50,037 nucleotides of DNA from Sulfuricurvum sp. Lineage in GTDB: Bacteria; Campylobacterota; Campylobacteria; Campylobacterales; Sulfurimonadaceae. Below are positions 1-50,037 of this stretch, in pieces. The stretch spans positions 1-50,037 of the forward strand of contig NZ_JAEMQA010000011.1 of assembly GCF_022759005.1 (NCBI RefSeq), given 5' to 3'. The notes below the pieces were generated by a model. That model had not been told where the DNA came from. It ran no database searches and saw nothing but the letters and a program-made list of their open reading frames with translations. Position numbers and translations under genes: made by a program. Within the stretch, counting starts at the first letter, position 1, and every line of letters starts with the position of its first letter.

Positions 1-15
1 TATTTGATGTATTAA

Positions 16-657
16 TTATACTATTTTCCGCAATGCCAGAGAACACATCGCTAAGCCAAAAGCTCCCGTTACTCCTACGAAGCTTCCCTTTTCTTTGATA
101 CACGGAAGTTCAGTAGAGCAGATACAGCTGAAATCCCCTTTGAACTTTCGCTTGCGCAGTTCATTGCGGATTTTTGACGCAAACGGGTCCCCTTCGGTTT
201 TCCAGATGGAGCGCACTTCGATTTTGGTCGGATCAAGCCTCTTGGCAGAACCGACGGAAGATATAAGCTTGGGATAACATTTTTGGATGAGCGCAAGTTT
301 GGCACGCATATCGTCAATCGCATCAAGAACCAAATCATACGGTTCAAAATCGAATTCCTCGACCCATTCGGGGGTGATTTTATCGCTGATCGCAATCACT
401 TCGGGATAGTGGATTTTGAGCGCTTCCACCTTGAGCTCTCCCTCATGTTCTTCGGAGTGCATCTGGCGGTTTTGGTTGGAGAGATCATAACGGTCAAAAT
501 CGATAATCGTGATATCGTGAACACCGCTGCGATAGAGACAATCGAGACAAAAACTCCCTACTCCTCCGACACCGAGGAGGAGAATTTTCGCACTTCGGAG
601 TTTTTCAAATGCCTCGTCACCGAAAACAAGCTTGGTACGAACGTGTCTCAAAGCCAC
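16..657 (-). CDS. tcdA: ThiF/TcdA-family E1-like enzyme (tRNA threonylcarbamoyladenosine dehydratase)
   Basis: 213 aa ThiF/MoeB/HesA-type adenylating enzyme. A nucleotide-binding GVGGVG loop is at about residues 29-34, followed by a strand ending in D (IIDFDRYDLSNQNRQ) as in E1-like enzymes, and a cysteine-rich CICSTELPC segment near 180. In the TcdA family this protein uses ATP to cyclise t6A37 of tRNA to ct6A. It is shorter than E. coli TcdA (about 268 aa), which is usual for Campylobacterota. The start is a GTG that overlaps the 3' end of surE by 10 nt, so translation is probably coupled. It is last in a same-strand run with surE and the two-component genes. A sulfur-carrier-activating ThiF/MoeB role cannot be excluded, but no carrier gene is adjacent. 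Confidence 0.8.
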   Translation of the reverse strand: MALRHVRTKLVFGDEAFEKLRSAKILLLGVGGVGSFCLDCLYRSGVHDITIIDFDRYDLSNQNRQMHSEEHEGELKVEALKIHYPEVIAISDKITPEWVEEFDFEPYDLVLDAIDDMRAKLALIQKCYPKLISSVGSAKRLDPTKIEVRSIWKTEGDPFASKIRNELRKRKFKGDFSCICSTELPCIKEKGSFVGVTGAFGLAMCSLALRKIV

Positions 658-1415
658 TCTCGCAACGCTTGCATCGATTTATAGGCACTCATATCGAGCT
701 TGATCGGAGTGAGTGAGACTTTCCCTGCTTCGATTGCTTCGAAATCGCACAATGCCTTGCGGTTATCGCGCGGTTTGTATTCCAACGGATGCAATCCAAG
801 CCAATAATACTCCATACCGCGAGGGTTACGGTGCAGATGGGCATCGTTCGCATAGAACCGGTGTCCCGCATAGGTCACTTCAAATTCAAGTTCTTCTACC
901 TCATGGGGGATATTGACGTTTAGAAATTCGCGCTCATTCAAAGGGAAACTTCCATTCAAAACTTTGTCGGCAAGGTGACGAATCGCCCGCTTTGCCAAGG
1001 TAAAATCACCGATAGGCTGAGTAAAATCCATCACCTGAGAGATAGCGATAGCGGGGACACCGTGCAATACCGCTTCCATCGCCGCTGCCGCCGTCCCTGA
1101 GTAGGTGATGTCTTCACCCATGTTGGAACCTTTGTTGATCCCGCTAATGAGCAAGTCAGGCTTAGAATCCTCAAACATCGAATGTAGTGCCAAATAGACA
1201 CAATCGCTCGGCGTCCCGTCATCGAGTTTATAAAAATCGTCTCCGACACTGATAAAACTGAGCGGTCGCGTCAATGTCAACGAGTGTCCGCACGCCGATT
1301 TTTCAGTTGATGGGGCAACAACGGTAATTTGTCCCAACCCTTCTAATGCTTCTACGAGTGCTAACAAACCGGCTGATTCGTATCCATCATCGTTTGTAAT
1401 CAAAATTTTTTTCAT
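648..1415 (-). CDS. surE: 5'/3'-nucleotidase SurE
   Basis: 255 aa, normal length for SurE. The N-terminal TNDDG motif (residues 7-11, metal-binding aspartates) and the later SGINKGSNMGEDITYSGT block (metal-binding Asn and phosphate-binding loop) are both present. SurE enzymes dephosphorylate nucleoside 5'- and 3'-monophosphates with a divalent metal in the cytoplasm. The ATG directly abuts the stop codon of the upstream histidine kinase gene, and the 3' end overlaps tcdA, so it sits inside a tight minus-strand transcription unit. Confidence 0.95.
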   Translation of the reverse strand: MKKILITNDDGYESAGLLALVEALEGLGQITVVAPSTEKSACGHSLTLTRPLSFISVGDDFYKLDDGTPSDCVYLALHSMFEDSKPDLLISGINKGSNMGEDITYSGTAAAAMEAVLHGVPAIAISQVMDFTQPIGDFTLAKRAIRHLADKVLNGSFPLNEREFLNVNIPHEVEELEFEVTYAGHRFYANDAHLHRNPRGMEYYWLGLHPLEYKPRDNRKALCDFEAIEAGKVSLTPIKLDMSAYKSMQALREWL

Positions 1416-2714
1416 CTATTTCCTTTTGGACTTGACTGGTACACAAATAAAACAGTTAATATTGTCACGTCGCTCATACGCCAAAACATAATTATGTGCT
1501 TTCAAAATCGCATCGACTATGTAAAGTCCCAATCCAAAACTGTCTTTTGTCGGATGTTCTTTGGTGAAAGGTTCAATATAAAAGTTCAAAGGTTTTTTAA
1601 GAGGTTCGCCCTCATTGGCAAAAATAATCTCTTCCCCTTCCATCCATATTTTCATCTTTTTTTCGGGAGAATATTTGATCGCATTATCGATCAAATTTTT
1701 AACTGCCGTCACAAATAACCGATAATCAACCTCGATTTTGACCGACGTATCGATCGAATGCTCGATCGCATCGTATTCCACCATAGCCATATCGATCGCA
1801 CCGTCAATAATATCGACAAGACGGTACTCTTTTTTCTCAAGATACTGATTGCCGGAGGTGATCTCTTCGATGAGAGCGAATTCGCCGATCAGCGATTCAA
1901 GCCGCTCAAAAATCCCCTCAAAGCGCCCCCGCTGCTTTTCATCGCTGAGCATGGTCGTGACAATCCGCCCTTTAGCGATCGGAGTTTTGAGCTCGTGCAT
2001 AATATTACGCAAAAAGAGGGTGCGAGATTCGATCAACGAGCGGATTTTATTTTGGGTCGATTCGAGTTCGTTGGCGATCAAAGCGATCTCATCATTGCCG
2101 TCAATACCGAAACGTACCCCCATGTCCCCTTCGCCGAAACAGGCAATTTGTTTACGCAGTCTGCGAAGCGGATGAAGCCGATAAATAATCAACGCAAAGG
2201 CGATACTCAAGATGCCGATGAGCGTTGCATATGCAGACAACAAATTCACCGGATGATAGGGAGCGAGATTGCGGTCCAATAACAAAATCGTGCGACGAGA
2301 AGATTCCACCCAAAAATAGATATGATCTTGATATTCGATCATTGACGTAATAATCTGCTGCGGCGAATGCATCTCAAACGACGCTTCCGGAAGGGAGTAC
2401 TGAGAGACTGCTTCTTCGGCGCTTGCATCACTTTTGAGTACTTTCCCTTGACGTATTACCTTGGTATACGCACCTTCTTGATTAATCTCTTCCAAATCGT
2501 AAAAAGCCAAATTGGCTTCAAACACAGGTTGTGAAATTTGTTTGTTGATGTAGGAGTGATAAATCTGACTGATCAGCGCGTGCTTGGCAAAAATACTGTC
2601 AATATGCTTGGTACGGTTATTCTCATAGAGCTGATAAAACGTGAAGCTCACACTCGCGACCGAAACCGCAAATGCAAACATGACCGTTGCTAATACTGCG
2701 TTATTTTTTACCAT
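1416..2714 (-). CDS. Sensor histidine kinase, ArsS-like
   Basis: 432 aa membrane sensor kinase. One transmembrane segment at about 7-27, a periplasmic sensor region to about 155, a second membrane segment at about 160-178, then a HAMP-like linker. The H-box is IMHELKTP with the phospho-acceptor His at 240, followed by an N-box (NLIDNAIKYSP) and a G-box (FGLGLYIV). The H-box context LRNIMHELKTPIAKGR resembles the acid-responsive ArsS kinase of Helicobacter pylori; that is family similarity and not proof of the stimulus. It overlaps the response regulator stop by 1 nt (TAATG), so the two form an operon. The signal is unknown; the position just downstream of feoB leaves an envelope or metal signal possible. 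Confidence 0.9.
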   Translation of the reverse strand: MVKNNAVLATVMFAFAVSVASVSFTFYQLYENNRTKHIDSIFAKHALISQIYHSYINKQISQPVFEANLAFYDLEEINQEGAYTKVIRQGKVLKSDASAEEAVSQYSLPEASFEMHSPQQIITSMIEYQDHIYFWVESSRRTILLLDRNLAPYHPVNLLSAYATLIGILSIAFALIIYRLHPLRRLRKQIACFGEGDMGVRFGIDGNDEIALIANELESTQNKIRSLIESRTLFLRNIMHELKTPIAKGRIVTTMLSDEKQRGRFEGIFERLESLIGEFALIEEITSGNQYLEKKEYRLVDIIDGAIDMAMVEYDAIEHSIDTSVKIEVDYRLFVTAVKNLIDNAIKYSPEKKMKIWMEGEEIIFANEGEPLKKPLNFYIEPFTKEHPTKDSFGLGLYIVDAILKAHNYVLAYERRDNINCFICVPVKSKRK

Positions 2715-3376
2715 TATTTTAGGAGTTTATAGCCGATACCGCGAATTGACTCAATGAGAGATTTATCTCCGAGTTTATTACGGATTCGCCCCATCATCAC
2801 ATCGATGCTTTTATTTGAGGAATCTTCATTGATCGCGGAGACGTTATGGATGAGATCCTCTCGCGAAACCACCATCCCCTGTTTTTTAATCATGTGCGCC
2901 AAGATACCGTATTCGGCATTGGTGAGTTCCAACGGACGGTTTTTGTAGCTGATTTGCATCGCGGATTCGTTGAGTTTAAAATCGCATGCGCTCTCAGATG
3001 CGGCAATCGAAGCGGCATCGTATCGGCGTAGAACCGAATGGATGCGAGAAACCAGTTCGCGCGGATCATACGGTTTTGGGAGATAATCATCGGCACCGAG
3101 TTCGAGAGCGTTGATCTTGTCAGTCACGTCCGAACGGGCTGATGAGATAATAATCGGGATATTCTGACGCGCGCGAATCGCTTCACACACTTCCAAACCG
3201 TCCATTCCCGGTAGCGTCAGATCCAAAATGACCGCATCAAACTGCTCAAGTTTGAGGATACTGAGCGCTTTGAACGGATCGTCTTCCGTCGTCACTTTGA
3301 ATTCGTACTGTTCCAAAAACTCGGTGAGGATCTCGGCAAGCTCGAGATCATCTTCAATCATTAATATTTTATTCAT
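2714..3376 (-). CDS. OmpR-family response regulator
   Basis: 220 aa from the ATG at 3376, chosen because MNKILMIEDD places the acidic pair at residues 9-10 as in all receiver domains; a longer reading adds six non-conserved residues. The phospho-acceptor is Asp52 (ILDLTLPGMDG) and the conserved Lys lies in LPKPYDP near 102. The C-terminal winged-helix DNA-binding domain ends in ESIRGIGYKLLK, typical of OmpR/PhoB proteins. It is the cognate partner of the overlapping kinase gene. It starts 35 nt downstream of feoB, so it may be partly co-transcribed with the iron genes or have its own weak promoter. Confidence 0.93.
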   Translation of the reverse strand: MNKILMIEDDLELAEILTEFLEQYEFKVTTEDDPFKALSILKLEQFDAVILDLTLPGMDGLEVCEAIRARQNIPIIISSARSDVTDKINALELGADDYLPKPYDPRELVSRIHSVLRRYDAASIAASESACDFKLNESAMQISYKNRPLELTNAEYGILAHMIKKQGMVVSREDLIHNVSAINEDSSNKSIDVMMGRIRNKLGDKSLIESIRGIGYKLLK

Positions 3377-3411
3377 GCCGTTATTGTAACGCACAGAGGG
3401 TTAATGATTTC

Positions 3412-5526
3412 CTAACCTATCCACAATACCGCATGATACGCTAGAAACGCCAATGTATATGCCACAATCGAAGTAAAGACGAACAAATATCCGAAGTATT
3501 TGATTCCGCCCGCTTCTCGGGTAAAAACAACCGAAGCAGCCAAGCACGGCAGATAGGTCATGATGACAACCACAAACGCCACTGCAGAGGCAAACGGTAT
3601 CTGAGAGCTAATGGTAGCGATCAGTGAATGATCTTCCTCTGTCGCATCACTTCCGAGTGAGTACAATACCCCCATTGTCGAAACAACAACCTCTTTGGCT
3701 GCCAATCCCGTCTGCAACGCTACCGCCATTTTCCAGTCAAAGCCCAACGGTGCGAAAACCGGTTCGATCGCATGACCGATATGTCCTAAAAAGCTCTGCT
3801 CCAACTGCGCTTCTGCCAATTGATTTTTAAGCGATTTTTTAGCATCTTCCGATGCTGCGGCTTCGATCTTCGTTCCATAGAGTTTGTCTAAAGACGCATC
3901 TTTTGGATAGGTGCTGAGAAACCATACCAGCAACGATGCGGCAGCGATAAATGTCCCCGCTTTTTTGAGGTACATCATTGTCTTGGTCACTACCGTGTGC
4001 CAAATTAATTTGACGGAAGGGAGACGGTATTTTGGCATCTCCATGACAAACGGCTCATCAGAACCTTTAAATGCCGTCATTTTCAACACTTTTGCCGCTA
4101 CCAAACCGATCATTGCACCGAGGATATAGATTCCAAACAGCACATTTCCCGCCATCTCGGGACCGAAAAATGCCCCGGTAAAAAGAACATAGACCGGAAG
4201 ACGTGCCCCGCAGCTCATAAATCCTATGACAAACAATGTCAAAAGACGGTCGCGGTCATTTTTCAAAATACGTGCCGACATGTAGGCAGGGATAGAGCAT
4301 CCGAACCCGGTTACCAGCGGAATGAACGACTGTCCGTGAAGCCCGAATTTATGGAAAAACCCATCCAATAAAAACGCGACGCGCGACATATACCCCGTCG
4401 ATTCAAGCAACGCGATACCGACGAACAAAATCACAATGTTCGGAACAAAAAGGACAACCGCACCGACCCCGCTGATTACCCCGTCTACGACCAAAGAGCG
4501 TATCTCTTCATTACTAATCGTTGAACCAACCAACGCACCGAACCATCCGAAAAAGGTATCGATCCAATCCATCGGAATCGAACCGATCTCAAAAGTGAGC
4601 TGAAATAATCCCCACATTAAAAACAAGAAAATAGGAATTCCTGCAATCGGATGGATCAGAACGCTATCGATTTTTTCGGTCGTTGTTTTCGCGTGAAGCA
4701 TTTTCGGCTTCACTTTCACCGCTTCGGCGATGATCCCCCGATTGTAGGAGAGGTACTCTTCGGCCAAGGCCTCTTTCATATCATCGGTATCGTGATGGAG
4801 CAAAACATGACGATCCGCTTCGATCAACATCGGCTGCAATTCGGTCCAAATCGGGTTATCATGCAATACTCGATACGTTTTTTTCTCTTTCTGAAGCAAA
4901 TTGATGGCGATGTTACGATTAGAGATCGAAGCTTTGAATTTATGGCGATCCAAATATTCGCTGATCAGCTTGATCTCCTCCTCGAGTGCTTCACTAAACA
5001 CCAATTTTTGTTCTTGGAACGGTGTCTCATATACATTTATCACGGAGCGCATCAATTCATCCAACCCAGTTTTTGCCGCTGCAGAAACCCGAATACACGG
5101 GATCCCCAAGAGTTGCGATAGATAGGGAGCATTAATCTCGATCCCCTCTTTGTCCGCTTCATCGGACATATTGAGTGCGATCACCATTTTTTTGCTCATC
5201 GTCATCAATTCTGCACTCAATTGGAGGTTTTTCTCCATATTCGTTGAATCGACGACATTGATGATCAAATCATACTCTTCATGACACAAATAATCGTGTG
5301 TCACCCGCTCTTCGATCGAATAATCGGTAAAAGCATATGTTCCGGGCAAATCGACGACACTAAATTCGTATCCGCCGTATTCAAACGTCACGACGGTTTT
5401 TTCAACCGTTACCCCCGTGAAATTTCCGACATGCAGCCGCGCATTGCCGATCGAGTTGATCAACATACTTTTTCCGACGTTCGGCTGTCCGACAAGGGCT
5501 ACGGTTATTTTTTTGTTAGCGGACAT
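3412..5526 (-). CDS. feoB: Ferrous iron transporter B
   Basis: 704 aa inner-membrane Fe2+ transporter. The N-terminal G domain has G1 GQPNVGKS (residues 13-20), G3 DLPGTYAF and a G4-like NMSDEAD in place of NKxD; two Gate-type hydrophobic repeats follow (IPAYMSARILKNDRDR and the later PCLAASVVFTREAGG). The ATG at 5526 is preferred over the in-frame GTG at 5529 because a GAGG Shine-Dalgarno lies 6 nt upstream of it. It overlaps feoA by 11 nt. With feoA and the upstream porin it forms an iron-uptake unit under Fur-like sites at about 7.0 kb. No FeoC gene is visible. Confidence 0.97.
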   Translation of the reverse strand: MSANKKITVALVGQPNVGKSMLINSIGNARLHVGNFTGVTVEKTVVTFEYGGYEFSVVDLPGTYAFTDYSIEERVTHDYLCHEEYDLIINVVDSTNMEKNLQLSAELMTMSKKMVIALNMSDEADKEGIEINAPYLSQLLGIPCIRVSAAAKTGLDELMRSVINVYETPFQEQKLVFSEALEEEIKLISEYLDRHKFKASISNRNIAINLLQKEKKTYRVLHDNPIWTELQPMLIEADRHVLLHHDTDDMKEALAEEYLSYNRGIIAEAVKVKPKMLHAKTTTEKIDSVLIHPIAGIPIFLFLMWGLFQLTFEIGSIPMDWIDTFFGWFGALVGSTISNEEIRSLVVDGVISGVGAVVLFVPNIVILFVGIALLESTGYMSRVAFLLDGFFHKFGLHGQSFIPLVTGFGCSIPAYMSARILKNDRDRLLTLFVIGFMSCGARLPVYVLFTGAFFGPEMAGNVLFGIYILGAMIGLVAAKVLKMTAFKGSDEPFVMEMPKYRLPSVKLIWHTVVTKTMMYLKKAGTFIAAASLLVWFLSTYPKDASLDKLYGTKIEAAASEDAKKSLKNQLAEAQLEQSFLGHIGHAIEPVFAPLGFDWKMAVALQTGLAAKEVVVSTMGVLYSLGSDATEEDHSLIATISSQIPFASAVAFVVVIMTYLPCLAASVVFTREAGGIKYFGYLFVFTSIVAYTLAFLAYHAVLWIG

Positions 5527-5755
5527 CACACACCTCGATTAGCTCTGCTTCTTCACGGCGAAGAGCAATATTAACACTCCCGATTTTTATCTCAAACGTA
5601 CTTTTAGTAAGACCGCATTCGAGGATGACAATCTCAGCACCTTTCATCAATCCAAACGAAATAAGCCTTTGTTTTAACGCGCCAGTAGCATTGATCTTTG
5701 CAACCGTTGCATGCTCTCCCTTGGTGCATGCACTTAAAAGCGTCATCGTTTTCAT
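5516..5755 (-). CDS. feoA: FeoA-family protein
   Basis: 79 aa SH3-like FeoA domain. It shows the family pattern of an N-terminal strand (LLSACTKGEHATVAKI), a central RLISFGLMKGAEIVI segment and the ending IALRREEAELIEV. FeoA proteins are small cytoplasmic accessory factors for FeoB. The gene starts 8 nt after the end of the porin gene and overlaps feoB, so all three are probably one transcript. Confidence 0.93.
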   Translation of the reverse strand: MKTMTLLSACTKGEHATVAKINATGALKQRLISFGLMKGAEIVILECGLTKSTFEIKIGSVNIALRREEAELIEVCDVR

Positions 5756-5763
5756 AGTAATCC

Positions 5764-6971
5764 TTAGAAGTTATAGCTCAAACGAACCAAAAAGCGGTCA
5801 TATCCACCATCGTATGGGATGTTGCTTCCATCCGGTGACGTATTCGCGATATTTTTATTTTTATCATCAATCATGGCATAGCTCATTTTGGCGGTGAGTG
5901 CTTCATTGATAGCGTAGGCTGCAATCAGATCGGTCTCTCGAACCTTAATATCCATCGGTGCACTTTTAAAATTTCCGTACCGTACGCTCAAAGTAGCCCC
6001 TTCAATTCCTGCATCCGCCATATCAATCGATGCGTTTAATTGATATGCTCGTGCATCCTCCATACCATTAATCGTCATCTCTTCCATGGATGTGTAATAC
6101 GGCCCTCCCCCAAATCCGATAGAGACCGCTTTTCCACTGTCATTGGTTGCTTTGTTGTATGCAGCACCGAAAGTTACCATTCCAATACTGAGATTTACAT
6201 TTGTTCCATACACATTGCCATCAATATTGCTTGCATAGAGTTCGTTAAAACGGCCATATTGTCCTGAGAACTCGACTCCCATTCCCTCATTGATAGCCAA
6301 AGAGTAGGTCGCATCTCCGTAAAAAACATTTGTCATGTTGTCAATTTCGTAATACCATCTTGCAATGCCAGATTTTCAATACTCTCATTAGTCACACCAA
6401 AAAGCGATGATCCATTACTGTTTCCCCTGTTGAGTCTTTTAAATTCAGATATGTCATCACCAGAATCATAACCGGCCCAACGTTTGATGCAACCGCCGAT
6501 CAATGTCGTTTTATCAATTCCGCTGTAAGTCGCGATGGCCGCTTCGAATGTATTGGGATGCATACGGATGTCATCCGTATTGGCTAAAGGGGTGTCGATC
6601 AACTGCCGCCCGATACGTAAACTGAAATCATTTCCACTGTAATCGATATACGCTTCACCGACATATACATACGATTTTGCATTATTGGACAAAACGTCCA
6701 TATTTGCATTATCGCCATCCCCCGTTGCAAATCCGATTTTTTGACTAATATAAGAACCGATTCCTACTTTCAACCCGTTCCAATCGCCACTTTCGTATTT
6801 GAAAATACCACCCAATGATGTCGTATAAGTATCGGTATCGACCGCATTGTCTTGATCCACATATGCCGCACGAAGTTGTCCGCTCACTTTTCCACTCTTG
6901 AATGCATCGTCAATACCGCTTGCACTCAATACGACAACTGCAGCCATGCTCAGAACTATTACTTTTTTCAT
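5764..6971 (-). pseudogene. OprD-type outer-membrane porin, interrupted by a frameshift
   Basis: Two reading frames (6971-6333 and 6336-5764) together encode one porin of about 402 aa. The first has a signal peptide (MKKVIVLSMAAVVVLSAS) and the OprD-like segment RIGRQLIDTPLANTDDIRMH; the second ends in the outer-membrane signature LVRLSYNF. On the minus strand, the reading after IENLALQ goes out of frame at about 6358-6359. Restoring one base gives LQ-x-WYYEIDNMTNVFYGD, which joins the frames without a gap. There is no homopolymer at the break. An RBS (AGAGGG) and two Fur-box-like sites lie upstream and feoAB downstream, so an iron-related uptake role is inferred. It could be a true mutation or a sequencing or assembly error; the rest of both frames looks intact, which favours a recent event. 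Confidence 0.88.
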
Positions 6972-6993
6972 TGTTTTCCCTCTTTACATGTTA

Positions 6994-7012
6994 CAGAATG
7001 ATATTCATTATC
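6994..7012. promoter_or_regulatory. Fur-box-like site 1
   Basis: CAGAATGATATTCATTATC matches 16 of 19 positions of the classical Fur consensus GATAATGATAATCATTATC. It lies 23 nt upstream of the porin ATG, overlapping the expected promoter of the porin-feoA-feoB unit, where a repressor would block transcription. Confidence 0.78.
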
Positions 7013-7028
7013 AACTTATACTATTCTT

Positions 7029-7047
7029 AATAATGATAACCCTTTTC
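7029..7047. promoter_or_regulatory. Fur-box-like site 2
   Basis: AATAATGATAACCCTTTTC matches 15 of 19 Fur consensus positions. It sits 16 nt from site 1 in the divergent region between the porin and pssA, so it may extend Fur binding or affect pssA, whose -10 (TATAAT, 7074-7079) is 26 nt away. Confidence 0.55.
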
Positions 7048-7111
7048 AATTATGTCATTTTTTCTGCTTTAGCTATAATTTCAAACCAAATAATACACCA
7101 ATAGGACTTTT

Positions 7112-7660
7112 ATGCAATTTCTCTGGCGTTCTACCAGTCACTTCAACCTTGCTAATCTCATTACGATGGCCAATATCACCTGCGGTCTTTTAGCTACTTA
7201 CAGTATTACTCAAAATCATTTTGTTATCGCTGCGGCACTAGCGTGGGCAGGGGGAGCATTCGATATTTTTGACGGAAAAGTTGCTCGTAAATACAATCTC
7301 TCTAACGAATTCGGCGTTCAGCTCGACTCCTTCGCCGATTTCTTGAGCTTCGTCCTCGTACCAACCTTTTTTATTTTCCAAGGGGTCTACTCACAGCTTT
7401 CAGGGGTATTATTGATCGTCGCATCAATGATTTCGATCTATTACGTCATCAGCGGGCTTCGCCGTCTGATTCAGTTCAACATCAACACCGATGCGGGAGA
7501 AGTAGCGAAGTTTTTTACAGGGGTACCGACACCCCTTGGAGCGATATTCTTGTGGATCGTGTGGCTCGGATCAGCTTATATCGGAGTTTATGCCGTGATG
7601 ATTTTGATGGTTGTCATCGGTGCATTGTTGAATTCAAAGGTGAAAATTCCGCACTTATAA
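7112..7660 (+). CDS. pssA: CDP-diacylglycerol--serine O-phosphatidyltransferase
   Basis: 182 aa integral membrane protein with the complete CDP-alcohol phosphatidyltransferase signature DG-x2-AR-x8-G-x3-D-x3-D, here running from DGKVAR to DSFAD, preceded by the PssA-type start NLITMANITCGLLA. It makes phosphatidylserine from CDP-diacylglycerol and L-serine, the first committed step to phosphatidylethanolamine. Several hydrophobic helices follow the motif. An AGGAC RBS precedes the ATG and a -10 TATAAT lies at 7074-7079. It diverges from the porin gene and its last bases overlap the convergent rmuC stop. No phosphatidylserine decarboxylase gene is in the window. Confidence 0.95.
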   Translation: MQFLWRSTSHFNLANLITMANITCGLLATYSITQNHFVIAAALAWAGGAFDIFDGKVARKYNLSNEFGVQLDSFADFLSFVLVPTFFIFQGVYSQLSGVLLIVASMISIYYVISGLRRLIQFNINTDAGEVAKFFTGVPTPLGAIFLWIVWLGSAYIGVYAVMILMVVIGALLNSKVKIPHL

Positions 7661-8965
7661 CAGTGTTTCGTCCTCGTCTGCTTCCGTGAGGGATGAGGGC
7701 AACATCTTCTTCGGCTTCAATCCCAATTTTCGCATCGACTCGACACGGCGAATCAAATTCCCTTTTCCGGTGGAGAGTTTGTTCATCGCCCCCTCATAAC
7801 TTTTCTGCGTCCGTCCGATTTGTTCGCCGATTTTTTCCATATCTTCGACAAACGCCACCAGTTTCTCATACAACGCTTCGGCCGATTCAGCAATCGCTTT
7901 GGCATTGCGTTCTTGGTACTCGCTTCGCCAAATATGCTCGATGGTGCGAAGAGTCACGAGAAGTGTGGAAGGAGAGACGACGACAATGTTTTGCTCGTAT
8001 GCTGTTTTAAAGAAAGTATTATCCTGCTCCAGTGCGAGGAGAAATGCCCCCTCGATCGGCATAAAAAGGAGGACAAAATCGAGCGTTCGAATTCCGCTGA
8101 GCTGTTCGTAGCGTTTATTACTGAGCCCTTTGATATGAGAGTGAATGGAGAAGAGGTGTTGTTTGAGGGCGTGAGAACGCTCCTCTTCATTTTCGGCACG
8201 GATAAATGCATCGTACGCAACGAGAGAAACTTTGGAATCGATAATGATGTCTTTGTTCTGCGGCAGATGAACGATAACATCGGGACGGAATTTTTTTCCC
8301 TCCTCATCACTCAGAGTGCTTTGGATCTCATACTCATGCCCCTCTCGCAATCCTGATTCTTCGAGGATACGCTCTAGGACGATTTCCCCCCAGCTCCCCT
8401 GGGTTTTGTTCTCCCCCTTCAGGGCTTGGGTGAGATTAATCGCATCTTGGCTGAGCCGTTCATTGAGGGTTTTGAGACGGAGGATTTCATCCTTGATGCT
8501 TTGGCGCTCTTTAGCATCGTGGATAAACTGCTCTTTGCTCTGGGTCGCGAACTGCGCAATCTGTTCACGAAACGGTTTGAGGAGCAAATCAAGCCCTTTG
8601 GTATGCGCTTCATCAAACGTTTTTGCTTTTTGCTCGAAAATCTGTGCCGCCAGTTGTTCAAACTGCACTTTCATCTGCCCTTTGGCTTCGTCTAAAAGGC
8701 GAATTTTCTCTTCGAAACTTCGTGAGGACTCCTCGTGGCGGGTATGGAGTACCGCGTAATCGCGTTCCAACGCGTGATACTCTTTTTCAGTGGTATCAAG
8801 CTGAGTTTGAAGTCTTGCTTTGAGGGTTTGCTCCTGCGCATAGAGCTCTTGGAGTTGAAGTGCGCGCGTTTCGAGGAGCGCGTAGTGTTGGCGGGATTGG
8901 TTCCACATCCATCCGAGTGTTCCGGCGGCGGCAAAGGCTATTATGGTCGTTATTTCGTATATCAT
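7655..8965 (-). CDS. rmuC: DNA recombination protein RmuC
   Basis: 436 aa. An N-terminal membrane-anchor helix (residues about 1-20) is followed by a long coiled coil (about 25-165), then the RmuC domain with GSWGEIVLERILEESGLREGHEYEIQ-type sequence and a nuclease-like core (KFRPDVIVHLPQNKDIIIDSKVSL). RmuC proteins limit inverted-repeat recombination; the core resembles a PD-(D/E)XK fold. A TATAAT at 8973-8978 lies only 7 nt before the ATG and there is no Shine-Dalgarno, so the mRNA may be leaderless. The gene converges on pssA with a 6 nt overlap. Confidence 0.93.
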   Translation of the reverse strand: MIYEITTIIAFAAAGTLGWMWNQSRQHYALLETRALQLQELYAQEQTLKARLQTQLDTTEKEYHALERDYAVLHTRHEESSRSFEEKIRLLDEAKGQMKVQFEQLAAQIFEQKAKTFDEAHTKGLDLLLKPFREQIAQFATQSKEQFIHDAKERQSIKDEILRLKTLNERLSQDAINLTQALKGENKTQGSWGEIVLERILEESGLREGHEYEIQSTLSDEEGKKFRPDVIVHLPQNKDIIIDSKVSLVAYDAFIRAENEEERSHALKQHLFSIHSHIKGLSNKRYEQLSGIRTLDFVLLFMPIEGAFLLALEQDNTFFKTAYEQNIVVVSPSTLLVTLRTIEHIWRSEYQERNAKAIAESAEALYEKLVAFVEDMEKIGEQIGRTQKSYEGAMNKLSTGKGNLIRRVESMRKLGLKPKKMLPSSLTEADEDETLL

Positions 8966-9027
8966 GGAAGAGATTATAGCCCATTGCGGCTAAGAGGTTA
9001 AAAAGATGTCATTTTGTAAGATACGGC

Positions 9028-9435
9028 ATGAAGATATCTCCCAATACTCCCTGCCCCTGCCACAGTGGCAAAAAATACAAACAGTGCTGCCAACCCTACC
9101 ACAAAGGGATACTCCCTTTCAACGCGATGTTACTGATGCGTTCACGCTACAGTGCCTACGTTCTGGAAATGGCTGAATACATTATGAAAACCACCCACCC
9201 TGCCAATCCCGACTTTTCCCCGAATAGCGCGGAATGGAAAGAGAGTATCCTCTCTTTTTGCCGTTCTACCCATTTTAGCGGTTTAAAAATCCTCGAATTT
9301 ACGGGCGGAGAGAATGAAGCGTTCGTCACGTTCGAAGCAAAGCTGGGAGAGTATACGATGAAAGAGAAAAGCCGTTTCGTCAAAGAAGACGGAAAATGGC
9401 TTTATGAAAGTGGTGATTTTGGTGAAGAATCGTAA
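9028..9435 (+). CDS. YchJ-like SEC-C motif protein
   Basis: 135 aa. It begins with a SEC-C zinc-binding motif (CPCHSGKKYKQCC, residues about 8-20) followed by the YchJ/UPF0225 middle domain starting LLMRSRYSAYVLEMAEYI, an NTF2-like fold in the family. The second C-terminal SEC-C motif found in E. coli YchJ (152 aa) is missing, and the protein stops soon after the NTF2-like domain. Molecular function is not established for the family. No clear RBS precedes the ATG. It converges on the next gene with a 3 nt gap. Confidence 0.85.
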   Translation: MKISPNTPCPCHSGKKYKQCCQPYHKGILPFNAMLLMRSRYSAYVLEMAEYIMKTTHPANPDFSPNSAEWKESILSFCRSTHFSGLKILEFTGGENEAFVTFEAKLGEYTMKEKSRFVKEDGKWLYESGDFGEES

Positions 9436-9438
9436 GGG

Positions 9439-10239
9439 TTAAAACGGATTTCCGTTGATCACCAAACGAAACCCCGTTTCGTTCGATGCATAATCGGGAC
9501 GGGAATATCCGCGAAACGAACTGCGAAGGCACATATAACCCGTCTTATAACTTCCTCCGCGCCGAACCTTAAACGACTCGGCTTCCGCCCCGCCGATGCG
9601 AGGGCTTCCATCGGTGGGTGCGCCGTTGTAGTTAGCAAAGAAATCATCCTCGCACCACTCCCATACGTTTCCGAGCAAATCATAAATCCCGAGCCGATTG
9701 GGCTGCTTCGATCCCACAGCAGCCGTACGGGAATTTGCGGTGTATTCGTAGATAGCGAAATCGTCCAACTGCGCTTCGGAGTCTCCGAAAGTAAATCGGG
9801 TATTCCCCCCCGCTTTGGCGACATATTCCCATTGCGCTTCGGTAGGGAGCGCATAAAAGCGCGTTTTTCCCTCATAACGGTTAATCAATTCCACGTAGGC
9901 TTTGGCATCAAACCAGCTCACTTGCTCTACCGGATGGCGACGGGAATTCTCTTCTTCTACTTTGTCATTTTTAAAAAAAGAGGGATTAACACGGGTCAAT
10001 TTAAAATACTGCTCCTGCGTCACAGGGTATTTCGAAATCCAAAACCCCTCCAGCTTAACAGGATGTTCAGGGGACTCAACCTCTCCCCCTTCGTTATACT
10101 GGGGATTACGCCCCATCATAAACTCTCCGGCATCGATATACAAAAACTCCATACCGATCGAATTGGTAAAATCTCTGGGAGTTTCTACCGTCTCCGCCGA
10201 TTCAGCAGCTTTGTTTTTCTTTTTTAAAAAATCGAACAA
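9439..10239 (-). CDS. FGE-sulfatase (SUMF1) fold protein
   Basis: 266 aa with the whole formylglycine-generating-enzyme/C-type-lectin fold: GMEFLYIDAGEFMMG near the start, then GFWISKYPVTQEQYF, LPTEAQWEYVAKAGG, GNVWEWCEDD and RRGGSYKTGYMCLRSSFRG near the end. The start is TTG at 10239 with AAAAGG 6 nt upstream. True FGEs carry two cysteines in the GGSF-x2-C-x4-C segment; here the first is replaced (GGSYKT) and only the second remains, so sulfatase activation is unlikely. No sulfatase or ergothioneine gene is nearby. There is no signal peptide; the lysine-rich N-terminus (FLKKKNK) suggests a cytoplasmic protein. Substrate unknown. Confidence 0.88.
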   Translation of the reverse strand: MFDFLKKKNKAAESAETVETPRDFTNSIGMEFLYIDAGEFMMGRNPQYNEGGEVESPEHPVKLEGFWISKYPVTQEQYFKLTRVNPSFFKNDKVEEENSRRHPVEQVSWFDAKAYVELINRYEGKTRFYALPTEAQWEYVAKAGGNTRFTFGDSEAQLDDFAIYEYTANSRTAAVGSKQPNRLGIYDLLGNVWEWCEDDFFANYNGAPTDGSPRIGGAEAESFKVRRGGSYKTGYMCLRSSFRGYSRPDYASNETGFRLVINGNPF

Positions 10240-10321
10240 GATGAACCTTTTGAAATATGTTTATTTATCTCTGGACAATGATATAGCAAAAATCGTTCAC
10301 ACTTTAGAAACACCTCTTTTC

Positions 10322-10351
10322 TTGACAAGGCACTTCGCTATAGTTTATAAT
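10322..10351 (+). promoter_or_regulatory. Sigma-70 promoter for rho
   Basis: A perfect -35 TTGACA (10322-10327) and a perfect -10 TATAAT (10346-10351), 18 bp apart, lie 85 nt upstream of the rho ATG. The predicted start near 10358 gives a leader of about 80 nt. Consensus promoters of this strength are uncommon in Campylobacterota, which often lack a -35. Confidence 0.85.
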
Positions 10352-10436
10352 GTCGTCATAAAATAATGACCTGTCAATGACATCTCACCTAAAACTCGCC
10401 GATAAAATCCACACTCTATAGTAAGGCATTCACCGC

Positions 10437-11762
10437 ATGAGCGAAAACTCAAAAACTCCCCGCAATAACTCGAAAAATCGTACCCATATCCCCGTTGACG
10501 GATTCACGATTGAAGCCCTCCGTACCAAAAAGCTCGAAGATCTCCTCGAGATTGCTGCGTCACTCAATATCGAAGACCCCAACGAACTCAAACGTCAAGA
10601 TCTGATTTTTGAAATTCTCAAAACACAAGTCCAGCAAGGGGGATTTATCCTCTTTACCGGTATTTTGGAGATCATGCAAGACGGTTACGGCTTCCTCCGA
10701 GCCGTCGATCAGAGCTTCAGCGACTCGATGCACGACGCATACGTATCCAGCACCCAAATCCGCCGTTTTGCTCTCCGTAACGGGGATATCGTCACGGGAC
10801 AGGTGCGCGCACCAAAAGATCAAGAGCGCTACTACGCCCTCCTCAAAGTCGAAGCGATCAACTACCTCCCTCCTGAAGAGTCCAAAAAACGTCCTCTCTT
10901 CGAAAACCTCACACCGCTTTATGCGTTAGAGCAAATCAAACTCGAGTACCAACCGACCAAACTTACCGGTCGTATGATGGATCTTTTCGCTCCGATCGGT
11001 AAAGGGCAGCGCGGTCTCATCGTCGCACCGCCCCGATCGGGTAAAACGGAACTGATGAAAGAGATCGCGCATGGTATCACCAACAACCATCCCGAGATCG
11101 AGCTGATGGTTCTCCTTGTAGATGAGCGCCCTGAAGAGGTTACCGATATGGAGCGCTCTGTTAAAGGAGAAGTCTACAGCTCCACGTTTGACGAACCGGC
11201 AAAAAATCACGTCAAAGTGGCCGAAATGGTCATCGAGCGGGCAAAACGCCGTGTCGAGCTGGGCAAAGACATTGTCATCCTCCTCGACTCGATCACCCGT
11301 CTAGCACGTGCGTACAACACCGTCACCCCAAGTTCGGGAAAAGTTCTCTCAGGTGGGGTCGATGCGAACGCATTGCACAAACCGAAACGCTTTTTCGGTG
11401 CGGCGCGTAACATCGAAAACGGAGGCAGTTTGACGATTATCGCAACCGCTCTCGTCGAGACGGGTAGCCGTATGGACGAAGTCATTTTCGAAGAGTTCAA
11501 AGGAACCGGAAACTCCGAGATCGTCCTCAGCCGTAAAATCTCCGATCGCCGTATCTTCCCTGCGATCGATATTCTCAAATCGGGAACCCGTAAAGAGGAG
11601 CTTCTCATCGGCCCTGAAATCTTGCAAAAAGTATTTGTCCTTCGTTCAATGCTTCACAAACAAGAGGATGAAGTCGAAGCACTCCGCTTCCTCTACAACA
11701 CGATGCTCAAATCAAAATCGAATATCGAATTTCTTGAGAGCATGAACGCGGATTCCAAATAA
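10437..11762 (+). CDS. rho: Transcription termination factor Rho
   Basis: 441 aa, normal length. The N-terminal helical and cold-shock-like RNA-binding domain ([14 protein letters not shown], about 75-90) is followed by the ATPase with Walker [10 protein letters not shown], the [11 protein letters not shown] segment, Walker [16 protein letters not shown] and an R-loop region with SGGVDANAL. Rho is the hexameric RNA-DNA helicase that ends transcription at C-rich unstructured RNA. AAGG lies 10 nt before the ATG. A structured element starts 7 nt after its stop, and murI follows on the same strand. Confidence 0.98.
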
Positions 11763-11768
11763 TGGCAA

Positions 11769-11849
11769 CACCAAAATGAGCAAAACCCATTTTAGTGGCC
11801 GGACGAATGTCCTCTGCACCCCCCCTGAAGCTACCGGCACAAGTGCCGG
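11769..11849 (+). ncRNA. Three-hairpin structured RNA element, copy A (rho-murI)
   Basis: Stem 1 pairs 11769-11778 with 11788-11797 (9 of 10 pairs, loop AGCAAAACC). Stem 2 is GGAC-GAAT-GTCC at 11801-11812. A C-rich linker with TGCA and AAGCT follows, then stem 3 CCGGCA-CAAG-TGCCGG (11834-11849). The same architecture and single-stranded bases recur at 14754-14837. The element starts 7 nt after the rho stop and ends 16 nt before the murI ATG. Its GGAG (11848-11851), the only SD-like sequence before murI, overlaps stem 3. I do not recognise a known riboswitch or leader class. It may be a 3'UTR element of rho, a 3'UTR-derived sRNA, or a control element for murI. Confidence 0.68.
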
Positions 11850-11865
11850 AGAAATTTAACCACCA

Positions 11866-12651
11866 ATGACTATCGGCGTATTCGATTCGGGACTGGGAGG
11901 TCTCACAATCGTCGCCACTATGCGCTCACTCCTGCGAGGAGCACAGATCATCTACATCGCCGATACGGCAAATGCCCCTTACGGCGAAAAAACCAAAGAC
12001 CAAATTTTAGACTATTCGATCCGCATCACCGACTATCTGGTTGAACACCACCGCATCGATGCCCTCGTTGTCGCGTGCAATACCGCCACCTCTGCGGCGA
12101 TTACCGAACTTCGGGAAAAATATCCGAACCTTATCATCGTCGGAACCGAACCGGGGCTCAAACCGGCTATCTCCCACTCCGTGACGAAAAAAGTAGGCGT
12201 CTTAGCCACCCCTGCAACGCTGGAGGGGGAAAAATACAAAGCTCTCGTCGCCATGCTGAGCAACCACTACCATGTAGAGGTCTTTGAGCAGCCCTGCCCC
12301 GGTCTCGTCCAGCAAATCGAAGCAGGAAAAACCGATACGCAAGAGACCCTCTCTATGCTGGAGGGATGGCTCTCACCGATGCGTTCCGCCAACGTCGACA
12401 CGATTGTTTTGGGATGCACCCACTATCCTTTAGTCAAAGAGAGCATTGCAAAAGTGATGGGACACCCGATCATCTTTGTCGACAGCGCCGAAGGGGTCAC
12501 AAAAAGGCTCCTCTTTCTACTGGAGCAAAAAGGACATATCAACCGAGGCTCCATTTCACTCGAAATATTGGCTACGGGAAATATTCAATCTGAGATGATT
12601 GAGAGAATCTTAGGCGAAAAATTTAGCGTAACCATGTTAAACTCTATCTAA
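11866..12651 (+). CDS. murI: Glutamate racemase
   Basis: 261 aa. It has the MurI start IGVFDSGLGGLT, the first catalytic cysteine in VVACNTATSAA (about 72) and the second in VLGCTHYPLV (about 184), the two-base cysteine pair that converts L- to D-glutamate for peptidoglycan. The length is normal. Its putative Shine-Dalgarno (GGAG) is 14 nt from the ATG, longer than ideal, and partly inside a hairpin of structured element A. dnaX follows after 19 nt. Confidence 0.97.
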   Translation: MTIGVFDSGLGGLTIVATMRSLLRGAQIIYIADTANAPYGEKTKDQILDYSIRITDYLVEHHRIDALVVACNTATSAAITELREKYPNLIIVGTEPGLKPAISHSVTKKVGVLATPATLEGEKYKALVAMLSNHYHVEVFEQPCPGLVQQIEAGKTDTQETLSMLEGWLSPMRSANVDTIVLGCTHYPLVKESIAKVMGHPIIFVDSAEGVTKRLLFLLEQKGHINRGSISLEILATGNIQSEMIERILGEKFSVTMLNSI

Positions 12652-12670
12652 TACATTTCAAGGAAATTCT

Positions 12671-14329
12671 GTGAGCACATCCGAAGTACTGGCACTCAAA
12701 TATCGTCCTCGACGTTTCGAAGAGCTGATCGGACAAGAGAGTATCTCCCAAACCCTCTCTCTCGCATTGGATTCCAAGCGTCTCTCTCATGCCTACCTCT
12801 TCTCAGGTCTTCGCGGATCGGGGAAAACCTCAACCGCCCGTATTTTTGCCAAATCGCTCATTTGTGAAAACGGTCCTACCTCCGCCCCTTGCGATGTGTG
12901 CAGCCACTGTGTCATGGCAAACGAAGGGCGTCATATCGACATCATCGAGATGGATGCCGCATCGAGCCGCAAGATCGACGATATCCGCGATCTGATCGAA
13001 CATACTAAATACCGCCCTGCGAGCGCCAATGTCAAAATCTTCATCATCGACGAAGTCCATATGCTCACCAAAGAGGCGCACAATGCACTGCTCAAAACCC
13101 TCGAAGAGCCGCCGGAATACGTCAAGTTCATCCTCGCGACGACCGATCCGCTCAAACTCCCTCCGACGATTTTGAGCCGTACCCAGCACTTTCGTTTCAA
13201 ACGGATCAGTCATCCCAACATCGTCCACCATCTGAGCCATATCCTCCATTTGGAGAATATCGAGTATCAAGCCGAAGCGCTCGATATTTTGGCACGCAGC
13301 GGGTCTGGAAGTCTACGCGACACCCTCACCCTCCTCGATCAGGCGATCATCTATTCCAAAGGGTTCGTCGATGTCAAAACCGTTGCCGATATGTTGGGGC
13401 TTCTCGATCCCGATTATATCAGCCGTCTTTTTGACGCCGTTTTTGCCAAAGACCGTTCAATGCTTACGGTAATGCTCCAAGAACTCGAGTCGTATGAATC
13501 GGAGATGGTGATCGATGAGCTGATCGCCTATCTCAAAGAGCGGCTTTATGAGGGGGATCACCGGTTCAGCCCATTGGTTATTGAGCGTTTTTTCCGTATC
13601 CTCAGCGATGCGAAAACCCTTTTTGCGATCAATGCCGACGGCGGGTTTGTGGTGAGTCTTGCGCTGTTTAAAATGATCGAAGCGCTCAAGATCAAAGAGA
13701 TCGACGAGATGATCGAGTCGCTCGAATCCCGCGTCACTCTTCATTCATCAACACCAACGCCTCCTACAAGCGTATCGGCAAATGAGGCTCCGACCATCCA
13801 CGTCACCCCTGCCGCTCCTGCGACCAAATCTCCTTACGAGCAGTTGTGCGTCCTGATCAGCGACCGCAGTGCCGAACTGGGGGCGTGTTTTAGAAACAAT
13901 GTCACTTTTATTTCCTACGAAAACGATACCCTCACGTGGGAGAGCTGTGCCGAGGGGGACGACAAAGAGCTGCTCAAAAACAGTTTCGGCATCATCCGCC
14001 AGTTCGTTCGGGACGTTTACGGGGTTACAACCCAGATCAAATCCAACGGATGCACAAAAACACCCAAAGAGGAACCTGCACCGAGTGTTTCAGAAGAGCC
14101 CTTTAGCGCTTCGGAATCCTCAGAACCCACTCTCGATGAGCCTCTTGCCGAGATCGTGCCCGATTCGATGATTGAAGAGGCGGAAATCGGTATCGGAAGC
14201 TGTGTCAGCCAATGCGATGAGAGCAGTGTCAAAGAGTTCGACGGAAGCGATATTCTAAAAGAGCCGATGATTGAAAAAGCGGCGACGCTTTTCGAAGCGA
14301 CTAAAATCACCGTGCAGTCGAAAGTTTAG
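12671..14329 (+). CDS. dnaX: DNA polymerase III subunit gamma/tau
   Basis: 552 aa from a GTG start with AGGAA upstream. AAA+ clamp-loader ATPase: Walker A GLRGSGKTSTAR (about 42-53), zinc-binding cysteines (CENGPTSAPCDVCSHC), Walker B FIIDEVHML, the arginine-finger motif SRTQHF and sensor 2 GSGSLRD. An acidic, low-complexity C-terminal third (about 365-530) corresponds to the tau-specific tail. The subunit organises the replicative polymerase and loads the beta clamp. I looked for an in-frame A-AAA-AAG-type slippery heptamer for a gamma form and saw none. Confidence 0.96.
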   Translation: MSTSEVLALKYRPRRFEELIGQESISQTLSLALDSKRLSHAYLFSGLRGSGKTSTARIFAKSLICENGPTSAPCDVCSHCVMANEGRHIDIIEMDAASSRKIDDIRDLIEHTKYRPASANVKIFIIDEVHMLTKEAHNALLKTLEEPPEYVKFILATTDPLKLPPTILSRTQHFRFKRISHPNIVHHLSHILHLENIEYQAEALDILARSGSGSLRDTLTLLDQAIIYSKGFVDVKTVADMLGLLDPDYISRLFDAVFAKDRSMLTVMLQELESYESEMVIDELIAYLKERLYEGDHRFSPLVIERFFRILSDAKTLFAINADGGFVVSLALFKMIEALKIKEIDEMIESLESRVTLHSSTPTPPTSVSANEAPTIHVTPAAPATKSPYEQLCVLISDRSAELGACFRNNVTFISYENDTLTWESCAEGDDKELLKNSFGIIRQFVRDVYGVTTQIKSNGCTKTPKEEPAPSVSEEPFSASESSEPTLDEPLAEIVPDSMIEEAEIGIGSCVSQCDESSVKEFDGSDILKEPMIEKAATLFEATKITVQSKV

Positions 14330-14337
14330 CCTTTTCC

Positions 14338-14366
14338 TTGCTATTAAGCTTTTTTTCAGCTATACT
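14338..14366 (+). promoter_or_regulatory. Promoter of the cold-shock gene
   Basis: TTGCTA (14338-14343) and TATACT (14361-14366) are separated by 17 bp. The predicted start near 14373 leaves a leader of about 145 nt before the csp ATG, much longer than normal for this window. Confidence 0.65.
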
Positions 14367-14372
14367 GCTTGC

Positions 14373-14517
14373 ATAGAAAGATGATTTAGAGTTTCATCTT
14401 TGGTTTGCTCTTTATTGAAGACCTTTTAGTTAACAGTACGATCTGCCATAAGAATGCTCCACTTTATATTTTCGACCACCTCGCTTGCGGGGTGTATATC
14501 TACCCAAAGGATCTCAC
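14373..14517 (+). promoter_or_regulatory. Long structured 5' leader of the cold-shock gene
   Basis: The leader opens with a hairpin, AAAGATGA (14377-14384) pairing with TCATCTTT (14394-14401), and ends with a second hairpin, CACCTCG-CTTG-CGGGGTG with one G-U pair (about 14476-14493), just upstream of the AAAGGA RBS (14506-14511). Length and layout parallel the roughly 160 nt thermoresponsive cspA leader of E. coli; sequence homology is not implied. The first hairpin could instead act in ending dnaX transcription. Confidence 0.5.
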
Positions 14518-14736
14518 ATGGCAGAACTACAAAATGGAACCGTAAAATGGTTCAACAGCGAAAAAGGGTTTGGATTTATCCAACAAGATAACGGCGACAA
14601 AGATGTATTCGTACACTTCCGTCAAGTAAATCGTTCAGGTTACGGACGTGTTAACCTCGAAGAAGGTCAAAAAGTGACTTATGAAGTCGGTCAAGGCGAA
14701 AAAGGCCCACAAGCCGAAAACGTTACCGCACTGTAA
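14518..14736 (+). CDS. Cold-shock domain protein
   Basis: 72 aa single cold-shock domain. RNP1 is KGFGFIQ and RNP2 is DVFVHF. The family's usual [16 protein letters not shown] start is present. The ATG at 14518 is chosen over an upstream in-frame start because of the AAAGGA RBS 7 nt before it and because family members begin here. Csp proteins bind single-stranded RNA and melt structure at low temperature. The gene has its own promoter and long leader, and structured element B begins 17 nt after its stop. Confidence 0.95.
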
Positions 14737-14753
14737 CTTCTACTTGTGTTGCA

Positions 14754-14837
14754 CATCTAAATGAGCTAAGCCCATTTAGATGGCAAGGACAATTTTGTCC
14801 TTTGCAATCCCCTAAAGCTTTCCGCATAAATGCGGAA
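14754..14837 (+). ncRNA. Three-hairpin structured RNA element, copy B (after csp)
   Basis: Stem 1 pairs CATCTAAATG (14754-14763) with CATTTAGATG (14773-14782), 10 of 10, loop AGCTAAGCC. Stem 2 is AGGACA/TGTCCT (14786-14801), extended by flanking GC/GC. The linker holds TGCA, CCCC and AAGCT. Stem 3 is TTCCGCA-TAAA-TGCGGAA (14820-14837). Compared with copy A, paired positions change on both sides while loop and linker bases are kept. A further short hairpin GATTCA/TGAATC (14838-14854) follows. It lies in the 3' UTR of csp. Confidence 0.7.
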
Positions 14838-14910
14838 GATTCACATATTGAATCCATTTTACTAAGACACTACTAGGTGTTTTTCCGAATCGATTTAAAA
14901 GGAATATACC

Positions 14911-15096
14911 ATGGAAAGCAAGGAAGCCGTTTTAAACGCACTCAAAGAGGGGAAAAAACTGACCAGTAACGTAACAGGGTTGCAATACACCCTTATCGGC
15001 GGTCAGCTTCATGCACGCAGCGGAGAAAAAACCGATTGGCACGAAAGTGAACTTTGCTTTGACAATCCCCCCTCTTGGCTCAATCTCCGAGACTGA
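14911..15096 (+). CDS. Small hypothetical protein
   Basis: 61 aa, not recognised. It has a good AAAGGA RBS 9 nt before the ATG and normal codon use, so it is probably expressed. It is mixed alpha/beta by eye: a lysine-rich N-terminal helix, then LQYTLIGGQLHARSG and an acidic WHESELCFDNPPSWLNLRD tail. No signal peptide or membrane segment. It lies 73 nt downstream of structured element B; a promoter may lie within 14855-14900. Confidence 0.65.
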   Translation: MESKEAVLNALKEGKKLTSNVTGLQYTLIGGQLHARSGEKTDWHESELCFDNPPSWLNLRD

Positions 15097-15164
15097 GCCT
15101 CTCTTTTTAACTCCCCTATATTTTTTTGTGCTACCCTCCTGTATTTAGAAAATACGAGGTACTT

Positions 15165-15308
15165 ATGTTTTTGCACAAACAGGTCGAAACCATCGAAGCA
15201 GCTCCCCAAAAAGCAGGTCGCGGCGTTAGCATGAAAATGCTTCTATCCCCTGACGAATCTCCGTCCTTCGCGATGCGTAACTTCATTATCGATGCGGGCG
15301 GTACGGGA
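15165..15308 (+). pseudogene. Truncated cupin-family remnant
   Basis: From the ATG at 15165 (GAGG upstream) the reading MFLHKQVETIEAAPQKAG, then LLSPDESPSFAMRNFIIDAGG, matches the start of small cupin proteins, which normally continue into an HTNTVEHEQYV-type metal-binding barrel. Here homology stops at about residue 45. The frame runs on to 15476, but only because it reads antisense through the lipoprotein gene on the other strand. All metal ligands are missing, so this is a 5' fragment, probably from a deletion joining it to the lipoprotein gene. Confidence 0.65.
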
Positions 15309-15440
15309 TCAGTTATTGGTCCCGCGAACGACACGTTTGACATCGTTGATTCCGTCACCCACACCGTCACTGAACTCTTTCACGGTACATCCGTTCAACA
15401 TAACCATTGCTATCATACTTGCCAAAACCAAACGGATCAT
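15309..15440 (-). CDS. Small lipoprotein, entericidin-like
   Basis: 43 aa. It has a short signal peptide (MIRLVLASMIAMVML) and a lipobox ending LNGC, so the mature protein would start at the Cys near residue 19 and carry only about 25 residues (TVKEFSDGVGDGIND, then a basic KRVVRG). AGGAG lies 5 nt before the ATG and a -10 TATAAT is at 15470-15475. Size, lipobox and Gly/Asp-rich tail resemble entericidin A/B lipoproteins of the cell envelope. It is antisense to the meaningless tail of the cupin remnant and falls below a 60-codon cut-off. Confidence 0.8.
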   Translation of the reverse strand: MIRLVLASMIAMVMLNGCTVKEFSDGVGDGINDVKRVVRGTNN

Positions 15441-15500
15441 TGTTTCTCCTATATCTTAAAAACATCGAAATTATAGCGTGTCTGTCGTTCACACTTTGCC

Positions 15501-15851
15501 TCATTCGCTTACAATCGGTTGTGATCTTTGATACAACGCGTATATCCCAATCCCCATGACGATCCCGACACTATCGGCGACTACATCCATCACAGAAAAG
15601 CTCCGAGCGGGGATAAAATACTGCGTGATCTCGATTTGAATTCCGACCAAAAGCAAGAGGAGTATTTTGAGGCGTGTTGAAAAGTGGCTGTATGCCAAGC
15701 TCAGCAAGACGTACAGAGTACAAAACGCAATGAAATGGTTTTGTTTATCCCAAAAGCTCTCGACGATTTCGATGTGGCGGGACGTAAGGGCAAGGTATTC
15801 GATTGCTCCAAAAGCTATGTAAAATACTATTTTTTGAAGAGTATTTTTCAT
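15501..15851 (-). CDS. VanZ-like membrane protein
   Basis: 116 aa with about four hydrophobic helices. The family pattern is visible: DKQNHFIAFCTLYVLLS, then EITQYFIPARSFSVMDVVADSVGIVMG. VanZ-like proteins are small membrane proteins, some linked to teicoplanin resistance; in Gram-negatives the role is unknown. The start overlaps the 3' end of the magIII-like gene by 4 nt, so the genes are probably co-transcribed. Confidence 0.85.
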   Translation of the reverse strand: MKNTLQKIVFYIAFGAIEYLALTSRHIEIVESFWDKQNHFIAFCTLYVLLSLAYSHFSTRLKILLLLLVGIQIEITQYFIPARSFSVMDVVADSVGIVMGIGIYALYQRSQPIVSE

Positions 15852-16489
15852 CCTAATATCTCGACATTTACTATTTTTCCCCGACTATTCATCTTCACAT
15901 ATTCCAATATCATCCCATGAAATCGTGCAAATGCGGCAGGGAGCTGAACCGTGTCGAAATAGCCTCTCATCCCCGCTTCACACCATTCCTGAAGCTCATC
16001 ATAACTCTCAAACTCATATCCGAACGCATTGAGAAGCCGTGCCGTATAGGCATCGACGACCATAGCGGGACGGGCGCACGCATAGCAGAGGATCGAATCC
16101 GCCGTCTCAGGGCCAACCCCTTTTTGGCGCAACAGCCAGTCGCGATCGACCGAGAGAGCAAAAGTTTCGAAATCGCCAAACTCCTCGATCATATTGTGAG
16201 ACAATCGGATGATATTGGACGCTTTGGCTTTGAACAGCCCGCTGGGGCGGATCAGCTCCATCAGAATTTCCGGATAGGCTTGAGCGAGGAGATCGGGGGC
16301 TAAAATCTCGGCGTTTCGGAGATTGTCCAGAGAGATTTGAACCCGCTCCCACTGCGTGTTTTGGGTCAATACCGCCCCAACAACGACTTCAAACGTGCCA
16401 TACGCTGGCCACCACAACGGCGGAGAGTTCTCCAAAAGTTTCAGTTTTTCAAGTGCGCTGAAAAGTTCCCAAGAGTCCTGCAACTCCAT
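15848..16489 (-). CDS. MagIII-type 3-methyladenine DNA glycosylase
   Basis: 213 aa HhH-GPD protein. The hairpin is LLRQKGVGPETADSILCYA and the catalytic Asp is in MVVDAYTARLL (about 144). There is no C-terminal four-cysteine Fe-S loop, unlike endonuclease III. The N-terminal segment SPPLWWPAYGTFEVVVGAVLTQNTQWE and the C-terminal FARFHGMILEYVK closely match H. pylori MagIII, where the corresponding Lys is carbamylated. It would remove 3-methyladenine from DNA in base excision repair. It lies between ymdB and the VanZ-like gene. Confidence 0.87.
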   Translation of the reverse strand: MELQDSWELFSALEKLKLLENSPPLWWPAYGTFEVVVGAVLTQNTQWERVQISLDNLRNAEILAPDLLAQAYPEILMELIRPSGLFKAKASNIIRLSHNMIEEFGDFETFALSVDRDWLLRQKGVGPETADSILCYACARPAMVVDAYTARLLNAFGYEFESYDELQEWCEAGMRGYFDTVQLPAAFARFHGMILEYVKMNSRGKIVNVEILG

Positions 16490-16492
16490 CCA

Positions 16493-17302
16493 CTATTCCT
16501 CTACCCACGCATCGGTTTTGTAAACGCGTCCATCATCGAAGATTTTGAGCTTGAAGGCTTCGGTGCATTTTCCCTCTTCGAGGTTCATCACCGCGATTTG
16601 GAGAATCTTGCGGCATTTTTCAGGCACTTCGAACCGTCCAGACACCCCTGTAATAAAGCGTTCCAGCGGTACTTTTGAATCCATACCGATGACGTTGTCA
16701 CGGCATCCGCTGAGACCGATATCGCTCATGTACGCCGTCCCGCGTACAATCTGAAAATCATCACTCCCCACATGGGTGTGGGTTCCGATGATCCCACTTA
16801 CCTCTCCTGCGAGGAGCATCAGCATAGAGCGCTTTTCGCTGGTCGCCTCGGCATGAAAATCGAGGAAAATATGCGCAATCCCCCCTTCTCTCAGCTGTGC
16901 AACCGTATCGCGGGCGCACCGAAAGGCGTTGTCGACATAGGGCATCCCGTAGTGCCCCATGATATTGAGGACGGCGAGTTTCTCCCCCGTTACCTCAAAT
17001 ACGCGGCATCCCGTCCCCTTAACCCCTTCAGGGTAGTTATGAGGGCGCAAAAGAGGCAGTGATTCCAACAACGGTTCGATCTCTTTTTTATCCCATGTGT
17101 GGTTTCCGCCGCTCATGCAGTCGATCCCCATGCCGAAAAGCTCCTGCGCGTTTTTCATCGTCACCCCGAATCCGTGAGAGGCGTTTTCGTAATTGGCAAC
17201 GACGAAATCAACCTCGTGTTCGCGTCTGAGTTTCATGAGGTGTTCTTTGATCATCACCCGTCCAGGACGGCCGACGATGTCTCCGATAAAGGCTATTTTC
17301 AC
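16493..17302 (-). CDS. ymdB: YmdB-family metallophosphoesterase
   Basis: 269 aa calcineurin-like phosphoesterase of the TIGR00282/YmdB type. Metal ligands are visible in IAFIGDIVGRPGR (Asp8), VVANYENASHGFG, SGGNHTWDKKE, FLDFHAEATSEK and GTHTHVGSDD. Bacillus YmdB hydrolyses 2',3'-cyclic nucleotides; function in Campylobacterota is not established. The start overlaps the upstream membrane protein gene by 4 nt. Confidence 0.92.
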   Translation of the reverse strand: MKIAFIGDIVGRPGRVMIKEHLMKLRREHEVDFVVANYENASHGFGVTMKNAQELFGMGIDCMSGGNHTWDKKEIEPLLESLPLLRPHNYPEGVKGTGCRVFEVTGEKLAVLNIMGHYGMPYVDNAFRCARDTVAQLREGGIAHIFLDFHAEATSEKRSMLMLLAGEVSGIIGTHTHVGSDDFQIVRGTAYMSDIGLSGCRDNVIGMDSKVPLERFITGVSGRFEVPEKCRKILQIAVMNLEEGKCTEAFKLKIFDDGRVYKTDAWVEE

Positions 17303-17880
17303 TCGTTCTCCTCTATGAGTTCATGTCGTAATGCGGACGCTTCCTGACGGAATCGAGTACTGTCTCCGTACTCAAAAAACCGCTGATAGCGTGAATGGAT
17401 CGATTTGACACGCGAAGCATGACGGATCGGACACCAATACTGCTCAGTACGGGCGGCAATCTCTGAAATATACCCCATCAAACCGTTGAAATAACTGCAA
17501 TAGAGGCAGTTTAGTTTCTCAACAACATTGAGGTATCCGAGCTGATGGCGATCGATGATGATGTACTCGCTTCGTTTAACCTTGGCAATTTTATAGATGG
17601 GAAAGCAAACCGCCTGATACACCCAGACAAACAGATCCAGAGCAAATGCCGGAATCAATACCGCCCAAATCACCGGTGCGCTGAGCAGATGCAATATCGG
17701 AGTGGTCGCAAAATAAGAGATAAGCCCTTGGCGATCGTGTCGATAGGAAGCGAGAAGCTCTTCGCGTTTTTTGGTAATTTCACAGGTAAATTTTTCGTAT
17801 TCCTGATGCAATTCGACTTCCAACTCTGATTCGAGCGCTTTGATCTTGGCGACAAGCTCGTCAATCTTGTGATGTTCCAT
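17299..17880 (-). CDS. Conserved hypothetical membrane protein
   Basis: 193 aa from the ATG at 17880; the longer frame to 17949 adds 23 residues that run into the divergent gene. The N-terminal half is a charged coiled-coil-like helix (about 5-50), followed by one long hydrophobic region (about 65-95, LLSAPVIWAVLIPAFALDLFVWVY). The C-terminal half has a conserved-looking block DRHQLGYLNVVEKLNCLYCSYFNG with a C-x2-C pair and ARTEQYWCPIRHA. I recognise it only as a widely seen uncharacterised family. The cysteines may bind a metal or haem; that is inference. It overlaps ymdB by 4 nt. Confidence 0.75.
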   Translation of the reverse strand: MEHHKIDELVAKIKALESELEVELHQEYEKFTCEITKKREELLASYRHDRQGLISYFATTPILHLLSAPVIWAVLIPAFALDLFVWVYQAVCFPIYKIAKVKRSEYIIIDRHQLGYLNVVEKLNCLYCSYFNGLMGYISEIAARTEQYWCPIRHASRVKSIHSRYQRFFEYGDSTRFRQEASALRHELIEENE

Positions 17881-17923
17881 TATGGGCCTTTGGATAAAGT
17901 GTAAAACTATACTACAATTACGC

Positions 17924-18166
17924 ATGCAATCGCTTAAATACTTAGCCAATTACAGCCAAGAGATACGTCAACAGGTTCAAGAACTGATCGATGCCGATCG
18001 ATTGGGTGAGCGTCTATTAGCCAAATATCCCGATACCCATAACCAGAGCACCGACAAAGCCCTCTACGACTACGTCCAGCTCGAATTCGAGGTGCGGCTC
18101 TATCTCACCTACCTCGATCGATTCGGAGAACTTTATTCTCGCACCAACTCCACTAGTACTTCATAA
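17924..18166 (+). pseudogene. Internally deleted YgjP-like (DUF45/M48-type) protein
   Basis: 80 aa from the ATG at 17924. The N-terminal half (LKYLANYSQEIRQQVQELI, LLAKYP, TDKALYDYV) matches the start of YgjP-like metal-dependent hydrolases in this phylum, and the C-terminal half (QLEFEVRLYLTYLDRFGELY) matches their end. The whole middle, including the zinc-binding HExxH helix, is absent although the frame is open. No good RBS is visible. The 3' end overlaps the convergent trmA by 34 nt. It is probably a non-functional deletion product; a genuine short protein is less likely. Confidence 0.6.
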
Positions 18167-19251
18167 TGGGCGGTATGCGGAAACATATCGAAGAGTTGAA
18201 CTCTGTTGATCCCATAGCCGCCCAACATCTCAAGATCTTTCGCTAAACTCATCGCATTACAGCTCGAATAGAGGATTCTCTCCGCGCCGATCCGCCCCAG
18301 CCATTTACAAATCTGTTCCCCCAATCCCCTACGGGGAGGGTTGACGATAATACAATCAGGTTTCTCACCCGACGTAGCGCTAAAGGTTGCGGCATCGAGC
18401 GACTCAAACGCTATGCTCTCAATTTCCAGCATCTTGGCCGAATCACGGGCACATTCGATCGCCTCTCGCTCGATCTCGATCCCGACAATACACCGCTCTG
18501 GTGTGGCACAGTGCAAAGCAAACCCCCCTACTCCGCAAAACAGATCCCATAACAATTTCGGGCTGCTCTCGTTTACCCATCCGCTTGCGGTGCGGTAAAG
18601 TTTCTCGGCTACTTCGGGATTGGTTTGAAAAAAGCTTTTTGGACGGATAAAGAGAGGGACATTGTTGAGCCGCTCTTCGATGCGCTCCTGTTCGGTAAGA
18701 AATATCTCCTCATCCCCTTCCAAAATCGCCATGTGTACCGGTTGGATATTGACTGAAACAACTTGTAGATCGGGGATTTTTTCCATTAAATCATCGAGTC
18801 CGTTTTTTAACCGTCCGATGATGCCGTGAGAGCGAAGGACAAAACGGAGCATCATCGACCCGCTGGAATGACTACGGGTGAGGAGGACATATTTCAGTTC
18901 CCCTTTTCTCAACCGTACATCATACCCCTTGACGCCCAAACCGCGAAGCCACTCTTGGATCAAATGAAGTGCGTTTTGCATGGATGCGGGATACAGAGGA
19001 CATTCGATCAAACTCACCTCTTCGGCGATGCCGAGTACGACACCGTCCCATGAAGGGGAAGCGACCATTTTGGCCTTATTACGAAATCCTTTGAGGGTTG
19101 ATGTGGCAGGCTTAAGCCACTCTCTTGGGGAGTGTGCATCTAGTAGTGTGTGAAGATGATCGCTTTTTAGTTTTAGCTGTTCGGCATAGTGGTAATCAAT
19201 CCATCCGCACGAGTGACAAAAATTGGCATCAAAGTAAGAACAAAAACTCAT
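18133..19251 (-). CDS. trmA: tRNA (uracil-5-)-methyltransferase
   Basis: 372 aa, normal TrmA length, without a TRAM domain. It has the SAM-binding motif LFCGVGGFALHCA, the motif IIVNPPRRGLG and the catalytic cysteine region ILYSSCNAMSLAKDL near 322-336. TrmA makes m5U54 (ribothymidine) in the T loop of tRNA. The N-terminus (FCSYFDANFCHSCGWIDYHY) carries cysteines and fits the TrmA branch without a full RumA Fe-S set. The CZB gene lies just upstream on the same strand. Confidence 0.9.
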   Translation of the reverse strand: MSFCSYFDANFCHSCGWIDYHYAEQLKLKSDHLHTLLDAHSPREWLKPATSTLKGFRNKAKMVASPSWDGVVLGIAEEVSLIECPLYPASMQNALHLIQEWLRGLGVKGYDVRLRKGELKYVLLTRSHSSGSMMLRFVLRSHGIIGRLKNGLDDLMEKIPDLQVVSVNIQPVHMAILEGDEEIFLTEQERIEERLNNVPLFIRPKSFFQTNPEVAEKLYRTASGWVNESSPKLLWDLFCGVGGFALHCATPERCIVGIEIEREAIECARDSAKMLEIESIAFESLDAATFSATSGEKPDCIIVNPPRRGLGEQICKWLGRIGAERILYSSCNAMSLAKDLEMLGGYGINRVQLFDMFPHTAHYEVLVELVRE

Positions 19252-19263
19252 AATTTCCTTTAT

Positions 19264-19698
19264 TTATATCCCAGTAATACTGGCGTCAAACGAACTTTGC
19301 GGTATCGCATACAACCGTCGTTCAAGCCGTCCGATATGCTCTAATATCTCCTCGGAAGCCGGTTGGAGTTTGATGAAATGCTCTTTGGCGATCTCTCGCT
19401 CCGCATCGGTGATCTTTTTCTTCGTGTTAAACAATTTGGAGAAAAATGATCGGTCGGTATTGACAAAAAAGATTTTAAAAATATGCATGTATTCATCATG
19501 CAACGTGACATGGGCTTTTTCAATCTCTCCCAAACAGGTCATATTCCCCAACGCATTGAGTTTTTGACCGTCGCTGTAAAACCATTCGCCGAATTTACAG
19601 TCGGTATAGCTCAAAGGTATCGCACTCTCATCAACGGAAAGCCCTTCGATCAACAGCTTCGCTCTTTGTACCCATTTAACGTGCGCTTTTTTTTGCAT
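19264..19698 (-). CDS. CZB (chemoreceptor zinc-binding) domain protein; N-terminus out of frame
   Basis: 144 aa as read from 19698. It has the CZB ligand pattern: AHVKWVQRAKLL (His), DCKFGEWFYSDGQ (Cys), IEKAHVTLHDEYMHIF (two His). Stand-alone CZB proteins sense zinc or oxidants. The ATG at 19698 has no RBS. An upstream ATG at 19732 reads MDKTITLQHLSDAKK and would join the domain in frame if the A8 tract at 19687-19694 had seven As, which gives the family-like sequence DAKKAHVKWV. So the gene is either shifted off by one A, phase-variable, or mis-sequenced. Confidence 0.82.
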   Translation of the reverse strand: MQKKAHVKWVQRAKLLIEGLSVDESAIPLSYTDCKFGEWFYSDGQKLNALGNMTCLGEIEKAHVTLHDEYMHIFKIFFVNTDRSFFSKLFNTKKKITDAEREIAKEHFIKLQPASEEILEHIGRLERRLYAIPQSSFDASITGI

Positions 19699-19783
19699 CG
19701 CTTAAATGCTGCAATGTAATAGTTTTGTCCATAATACGTCATCCACCTTTGATGTAATAGTACAATTATACCGAGCAAATATC

Positions 19784-19812
19784 ATAAATATAACACAAAA
19801 AGTTATATTTAT
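19784..19812. repeat. 11-bp inverted repeat upstream of the CZB gene
   Basis: ATAAATATAAC (19784-19794) and GTTATATTTAT (19802-19812) are perfect inverted copies with a 7 nt spacer. The repeat covers the -35 region of a minus-strand TATAAT (19765-19770) in front of the CZB gene, so it may be a regulator operator. It is AT-rich with no U-tract, so a terminator is less likely. Confidence 0.55.
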
Positions 19813-19815
19813 ACC

Positions 19816-19838
19816 CTGAAAAACAACTACGGTTGTTT
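19816..19838 (-). terminator. Intrinsic terminator of mfd
   Basis: On the minus strand AAACAAC-CGTA-GTTGTTT (19838-19821) forms a 7 bp stem followed by TTC. It overlaps the mfd stop codon. The stem is short, so efficiency may be modest. Confidence 0.5.
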
Positions 19839-22814
19839 GGTTTTCAATCCCCGTAAATACTGTAATACGGCACCGATCAGATCGTCATCGTCTTTGCTCT
19901 TGCTTTGCAGCGTCTCTTTGACTCCGCTTTGGTATTCGATCGTGATGTTTTGGTTGAAATTACTCACCATTTTGATCTTCTTCTCGATACACAGCAGTTT
20001 GATCACCATGATTTCGAAAAACTGCTTCGTCGGGGTATCGGGTTTGCCGAAGCGGTCATTCACCTCTTCTTCGATATCATAAATCTCGCTGGGTGATTCG
20101 CATTGGCTGAGGCGGCGATAGAGCTCCAATCTCAAACGATCTTCGCTCACCACCTCATCACTGATGAACGCACTGACGGTGAGTTTGATGTCCACTTTGG
20201 CACGGACGCTGCTCGTTTGGTTGGTGAGAAGTTTGATTGCATCCTCCAACATCCGCAAATACAATGCATACCCGATATTTTTGATGTGTCCGCTTTGGGC
20301 ATCGCCGACGAGGTTTCCACCGCCGCGAATTTCGAGATCGTGATACGCGAGCATCGATCCGCTGCCGAGGAATGAGTTGGATTCGAGTGCGACGAGCCGT
20401 TTTTTCGCCTCTTCGGTGAGGTGATCTTTGTCATCCACGATAAAATACGCGTACCCCTCGATATGTCCCCGTCCGACCCGTCCGCGAAGCTGGTGGAGAT
20501 CCGCCATACCGAACCGATCGGCTCCGTCAATGATCATCGTATTGACCGTCGGCATATGGATCCCCGATTCGATGATCGAGGTCGCCAAAAGGACATCGTA
20601 CTCCCGATTGGCAAATTTTGCCAACTCCTCTTCAGTTTGGGTCGCGCTGATTTGGGAGTGGAGAATGAGGATACGCAGATCAGGGAGGATCGCTTTGAGT
20701 TCTCCCGACTTGATTACCATCGAATCGATCGAGTTATGGACATAAAACACCTGCCCCCCGCGACGGAGTTCCCGCAAAATCACCTCTTTGATCAGTTTCT
20801 CGTCGTAATTTTTCACAAACGTCCGCACCCCGAGGCGCTCAGACGGCGGAGTGAGAAGTTCAGACATGGTTTTGATCGAACTGAGCGCCTGATTGAGACT
20901 TCGCGGGATCGGGGTCGCGCTCATGCTGAGCAAATGAACGTTCTCATAGAGCGATTTGAGTTTCTCTTTTTGTTTCACTCCGAATTTGTGCTCTTCATCG
21001 ATGATCACCAGCCCCAGCTTCGCACAATTTACCCCGAAAAGTGCGTGGGTTCCGACGACACAATCGAGCTCCCCCGCTTCCAGCGCCCTCAGGGTCGCAT
21101 TTTTCTCTTTGGTACTGACGAAGCGATCGAGCTTCGCCACCCGAATCCCGAACGGTGCAAGACGCGCTTTGAGCGATTGGAAATGCTGAGAGCTGAGTAA
21201 TGTCGTCGGAACGACGAGGAGCGATTGAAACCCCCCTTTTGCGGCGGCGAAAATCGCATTCATCGCTACCTCGGTTTTTCCAAAACCGACATCCCCGCTC
21301 AACAACCGATCCATGATATGCCCCGATGCCAGATCACGGACAATGGAGTTGATGGCACTGGCTTGATCGGCAGTGTACTCAAATCCCGCAGCGGCTTGGA
21401 AGGCACGCAATTCTCCTGCGTCCACGCTTATCACGGAGGCTTTGATCAGTGCACGGCTCGCCGCAATCCCGACAATCTCGGAGGCGATTTCAAACAATCG
21501 CGCTTTAACCGTCTCTTTGAGCTTGCCGAAGCTCCCTTTGCCCAGACGATCCAGCACCGGCAGAGATCCTGTCGCGATATAGCGATCGATCGCATCGAGA
21601 TTTTCGACGGGCAGGAGGAGTTTGTCATCCCCCATGTATTTGATCACGACAAGATCTTTGACTCCTCCGAGGATTTCGGCTTGCTCGATCCCGACAAATA
21701 TCCCGACTCCGTACTCTTCATGGACAACATAATCGCCCACTTTCAGATCATCGAGGAGAATCGACGTTCGGCGGCGACGGCGCTTTTTCTCATGGCGGTT
21801 GAGAGAGAAGATAATCTCGTTCTCACTAATGAGATTGAGGACAATCCCTGAGGTTTTGAGAGTGATCTCTTTGAGATCAAAGATACCGGCGGCTTTGAGC
21901 TGGGTATCGCTCGCGGCGATGAGGGTAAATTTTTTCGTTTTATGGATGCTTCGGAGCGTCTCGAAATTCCCTCCGCCCAGCGGCATATAGTGCTGTGATT
22001 CGGGAAGTATCTCGACTTCGAGCCTTGCACGCGGAAGCACAGGTTGATTGAGTCCGTACGCTTCATCGAGGACGCTTTTCATCTCACGGATACGTGCAAC
22101 TCTTTTTCCCTCACATAGATCGATGCCGTATTCACCCAACACCCAAAACCCGAGCGAGGCGATGTCTTTGACAAAGCTATCGCTTTGGGAAGAGGCAACC
22201 GCTTTTTCAAAATAGCGGTATTGCTCCGAATCTAAAGAGAAAAAGGCGCTCGTAATTTCAACAGAGGCCAACTCCTCTTTGTCGGTACGCTGGGTTTCGA
22301 CATCGAACGCTTTAATCTCTTCAACCTCATCGTCAAAGAGGCTGATACGGTACGGATTGCTTTGGTTTGGGACGTAAATGTCAAGAATGTCCCCGCGATG
22401 GGATACTTCCCCCTCCATCTCCACCATATCGACAAACGTATAGCCCCAATGGATCAGTTTCTCTTTAAACGCATTCAAATCGATACGGGAAGCAAACTCG
22501 ATGGTCTCGCTTTGAAGCAATTCCGCACGCGGCATCGGAAACAAAAGTGTTTTAAGCGGCGAGATGATGAGCGGTTTTTTGGATGCATTGTAGTAAGAAC
22601 GCAATGCCGCAAAAAGGGCAAAAAGTTCCTCTCCAAACGGACGTAAATCATCCATATACGCCGCACGAAAATCGGGCAATATGATATGCTTAATCCCTAA
22701 AAATGCCGATACATCGCTCAGCTCAGTAGCTTCTTTGGCATCCTCGCACACAAGGATTTCAGGGAGATTTTTCGGGTTGTTTTTGGCGTATTCATACCAT
22801 CGTGCTTGTGACAT
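19827..22814 (-). CDS. mfd: Transcription-repair coupling factor Mfd
   Basis: 995 aa, shorter than E. coli Mfd (1148 aa) mainly in the N-terminal UvrB-like part, as in other Campylobacterota. The RNA-polymerase-interacting domain starts near VGDYVVHEEYGVGIFVG. The RecG-like translocase has Walker A GDVGFGKTEVA, the DEEH box (IIDEEHKFGV), SATPIPRSL and QLRGRVGRG. Mfd removes stalled RNA polymerase and recruits UvrA. The ATG lies inside the 3' end of folC (23 nt overlap). Confidence 0.97.
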   Translation of the reverse strand: MSQARWYEYAKNNPKNLPEILVCEDAKEATELSDVSAFLGIKHIILPDFRAAYMDDLRPFGEELFALFAALRSYYNASKKPLIISPLKTLLFPMPRAELLQSETIEFASRIDLNAFKEKLIHWGYTFVDMVEMEGEVSHRGDILDIYVPNQSNPYRISLFDDEVEEIKAFDVETQRTDKEELASVEITSAFFSLDSEQYRYFEKAVASSQSDSFVKDIASLGFWVLGEYGIDLCEGKRVARIREMKSVLDEAYGLNQPVLPRARLEVEILPESQHYMPLGGGNFETLRSIHKTKKFTLIAASDTQLKAAGIFDLKEITLKTSGIVLNLISENEIIFSLNRHEKKRRRRRTSILLDDLKVGDYVVHEEYGVGIFVGIEQAEILGGVKDLVVIKYMGDDKLLLPVENLDAIDRYIATGSLPVLDRLGKGSFGKLKETVKARLFEIASEIVGIAASRALIKASVISVDAGELRAFQAAAGFEYTADQASAINSIVRDLASGHIMDRLLSGDVGFGKTEVAMNAIFAAAKGGFQSLLVVPTTLLSSQHFQSLKARLAPFGIRVAKLDRFVSTKEKNATLRALEAGELDCVVGTHALFGVNCAKLGLVIIDEEHKFGVKQKEKLKSLYENVHLLSMSATPIPRSLNQALSSIKTMSELLTPPSERLGVRTFVKNYDEKLIKEVILRELRRGGQVFYVHNSIDSMVIKSGELKAILPDLRILILHSQISATQTEEELAKFANREYDVLLATSIIESGIHMPTVNTMIIDGADRFGMADLHQLRGRVGRGHIEGYAYFIVDDKDHLTEEAKKRLVALESNSFLGSGSMLAYHDLEIRGGGNLVGDAQSGHIKNIGYALYLRMLEDAIKLLTNQTSSVRAKVDIKLTVSAFISDEVVSEDRLRLELYRRLSQCESPSEIYDIEEEVNDRFGKPDTPTKQFFEIMVIKLLCIEKKIKMVSNFNQNITIEYQSGVKETLQSKSKDDDDLIGAVLQYLRGLKTKQP

Positions 22815-23955
22815 TCATCCTCTTTAAAAATGTCTCGGCAACACTGAACGAGCCGAAGACTAAATACTCTTTATCCTGATCGATCGCCTCAAACGATCGA
22901 AACTCTATTTGAAGTTCATTCAGCGCATTTTCGAGTTGATCTCTTGGAGTGATTCTGGCTTCATCGACATCGATAATCTCGACCGACTCGATGATCGGTT
23001 TTAAAATTCCCAGTATCTCTCGGTAATCTTTATCCCTATAGGTGTTATAGATCAGTACCACTTTTTTCCCTTTATAAGAACGGGCGATCTCCCGTGCCGC
23101 CAAAGGGTTATGCCCCACATCGAGAGTGATATTGGGCGCTATCGGACTCAATCGACCGAACAGAGCGCGTTGATCAAAGAGCTCTTCTCTCACCTCGTAT
23201 CCCAAAAGCTCATACGCTGCCATTGCCAACAAGAGATTATCGCGCAAATACTCACTGAGACCGTTTTTTGTGGCAAGATGCAATGCCATCCCTGTGAGTC
23301 GTGGGTTTAGGCACTCTTCTACTGTATAAAGGCGGCATCCCTTTGTATGGGCAATCTCTTTGGCGATCCGTTCCACTTCAGAATGTTTTTGCGTCCCAAG
23401 CAGTGCCTCATGCTGCATACTGCGAAGCTTTGTCGTAGCGATCGCATCAATCGTCGTCCCCAAAAAAGCGGCATGATCGAAATCGATCGGGGTAAAGATA
23501 CTGAGTACTTTTGGGAAAACGGCCGTAGCGTCAAATTCGCCCCCTAGACCCGCCTCCATCACAACATACTCACACCCCTCATAGACAACCATAGCAAGTA
23601 ACGTCGTGTATTCAAAATAACTGAGAGCTTCTGCATCTTCGTGTGATAGTAGTGCAAGGAGCTTTTGATGCGCTATCTCCAATGCTTCATCTCTAACATC
23701 CGTACCATCGATCCATATCCGTTCATTAAAACGAAGAATATGAGGCGACGTATAGTGTCCCACCTTTTTTCCCGCTCGGTACAACGCGGTAGCAAGAAAT
23801 CGCCCCGTAGAGCCTTTTGCGTTAGTTCCGACGAGATGGAGTATTTTTGGATTTGGCAAGGATGCAGCAATCGTTCGATACGTTTTAGGGAAGCGCTCAT
23901 AATCGATCACGTCATAAAAGAGGGGCTTTGCAGCGAGGAAATCGTCTAAATTCAT
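22792..23955 (-). CDS. folC: Folylpolyglutamate/dihydrofolate synthase
   Basis: 387 aa Mur-ligase-fold enzyme. The P-loop is GTNAKGSTGRFLA, followed by HYTSPHILRFNERI, VVMEAGLGGEFDAT and LDVGHNPLAAREIA. It adds glutamate to folates and probably makes dihydrofolate. It overlaps the upstream diguanylate cyclase gene by 4 nt and mfd by 23 nt, so three unrelated functions are translationally linked. Confidence 0.93.
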   Translation of the reverse strand: MNLDDFLAAKPLFYDVIDYERFPKTYRTIAASLPNPKILHLVGTNAKGSTGRFLATALYRAGKKVGHYTSPHILRFNERIWIDGTDVRDEALEIAHQKLLALLSHEDAEALSYFEYTTLLAMVVYEGCEYVVMEAGLGGEFDATAVFPKVLSIFTPIDFDHAAFLGTTIDAIATTKLRSMQHEALLGTQKHSEVERIAKEIAHTKGCRLYTVEECLNPRLTGMALHLATKNGLSEYLRDNLLLAMAAYELLGYEVREELFDQRALFGRLSPIAPNITLDVGHNPLAAREIARSYKGKKVVLIYNTYRDKDYREILGILKPIIESVEIIDVDEARITPRDQLENALNELQIEFRSFEAIDQDKEYLVFGSFSVAETFLKRMNVTSTMV

Positions 23956-25487
23956 GCAGGCTCGACGCGGTTTCGCCCTTTTCGCTTAGCGTCATAAAGA
24001 CGTTCATCCGCTCCGTTCAACAACGCTTTCATCGATGGATAAGCCATCCGCTCAGCAACGCCGATGCTGACACTCACGGCAATGCGCTGGCCTTGATACA
24101 TAAAATGGGCAGCCTCGACGTGAGCGCGAACTTTTTCACAAAAAACTTTTGCCCCTTCCAAATCGGTATCTCCCAAAATAGCCAAAAACTCCTCTCCGCC
24201 GAAACGGCCTACAATGTCAGTGGCTCGGGCTTCAAGCTTCAGGATTTTCGCGAATGCGATCAAAACGGCATCGCCCGCTTCATGTCCATAGGTATCGTTG
24301 ACCGATTTAAAATGATCCAAATCCAACATCGCAATACAATAGGGATGGGTGTGACGCTCATATTCGGATTCTTTGAGGTTCAAATACTCCTCAATCGCCC
24401 GCTTGTTGAAAAGTTTGGTCAAAAAGTCTTCACGTGAAGCTTGCGTCGCAGCAGCCAATTCCGATTCGAGTGCCGCAATTTTTTTTCCCATATCGGTCAC
24501 TGTTTCGTTATGTACTTTCAAATCTTTACTCAACACTTCTACTTTTTCTTCCAGTGTGCTGGCAATTGCATAAAGACGCTTGTGTGCCGTTTTAAAATCG
24601 GTCGGTCTATTGGTCTCCAAAGCCTCTAAATCACGCTTGACTTCCCGGATTTCACTGCTTGAACTTTCGCTTCTCTCAATCAATTCAATCAGTTGAACAG
24701 AGAGTTTTTCCAACAACGCGTCCAGCGTATTGACCATATCTTCAACACTTTGTTTATCCAGGGCTATCCTCATCGCGATAGCCGTTTTCAGCTCTTTTTC
24801 GAATCCTTCCGTTTCTATATATGAGGGATTATTACTCAATTTTTTAGAAAGTTCGGTAATCGAATCGTCCATTTTAGGGGCGATAGAGGGGACCAACGAA
24901 GAGATCAGCATCTGTACGATCTTCGAATGATCCGAACCACTTCCCGGATTAACCTGAAATTTCAAATTCTCAATCGTATTGCGCAGATTAGCGGTATCGA
25001 CTGAACCGAATCCCGAAAGCTTCATTAAAAACGAATCATCGTAAATACTCAAAAAATTAGTCCACGCTTGTTTGAGTAATTCGATCTGTGTCGAACCGCC
25101 CCTCTCATCAAGCGTAGCAATGGTTTTTTTCGCTAAAGCGGATGCTTCGGCATTGTGAAGCACATCGATGCTTTCGGCCATTTTTTTAGCCAATCCGCTA
25201 AACGCTTCGACAAGAATCGATGCTTCACTCGGATTGAGCCGATTGAGTTTGGAAATCAAAAAACGGATCAATTCCGCTGTTGTACGGACTCGGTATTGTT
25301 TTATCTCATCGAGAGTTTTTTTGTCCATTAATGGAACAAAGCGATCGATTCCGCTACAATCCTCAACAGCGAATCCCGCTTTTTTCGCTTCTGAACAAAA
25401 CGTTTCACTATACGCATCGGGAGTCCATACTTTCCCTTCGGCCTTGAGCCGTTCAACCGTGTTACGAACGATTTGATTGATAGTCAT
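23952..25487 (-). CDS. Diguanylate cyclase with coiled-coil N-terminus
   Basis: 511 aa, no membrane segment seen. Residues up to about 340 are helical with a long coiled coil (about 260-345). The C-terminal GGDEF domain starts near SREDFLTKLFNKRAIEEYL and has an intact GGEEF active site. RATD lies five residues before it, matching the RxxD inhibitory I-site, so feedback by c-di-GMP is likely. The N-terminal region has no sensor domain I can name. AAGGGGG precedes the ATG. It sits between lptE and folC. Confidence 0.93.
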   Translation of the reverse strand: MTINQIVRNTVERLKAEGKVWTPDAYSETFCSEAKKAGFAVEDCSGIDRFVPLMDKKTLDEIKQYRVRTTAELIRFLISKLNRLNPSEASILVEAFSGLAKKMAESIDVLHNAEASALAKKTIATLDERGGSTQIELLKQAWTNFLSIYDDSFLMKLSGFGSVDTANLRNTIENLKFQVNPGSGSDHSKIVQMLISSLVPSIAPKMDDSITELSKKLSNNPSYIETEGFEKELKTAIAMRIALDKQSVEDMVNTLDALLEKLSVQLIELIERSESSSSEIREVKRDLEALETNRPTDFKTAHKRLYAIASTLEEKVEVLSKDLKVHNETVTDMGKKIAALESELAAATQASREDFLTKLFNKRAIEEYLNLKESEYERHTHPYCIAMLDLDHFKSVNDTYGHEAGDAVLIAFAKILKLEARATDIVGRFGGEEFLAILGDTDLEGAKVFCEKVRAHVEAAHFMYQGQRIAVSVSIGVAERMAYPSMKALLNGADERLYDAKRKGRNRVEPA

Positions 25488-25498
25488 TTTATTCCCCC

Positions 25499-25996
25499 TT
25501 AATGAGAATTCACACCCGAAGCGGCAATTTGAGCCACAAATCCATCCAACCCTTTTTGGGCTCCTTGTCGAATTGCATCAAAACGGGCTTGATCGGAGAT
25601 GATTGCGTTTGGTTCAATGTCAAAATCATACATCCCATGGGTAGAATAATTGGTATTTTTCCCCTCTTTGGTTTGTTGAATCGACAAATTTACCGTTGTT
25701 CGGTACGTTACTACATAACCATTTGTATCGTAACGAAGCGGAGTGAATACGACCGATTCAATCGCGATTCTAAGATGGGTTTTAGATTCATTTTTAGCGA
25801 CGAGAGAAGTTCTGAATTTCGTAATGACGGCCGTATCGACCGCGTCTTTGATGATCGCCGTATTTTGAGGATCTTCCATCGAAACAACCACTTCGGTACT
25901 GACACTCTCACCCAACACATTTTTCGTGCAATGGCTAACAGGTTGATACCCGCAACCGGCAAAAAAAATGAGAGCACTCAGTATCCAGTATTTCAT
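25499..25996 (-). CDS. lptE: LptE-like lipopolysaccharide-assembly lipoprotein
   Basis: 165 aa from the ATG at 25996 (AAGGG 6 nt upstream; an in-frame GTG is one codon earlier). Signal peptide with lipobox FFAGCGYQPVS. The short GCGYxP start and the position directly downstream of leuS match lptE (rlpB) in many proteobacteria, including E. coli. LptE plugs the LptD barrel that inserts LPS into the outer membrane. Sequence alone is weakly diagnostic, so the call leans on context. Confidence 0.72.
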   Translation of the reverse strand: MKYWILSALIFFAGCGYQPVSHCTKNVLGESVSTEVVVSMEDPQNTAIIKDAVDTAVITKFRTSLVAKNESKTHLRIAIESVVFTPLRYDTNGYVVTYRTTVNLSIQQTKEGKNTNYSTHGMYDFDIEPNAIISDQARFDAIRQGAQKGLDGFVAQIAASGVNSH

Positions 25997-25999
25997 CAC

Positions 26000-28447
26000 T
26001 TACCCTTTTATGACAAGATTCACAAGCTTGCCCGGAATAACGATCGCTTTGATGATCTCTTTGCCTTCGATCCATTTCCCTACGGATGCTTTTGCCATCT
26101 CAATAATGGCTGCTTCGTCTTCACCGACACCTACCTCAATGGTTGCGCGGTTTTTCCCATTGACCGATACACCCAGAGTAAGCGCTTCTACTTCGAAAAC
26201 TTCTTCGCATACTTTTTGAATCCCGAAGTTTTTCCCTTTAAATAACATCTCCGAGAGTTCCCAGCAGATATGCGGGACAATCGGCTCTAATATCGAGGTC
26301 AAAATCCAGTACCCTTCCGTCCATACGTCACGGTTTGTCTGCTCATTCAGTGCATTCATCGCTTCCATCACACCCGCAATCATCGTATTGAACGTGTGGC
26401 GCTCTCCGTACACCTCTTGAGCACGTTTCAGCGCTTCGTACACTTTTTTCCGTGCCGCTTTTTCTTCTTTGCTCAAAGAAGCATGATCGATCGTCGGTAA
26501 CGCTTCGGTAACGTTGACATTCGAAGCACGATCGGCGAACCGTTTTAAAAAGCGAAATGCCCCCTCGACCGCACTGTCGTTCCACTCCAACTCTTGGGTC
26601 GGAGGTGCCGCGAAAAGGATAAAAAGACGCGCCGTATCGGCACCGTATTTTTCAACCAATGCTCCCGGATCGACGGTGTTACCTTTAGATTTTGACATCT
26701 TCGCACCGTCTTTGAGAACCATCCCCTGCGTCAGAAGGTGCTCAAACGGCTCATCGGAGCTAACGTATCCCAAATCCCGCAACATTTTCGTAAAGAAACG
26801 GGCATACAGGAGGTGCAAAATCGCATGCTCGATCCCGCCGATGTAGTGATCGACACCCATCCAGTAATCGAGTGATTGTTTATCAAATGCCTCTTTGAAG
26901 TCGTTTTTGACCGTATAACGGAGAAAATACCATGAAGATTGAATGAACGTATCCATCGTATCGGTCTCACGGATTGCCGCTTTGCCGCATTTCGGGCAGG
27001 TACAGTGTTTCCATGTCGGGTGGTGTTCAAGCGGGTTCCCCTCACCGTTAATTACTACATCTTCGGGCAATGCAACCGGAAGCGCAGCTTTATCCTCAGG
27101 GACAATGCCGCACGAGTCACAATGAATCAAAGGAATCGGAGCACCCCAATAGCGCTGACGGCTGATTCCCCAATCTTTGAGACGGAAATTGATCACTTTT
27201 TTTCCAAGCTTATTGGCTTCAAAATAGTCCATAATAGCCGCTTTGGCGGCAACGTTATCCAAACCGCTGAACTCTCCGCTCTCATGAAGCGTACCCGTTT
27301 CAGTATAGGCGCATCCACTTGGGAGTTCACCTTCCGTCGGGAAAATCACTGCTTTGATCGGAAGGTTATATTTGGTCGCGAATTCATAATCGCGATCATC
27401 GTGCGCAGGTACCGCCATAACCGCACCCGAGCCGTAATCGGTGAGGACGAAATTCGCCACCCACACCGGTACTTCAGCGCCGGTGAGAGGATGGAGGACA
27501 TTCATCCCCAAGGAAACCCCCTCTTTCGGGCTGGTCGCGCGGTCGCGCGCGCTAACGCGCTGCATCGCTTTGATCGCATCCGCCGTCGCCTCATCGAGAA
27601 GACCGAAAGAGAGCATATGACGGACGATCTCATGCTCCGGTGCCAATGCCGCGTAGCTTACCCCATAAATGGTATCAGGGCGTGTGGTAAAAACATCAAA
27701 TCCCTCATACACCGCACCCAAACGCGCTTCACTCTCTGCATCAAATTTGAATTTAAATTCAAGTCCGTACGATTTCCCGATCCAGTTTTCCTGCATCGTC
27801 AAAACCTGTTTCGGCCACTTCCCCTCTAGTGTTTTAAGCGATTCGAGAAGCTCTTCGGCATAATCGCTGATTTTGAGATAGTATTGATACATCTCTTTTT
27901 GAACGATCGGTGTTCCGCATCTCCAGCATCCCCCATCGACAACTTGTTCATTCGCCAAAACGGTCAAATCGTGCGGACACCAGTTCAAAAACCCTTGTTT
28001 ACGGTATAAGAGACCCTTATTGAACATATCGATGATAAAGCCCTGCTCGAATGCCGTGTATTCAGGATTCGAGGTGGCAAACTCTCTATCTTCTGAAAAT
28101 GAGAGTCCCAAGCCGGCAAGTTCGCCGCGCATTGTCGCAATGTTCTCATAGGTCCATTTTTTCGGATGGACACCATGTTTGATCGCCGCATTTTCTGCCG
28201 GCATACCGAAACTGTCCCAACCGATCGGGTGGAGGACATTAAAACCTTGTTGACGGTAATAGCGGGCAAACGCATCACCGATCGTATAGTTACGAACGTG
28301 CCCCATATGGATACGACCTGATGGGTAGGGGAACATGCTGAGGACATATTTTTTCGGTTTGCTAAAATCGTTAGACGGTTCGTACGCTTTTGTCGTACTC
28401 CAAGTGCGCTGCCATTTGGCTTCAATCGATGCTGGGGAATAATTCAA
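26000..28447 (-). CDS. leuS: Leucyl-tRNA synthetase
   Basis: 815 aa class I synthetase. The HIGH-type motif is [14 protein letters not shown] (about 38-51) and KMSKS is [12 protein letters not shown] near 585. A CP1 editing domain is present ([20 protein letters not shown]). A C-x2-C pair in the zinc region ([20 protein letters not shown]) precedes the catalytic second half. It charges tRNA-Leu. The lptE GTG/ATG follows within a few bases of the stop. Confidence 0.98.
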
Positions 28448-28471
28448 ACAAAACTCCTAAAATACTGCTTT

Positions 28472-29443
28472 TTACACTATGCCTTGCTCAAACTGAGCGC
28501 GCATTTTCTCTTTTTCGGCTTGCATTTTTTGTTTTTCAGCCATTTTTTCACGGTAGCGTGCAACGCTAAATCCAGTCCAAACAACCAATTGTGCCGCAAC
28601 GAAAATAGAACTGTAGGTTCCGATAATAACCCCGACAAGCATTGGGAAACTAAATCCGAGCATAATATCGCCACCGAACAAGAACAAGGTCAAGACGACA
28701 AAAAAGACCGTCAAAGAGGTCAATGTCGTTCGCGACTGAGTGCGGGAGACCGCTTCGTTAACGATCATGACGAAATCACTGCTTTTGGATTCTTGGATAT
28801 GCTCGCGAATACGGTCATAGACGATAATGGTATCGTGAATCGAATACCCCAAAATCATCAGCATTGCCGCGACACTCTCGATATTAAAATCGATCTCAAA
28901 ATAGGAGACAAACCCGAATGTTATGACGATGTCATGGACAATCGCGATAATTGCCGCCAATGCAAAACGCCACTCATAGCGAAATGTTACCATCGCCATG
29001 ATTGCACCCAGTGTCAACAAAAACGCAGTAAGCCCTTTGACACGGAGCTCATCTCCGACTTTCGGTCCGACCATATCGACACGACGGATTTCGAACTCTC
29101 CTGTCCCTTTAAGAACCTCACGGGTTACGTCACCGATATCTTTGCTCAAACCGTCCGTCGACGCGGCAGTTTTAATGACAATCTCTTCGGGTGAACCGAA
29201 CTCACTGACCGCCGCATGTTTGAACAACTCGTCTTTTTCGAGCGCTTCACGCACTTTATTAATCGGAGCCGGTCCTTGGTATTTGACCTGAACAACGGTT
29301 CCGCCGGTAAAATCGATGCCAAAAGAAAACCCTTTGGTTGCGATAAGCCCGATCGCCACAAAAAAGAGGAGAAATGAGGCTACGAAAAAGATTTTCCCTT
29401 TTCCGAGGAAGTTATAGACCTTATCTTCTTTAAACAATTCCAT
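28472..29443 (-). CDS. secF: Protein-export membrane protein SecF
   Basis: 323 aa with six expected transmembrane segments. The family motifs GIDFTGGTVVQV (first periplasmic domain) and LMILGYSIHDTIIVYDRIRE are clear. SecF pairs with SecD to drive late steps of Sec translocation using the proton gradient. It starts 2 nt after secD. The charged C-terminal tail (KMAEKQKMQAEKEKMRAQ) is cytoplasmic. Confidence 0.96.
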   Translation of the reverse strand: MELFKEDKVYNFLGKGKIFFVASFLLFFVAIGLIATKGFSFGIDFTGGTVVQVKYQGPAPINKVREALEKDELFKHAAVSEFGSPEEIVIKTAASTDGLSKDIGDVTREVLKGTGEFEIRRVDMVGPKVGDELRVKGLTAFLLTLGAIMAMVTFRYEWRFALAAIIAIVHDIVITFGFVSYFEIDFNIESVAAMLMILGYSIHDTIIVYDRIREHIQESKSSDFVMIVNEAVSRTQSRTTLTSLTVFFVVLTLFLFGGDIMLGFSFPMLVGVIIGTYSSIFVAAQLVVWTGFSVARYREKMAEKQKMQAEKEKMRAQFEQGIV

Positions 29444-29445
29444 GA

Positions 29446-31020
29446 TTAGTTAACCTTTCTCGTCATACCAAACCACAGTTTGTAGTTTTTCGATTTTTCG
29501 ATGCGCGGGGTGAAAAGTTGGAAAATTCCGTACGTCCCGACAATCGCCGTAAGCATAGATGCCAAAATCCCCATGCTAAGAGTAACGGCAAACCCTTTGA
29601 TCGCTCCCGTTCCGTAGACATAGAGGATTGTACATGCGATGATTTGGGTAATGTTCGAATCCAAAATCGCCCGCATCGCTTTGCTGTATCCCTCTTGGAG
29701 TGCCCGTTTCAATCCGATACCCAAACGGATCTGTTCACGTACACGTTCGTTGATGATGATATTCGCATCGACCGCCAAACCGATATGCAGAACGATCCCC
29801 GCCATCCCTGGCAAGGTCAACGTCGCACCCAGCAGCGCCATCATCGCCAAAATAATAAAGATATTGATCACAACGGCAAGATTTGCGATAATCCCCGCCA
29901 AGCCGTAATACATGATCATGAAAACCAATACTAGCACGAATCCACTCACCAATGCCAAAGAAGAGGCTTTGATACTATCTGCCCCAAGGCTCGGTCCGAC
30001 AGAGCGTTTTTCCAACATATAAATCGGAGCCAAGAGTGCACCGGAACGAAGAGCGATCGCCAAATCGTTCGCTTCGGCAACACTGTAGTTTCCGCTGATT
30101 TGTCCGCTTCCGCCGCCGATACGCTCATTAATGACCGGAGCGGAATAAACTTTTCCGTCCAATACGATCGCGAGCCGTTTACCGACGCTTTTACCGGTAA
30201 AATCTCCGAAAATCTGCGCACCCGCAGAATTAAGCGAGAAGTTGATTACCGGACGGTTATTTTGATCGTATCCGACATGAGCATCGGTGAGCATCGTCCC
30301 ATCCAAAATCGGGATCTCGTTGACCAAATGTTTTGTTTTTGGCAACAACGCATCTTCGAGAATTTTATCTCCATACATTGCCGCTTCCGCGTCACTGAGA
30401 TCATTAACACGCATCGCACGGTCTTCATCCACCGCCATCAGTTCGAGCTTGGCCGCACGAGAGATCAACTCACGCGCACGCTGCTCTTCGGCTTGCGTTT
30501 TGATCCCTGGCAACTCCACCAAAATTTTATCGACACCCTGACGCGCAACAACCGGCTCCGCCAATCCAAATTGGTCAAGCCGGTTACGGATCGTTTCGAT
30601 AGCTTGATCGACCGATTGGGTTTTCAGTTTCTCTACCTCTTCAGGTTTGAACGAGACACTGTACGATTCGCCCGAGTTTTTTACCGCAGCACCCTGAATC
30701 GTTTTGAGATATTCGTCGATTTTTGCTTTGTCTTCGGCATCGAGTGCGGTGAACACCACCGTCCCCTCTTCGACGCTCAAACCGTCGATCAGAATATCAT
30801 TTTGCTCGGTAAAATGTTTGATCCCCGATGCGACCGATTTGAGTTGCGAGTTGACCGCTTCTTCGGTTTTAACCCCCAAAAGAAGATGCAATCCCCCCTG
30901 AAGATCAAGCCCTAGGGTAACTTTTGCACCATGTTGGCTTTGGGTCAAAGACGGTATCGAGAAAAGTATCCCGAAAACAGCGGCGACTATGAGTAATACG
31001 ACGCGGAAATTAAGCTTCAT
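29446..31020 (-). CDS. secD: Protein-export membrane protein SecD
   Basis: 524 aa from the ATG at 31020 (MKLNFRVVLL); an in-frame TTG six codons earlier is less likely. Motifs: GLDLQGGLHLLLGV near the start, then IALRSGALLAPI, and the RND-like membrane part IVLHIGLAVDANIIINERVREQI. It overlaps the yajC end by 11 nt. Operon yajC-secD-secF. Confidence 0.96.
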   Translation of the reverse strand: MKLNFRVVLLIVAAVFGILFSIPSLTQSQHGAKVTLGLDLQGGLHLLLGVKTEEAVNSQLKSVASGIKHFTEQNDILIDGLSVEEGTVVFTALDAEDKAKIDEYLKTIQGAAVKNSGESYSVSFKPEEVEKLKTQSVDQAIETIRNRLDQFGLAEPVVARQGVDKILVELPGIKTQAEEQRARELISRAAKLELMAVDEDRAMRVNDLSDAEAAMYGDKILEDALLPKTKHLVNEIPILDGTMLTDAHVGYDQNNRPVINFSLNSAGAQIFGDFTGKSVGKRLAIVLDGKVYSAPVINERIGGGSGQISGNYSVAEANDLAIALRSGALLAPIYMLEKRSVGPSLGADSIKASSLALVSGFVLVLVFMIMYYGLAGIIANLAVVINIFIILAMMALLGATLTLPGMAGIVLHIGLAVDANIIINERVREQIRLGIGLKRALQEGYSKAMRAILDSNITQIIACTILYVYGTGAIKGFAVTLSMGILASMLTAIVGTYGIFQLFTPRIEKSKNYKLWFGMTRKVN

Positions 31021-31276
31021 CCTCGTACTTTCTCGCAACCGCTTCTTTGACGAGGCGTGCTTCGGTTTCGTTATTCATTTTGATCAAGAAATAGCTCTCT
31101 TCGACTTTTTTAATTTCGACGATTAGTCCGCCGCTGGTGACGATTTTGTCCCCTTTTGTGAGGGCTTCAAGCATTGCTTTGTGCTTTTTTGCCTGCTCAT
31201 TTTGAGGACGAATGATCACGAAATACATAATAGCGATCAAAAAGACGAATGGGAGAATTTGTTGAAGAATTTCCAT
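31010..31276 (-). CDS. yajC: Preprotein translocase subunit YajC
   Basis: 88 aa from the ATG at 31276 (MEILQQILPFVFLIAIMYFV). One transmembrane helix, then the hallmark IIRPQNEQAKKHKAMLEALTKGDKIVTSGGL. YajC associates with SecDF. A TATAAT on the minus strand (31309-31314) probably drives yajC-secD-secF. Confidence 0.95.
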   Translation of the reverse strand: MEILQQILPFVFLIAIMYFVIIRPQNEQAKKHKAMLEALTKGDKIVTSGGLIVEIKKVEESYFLIKMNNETEARLVKEAVARKYEDEA

Positions 31277-31345
31277 GGATATCCTTGGGTAATGTGAAAT
31301 TGGGGCATTATACTCAAATGTGGCTAACAACGCTATAATTCCCCC

Positions 31346-32563
31346 ATGAAATATCGATCAACCCCCATTATTGAACTCATTATCGCTCCGTTGCTTATCG
31401 CCCTTTTATTCTCCGCGTTTATCTATTGGGAACATTTTGCCCTCACCTCAAAAGCGCTCAATACCCTCTCGGGAGTCTTGGCGATTTATGCCCTGCTGCA
31501 CGCACCTAAACGGGTGGTTGTCATCAGCGGGTTTTGGATCGGATGGCTCTGGTGCTATTGGATCGGCTTTAGCTTCCAATACTACGGTCTTGGATGGGCG
31601 ACATGGCTTGTGGCGCTGGGATTTGGATTCGTCTATGCCCTCTATTACGGGACAATGGCACTCACCGCCAATGCCCTGCTCCGTGCGCTTATCTTGTTCG
31701 GTCTCACCTTTGTGTGGCCGATGGATTTCAACTGGATGCAACCCGAAATTATCTTTGTGGAGAGCTATCTCGGATTTTCCAAATGGCAGTTTGCTCTGAT
31801 CCTTTTTGCCCTTGCTTCAACTGCCTATTTTAAAGGATGGAAAAAACCGATCCCGCTACTATTACTCCTTGGGGCAATTCAAACCTCTTATACTCCTCCT
31901 CCGATGCCAGAGTTAAAAATCAAACTGGTCTCAACCGATATTTCGCAAAATTTCAAATGGCAAAGTGAACAATTACCGCAAACGATAGACGATGATTTCA
32001 TCGCTATCGATGAGGCGATTCAACAAGGATACGATCTTGTTGTCCTCCCCGAAGCAGCATTCCCCCTTTTTATGAACAGACATCCTGCAATTTCCGAAGC
32101 ACTTAAAAAACGTTCTTTTTACATCACAATCCTCACGGGTACTCTGCACAAAGAACACGGTCTTAATTACAATGTTTCGTACTTGTTTAATAGTGGAAAT
32201 ATTACCGTCGCCAAAAAAACAGTATTGGTACCCTTTGGAGAATATATCCCTCTCCCCGGTTTTTTAAAAGAGTGGGTTAATCGCCATATTTTCGGGGGAG
32301 TATCCGATTTCGTTACCGCCAAAAAACCGACCGATTTCACTATCAAAGGGGTGACGTTCCGCAATGCCGTCTGCTACGAGGCAACCCGCAAAGAGCTCTA
32401 TACTCCGAATGTTCGTTATATGATAGCGGTCAGTAATAACGGATGGTTCAAACCCTCCATCGAACCGACACTGCAAAAACTATTAATCCGTTTTTATGCC
32501 CGACAAAATAATACGATGGTGTTTCATTCGGCGAACGGCGGAGGAACTGGGATAGTGTATTAA
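31346..32563 (+). CDS. lnt: Apolipoprotein N-acyltransferase
   Basis: 405 aa. The N-terminal half has several membrane helices; the C-terminal nitrilase-like domain carries the triad: Glu in VVLPEAAFP, Lys in AKKTVLVPFGEY and Cys in NAVCYEATRKE. It adds the third acyl chain to lipoproteins in the inner membrane. It is shorter than E. coli Lnt (512 aa). The ATG directly follows CCCCC with no Shine-Dalgarno, and a TATAAT (31334-31339) is 6 nt upstream, so a leaderless mRNA is predicted. Confidence 0.92.
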   Translation: MKYRSTPIIELIIAPLLIALLFSAFIYWEHFALTSKALNTLSGVLAIYALLHAPKRVVVISGFWIGWLWCYWIGFSFQYYGLGWATWLVALGFGFVYALYYGTMALTANALLRALILFGLTFVWPMDFNWMQPEIIFVESYLGFSKWQFALILFALASTAYFKGWKKPIPLLLLLGAIQTSYTPPPMPELKIKLVSTDISQNFKWQSEQLPQTIDDDFIAIDEAIQQGYDLVVLPEAAFPLFMNRHPAISEALKKRSFYITILTGTLHKEHGLNYNVSYLFNSGNITVAKKTVLVPFGEYIPLPGFLKEWVNRHIFGGVSDFVTAKKPTDFTIKGVTFRNAVCYEATRKELYTPNVRYMIAVSNNGWFKPSIEPTLQKLLIRFYARQNNTMVFHSANGGGTGIVY

Positions 32564-32569
32564 ATGGAG

Positions 32570-32596
32570 AATCAAGCCCTCGGGCTTGATTTTTTT
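32570..32596 (+). terminator. Intrinsic terminator of lnt
   Basis: AATCAAGCCC-TC-GGGCTTGATT forms a 9-10 bp stem followed by TTTTT. It ends transcription of lnt before it enters the convergent biotin carboxylase gene, whose stop codon touches the T-tract. Confidence 0.9.
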
Positions 32597-34052
32597 AGTG
32601 GCGAACGTTGAGGTTGTTTTTCTTAATAGCGTCGATAACCGCTGCGATATGTTTCATTTTAGCCTCTTCGTCATCCATGTTGTGGATCGCATCGAGGTTA
32701 AAGTGTTGCAATTTCGTATCAAGGTATCCCGTATCGAGTTCACCTTTGATGAAGTGCTCATCACGAACGATTTGACGGTGAAGCGGGATATTGGTCGGCA
32801 CACCCTCGATCAAGAACTCATCCAATGCACGTCGCGCTTTACGAACCGCATCTTCCCATGTCAACGCCGTAACGATCAATTTACCGATCATTGAGTCGTA
32901 GTTGGCAGGAATTTGGTAATTGGTATACGCCATAGAGTCCAAACGCACTCCCGGACCGCCCGGTGCAAGGTAGTTCGTGATAAGACCCGGTGAGGGTACA
33001 AAACCGAGCTTCGGGTTTTCCGCATTGATACGGAACTCGATCGCGTATCCACGGAATTTGATCTCTTCTTGCATGAAGATCAACGGATCACCCTCAGCGA
33101 TTTGGATCATACGTTGGATCAAGTCGATCCCTGAGATCGCTTCAGTAACCGGATGTTCTACTTGAACACGGGTGTTCATTTCGATGAAATAGATGTTGTC
33201 GTCTTGGTCAACCAGATACTCGATGGTCCCGACACTCTCGTAGCCGAGTTTGAACATCGCTTTGGTAGAGATACGGTACAACTCACGGCGAGTCGCTTCG
33301 TTCAAGAGCGGTGATGGAGCGATTTCGATCACTTTTTGGTGACGGCGTTGGATCGAACAGTCACGGTCTCCGAGGTGAACCACGTTACCGTATTTGTCCG
33401 CAACGATTTGGATCTCAATGTGGCGTGGGTTTTTGAGGTATTTTTCGATGAACACTTCACCGCGGCTGAAGAAACGGAGTGCTTCTTTGGTTGCAGATTC
33501 GTACATCTCTTTGAAATCTTCGGCACGTTCTACGATACGCATACCGCGTCCGCCGCCCCCGAATGCCGCTTTGATGATGATCGGGAATCCGATACCGGTT
33601 GCGATTTTTTCCGCATCTTCGATGTTGTCGATCGGCTCATCCGTACCCGGAAGCATCGGAACACCGACAGCGCGCATCGCTACTTTTGAAGCCATTTTAT
33701 CCCCGAACAGTGCGATATGCTCCGGTTTCGGTCCGATGAAGATGATACCGTTATCCGCACACGCTTGCGCAAACTCAGCACTCTCAGATAGGAATCCGTA
33801 CCCCGGATGGATCGCGTCACAATCGGCTTTTTTCGCCAACGAGATGATTTTATCGTACTCAAGATACGCGGCAATCGGGTCACCCATAATCGGATAGCAC
33901 TCATCAGCTTTACGAACCCAAACGCCGTTTACGTCTGCTTCTGAAAACACGACAACACTTTTAATCCCCAGCTCTTTACAAGCACGAATAATACGAAGTG
34001 CGATCTCACCACGGTTTGCAATCAATACTTTGCTGATCTTTTTAGTTTCCAC
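32595..34052 (-). CDS. Biotin carboxylase subunit (acetyl-CoA or pyruvate carboxylase type)
   Basis: 485 aa ATP-grasp biotin carboxylase. N-terminal KVLIANRGEIALRIIRAC, ATP-grasp loop KAAFGGGGRGMRIV, biotin/catalytic region CSIQRRHQKVIEIAP and EMNTRVQVEHPVTE. It is about 35 aa longer than E. coli AccC, with an extra acidic/basic C-terminal tail. The IEIAP sequence after RRHQKV resembles stand-alone pyruvate or 2-oxo-acid carboxylase A subunits more than AccC (IEESP), so the partner is uncertain. No biotin carrier gene is adjacent. Promoter TTGCAT-17-TATAAT lies upstream. Confidence 0.88.
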   Translation of the reverse strand: METKKISKVLIANRGEIALRIIRACKELGIKSVVVFSEADVNGVWVRKADECYPIMGDPIAAYLEYDKIISLAKKADCDAIHPGYGFLSESAEFAQACADNGIIFIGPKPEHIALFGDKMASKVAMRAVGVPMLPGTDEPIDNIEDAEKIATGIGFPIIIKAAFGGGGRGMRIVERAEDFKEMYESATKEALRFFSRGEVFIEKYLKNPRHIEIQIVADKYGNVVHLGDRDCSIQRRHQKVIEIAPSPLLNEATRRELYRISTKAMFKLGYESVGTIEYLVDQDDNIYFIEMNTRVQVEHPVTEAISGIDLIQRMIQIAEGDPLIFMQEEIKFRGYAIEFRINAENPKLGFVPSPGLITNYLAPGGPGVRLDSMAYTNYQIPANYDSMIGKLIVTALTWEDAVRKARRALDEFLIEGVPTNIPLHRQIVRDEHFIKGELDTGYLDTKLQHFNLDAIHNMDDEEAKMKHIAAVIDAIKKNNLNVRH

Positions 34053-34122
34053 TACTTATTCCTCATTTGAACATCATTGAGTATTAAAGACTCTGATACC
34101 CGATATCCGATTTAAAAACGAA

Positions 34123-34151
34123 ATTATAGGATAATTCTCCTGTGAATGCAA
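34123..34151 (-). promoter_or_regulatory. Promoter of the biotin carboxylase gene
   Basis: On the minus strand TTGCAT (34151-34146) and TATAAT (34128-34123) are 17 bp apart. They lie 70 nt upstream of the ATG at 34052. Confidence 0.7.
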
Positions 34152-34221
34152 AACTTTTTACCTTATCTCTAGGAGATTGAACGGCGAGATTCGTTTATTC
34201 CCACCGTTTCACTGATAATTA

Positions 34222-34250
34222 TTGGTTTTTTTAGCATTCTTTATTATACT
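34222..34250 (+). promoter_or_regulatory. Promoter of cysK
   Basis: TTGGTT (34222-34227) and TATACT (34245-34250) are 17 bp apart and end 26 nt before the cysK ATG. Confidence 0.6.
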
Positions 34251-34276
34251 TAGGGTCAAAAAAACGGGGATATCTA

Positions 34277-35200
34277 ATGAACATAGCGGCTAATATCACT
34301 GAACTTATCGGAAATACCCCTTTGGTGCGTCTCAATACTCTCTCCAACACGAGCGGTGCTACCGTTTTGGGTAAATGCGAATTCATGAACCCGACCAGTT
34401 CCGTCAAAGACCGTATCGGATTCAACATGATCAAATCGGCAATGGATACAGGATTGATCAATCAAGAAACGCTTATCATCGAACCGACCAGCGGCAATAC
34501 CGGTATCGCACTCGCGGCTATCTGTACGGCATTGGGGCTCAAGCTCACCCTCACGATGCCCGAATCGATGTCGATCGAGCGCCGCAATCTCCTCAAAGCG
34601 CTCGGAGCCAATCTGGTACTGACCCCAGCCGCATTAGGGATGAAAGGGGCGATCGACGAAGCAGATAAGCTCGTCGCATCTCACCCTAACGCTATCGTCT
34701 TGCAGCAATTTGCCAATCCCGCGAATCCCGCCATTCATCGTGTCACTACAGCACAAGAGATTTTACGCGACACCGATAATACCGTCGATATTTTCGTTGC
34801 TGCCGTCGGAACGGGGGGAACGTTGACAGGGACAGGCGAAGCGCTCAGAGAAACACTCCCTAACGTTCAGATCATCGCCGTTGAACCGAAAGATTCTGCC
34901 GTCCTCTCGGGTGGAAAACCCGGACCGCACAAAATTCAAGGGATCGGAGCGGGGTTTGTTCCCAAAGTCCTCAATACCACCCTTTATAATGAGGTTATCA
35001 CCGTCAGCAACGACGACGCGATCGCGGCAGCCAAAGCGTTAGCGAAAACTGAAGGACTACTGGTGGGCATTTCTGCCGGAGCCAACATCCATGCCGCTTC
35101 GCTGATCGCCGCACGTCCTGAGAACAAAGGAAAGACGATCGTCACCATCCTCTGCGATACCGCCGAACGCTACCTCAGCACCCCGTTATTCGACGCCTGA
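34277..35200 (+). CDS. cysK: Cysteine synthase A
   Basis: 307 aa PLP enzyme. The Schiff-base lysine is in PTSSVKDRIGFNMI (about 42), the substrate loop is EPTSGNTGIALA, and the phosphate-binding glycine loop is AVGTGGTLTGTGE. It makes cysteine from O-acetylserine and sulfide, fitting a sulfur-metabolising host. Its stop overlaps the start of the next gene by 1 nt. Confidence 0.96.
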   Translation: MNIAANITELIGNTPLVRLNTLSNTSGATVLGKCEFMNPTSSVKDRIGFNMIKSAMDTGLINQETLIIEPTSGNTGIALAAICTALGLKLTLTMPESMSIERRNLLKALGANLVLTPAALGMKGAIDEADKLVASHPNAIVLQQFANPANPAIHRVTTAQEILRDTDNTVDIFVAAVGTGGTLTGTGEALRETLPNVQIIAVEPKDSAVLSGGKPGPHKIQGIGAGFVPKVLNTTLYNEVITVSNDDAIAAAKALAKTEGLLVGISAGANIHAASLIAARPENKGKTIVTILCDTAERYLSTPLFDA

Positions 35201-35769
35201 TGCTCTTAGAAACCATCCGCTGTGAGTCAGGAGAGGGACACCACCTCCCCTATCATCAAGCAAGGCTGGACAACGCTCTCAAAACTCTCGGATACGATAC
35301 GAGTTATCCGCTGCAAACCCTTATTTCTCCCCCCGATAATGGACTCTATCGCTGCCGTTTTCTCTACGATCAAAACGGATACCGTATTGAATATCACCCC
35401 TATGTCCCTAAAAAAATTGCTTCATTGCGATTGGTTCAAGGCGATGAAGTGGAGTATTCCCTTAAATTTGCCGATCGGGATGCATTAAATCTCCTCTATG
35501 AAAAACGCGACGGGTGCGATGACATCCTTATCATCAAAAATGGACTCATCGCAGACACGACTATTGCCAACATCGCGTTATACATTCAGGGCAAATGGGT
35601 AACCCCCTCAACACCCATTTTAGAGGGGACAACCCGTGCACGACTGATCGATAACGGTACTCTTTCTACGGCGTATCTCACCCCTTCAGATTGTACAAAA
35701 GCGACCAAAGTAGCCATCATGAATGCGATGGTGGGATTCGTTGAAGTGGATAATGGTATAATTACCTAA
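35200..35769 (+). CDS. Aminotransferase class IV, PabC-like
   Basis: 189 aa fold-type IV PLP enzyme. LPYHQARLDNALKTLG is the N-terminal arm; the likely PLP lysine is in YSLKFADRDALN; ILIIKNGLIADTTIANIALY is the cofactor-binding block. Short forms of this kind act as 4-amino-4-deoxychorismate lyases in folate synthesis, but branched-chain transaminase activity cannot be excluded by eye. Start overlaps cysK by 1 nt (TGATG). Confidence 0.78.
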   Translation: MLLETIRCESGEGHHLPYHQARLDNALKTLGYDTSYPLQTLISPPDNGLYRCRFLYDQNGYRIEYHPYVPKKIASLRLVQGDEVEYSLKFADRDALNLLYEKRDGCDDILIIKNGLIADTTIANIALYIQGKWVTPSTPILEGTTRARLIDNGTLSTAYLTPSDCTKATKVAIMNAMVGFVEVDNGIIT

Positions 35770-35787
35770 AAAAACAGGTCAAAACTC

Positions 35788-36249
35788 ATGTTATTCGATA
35801 TTATCAAAAGCTCTTCATTCGCACGTTTGATGGAAAATCATGTGCGCGATATGCTTATTTATCTTTTTGAAAATGACCAAAATTTCGGTATTTTGTGCAA
35901 AATTGAACACGTCACGTTTGATCCACCCCTTCCGAAGCACATCAACGACGAGTTTCGCGCGATGACACTGTTTTTTCTTGCCGGATACACCTTTGAAAGC
36001 GCTCGAATCGATAACGATACCCTCATTTTCGAAGCGGGGTTCGGTCATGAAAACATCGGCAGTTTTGTCTCCGTGCCGCTTCTCTCGATTGTGCAAATCA
36101 TCATCGACGATACACCGGCATTTGTCAATCTGGCACTTCCCCAAGAGCAGCATCCAGCTATTAATATTGAAAAGCACGAAGGGGTTCAAAACTCGATGAG
36201 CGCCCTACTCTCGAATCCCGAAAATCAGAAGTTTTTGAAAAAGAAGTGA
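35788..36249 (+). CDS. Conserved hypothetical protein, possibly SspB-like
   Basis: 153 aa, soluble, no signal peptide. The central part, DTLIFEAGFGHENIGSFVSVP then LLSIVQIII and FVNLALP, resembles the core of ClpXP adaptor SspB (FNARFGG, QVSVPLAAVLAIY), with a helical N-terminus and a lysine-rich C-terminal tail (KFLKKK) where SspB has its flexible ClpX-binding end. This is a pattern-based suggestion. It follows the PabC-like gene after 18 nt. If it is SspB, it would deliver SsrA-tagged proteins; smpB is also in this window. Confidence 0.55.
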   Translation: MLFDIIKSSSFARLMENHVRDMLIYLFENDQNFGILCKIEHVTFDPPLPKHINDEFRAMTLFFLAGYTFESARIDNDTLIFEAGFGHENIGSFVSVPLLSIVQIIIDDTPAFVNLALPQEQHPAINIEKHEGVQNSMSALLSNPENQKFLKKK

Positions 36250-36267
36250 TTTTAGTAGTCCGCTCAT

Positions 36268-36354
36268 GGTGAAACTTGTCGAACCAAAAACACCCTTTGA
36301 CAAAACAAGGGTACCGCTCGCGACGCGATGTTTCCTTGAGCTCAGGGCGAACGG
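36268..36354. repeat. Degenerate TTCGACA-type interspersed palindrome
   Basis: The segment GGTGAAACTTGTCGAACC, then CACCCTTTGACA, then CTCAGGGCGAACGG matches the better-preserved repeat at 42059-42115, but carries about 38 nt of extra sequence (about 36302-36339) between the two arms. It lies in the convergent gap between the SspB-like gene and the LysR gene. Confidence 0.6.
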
Positions 36355-36361
36355 AATCAAT

Positions 36362-37261
36362 TTATAATTTCAATCCTAATAGATAGGTGACAACGTTGTC
36401 AATAAAGGCATCGTGTTTACGCTCTTTACTGTAAGCGATATAAAATTTTCGTTTGATTTTGAAATTTTTGATCCGCGCTTCGAAGAGTTTCCCCTCTTCC
36501 ACTTCATCTTTGATGACATGGCGTGAGATAACCGATACGACAGGGCGTGCCGCATCTTTCGGTGAGCGCATCAACGTCTCTTTGATCGCTGTAGAGCTGG
36601 CAACTACCCCGATAACGTTGAATCCCGAACACTCTACTCCGATCTCTTCGAACACTTCCGCCGTCAATTTGCGGGTGTGTGAATTTTCATCACGGCAAAT
36701 CCAGTCGAATTTGTACATATCCTCTTTGCGAAGCTGTTTTGGGATCGGCTGATTTGAGAAAATGACCAATTCATCCTCTTCCCATTCGCGGTAAATCAAA
36801 CCGTCCCTGAAAATAGGTGATTCAATCAATGCGATATCGATTTTTTTATCCAAAAGCTGATCGATGATCTCTTCGGAAAATGCTACACGGATGTGAACTT
36901 CGTTATTGATTTTCTCTTTGAGCTGCGCGATATAGGATGGGAGCACATAGTTTCCGATCGCATAGGACGCACCGACAACAAACGTAAACTCTTTATTGAT
37001 GATCTTCAGAACCTCTTTTTCGGAGACCTGAATCGCTTTTTCGAGTTTTGCGGCGATACGATAAAGGTCTTCCCCCTCTTTGGTAAGTTTAATCCCGTTC
37101 TTTTTACGCTCGACTACGCGTGTGTCGAGATAATCCTCGATAAATTTGATCTGTTGTGTTACCGCAGGCTGAGAAATACCGAGCTTCGCCGATGCTTTCG
37201 AAAAGCTTTTTTCCCGAACTACCGTCAAAAACGTCATCAGTTTGGCAAAATCTTTTAACAT
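36362..37261 (-). CDS. LysR-family transcriptional regulator
   Basis: 299 aa. The N-terminal winged helix-turn-helix (FLTVVREKSFSKASAKLGISQPAVTQQIKF) is typical, followed by a periplasmic-binding-like effector domain with VVGASYAIGNYVLP and DIALIESPIFRDGL. The effector is unknown. AGGAAT precedes the ATG and a TTGAAT-17-TATAAT promoter lies upstream. It diverges from the helicase gene; a LysR usually controls itself and a neighbour, but no metabolic target is next to it except through cysK about 1.2 kb away. Confidence 0.92.
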   Translation of the reverse strand: MLKDFAKLMTFLTVVREKSFSKASAKLGISQPAVTQQIKFIEDYLDTRVVERKKNGIKLTKEGEDLYRIAAKLEKAIQVSEKEVLKIINKEFTFVVGASYAIGNYVLPSYIAQLKEKINNEVHIRVAFSEEIIDQLLDKKIDIALIESPIFRDGLIYREWEEDELVIFSNQPIPKQLRKEDMYKFDWICRDENSHTRKLTAEVFEEIGVECSGFNVIGVVASSTAIKETLMRSPKDAARPVVSVISRHVIKDEVEEGKLFEARIKNFKIKRKFYIAYSKERKHDAFIDNVVTYLLGLKL

Positions 37262-37293
37262 AATAATTCCTATAAGTTGAATGAATAGTGCTA

Positions 37294-37322
37294 TTATAAC
37301 TCATAATTATAACCAATTCAAG
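37294..37322 (-). promoter_or_regulatory. Promoter of the LysR gene
   Basis: On the minus strand TTGAAT (37322-37317) and TATAAT (37299-37294) are 17 bp apart, 33 nt before the ATG. The surrounding AT-rich dyads could hold the LysR binding site. Confidence 0.6.
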
Positions 37323-37425
37323 AGTTTACTATCATTTTTTCTGACAATTCGCCATGGAATTTTAAAAACAGAAAAGTTGGGCTATAATAAATTAACTATA
37401 TACATCGAAGCAGGATAACAGCGGC

Positions 37426-39474
37426 ATGGATAAAATTCTCTCAGACCTTAACGAAGCGCAGCGCAGTGCGGTAGAGCAGATTGACGGTCCATTGCTCATT
37501 TTAGCGGGGGCGGGGAGCGGAAAAACCAAAACCATTACAACACGTTTGGCATATCTGCTCGATCAAGTCGGTATCCCGGCAAGCAACACGCTGACACTCA
37601 CTTTTACGAATAAAGCCGCCAAAGAGATGCGTGAGCGGGCAATGAATCTGATTAGTCAAAACTCCTACCCCCCTTTACTCTGTACATTTCACAAATTTGG
37701 TCTGCTCTTTTTAAAATTTCATATCCATCTGCTCGGCCGTGCCAATAATTTCGTCGTCATCGATACCGACGATAAAAAAAAGATCATTAAAAAGATCAAT
37801 GCCGATCTCCCTACCGCCCTTGTCGCTTCGGAGATTTCACGCTATAAAAACTCCTTGATTGATCCGCAAGAGGCCTATGCTCAGGCAGAACTCACCAACT
37901 ACAAACACATCGCCAAAATTTATGAAGAGTACGAAGCCTATCTTCTTAAAAACAACCTTGTCGATTTTGACGATCTGCTGTGTCTCACTTATAAACTGCT
38001 CGATGAACATCCCGATCTGTGTAAACAAACCTCGGAGAAATACCGCTACATCATGATCGATGAATATCAAGATACCAATGAATTGCAACTACGACTCCTT
38101 CAAAAACTGTGCAGCACCCATAACAATCTCTGCGTCGTAGGGGATGACGATCAAAGCATCTACGGCTGGCGCGGTGCGCATGTTCGCAACATTCTCGAAT
38201 TTGATCAAGATTTTGAAGATGCAATGGTGGTGAAACTTGAGCACAATTACCGCTCGACACAACCGATCCTCACCGTAGCCAATGCTCTTATTGAGCATAA
38301 CCGCTCACGACTCGGAAAAACCCTTATCGCTACCAAAAGCGGCGGAGATGAAGTCAAAACCATCAGCTCCAACGATGAGAGTGAAGAGTCTCAAAAGATC
38401 GCCAAAGCGATCAAAGAGTTGATTAACCAAGGGGTCCGTCCCAACGAAATAGCGGTATTGTATCGGATCAACGCCCTCAGCCGCTCTCTCGAAGAGGGGC
38501 TAAACCGCGCCGGAGTTGCGTACAAACTCGTAGGGGGATTACGATTCTATGATCGTGCTGAGATCAAGGATCTCATCAGCTACCTGCGTGTCATTACCAA
38601 TGTCCACGATAACTTCTCCCTCAAACGGATTATCAATAAACCCAAACGGGGTCTGGGTAAAGCCACCATCGATAAAATAGAGCTCTCTTCGATCGAAGCG
38701 GGCAAATCGATGTTCGAGTTTATCTCGACCATCAGCGACGTGGATCTCGAAGCATTGGTGCGGAAAAAAAGTGCCGGAGAGTTGCGTGATTTTGTCGCTG
38801 AAATTCTTGAACTTCGCCGCGTGGCCGATGAGGCGATTTACCGTTTTATCGATCTGCTCGAAGAGCGTTTCAAAATCAAAGAGACCCTAAAAGGGCTCCC
38901 AGATGAAGCGGAAAAGATCGCCAATATTGATGAGTTTTACGGACTTTTTCGTGATTATGTCAAACAAAATCCCGAGGCGACACTCGCGGAGTTCCTCAAC
39001 GACATCACCCTACAAAGCGAACAAGATCAGGTCGAGGGGGAGAGTATCTACATCATGAGTATCCACGCCTCCAAGGGGCTGGAGTTCGAACACCTTTTCG
39101 TCATCGGTTTGGAAGAGGGATTCTTGCCGCTGATCGGGGACGGAAGCGATCTCGAAGAGGAACGGCGTCTTGGGTATGTCGCATTCACCCGTGCCAAAAC
39201 CAACCTCACCCTCTCCAGCGTCAACAGCCGTTTTTACAAAGGGCGCCGTACCGAACTGCAAAAAAGCCGCTTTATCAACGAAGCGGGATTGTGCGAAGGC
39301 TCTTTGATCCTCGAAAAAAATACCTCCTATAAAAAAGGGGATTTGGTACGCCATAAAATCTTCGGTGCTGGTCGGGTTGAGGGGGTGAGCAAAGCGGGAC
39401 GCGAATTTAAACTCAGCATCAACTTCGGGGGCAACAAACGGGAAATTCTCGCCTCATTCGTGGAGAAACTCTGA
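37426..39474 (+). CDS. UvrD/Rep-family ATP-dependent DNA helicase
   Basis: 682 aa superfamily 1A helicase. Motif I LAGAGSGKTKTITTR (about 27), motif II IMIDEYQDTNELQ, motif III DDDQSIYGWRGA, motif IV LEHNYRST, motif V MSIHASKGLEFEHLFV and motif VI RRLGYVAFTRAK. It unwinds DNA 3'-5' in repair and replication restart; UvrD, Rep and PcrA cannot be told apart by eye. A TATAAT at 37383-37388 lies 38 nt upstream. truB starts immediately after its stop. Confidence 0.94.
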   Translation: MDKILSDLNEAQRSAVEQIDGPLLILAGAGSGKTKTITTRLAYLLDQVGIPASNTLTLTFTNKAAKEMRERAMNLISQNSYPPLLCTFHKFGLLFLKFHIHLLGRANNFVVIDTDDKKKIIKKINADLPTALVASEISRYKNSLIDPQEAYAQAELTNYKHIAKIYEEYEAYLLKNNLVDFDDLLCLTYKLLDEHPDLCKQTSEKYRYIMIDEYQDTNELQLRLLQKLCSTHNNLCVVGDDDQSIYGWRGAHVRNILEFDQDFEDAMVVKLEHNYRSTQPILTVANALIEHNRSRLGKTLIATKSGGDEVKTISSNDESEESQKIAKAIKELINQGVRPNEIAVLYRINALSRSLEEGLNRAGVAYKLVGGLRFYDRAEIKDLISYLRVITNVHDNFSLKRIINKPKRGLGKATIDKIELSSIEAGKSMFEFISTISDVDLEALVRKKSAGELRDFVAEILELRRVADEAIYRFIDLLEERFKIKETLKGLPDEAEKIANIDEFYGLFRDYVKQNPEATLAEFLNDITLQSEQDQVEGESIYIMSIHASKGLEFEHLFVIGLEEGFLPLIGDGSDLEEERRLGYVAFTRAKTNLTLSSVNSRFYKGRRTELQKSRFINEAGLCEGSLILEKNTSYKKGDLVRHKIFGAGRVEGVSKAGREFKLSINFGGNKREILASFVEKL

Positions 39475-40296
39475 TTGAACCGTCTCTTTGTCGCCTATAA
39501 ACCTACGGGAATCAGCTCGAATCAACTCCTCGGTCGTCTAAAACGGCGCTACGGTGTCAAAAAAGCGGGCTATTCAGGAACACTAGATCCTTTTGCAAAA
39601 GGGGTATTGATTGTCGCATTCGGCAATCACGGACGATTGTTTCGTTTTTTGAACAAAGCCCCCAAACGCTACCGCGCGACATTGTGGCTCGGAGCCTACT
39701 CACCGACCCTCGATATTGAAAAAATTGAAACGATCGATGACGTATCTCCCGTATCTGAGGATACAATCCGTTCTCTTTTTGCTTCATTGATCGGTGAACT
39801 TACCTATCTCCCGCCGAAATACAGTGCCAAAAAGATTGACGGTAAGCGGGCCTATGAACTCGCACGTGAAGGTAAAGAGGTGGATATGCGCTCCATCACC
39901 TCAACCATCTACGATCTCACACTCATTCACTATTGCCACCCTTTCATTACCTTTGAAGCCACCGTATCAGAGGGGAGCTATATCCGCTCACTGGGTGAAA
40001 TTATCGCCGAAGCGCTTGGAGTAAACGGTGCCCTTACGGCACTGGAACGCCTCAATGAAGGAGAGTTCATTTTTGAAAACGAGAAAGAACTTGACGTCAA
40101 ATCCTCTCTCGGAATCACGAAAAACCGCTATAATGGCAGATTAGAAACCGTTCTGTTGGGGCAACCCTTGCAACGTCAAGATTTTGATCTGCAAGATGAT
40201 GGAACGTATTGGATCGACAACGGTGAAACTATCTCTATCATCGAGATAGCCCCTGATGGTGTCCGTTATATTCTCAATAAGGTTGAAGCATGCTGA
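39475..40296 (+). CDS. truB: tRNA pseudouridine(55) synthase
   Basis: 273 aa. The catalytic Asp is in YSGTLDPFAKGVLIV (about 41). KPTGISSNQLL opens the fold and TYLPPKYSAKKIDGKRAYELAR follows. It makes pseudouridine 55 in the tRNA T loop. The start is a TTG directly after the helicase stop. It overlaps csrA by 7 nt. Confidence 0.95.
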   Translation: MNRLFVAYKPTGISSNQLLGRLKRRYGVKKAGYSGTLDPFAKGVLIVAFGNHGRLFRFLNKAPKRYRATLWLGAYSPTLDIEKIETIDDVSPVSEDTIRSLFASLIGELTYLPPKYSAKKIDGKRAYELAREGKEVDMRSITSTIYDLTLIHYCHPFITFEATVSEGSYIRSLGEIIAEALGVNGALTALERLNEGEFIFENEKELDVKSSLGITKNRYNGRLETVLLGQPLQRQDFDLQDDGTYWIDNGETISIIEIAPDGVRYILNKVEAC

Positions 40297-40520
40297 TTCT
40301 CTCCAGAAGAGCCGAAGAATCGATCATTATCGCCGATACGATTACGGTCAAAGTGGTATCCATCGAAAAAGGGGTCGTAAAACTCGGGATCGATGCGCCT
40401 CACAATATACGAGTTCTACGCAGCGAATTGATCCGTGCGGTAGAAGATTCCAACAAAGAAGCTTCAACCCATCAAGATGAATCTTTACTGCACCAACTCG
40501 CCCAAAAATTCAAATTATGA
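40290..40520 (+). CDS. csrA: Carbon storage regulator CsrA
   Basis: 76 aa. It starts MLILSRRAEESIII and carries the RNA-contacting KLGIDAPHNIRVLRSEL. CsrA is a dimeric mRNA-binding repressor at ANGGA sites; in Campylobacterota it targets flagellin mRNA and is antagonised by FliW (family knowledge). The extended tail with STHQDES is longer than E. coli CsrA (61 aa), as usual in this phylum. It overlaps truB and ispE. Confidence 0.97.
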   Translation: MLILSRRAEESIIIADTITVKVVSIEKGVVKLGIDAPHNIRVLRSELIRAVEDSNKEASTHQDESLLHQLAQKFKL

Positions 40521-41278
40521 TCCGTTATAAAGCCTACGCAAAAGTCAATATTTTCCTCAAAATTACCGGTATGAGAGGCGATTATCACACCCTCTCCTCC
40601 CGATTTATGCGCGTTAACTCTCTTTTTGATACCCTATGGTTTGAAAAAAAATCGACACCCGAATTTGAAATTCGGGGTAACTTTGATTGCGAAGTTCACT
40701 CCAACACCATCTACAAAGCCTATAAATATCTCCAAAGCTCTACACGCTCCAATAAGCTGTCCGTTTTCTTCGAAGAACATGCCGTTTGTGTCGATAAAAA
40801 AATCCCCTCTTTCGCAGGTTTGGGCGGTGGAAGTTCGGATGCGGCAACTTTTTTGCGAATGTGTAACAAAGAGCTTGAGTTGGGGCTAAGTGTTGATGAG
40901 CTAGCAGAGATAGGTTCATCCGTCGGTGCGGATGTCCCTTTTTTCGTCTACGGCTATGAGAGTGCTAATGTACGCGGCATCGGAGAGATTGTCGAACGCT
41001 ATGACGAACCACTTTTGGACTTAGAGATCGTCACCCCCGACATCCAGATCAGTACCCCTGCGGTCTACCGTTATTACCGAGAGCACCTTTATAATCCGAT
41101 CACTCCCGAGGAGGCGATACGCCTCGAATCAACTTCTTCGCGCGATATACTCGCTTCCATGAGCCCTAAAGAGGCAAACGATCTGTATCTTTCTGCACTG
41201 GGATGTTATGCTGAGCTTACTGAAAAAGAGGGGTGGTTTTTCTCCGGTAGCGGAAGCAGTTTTTTTAAAAAAATATAG
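40517..41278 (+). CDS. ispE: 4-diphosphocytidyl-2-C-methyl-D-erythritol kinase
   Basis: 253 aa GHMP kinase. The phosphate loop is PSFAGLGGGSSDAATFL and the N-terminus is KAYAKVNIFLKITG. It phosphorylates CDP-ME in the non-mevalonate isoprenoid pathway. It overlaps csrA by 4 nt (ATGA). The C-terminal glycine motif FFSGSGSSFFK is intact. Confidence 0.95.
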   Translation: MIRYKAYAKVNIFLKITGMRGDYHTLSSRFMRVNSLFDTLWFEKKSTPEFEIRGNFDCEVHSNTIYKAYKYLQSSTRSNKLSVFFEEHAVCVDKKIPSFAGLGGGSSDAATFLRMCNKELELGLSVDELAEIGSSVGADVPFFVYGYESANVRGIGEIVERYDEPLLDLEIVTPDIQISTPAVYRYYREHLYNPITPEEAIRLESTSSRDILASMSPKEANDLYLSALGCYAELTEKEGWFFSGSGSSFFKKI

Positions 41279-41508
41279 AATTTTGGCACAATGTGCCGAA
41301 AATTATTTACTTGCAGTTTCGGTAGATTTTGGCGACCTAAAATAATTTATGTTTCATTTTATTTCGTTTTGCTTTAAAGATTATGCAAATCATCAATTCA
41401 AGCTATATTCTTATGTAGAAACTACAAGGGAACATGCGCTATCATCCTATATCTATGTGCGACCAGATTTATCGTTGCACCATATAACGGGATTTCAAGG
41501 AGAACGTT
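41279..41508. other. 230-nt gap between ispE and smpB
   Basis: AT-rich. It holds a small hairpin GGCAC-AAT-GTGCC at 41285-41297 just after ispE, a possible weak terminator, and a 9 bp inverted repeat AAATTATTT/AAATAATTT further on. No ORF with an RBS, tRNA-like fold or recognised RNA was seen. A TATATT-type -10 near 41402 could start smpB transcription. Confidence 0.5.
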
Positions 41509-41961
41509 TTGGGTGAAAATATCGCCACCAATAAAAAAGCCTTTTTTGACTACTACATCGAAGAAAAATTCGAAGCAGGATTAGTACTCAAAGGGAGTGA
41601 AGTCAAATCACTCCGTGCCGGTCGTGTCAATCTCAAAGACGGATTCATCAAAATTGTTCGCGGCGAAGCGTTCGTTTTCGGCGTACATATCGGCGTACTT
41701 GATACAACCCACCGTTTTTATGCGCATGAAGAGCGGGGAAGCCGCAAACTGCTCCTTCACAAAAAACAGATCGATAAAATGTTCAAAGCGGTAGAGAAAG
41801 AGGGATTTACCCTCGTACCGCTCAGCATCTATTTCAACGATCGAAATATCGCTAAAATGCAAGTCGCTATCGCCAAGGGGAAAAAACTTTACGATAAACG
41901 GGATGATCTAAAAGAAAAAAGCATCAAACGCGATATTGAACGGGCACTCAAAGGGGAGTAA
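41509..41961 (+). CDS. smpB: SsrA-binding protein SmpB
   Basis: 150 aa. Family blocks [42 protein letters not shown] and the basic tail [24 protein letters not shown] are present. SmpB brings tmRNA to stalled ribosomes. The start is TTG with AAGGAG 6-8 nt upstream; no in-frame ATG fits. The corA remnant follows after 1 nt. Confidence 0.95.
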
Positions 41962-41962
41962 C

Positions 41963-42316
41963 ATGGTAGACATAGACGAGCTTCACCTCAAAGATCTACA
42001 AAACCCCCTTTCACCCCTCAATGTATGAAGAATATTGCATAACCCAGCTTTCCATTCGTGGTGAGCTTGTCGAACCATGAACAAAACACCCTTCGACAGG
42101 CTCAGGGAGAACGGTGTAAAAAATACATTTTAGAGGCTATACAAGAAGTCTAATAATTACTCCATACTCATTCTCCATCTTCCCAAACAGATCGGGAAAA
42201 AATCCAAAATCTACTCCTACGGATTTATCGTTTCAGAAAACACCATTTATTATCATGATAAGAAACAAAGTCAGTTTGTTATTTTTACAAAATGGAATAA
42301 TAAAAGGCCAAAGTGA
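41963..42316 (+). pseudogene. Decayed CorA-like magnesium transporter remnant
   Basis: With a good RBS (GGGGAG) the ATG at 41963 reads MVDIDELHLKDLQNP then stops at 42026. Dropping one C from the C5 run (42004-42008) gives the continuation PFHPSMYEEY. After an inserted palindromic repeat (about 42059-42115) the downstream frame reads LYKKSNNYSILILHLPK and YSYGFIVSENTIYY and stops at 42314. The joined sequence matches the N-terminus of CorA-type transporters (ELHLKDLQNPxHPS then YSILILRLP). The C-terminal membrane domain (GMN motif) is absent. It is therefore broken by a frameshift, an insertion and a truncation. Confidence 0.78.
42059..42115. repeat. TTCGACAGGCTCA-type interspersed palindrome
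   Basis: TGAGCTTGTCGAA (42062-42074) and TTCGACAGGCTCA (42092-42104) are inverted arms with one mismatch, flanked by GTGG and GGGAGAACGG. It resembles small REP-like palindromes scattered in many bacterial genomes. Here it sits inside the corA remnant. A degenerate copy is at 36268-36354. Confidence 0.75.
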
Positions 42317-42343
42317 AAAGAAAAGTACCGCTTCGAAAAGCGG
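42312..42343 (-). terminator. Intrinsic terminator of the ffh-rplS cluster
   Basis: On the minus strand CCGCTT-TTCG-AAGCGG (42343-42328) forms a stem capped by a UUCG tetraloop, followed by TACTTTTCTTTTC. It lies 8 nt after the rplS stop. Confidence 0.82.
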
Positions 42344-42351
42344 CAGGGAGA

Positions 42352-42711
42352 TTATTTGCGGCGGATTTCTTTAATACGCGCTGCTTTACCGGCAAGGTCG
42401 CGAAGGTAGAACAATTTCGCACGACGTACACGACCACGGCGAAGAACTTCGATTTTCTCGAGGCTGTCACTGTAGATTGGGAATACACGCTCGATACCAA
42501 CACCGTTAGCACCGATTTTACGTACAGTAATAGTTTTACCAGTACCTTCTCCACGGATAGAGATACAGATACCTTCATAGTTTTGAACGCGTGATTTATC
42601 ACCTTCTGTAATGGTTACTGCCAAACGAAGAGTGTCACCTGCGCGGAACTCAGGGATGTTTTTACTAGCGATTTGCGCTTGTTCGAAGCTTGCAATATAC
42701 TTATTTTTCAT
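42352..42711 (-). CDS. rplS: 50S ribosomal protein L19
   Basis: 119 aa, normal length. Blocks [28 protein letters not shown] and [22 protein letters not shown]-like sequence are clear. L19 sits at the 30S-50S interface. AAGGA is 8 nt before the ATG. It overlaps trmD by 11 nt and ends the operon at a terminator. Confidence 0.98.
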
Positions 42712-43396
42712 AAGATGTCCTTAGTTTATGCTTTTGAAGCTGCTCCGGCCTGAAGTATGCAGTTTTGCATTCAGACAGAGACGATTTTAGTGCACGGATT
42801 TTACTATGATTTCCCTTTAAGTATTCTGATGGAACACTCATATTCTCATAGATCGGGGGTTTTCCAAACGTCGGAGCTTCCAAGAGTGGAGATTCGAAAC
42901 TCTCATACTCCAAAGACTCGCTATTTCCGAGCACTCCGTCGATATTTCGAACGATCGCGTCGGTCATCACCAAAGAGGGAAGTTCTCCACCGGTGAGGAC
43001 GTAATCGCCGATGCTGAATACTTCATCGGCGAAACGTTCTATCACCCTCTCATCGATCCCCTCATACCGTCCGCTGACGAATACGATATGCTCCTTTTTG
43101 GAGAGGCGTTTTGCATCGTTTTGGGTAAATTGTTTTCCTACCGGAGCGACGAAAATCATATGGGCATTTTTCGGCAATGAATTCAGCGCATCAAACAGCG
43201 GTTGCGGTGTCATCACCATTCCCGCACCGCCGCCTGCGGCAGTATCGTCAACTTTGTGATGTTTGGATGCGCTGAAATCTCTGGGATTGAGAAAATCGAC
43301 CGAAAATTTTCCTGATTCTATCCCCCGTTTGAGGATAGAATCTTGAAAATAGCCCTCGATCAAGTTGGAGAAAATAGTGACGTAGGTAAAGCGCAT
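42701..43396 (-). CDS. trmD: tRNA (guanine-N1)-methyltransferase
   Basis: 231 aa from the ATG at 43396 (a TTG is one codon earlier). SPOUT trefoil-knot enzyme: [25 protein letters not shown] and [20 protein letters not shown] (SAM-binding knot). It makes m1G37 to prevent frameshifting. The start overlaps the rimM stop (TGATG). Confidence 0.97.
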
Positions 43397-43950
43397 CAAG
43401 ACGCCTCTAACAGATCTAACCCGCCCGTTACACTAATCAATTTTGCGACAGCATCCGTTTTGATCACGAAATGATCAATATACGGAATTAAAAAGGTGGA
43501 AGGAAGTCCTTTGGATACCAATGCTTCATCCGTTTTGACCAAAAGGTAATCCTGTGCACCGATCCGTTCAATCTCCTGCACGGAACCTAAACGGATTTCC
43601 CCCTCAACAACACTGGCACCCAATAAATCAAACCAAAAAAACTCATTATCGTTCAAATTGCAGCGCTCGCGCGTCGCTTCGTACGTTGTGAATAATTTTG
43701 CGTTTGTGAGAGCTTTTGCCGCTTCTGGAGTATCGATCCCTTTGAGATGAACGAGTTCCCGCTCAGGGTTATAGGAGGAGAGAATCACCTCTTTGCCGTT
43801 TTCAAGGCTAAACGTAGCATTCGGGATGAATTGTTCGGGAAAATCGGTGAAGAGGTTCAATTTCATGTCCCCTTTTAAGCCGACGGTGCGACCCAAAGTG
43901 GCAACATGAAGAAGATCTGCCGAAGCTGAATTACGAAAGCGGTTCGACAT
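43396..43950 (-). CDS. rimM: 16S rRNA processing protein RimM
   Basis: 184 aa with the N-terminal domain [23 protein letters not shown] and a C-terminal PRC-barrel ([27 protein letters not shown]). RimM helps mature the 30S head. It overlaps khpA by 20 nt. Confidence 0.95.
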
Positions 43951-44170
43951 TGATTCGGTAACTTTTTCCGTCTTTGGCTTTGCATCCGGAAATGACGGTT
44001 TTGATCGCTCCGATCATTTTTCCCTCTTTTCCGATCAGCTTGCCTACATCGGCTTGATTGGCATACAAAATGATTTCGGTCACTTCGTCGCCATCAAACG
44101 ATTCTACCCGAATCTCTTCGGGATAAGACGCTATTAATTTAGCAAAACCTGCGACGAAGTCCGCAACCAT
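43931..44170 (-). CDS. khpA: KH-domain RNA-binding protein
   Basis: 79 aa single KH domain with GxxG loop IGKEGKMIGAIK. It is the KhpA/YlqC type usually found between rpsP and rimM. It binds RNA, in some bacteria with KhpB to control division genes. It starts 2 nt after the rpsP stop. Confidence 0.92.
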   Translation of the reverse strand: MVADFVAGFAKLIASYPEEIRVESFDGDEVTEIILYANQADVGKLIGKEGKMIGAIKTVISGCKAKDGKSYRINVEPLS

Positions 44171-44172
44171 GA

Positions 44173-44403
44173 TTATTTACCGGTAATTTTTTTAACGCGG
44201 TCTGACATTTGAGCACCGACGCTCAACCAGTAGTTTAGACGCTCTTCATCTACTTTTGTAGTGATAGGGTCTGTCATCGGATTGTAGTAACCGATCAATT
44301 CGATCCAACCGCCGTCGCGGCGTTTGCGACTATCGGTTACTGCGATACGGTAGAAAGGTTGTTTTTTACGTCCCATACGGGTAAGACGGATGACTGTTGC
44401 CAT
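44173..44403 (-). CDS. rpsP: 30S ribosomal protein S16
   Basis: 76 aa, normal. [20 protein letters not shown] and [14 protein letters not shown] are diagnostic. S16 is an early 30S assembly protein. AAGGA lies 8 nt upstream. The 145 nt gap to ffh contains a large hairpin. Confidence 0.98.
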
Positions 44404-44495
44404 GGTGTGTTCCTTATGTTATATTGTTTCGCGTTAAAGAAACTTTGCAGAGTGTTTTGCCCACAAAAGCAAAAGAAAAACCGCAAAATCGCTTG

Positions 44496-44537
44496 AACGC
44501 TGAGATAAACGCTTCGAAAAGCGGCTATCTTAGCGTT
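44496..44537. repeat. Large hairpin between ffh and rpsP
   Basis: AACGCTGAGATA (44496-44507) pairs with TATCTTAGCGTT (44526-44537) with one G-U, enclosing CGCTT-CGAA-AAGCG. On the minus strand the inner stem has a UUCG loop and nearly matches the rplS terminator. No U-run follows directly, so it may be an ffh terminator, a processing site or an rpsP leader element. Confidence 0.7.
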
Positions 44538-44548
44538 CTTTGCACGGG

Positions 44549-45895
44549 TTAGCGCGGTAAACGCATCCCCTGCATCTGTCCCATCATGCTTTGAAGTTCC
44601 TTCATCCCCTGCTTGCCTGAGAATTTTTTCGCCATTTTCGAGGCATTTTTAAACTGTTTCAAAATACGGTTCACCTCGATAATGTCCAGCCCACACCCTT
44701 TTGCCAAACGGGCTTTTCGACTGTTGTTCAACAATTCGGGATCTTCGCGCTCTTTGACCGTCATTGAAGAGACCAGTGCTTTGATCTGTTTGAGCTGGCT
44801 GGAGTTTTCCAAATCGAAATCTTTGAGCGCGGAAGCCATGTTCCCCATTCCCGGAATCATACCGAGAATTGATTTCATACTTCCCATCTTTTTGAGACTC
44901 TCCATTTGCTCTAAAAAGTCATTAAAGTTAAATTCACCCTTTTTGATCTTTTTGCTGAGCTGTTTTGCTTTTTTCTCATCAATAACCGAAGCGGTACGCT
45001 CCGCAAGCCCTTCGATATCACCGAGCCCCATAAGACGGTTGACGATACGATCCGGCAAGAAGATTTCGAGATCTTCCATTTTTTCGCCCGCACCGATAAA
45101 GCGAAGCGGGACTTGAATTTGAGAAGCGATCCCAAGAGCAACGCCCCCTTTGGAGTCCCCGTCGTATTTGGTGAGGATAACCCCGTCAATCCCGATTTTC
45201 TCGTTAAACGTCGCGGCGGTACGAACCGCGTCTTGACCCGAGAGGGAGTCGGCGACGTAGAAAATCTCATGCGGGTTGGCAGCCGCTTTGACTTCCGCCA
45301 ATTCACCCATCAACTCATCATCAATCGCCAAACGTCCTGCGGTATCGATCAATACGACATCGACAAGCACTTTTTTAGCATGATCGAGTGCCGCTTTGAC
45401 GACTTCGACCGGATTTTTTGTTGCGTCATCGGCATAAAGTTCAACATCAATGCTTGCGCACACTTGGCGAAGCTGCTCAACCGCCGCAAGACGCTGCAAG
45501 TCTGCCGCTACGACGAGAACTTTTTTCTTTTGGCGCACTTTGAGCCAATTTGCGAGTTTCCCCGTTGTCGTTGTTTTACCCGAACCTTGCAAACCGCTCA
45601 TCAAAATAACGGTTGGGGATACCGGAGCGTAGACAAACCCTGATTTGCCTTTGACATCCAAAAGTGCATACAAAGAGGTACGCAACGCATCCAAGAACTG
45701 ATCTTTACCGATGCCGCTTTGTTTGGTTTTGATCTCGACGGAGTCGATCAACTCTTTTACAACTTTATGATTTACATCGGCTTTGAGGAGTGCTTTTTTC
45801 AGCTCGCCCAATGCCTTAGTCAGCGCCTTTTCATCGTCGTGAAAACGAATTTTGCGAATGGCGGAGGTAAACGATTCGGTTAGTGTATCAAACAC
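44549..45895 (-). CDS. ffh: Signal recognition particle protein Ffh
   Basis: 448 aa. G1 GLQGSGKTTTTGKLA (about 106-120), G3 DTAGRLAID, G4 TKYDGDSKGG, then a methionine-rich M domain ending ELQSMMGQMQGMRLPR. It directs membrane proteins to SecYEG with 4.5S RNA. First gene of the ffh-rpsP-khpA-rimM-trmD-rplS cluster. Confidence 0.97.
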   Translation of the reverse strand: MFDTLTESFTSAIRKIRFHDDEKALTKALGELKKALLKADVNHKVVKELIDSVEIKTKQSGIGKDQFLDALRTSLYALLDVKGKSGFVYAPVSPTVILMSGLQGSGKTTTTGKLANWLKVRQKKKVLVVAADLQRLAAVEQLRQVCASIDVELYADDATKNPVEVVKAALDHAKKVLVDVVLIDTAGRLAIDDELMGELAEVKAAANPHEIFYVADSLSGQDAVRTAATFNEKIGIDGVILTKYDGDSKGGVALGIASQIQVPLRFIGAGEKMEDLEIFLPDRIVNRLMGLGDIEGLAERTASVIDEKKAKQLSKKIKKGEFNFNDFLEQMESLKKMGSMKSILGMIPGMGNMASALKDFDLENSSQLKQIKALVSSMTVKEREDPELLNNSRKARLAKGCGLDIIEVNRILKQFKNASKMAKKFSGKQGMKELQSMMGQMQGMRLPR

Positions 45896-45973
45896 TTCAG
45901 CTCCTAAATGCTTTGGTTACAGGGTTTAAAAAGTTTCAAATTATACTTAATTTTTTCTTCAACTATGCTTTGC

Positions 45974-46001
45974 CGTCATTCCCGCGAAGGCGGGAATCCA
46001 G
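45974..46001. repeat. dRS3-like palindrome ATTCCCGC-N4-GCGGGAAT
   Basis: CGTCATTCCCGCGAAGG continues to a perfect inverted arm GCGGGAAT (arms 45978-45985 and 45990-45997). The ATTCCC-N8-GGGAAT pattern matches the dRS3 type of short repeat seen in Neisseria and many other bacteria. It sits between ffh and the toxin-antitoxin genes. Confidence 0.8.
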
Positions 46002-46011
46002 CTTTTCCATC

Positions 46012-46042
46012 AAAATACAAAATACAGGTCAAAATACAGGTC
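46012..46042. repeat. Tandem 12-mer repeat
   Basis: AAAATACAGGTC occurs twice in tandem (46019-46030, 46031-46042), preceded by a partial AAAATAC (46012-46018). It lies just past the toxin stop codon. Confidence 0.8.
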
Positions 46043-46054
46043 AGGCGTTAAATG

Positions 46055-46315
46055 TCAATAGACTTCTTTACGATGTCCGATACGAACAATCATAATAAGA
46101 ACTTTTTCTTCTTTGATACGAAATATAATCCGATAATCTCGAACACGCAGACGAAATTTTCCTGCGTACTCCCCTTTGAGTGCTTTGATATTATTTTTAA
46201 GCTGTGAGGGGTCGGTTGCTAGAAGGATAATTTTTTCTTTAAGCTGTTTTTGAATAGCAAAATCCAAGCTTGAAAGCTCTTTTTTGGCAGAGGGCAAAAA
46301 CTCTATAGCGTACAT
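46055..46315 (-). CDS. RelE/ParE-family toxin
   Basis: 86 aa. YAIEFLPSAKKELSSLD at the start, then FRLRVRDYRIIFRI and IMIVRIGHRKEVY, is the standard RelE fold with basic residues for mRNA cleavage on the ribosome. The start is 3 nt after the antitoxin stop, so translation is coupled. Whether it is RelE- or ParE-like in action cannot be told by eye. Confidence 0.9.
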   Translation of the reverse strand: MYAIEFLPSAKKELSSLDFAIQKQLKEKIILLATDPSQLKNNIKALKGEYAGKFRLRVRDYRIIFRIKEEKVLIMIVRIGHRKEVY

Positions 46316-46318
46316 CGA

Positions 46319-46558
46319 CTACAGTCCAAGCTCTTTCCACACATCTTTAGCCGGTATTGCCTTAACTGTTCCTGATTCAAGTTCACGTAAACGCTTATCC
46401 GCTAGCTTTTCATCTAGCATATCAAAATAAATCATCAATGCATTCTCAATAAGATGACTTTTCTTTTCATTGAGTTCTTTGGCAATTGCATTAAGCTCCG
46501 TCACTACATCATTGTCTAAAGTAATACTCATTTTTGTTACATTAACATATTTGCCCAT
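46319..46558 (-). CDS. Ribbon-helix-helix antitoxin
   Basis: 79 aa. NVTKMSITLDNDVVTELNAIAKELNEKKSHLIENAL is a ribbon-helix-helix DNA-binding domain; the acidic C-terminal part (ELESGTVKAIPAKDVWKELGL) would bind the toxin. AGAGG is 6 nt before the ATG. Antitoxin-first order and a consensus promoter fit an autorepressed operon. Confidence 0.9.
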   Translation of the reverse strand: MGKYVNVTKMSITLDNDVVTELNAIAKELNEKKSHLIENALMIYFDMLDEKLADKRLRELESGTVKAIPAKDVWKELGL

Positions 46559-46582
46559 TATGCACCTCTATTTATATGGACA

Positions 46583-46611
46583 ATTATACATTCAATAAAG
46601 AGAGTTGTCAA
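46583..46611 (-). promoter_or_regulatory. Consensus promoter of the toxin-antitoxin operon
   Basis: On the minus strand TTGACA (46611-46606) and TATAAT (46588-46583) are exactly 17 bp apart. Both hexamers are perfect, 25 nt upstream of the antitoxin ATG. Confidence 0.88.
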
Positions 46612-46627
46612 CAACGACGAAACTTAT

Positions 46628-47365
46628 TTAACTCCCGAAATGCCCAAATACTTTCGGCTCCGGTGCTTCAAATGTTTGTCCGAGCAACGTCACTTTTTTG
46701 GCATGGAGCATTACACGTTTGGATTGTCGTCCGCCGTATGATTCATCCCCGATGATCGGGTGTTGCGCGTATTTCATGTGGGCACGGATTTGGTGAGTTC
46801 GTCCGTGATGGATGATCAACTGCACTTTGGTCTTTTTCCCCGACACTTCGAGCGGGGTCACTTCAGTAATAGCGGGTTTACCCTTTTTTGCCACTTTCGT
46901 ATGGGCTTTGTTCCCTTTTTTTTCGGTAATGAGAGGTTGATCGATCACCATCGGCTCGGTTACCAATCCCTCTACCCATGCGACATACTCTTTGTAGACA
47001 CGGTCTTTTTTAAACTCGCTGATCGCTTTTAAACGGAACTCTTCGTTTTTCACCAGCATCAGCACACCGCTCGTTTCGCGGTCAAGTCGATGGAGCAACT
47101 GTGAGCCTTTGAACTGACGTTCGATCTCATCGGAGTTGACGAATGCCGGTTTATCGACAACAATAAGATTATCGTCTTCAAATATCGGACGCACTTTTTC
47201 CACTTTTTGGACGATAAAGACCGTTTTGGGACTGATTTCACCCCGTGCGATCATCACTTTGTGATTTCCGACATAAACCAAACCGCGATCGATCAGTGAT
47301 TTGGCCTCAGAGTTGGATATTCCCTCTTGCTCCGCTAAGAGCTTATACGCTTTTGGTTTTTCCAT
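46628..47365 (-). CDS. RluA-family pseudouridine synthase
   Basis: 245 aa from the ATG at 47365, preferred because GGAG lies 7 nt upstream (only 1 nt before the ATG at 47371). An N-terminal S4-like domain precedes the catalytic motif HRLDRETSGVLM (Asp near 95), with HHGRTHQIRAHM later. It modifies rRNA or tRNA uridines; the exact target cannot be given. The start overlaps waaA by 23 nt. Confidence 0.9.
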   Translation of the reverse strand: MEKPKAYKLLAEQEGISNSEAKSLIDRGLVYVGNHKVMIARGEISPKTVFIVQKVEKVRPIFEDDNLIVVDKPAFVNSDEIERQFKGSQLLHRLDRETSGVLMLVKNEEFRLKAISEFKKDRVYKEYVAWVEGLVTEPMVIDQPLITEKKGNKAHTKVAKKGKPAITEVTPLEVSGKKTKVQLIIHHGRTHQIRAHMKYAQHPIIGDESYGGRQSKRVMLHAKKVTLLGQTFEAPEPKVFGHFGS

Positions 47366-48530
47366 TTTCATTCTCCGTTAAATAATTGAGTACTTTTTGC
47401 AGATCGACGCTTCCGTTGATCTGCGAAGGGGGCATCGTTTCCGCATTTTTCAACGCATCTGCGATCCCCTCCAGTGAGGTAAACTGCACATGAGAGACGT
47501 ATTTAAACAGCTCCCGCTGTAAAAACATCTGCTCGCCCGTGATAATCTTGCATCCGAACGTTGCCGGCTCAAGCGGGTTATGCCCTCCGATCGGTGCGAA
47601 TGCTCCCCCTAAGATAGCTACATCGCTGATGGCATAGAGGTTATTCAACTCCCCCATCGCATCGATGAGGACAATATCACTCTCCAACGATTGCGATTGG
47701 CTCCAGCGCTCAACACTCATCTGAGGCACACTTTTCTCAATCAACTCTCCCACTTTGGCAAACCGCTCAGGATGGCGAGGAACCACTAACAATCTGGCGG
47801 AGGGGTTATGCTCGCGATAGGCGATAAAACCTCGGAGTATCCCCTCCTCTTCCCCCTCATGGGTACTGGCGGCGACAATCACCGTCCCCGTCGGCTTCTC
47901 ATAATGCTTTGTCGCTTCGATCTTTTGGGAGAGTTTGATATTCCCGACCACTTCGACATTCGCAGCCCCTAAAGCGATAAAACGGGCCATGTCCTCTGCA
48001 CTTTGGCAAAAGACACGGTCACACTGTGACAATAAAATCCGATAAAACCACCGCATACGATAATACTTCGGAAAACTGCGATCGCTGATGCGGGCATTGA
48101 GCGCAACAACCCGCGCGCCGCGCGTATGGGCCAAACGAAACAACAAATACCAAAACTCCGCTTCCAAGACGACAACAGTTTTAGGACGTTCAATCCAAAA
48201 CCATAGCCATATTTCATAGGGGAGGTAGCGCACCTGTGCAACGTATTTAGACGCGGCTTCATACCCCGTGTGGGTTATGACACTGATAGCAATCTTTTTA
48301 TTACCCAATTTCTCCACTATAGGAGCGATTGCTTTTGCTTCCCCCAAAGAACACACATGAAACCAAATGTCATGCGGTTGAAAAGGAGGGTTTTTGATGC
48401 CAAAAAATCGTGCCGGAATCGAGTCTCGATATTTTTTCTTGAACGAAAAGAGGAGCAATAAGGGGAAAGCTACGGCGTAAAAAACCGCCGCAACCAAAGT
48501 ATAAAAAAGATCGAACGCTACGTTACGCAC
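47343..48530 (-). CDS. waaA: Kdo transferase WaaA
   Basis: 395 aa. An N-terminal membrane anchor (about 1-28) is followed by a GT-B glycosyltransferase with WFHVCSLGEAKAIAPIV, LNARISDRSFPKY, VAASTHEGEEEGIL and GGAFAPIGGHNPLEPA. It adds Kdo to lipid A. The start is GTG inside the end of the flgZ-like gene, with no good RBS, so coupled translation is likely. Confidence 0.93.
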   Translation of the reverse strand: MRNVAFDLFYTLVAAVFYAVAFPLLLLFSFKKKYRDSIPARFFGIKNPPFQPHDIWFHVCSLGEAKAIAPIVEKLGNKKIAISVITHTGYEAASKYVAQVRYLPYEIWLWFWIERPKTVVVLEAEFWYLLFRLAHTRGARVVALNARISDRSFPKYYRMRWFYRILLSQCDRVFCQSAEDMARFIALGAANVEVVGNIKLSQKIEATKHYEKPTGTVIVAASTHEGEEEGILRGFIAYREHNPSARLLVVPRHPERFAKVGELIEKSVPQMSVERWSQSQSLESDIVLIDAMGELNNLYAISDVAILGGAFAPIGGHNPLEPATFGCKIITGEQMFLQRELFKYVSHVQFTSLEGIADALKNAETMPPSQINGSVDLQKVLNYLTENENGKTKSV

Positions 48531-49245
48531 CGATAGCGTCAGAAGGCTCTAAAAATAAAATACGACCACAGTGAGGACACATGGTGATCTCTTCGCCTTT
48601 GATAACATCGGAATAGACTTTATCGCTAACTGCCATATAACATCCCATACATGCTTGATTACGAACCGGTACGGCAGTGGTATTTTTTGCCCAGCGGCGA
48701 ATTTTTTGGTAGAACGACAACCCTTTTTGGTTCATAGTGCCGACCAATGCTTCTTTTCGAGCAAATACCTCTTTGCGCTCTTCGTCAATACGTGCCAATT
48801 TAACATCGACATCGGCTTTAACCGTAGAGAGCGTGCTATCGATTTCAGCTGCTTTCGCTTCAAGCTCGTCGATTTTGCTTTGTTTGTGATCGATCAATTT
48901 TTCCAAACGTTCAATCTCTTCGTTCGCGAAGCTCACTTGCTCTTTTGCGATCTCTTCTTCGAGTTGAAGCGATTTCATTTCACGTTCAGTTTTAACTTCA
49001 CCGCTTTTTTTAGCGTTCTCTTCTAATTTTGAAGAGAGTTCTGCAAGATGAAGCTCATTTTTGTGTTTTTTGATCTGTTCGTCTTTGATCTCTTGCTTCA
49101 ATGTGTTGATTTCATTGGCAATGCCGTTTTTTGTCGCCATCAACGCTTCGTATTGAAGATTGGCTTCTTCGATTTGCGGTTCAAACGCGTCGATCTCTTT
49201 GTCTACTTGTGAGAGTTCGATCAGTTGTTCAAGGTGTTTGTTCAT
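48523..49245 (-). CDS. Coiled-coil zinc-ribbon protein, FlgZ/HP0958-like
   Basis: 240 aa from the ATG at 49245 (AAGGAA upstream). About 175 residues of coiled coil (HLEQLIELSQVDKEIDAFE onwards) precede a C4 zinc ribbon: CMGC then CPHCGRILF. H. pylori HP0958 (FlgZ) has this layout and links RpoN and flagellin mRNA; it too lies by a Nif3 gene (HP0959). The function here is inferred from that match. Confidence 0.85.
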   Translation of the reverse strand: MNKHLEQLIELSQVDKEIDAFEPQIEEANLQYEALMATKNGIANEINTLKQEIKDEQIKKHKNELHLAELSSKLEENAKKSGEVKTEREMKSLQLEEEIAKEQVSFANEEIERLEKLIDHKQSKIDELEAKAAEIDSTLSTVKADVDVKLARIDEERKEVFARKEALVGTMNQKGLSFYQKIRRWAKNTTAVPVRNQACMGCYMAVSDKVYSDVIKGEEITMCPHCGRILFLEPSDAIGA

Positions 49246-49280
49246 ACGGTTCCTTTTGGAGTTACACAATTACCTAATAC

Positions 49281-49299
49281 AGGGCATTTAAGATGCCCT
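49281..49299. repeat. Inverted repeat between nif3-like and flgZ-like genes
   Basis: AGGGCAT-TTAAG-ATGCCCT, a 7 bp stem. On the plus strand it is followed by TTTT, but no plus-strand gene ends here; on the minus strand it lies in the 61 nt spacer of the two genes. Confidence 0.55.
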
Positions 49300-49306
49300 T
49301 TTACAC

Positions 49307-50029
49307 TTAAAGATAGGTGAAGGGGTTTTTTGATGGTGAAATTATAACACTCAATCCTAATTTTTCCAAATGTCTCTCTAAAACCTCGCCAAAATAGCGT
49401 TCGCTCTCATAGTGACCGATATCAATCATCGACAATCCAAGCACCTGCGCTTCCATAGCATCATGGTATTTGATGTCACCCGTCAAAAAACAATCGGCTT
49501 CGATATTGCGCATCAGCGATGCCCCCGATCCGGTGACCAATGCGCACGTTCGGATATGCTCATGACATTTCACCCCTCGGGTATGCGGTAATCCTAATGC
49601 CATTTTGATCTTTGCGGCAAAGGTATCGTAGGGCTCATCTATCCCCAGATAGGCGACAAACCCCTCTTTGGCGATGATGGGGTACCCCAAAACTTCACTC
49701 GCAACATAATCATTTAGGTGCGTTTGGTCGAAATTGGTGTGCATTGCGATATTGGTGATATTTTTTCGGATCATCGGTGCTACGATTTTTGCGGGATATT
49801 GGTTGAACTGCAATTGTTTCAGCCCGCCGAAAATCACCGGATGATGGGTAATCAGCAACGCGTTTTCAGGGATTGATGCGATCAGCTCTTCGTCGATGTC
49901 GATGCTGAGGACCACATGGGTGATCTTTTGGGCAAAATCGCCGACCAACAATCCGGAGTTATCCCACCCCTCTTGCATCGCAAACGGAGAGAGGGCATCT
50001 AAATAGGTGTAGATCTCTTTGACCGTCAT
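49307..50029 (-). CDS. Nif3-like dinuclear metal centre protein
   Basis: 240 aa. Metal ligands are in WDNSGLLVGD, LLITHHPVIFGG, AMHTNFDQT and MIDIGHYESERY. Family members form toroidal hexamers with two metals per subunit; a GTP cyclohydrolase I type 2 label is often given but unproven. The ATG at 50029 is 8 nt from the window end, so its upstream region is not visible. Confidence 0.92.
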   Translation of the reverse strand: MTVKEIYTYLDALSPFAMQEGWDNSGLLVGDFAQKITHVVLSIDIDEELIASIPENALLITHHPVIFGGLKQLQFNQYPAKIVAPMIRKNITNIAMHTNFDQTHLNDYVASEVLGYPIIAKEGFVAYLGIDEPYDTFAAKIKMALGLPHTRGVKCHEHIRTCALVTGSGASLMRNIEADCFLTGDIKYHDAMEAQVLGLSMIDIGHYESERYFGEVLERHLEKLGLSVIISPSKNPFTYL

Positions 50030-50037
50030 TTTTCATA

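Follow-up and report, generated by a model that had tools for sequence, protein, structure and literature searches.

A feo-linked porin gene of Sulfuricurvum sp. is split by one missing base: a likely young null allele, or a sequence error

The window analyzed here, a 50,037-nt stretch of a draft Sulfuricurvum sp. genome (contig NZ_JAEMQA010000011.1), carries one porin gene in two pieces next to the ferrous iron uptake genes feoA and feoB. The gene is broken by a single base, its orthologues are intact in related species, neither half has decayed, and the same slot has repeatedly lost its porin within the genus. The broken porin is best read as a real and very recent null allele carried by the population that was sequenced, a reading to which we assign a probability of about 0.6; the gene is one of recurrent loss in the genus.

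Results

The two frames lie on the minus strand, and downstream of them come feoA, feoB, a response regulator gene of the OmpR type and a sensor kinase gene. The N half (6333–6971) encodes 212 aa as written, of which residues 1–204 are homologous to porins, and has a signal peptide, while the C half (5764–6336) encodes 190 aa from an internal ATG, with homology beginning at 6357, and ends in Phe, the C-terminal barrel signal. The start of feoA (5519–5755, minus strand; PF04023, E 1.2e-16) is 8 nt past the porin stop, and feoB (3412–5529, minus strand) is intact with its FeoB_N, Gate and FeoB_C domains. Upstream of the porin, two Fur-box-like sites (6994–7047, minus strand) agree with the consensus at 15/19 and 14/19 positions; they stand at −1257 and −1292 relative to feoA, and matching positions were found in most close relatives. 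The divergent pssA-like gene (7112–7660, plus strand), a conserved neighbor, forms the upstream border of the porin slot. The initial annotation had linked the porin to Fur and to iron uptake, and its linkage to Fur and Feo holds; the porin is probably co-transcribed with feoAB and Fur-controlled. The sensor kinase and OmpR-type regulator genes (1416–3394, minus strand) directly follow feoB and possibly form one operon with it; the regulator is conserved next to feoB in many relatives.

Against the OprD profile PF03573 (394 positions), the N half matched positions 7–186 (E 7e-8) and the C half positions 239–361 (E 1.5e-5), the former above the curated cut-off and the latter just below it (24.7 vs. 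25). Each intact orthologue is one undivided protein of about 400 aa, and the nearest matched PF03573 at positions 9–354 (E 3e-19) and solved OprD-type porins with an E value of 7e-12, the nearest solved relatives being OprD-type porins such as OpdC, OpdO, and OpdK. These profile matches confirmed that the two frames are halves of one OprD-family porin gene, the identity first proposed for them. In place of one continuous frame with a signal peptide, the window has a frame broken at 6358–6359, and the copy is a disrupted member of the family, not working as written. Distant OprD porins persist in the window's genome, the best among the matches listed having 35% identity, and no close paralogue of the broken porin was found there. 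A contig-database search with the porin returned a single match of 28% identity, on JALEMK010000080.1 of a MAG labeled Erysipelotrichaceae, and a viral-contig search returned none. The Erysipelotrichaceae are a family without an outer membrane; the matching contig is probably a contaminant.

The break was located by codon alignment and by tblastn with the Sulfuricurvum kujiense protein. In nearly all relatives the site reads CAA/CAG-GGN/GCN-TGG, that is Gln-(Gly/Ala)-Trp, while the window has two bases (6358–6359, minus strand) rather than three between CAA and the conserved TGG, and the anchor-to-anchor spacing across the break is 23 nt vs. 24 nt in the intact relatives. In the tblastn alignment, residues 1–204 correspond to 6971–6360 and residues 206–397 to 6357–5767, with the same two bases left over. 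Both results bore out the initial annotation, which had described a one-base break at about 6358–6359 within 6333–6362 and a restored gene of about 402 aa; the 204 and 197 codons on either side of the broken codon indeed give 402 positions. Past the break, the first frame runs through 8 foreign codons (residues 205–212) and then stops at a TGA, which shares bases with the start codon of the second frame in the sequence ATGA. Since only the N half has a signal peptide and only the C half has the C-terminal Phe motif, neither half alone should form a barrel, from general knowledge of outer-membrane protein assembly.

The age of the break was evaluated from the conservation of the two halves. Of the 107 columns that do not vary among 12 intact orthologues, the window departed in none (N half 0/55, C half 0/52), and four intact sequences subjected to the same test showed 2 to 10 departures. 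With G004 as outgroup, 21 non-synonymous and 38 synonymous changes were assigned to the window lineage vs. 22 and 42 to its intact sister G014. These results indicated that selection acted normally on the porin up to a very recent time, or does so still; an older pseudogene was rejected, as the invariant columns are all kept and the window lineage has gathered both classes of change to the same extent as its sister. Given the intact relatives and the perfect conservation elsewhere in the gene, the break is either very young or a sequence error, the two alternatives of the initial annotation, and the complete lack of decay suits an error as well as it suits a young mutation.

The slot upstream of feoA was then surveyed in 41 genomes of the genus, in G018 and a few others of which it is cut by contig ends. 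While feoB was general among them, the porin was intact as a single frame in 21 other species, broken in three (the window, G022 by a frameshift, and G053 by an out-of-frame internal deletion), reduced to a C-terminal remnant in two (G002 and G013), and absent in eleven, so that it is broken, remnant or missing from the same feo slot in 15 other species. In a tree built from feoB, each of the three broken copies arose separately, and the well-supported branches require that the intact state changed at least 9 times, a count from a single gene tree that takes losses and gains by transfer together. Some of the other species' breaks could themselves be draft errors, the safest disruptions being the large deletion of G053, whose assembly is good, and the remnants of G002 and G013. 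Two loci depart from the usual layout. In G050 (L123, G050:C133), a TonB-like protein of 235 aa, so named from reading its translation, is encoded between pssA and feoA (2440–3147, minus strand) with no porin. In G042 (L124, G042:C2:524000-533500), three opposite-strand genes (4536–6895, minus strand), ApbE-like, FMN-binding-like, and outer-membrane-like by their translations, separate an intact porin from feoA, and Fur-box-like sites stand in front of feoA.

The survey bears on the principal competing explanation, in which the organism's gene is intact and the base is missing through an error of sequencing or assembly, or because the consensus took up a minor strain variant. We regard this as a serious possibility, short of an even chance. 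The break is only one base, neither half shows any decay, the assembly is a fragmented draft of 158 contigs, and the closest species carrying the porin have an intact gene. The initial annotation had taken intact orthologues as a sign of error; the orthologues are indeed intact in other species, but this does not prove an error, because the slot is independently broken or empty in others, a repeated site of loss. Against an error also stands the site itself, which has no homopolymer, as had been noted at the outset.

The indel rate of the assembly was assayed by a frameshift scan in which 816 kb of it were compared with 1.2 Mb of chromosome from S. kujiense (G016); about 356 kb of coding sequence matched cleanly, and 122 of 150 simulated single-base deletions (81%) were recovered. 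G016 was identified by its contig 1, which is 100% identical to a plasmid of S. kujiense, and the other species of the genus take the name Sulfuricurvum from it. Of four raw candidates the porin was the sole true frameshift, the three others being discarded because they are antisense ORFs containing stops, or a leader ORF ahead of recA. Since the rest of these roughly 356 kb showed no true frameshift at this sensitivity, the assembly is not rich in indels, which argues against an error. Single frameshifts do occur in other drafts too, for example in feoB of G021, and this weighs against a real allele. That feoB (G021:C30:6900-9544, about 1639–1682) is split by a frame change, possibly a draft error, and is unusual in being so, the gene being intact in nearly all other species.

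It is highly improbable that a programmed event joins or couples the two frames, by −1 frameshifting or by stop-start re-initiation at the ATGA, to yield a full-length or two-piece porin. Although the stop/start overlap exists and both halves appear conserved, no slippery heptamer (XXXYYYZ) occurs in the frame overlap (6330–6381), and no Shine-Dalgarno sequence precedes the internal ATG when the sequence is read directly. This ATG is an ordinary Met codon of the barrel, at a residue that is variable in the relatives (Val, Ile, Leu, Phe, or Met), and a C half made from it would lack a signal peptide. When the orthologous locus was compared, the two-gene arrangement was absent from every relative aligned at the break. 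A programmed −1 frameshift gene was rejected, with the heptamer absent and no intact orthologue having the arrangement. On/off phase variation through slippage, conceivable for a surface porin that is recurrently broken in the genus, has almost no probability, as the initial annotation had anticipated, since no homopolymer or tandem repeat is present at the break and the breaks of G022 and G053 differ in position and kind.

Discussion

On the preferred reading, that of a real and very recent null allele, one base would have disappeared from the codon that precedes a conserved Trp in the OprD-family porin gene. A ribosome beginning at the proper start codon would then make 204 porin residues and 8 foreign ones before stopping at the ATGA overlap, and the gene would be null as written because the remaining C part, having no signal peptide, could not enter the outer membrane. 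The feoA and feoB genes stay intact, and other porins would let ferrous iron into the periplasm.

The repeated loss of a Feo-linked porin across the genus is more interesting than this one break, which is itself ordinary biology. We tentatively propose, as a rather doubtful generalization, that Sulfuricurvum has an evolutionary hotspot at the slot preceding feoAB, where inactivation, deletion or replacement has struck the porin again and again but spared feoA and feoB, as if the porin carried a recurring cost, such as phage entry or iron excess; the window would then capture a loss at its very start. If real, the young null allele in an iron-uptake operon would be a snapshot of free-living sulfur oxidizers shedding outer-membrane porins; should the break be a sequence error, the case is of interest for annotation alone. 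To our knowledge, descriptions of Feo systems usually include no outer-membrane partner. The presence of a feo-operon porin across much of the genus, and its repeated loss, make a dedicated Fe2+ porin role testable by comparing species with and without it. A literature search on Sulfuricurvum, feoB and porin together found nothing.

Comparison With Known Systems

The window porin resembles the OprD/Occ porins OpdK, OpdC, and OpdO in family, in its length of about 400 aa, and in its signal peptide and C-terminal Phe, but it is split by one missing base and has feoAB as its genomic neighbor. The characterized Occ porins are named after carboxylate or amino-acid substrates. A role of the window porin in Fe2+ entry is plausible by analogy, because of the conserved Fur-box-like sites and of precedents in Acidithiobacillus and Escherichia coli. 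In Acidithiobacillus, feoP, a porin-like gene with a Fur box in front of it, stands before feoABC and was proposed to serve ferrous-iron entry (PMC2631029). In the window, the porin gene likewise lies directly upstream of feoA–feoB on the same strand, behind Fur-box-like sites. However, FeoP was described as an OprB-family porin-like protein (PMC2631029), which sets it apart from the OprD-family porin of the window, so that the two systems are alike in arrangement and not in descent. In E. coli, genetic evidence was reported for Fe2+ crossing the outer membrane via OmpC before FeoB (PMC7315122), the kind of passage that the window porin would provide; OmpC is a general porin encoded outside the feo operon, whereas the window porin gene adjoins feoAB.

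Follow-up and report, generated by a model that had tools for sequence, protein, structure and literature searches.

Genetic organization of the czb locus

The analyzed window (50,037 nt) is the entire contig C2 of a draft assembly of Sulfuricurvum sp. (GCF_022759005.1; 158 contigs, 1.74 Mb). On its minus strand, a small gene for a chemoreceptor zinc-binding (CZB) domain protein (here czb) lies between a transcription-repair coupling factor gene and a gene for a tRNA (uracil-5-)-methyltransferase-like protein (Table 1). Reading of the upstream start codon (19732-19730) opens MDKTITLQHLSDAKK, reaches AAAAAAAA at 19694-19687, continues with SAR and terminates at TAA (19678-19676), and the loss of frame at the A8 tract described from the letters in the preliminary description was thus seen again here. 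The start and the body of the czb gene disagree by one base. The CZB-frame ORF is called from an internal ATG (19698) that is overlapped by the stub ORF and is spelled by the AT of GAT together with the G of GCA; the extra A is the sole cause of this ATG being in the CZB frame. Compared with the nearest relative, the spacing between AAAGGTGG and the upstream ATG is longer by 4 nt. A TATAAT box was found 25-31 nt ahead of the start in each of the 15 homologues inspected, all drawn from the 28 of the genus, and a sigma-70 promoter scan returned one weak site that did not exceed shuffled sequence. Elsewhere in the window, the stretch 7655-8965 (-) matched the PADLOC model RTasRmuC with 397.5 bits, a name that suggests an RmuC-like protein and not necessarily a defence function.

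Table 1 Features of the czb locus and its neighbours (window coordinates).
Feature	Position	Strand	Remarks
TATAAT (-10-like) box	19765..19770	(-)	32 nt upstream of ATG 19732
AAAGGTGG, probable ribosome-binding site for ATG 19732	19743..19750	(-)	assigned by eye
Stub ORF MDKTITLQHLSDAKKSAR followed by a stop, 18 codons	19676..19732	(-)	ancestral start region of czb, no longer in the frame of the body
A8 tract	19687..19694	(-)	site of the frame break; A2-A7 at the same place in relatives
Internal ATG	19696..19698	(-)	letters from Asp-Ala codons (GAT GCA); ribosome site absent by eye
CZB-frame ORF, 144 aa, begins MQKKAHVKWVQRAKLL	19264..19698	(-)	from the ORF list; Pfam CZB (PF13682)
Transcription-repair coupling factor (Mfd/TRCF)	19827..22814	(-)	upstream neighbour; Pfam TRCF, CarD_TRCF_RID, DEAD, Helicase_C
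tRNA (uracil-5-)-methyltransferase-like protein	18133..19251	(-)	downstream neighbour; PF05958

Homologues place the start upstream of the A8 tract

The gene was compared with 34 close homologues, of which 28 belong to the genus (21 genomes) and six come from other Campylobacterales; these include paralogues and near-duplicates and do not amount to 34 independent events. Left out were L074, which has 39% identity and lacks the tract, another 15 matches at 25-38% identity, and L075-L079 as duplicates from the same contigs as G014, G004, G026, G025 and G009. In every one of the 34, a start codon (27 ATG, five GTG and two TTG) stands precisely 13 codons ahead of residue K14 of a KKAH-type motif, with one frame throughout, and in the nearest relative MDKTVTLQSLSDAKKAHVKW is continuous in one frame. 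The codons of the stub still match those of relative G014 (MDKTITLQHLSDA versus MDKTVTLQSLSDA). Beyond what chance would produce, the 13 codons of the stub and the CZB body are two halves of one conserved gene. The comparison supports ATG 19732 as the ancestral start of a gene now one A out of frame, and the wording "one A too many" relative to the ancestral frame is well supported. In one relative (G032:C89), the CZB gene is present in two tandem copies (L008 and L067).

An alternative is that the internal ATG is a genuine start and the ORF upstream of it a product of chance. This ATG opens the ORF given by the mechanical caller, but none of the 34 close homologues begins there, and both the sequence and the spacing of the 13 upstream codons are conserved; the orthologues have largely refuted this reading, to which we give almost no credence, and the internal Met was rejected as the family start. 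The letters of the internal ATG are also present in many homologues but outside the CZB frame, and therefore the internal start and the frame break are a single event; this ATG is not a relict start. The preliminary description had proposed comparing orthologue N-termini, holding that the upstream start fits CZB proteins better than the current ATG, which it called devoid of a ribosome-binding site. The comparison favours the upstream start, and inspection by eye agrees on the missing ribosome site.

The CZB body is conserved and would lack half of its predicted first helix

In a Pfam search, CZB (PF13682) was the sole domain match in the 144-aa ORF, with 38.8 bits against a cut-off of 29.4 (37.1 bits for an intact relative). 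Residues H17, C45, F47, G48, W50, H74 and H78 were invariant in 12 aligned sequences including that of the window, in which the 3His/1Cys zinc-site set and the CxFGxW motif are both present. By its sequence, the czb product is a CZB domain protein and a predicted zinc sensor. AlphaFold modelling of the intact relative (mean pLDDT 83.8) places helix alpha-1 at residues 3-28, and the frame break falls within it at residues 14-15. According to this model, a product begun at ATG 19698 would keep the three His and the Cys and lose the N-terminal half of helix alpha-1, which the window's own start cannot supply in frame. In CZB domains, residues 1 to 30 are described as a large part of the homodimer interface (PMC8262984, in extract). 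A sequence search of solved structures returned no CZB chain (best E 0.94, unrelated), and Foldseek with the relative's model returned nothing at E ≤ 0.001.

Between the window and G014, the CZB body carries 68 synonymous and 13 non-synonymous differences, a comparison in which synonymous sites are saturated and for which no dN/dS ratio is given; there are no stops and no other length change. The ten codons that differ in amino acid between the two were assigned to branches with four outgroups, five to each. The body is, from these counts, under purifying selection and undecayed, and since the amino-acid changes split evenly between the branches, the break would be recent. At E ≤ 1e-10, a czb match was found in 22 of 41 genus genomes and was absent from the other 19, some of these genomes being incomplete; the window's own genome holds four other CZB loci. 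Loss of the czb gene may be tolerated, considering this distribution and these further loci.

Tract length in relatives and across the genome

At the position of the A8 tract, the 34 close homologues carry A7 (12), A6 (12), A5 (five), A3 (four) or A2 (one), always in frame and in no case A8, and the length follows the codons chosen for Ala-Lys-Lys or its variants. The 12 homologues with A7 stand one slip from A8. The window contains six A8 tracts against 11.15 expected in shuffles, and at least six were found in 90 of 100 shuffles; a tract of this length is thus not unusual. A 450 kb sample of the same genome (the window plus 20 stretches of 20 kb) held 58 tracts of at least eight, and inside its ORFs of at least 100 aa we counted 28 A8 on the coding strand, one A9 and nine T8. 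The czb A8 was the only one of the 58 tracts found to break a gene. The underlying screen gave seven rows over four tracts, including that of czb. Loci L097 and L104 were rejected as breaks and assigned to neighbouring separate genes, and L100 was rejected as a leader ahead of a gene that we take, from the look of its protein, to be glutamyl-tRNA synthetase-like. At czb, the +1 change (171 aa) was the only one that the screen listed; with the tract shortened by one, about 155 codons result, which falls under the 1.15-fold threshold. Tracts of C or G, the more usual kind in phase variation in this group, were represented by two C7 in the window (9805-9811 and 11819-11825) and by three C9/G9 and one C8 in the 450 kb sample.

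A frame-switch screen against the ORFs of G014, which is blind to breaks near gene ends and hence to the czb gene itself, covered 131 matched ORFs (43,430 codons) and gave three pairs, one of them credible; the reverse comparison gave none in 128. Pair L101 was dropped as a false upstream extension whose true start likely lies inside, and the pair at window position 15137 as a minus-strand ORF opposite a small plus-strand ORF (14911-15096). An OprD-like porin gene at 5764-6971 (-) is split into overlapping ORFs (6333-6971 and 5764-6336); it has one base fewer than in G014, outside any homopolymer, and is read without a break in G014 and G015. On both screens, we rejected the idea that homopolymers break frames throughout the assembly.

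A search for the MutL family (PF01119) was negative in all 31 genomes of the order, the window's own included, while 11 of 14 controls were positive. MutS (PF01624) gave one match in the window's own genome, and a statement of "no mismatch repair" therefore refers to MutL alone. Campylobacter jejuni is described as devoid of functional mismatch repair, and short poly-A tracts vary there (PMC5530802 and PMC3928116, in extract).

Origin and consequence of the eighth A

The explanation we favour, at somewhat better than even odds in our judgement, is that A7 recently slipped to A8 in a lineage devoid of MutL, leaving the czb gene off or weak. Synonymous drift to GCA AAA AAA would have created a run of seven As, which replication slippage in such a lineage could have extended to eight. 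Ribosomes starting at ATG 19732 would halt after 18 codons in the A8 allele, and the gene would be off or strongly reduced in the cells represented by the contig; at best some product would arise from the weak internal start or from the rare transcript short of one A, and low residual expression by internal initiation or slippage may occur. In principle the slip could revert, as in any tract of this kind. That the extra A is real in the organism, by what cause it arose and how it affects expression is what we infer. The next most likely reading, which we regard as doubtful but well ahead of the others, is an error of consensus or assembly at the eighth A, with an intact seven-A gene in the organism. 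It would agree with the undecayed CZB body, with the origin of the contig in a fragmented draft and with the porin as a second one-base frame break on the same contig, the reverse comparison having found none in G014. Against it, A8 and T8 tracts elsewhere stay in frame, and the credible further frame switch is a single one among all matched ORFs. Short-read data are rarely wrong at A8, which also counts against an error. Two one-base frame breaks on one contig nevertheless keep a sequence error in consideration, beside gene decay.

Expression could also be rescued in useful protein amounts, either through some transcripts being one A shorter or through re-initiation at ATG 19698, which lies within the overlap with the stub ORF. 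Bacterial slippage on runs of A or T is documented, with an efficiency that depends on the organism, but in the same source, seen in extract, avoidance in many genomes is evident at nine and not at eight (PMC1088944), and E. coli transcripts are described as seldom carrying deletions in their homopolymeric tracts (PMC5574713, in extract). A -1 ribosomal shift, read from the sequence, leads to the wrong frame and was rejected, and the internal start, with no ribosome site by eye, would halve helix alpha-1. We consider such a rescue improbable. Equally slim is the prospect of an evolved phase-variable switch in which A8 is off, A7 is on and both states of a zinc/redox sensor are kept in the population. 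The preliminary description had proposed that a length change would toggle the zinc sensor by a mechanism common in Campylobacterota. Its mechanical part holds, as A8 is out of frame and the A7 of relatives in frame, so that a change in length would shift the czb reading frame; the tract is close to the 5' end, MutL is absent, and variation is known for Campylobacter poly-A tracts of comparable length (pgp1 A8, PMC5133587; flgR/flgS poly-A, PMC3928116; see also PMC5530802; all in extract). The extension to czb as a switch is not supported. A contingency locus would be expected to maintain its tract among relatives, whereas here the length ranges from A2 to A7 in the 34 homologues and is set by synonymous codons; A8 is ordinary in this genome, the czb gene is not a surface antigen, and the one paper found to join "phase variation" and "CZB" was unrelated imaging work. 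Because the tract is not kept in relatives and such tracts are common here, the switch is an extrapolation, and an evolved zinc-sensor switch is unlikely.

For annotation, the locus calls for a correction: gene callers will give a 144-aa protein with a false Met, and the family begins 13 codons ahead of KKAH. Should the tract vary in the population, phase variation by short poly-A tracts would extend to a cytosolic zinc/redox sensor in a free-living, environmental member of the Campylobacterota.

Comparison with known systems

A close parallel to the czb tract in the same bacterial group is the A8 tract of pgp1 in Campylobacter jejuni and C. coli, where a coding-region A tract of 7-9 likewise sets the frame (PMC5133587 and PMC5530802, in extract). 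Among 859 Campylobacter genomes, 830 were reported with A8, 20 with A9 and nine with A7 (PMC5133587, in extract). In pgp1, A8 is the intact length and variants occur in many genomes, whereas in czb it is the broken length, known from one genome, in a tract that is not kept. Poly-G/C contingency loci of Campylobacterota have in common with the proposed slip that strand slippage changes the frame where mismatch repair is incomplete, but they are long G/C runs, largely in genes for surface structures (PMC3928116, in extract), and czb, a small sensor gene, has a short run of As.

At the protein level, the model of the intact relative aligns with the CZB domain of E. coli DgcZ (PDB 3t9o; rmsd 3.1 over 118 residues, 18% identity), with a Z of 10.2 that ranked 29th and a level of Z ~10 also reached by unrelated helical bundles. 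This alignment starts at model residue 2, and the lost N-terminal half-helix would therefore have a counterpart in DgcZ. DgcZ carries a GGDEF domain (PMC8262984, in extract), whereas CZB was the sole Pfam domain detected here. In this respect the window's protein is akin to the CZB-only proteins, a subgroup of CZB proteins in the same source, with which it shares a PF13682 score above the cut-off, the 3His/1Cys set, the CxFGxW motif and the lack of any other Pfam domain; it differs from them in the one base that separates its start from its body.
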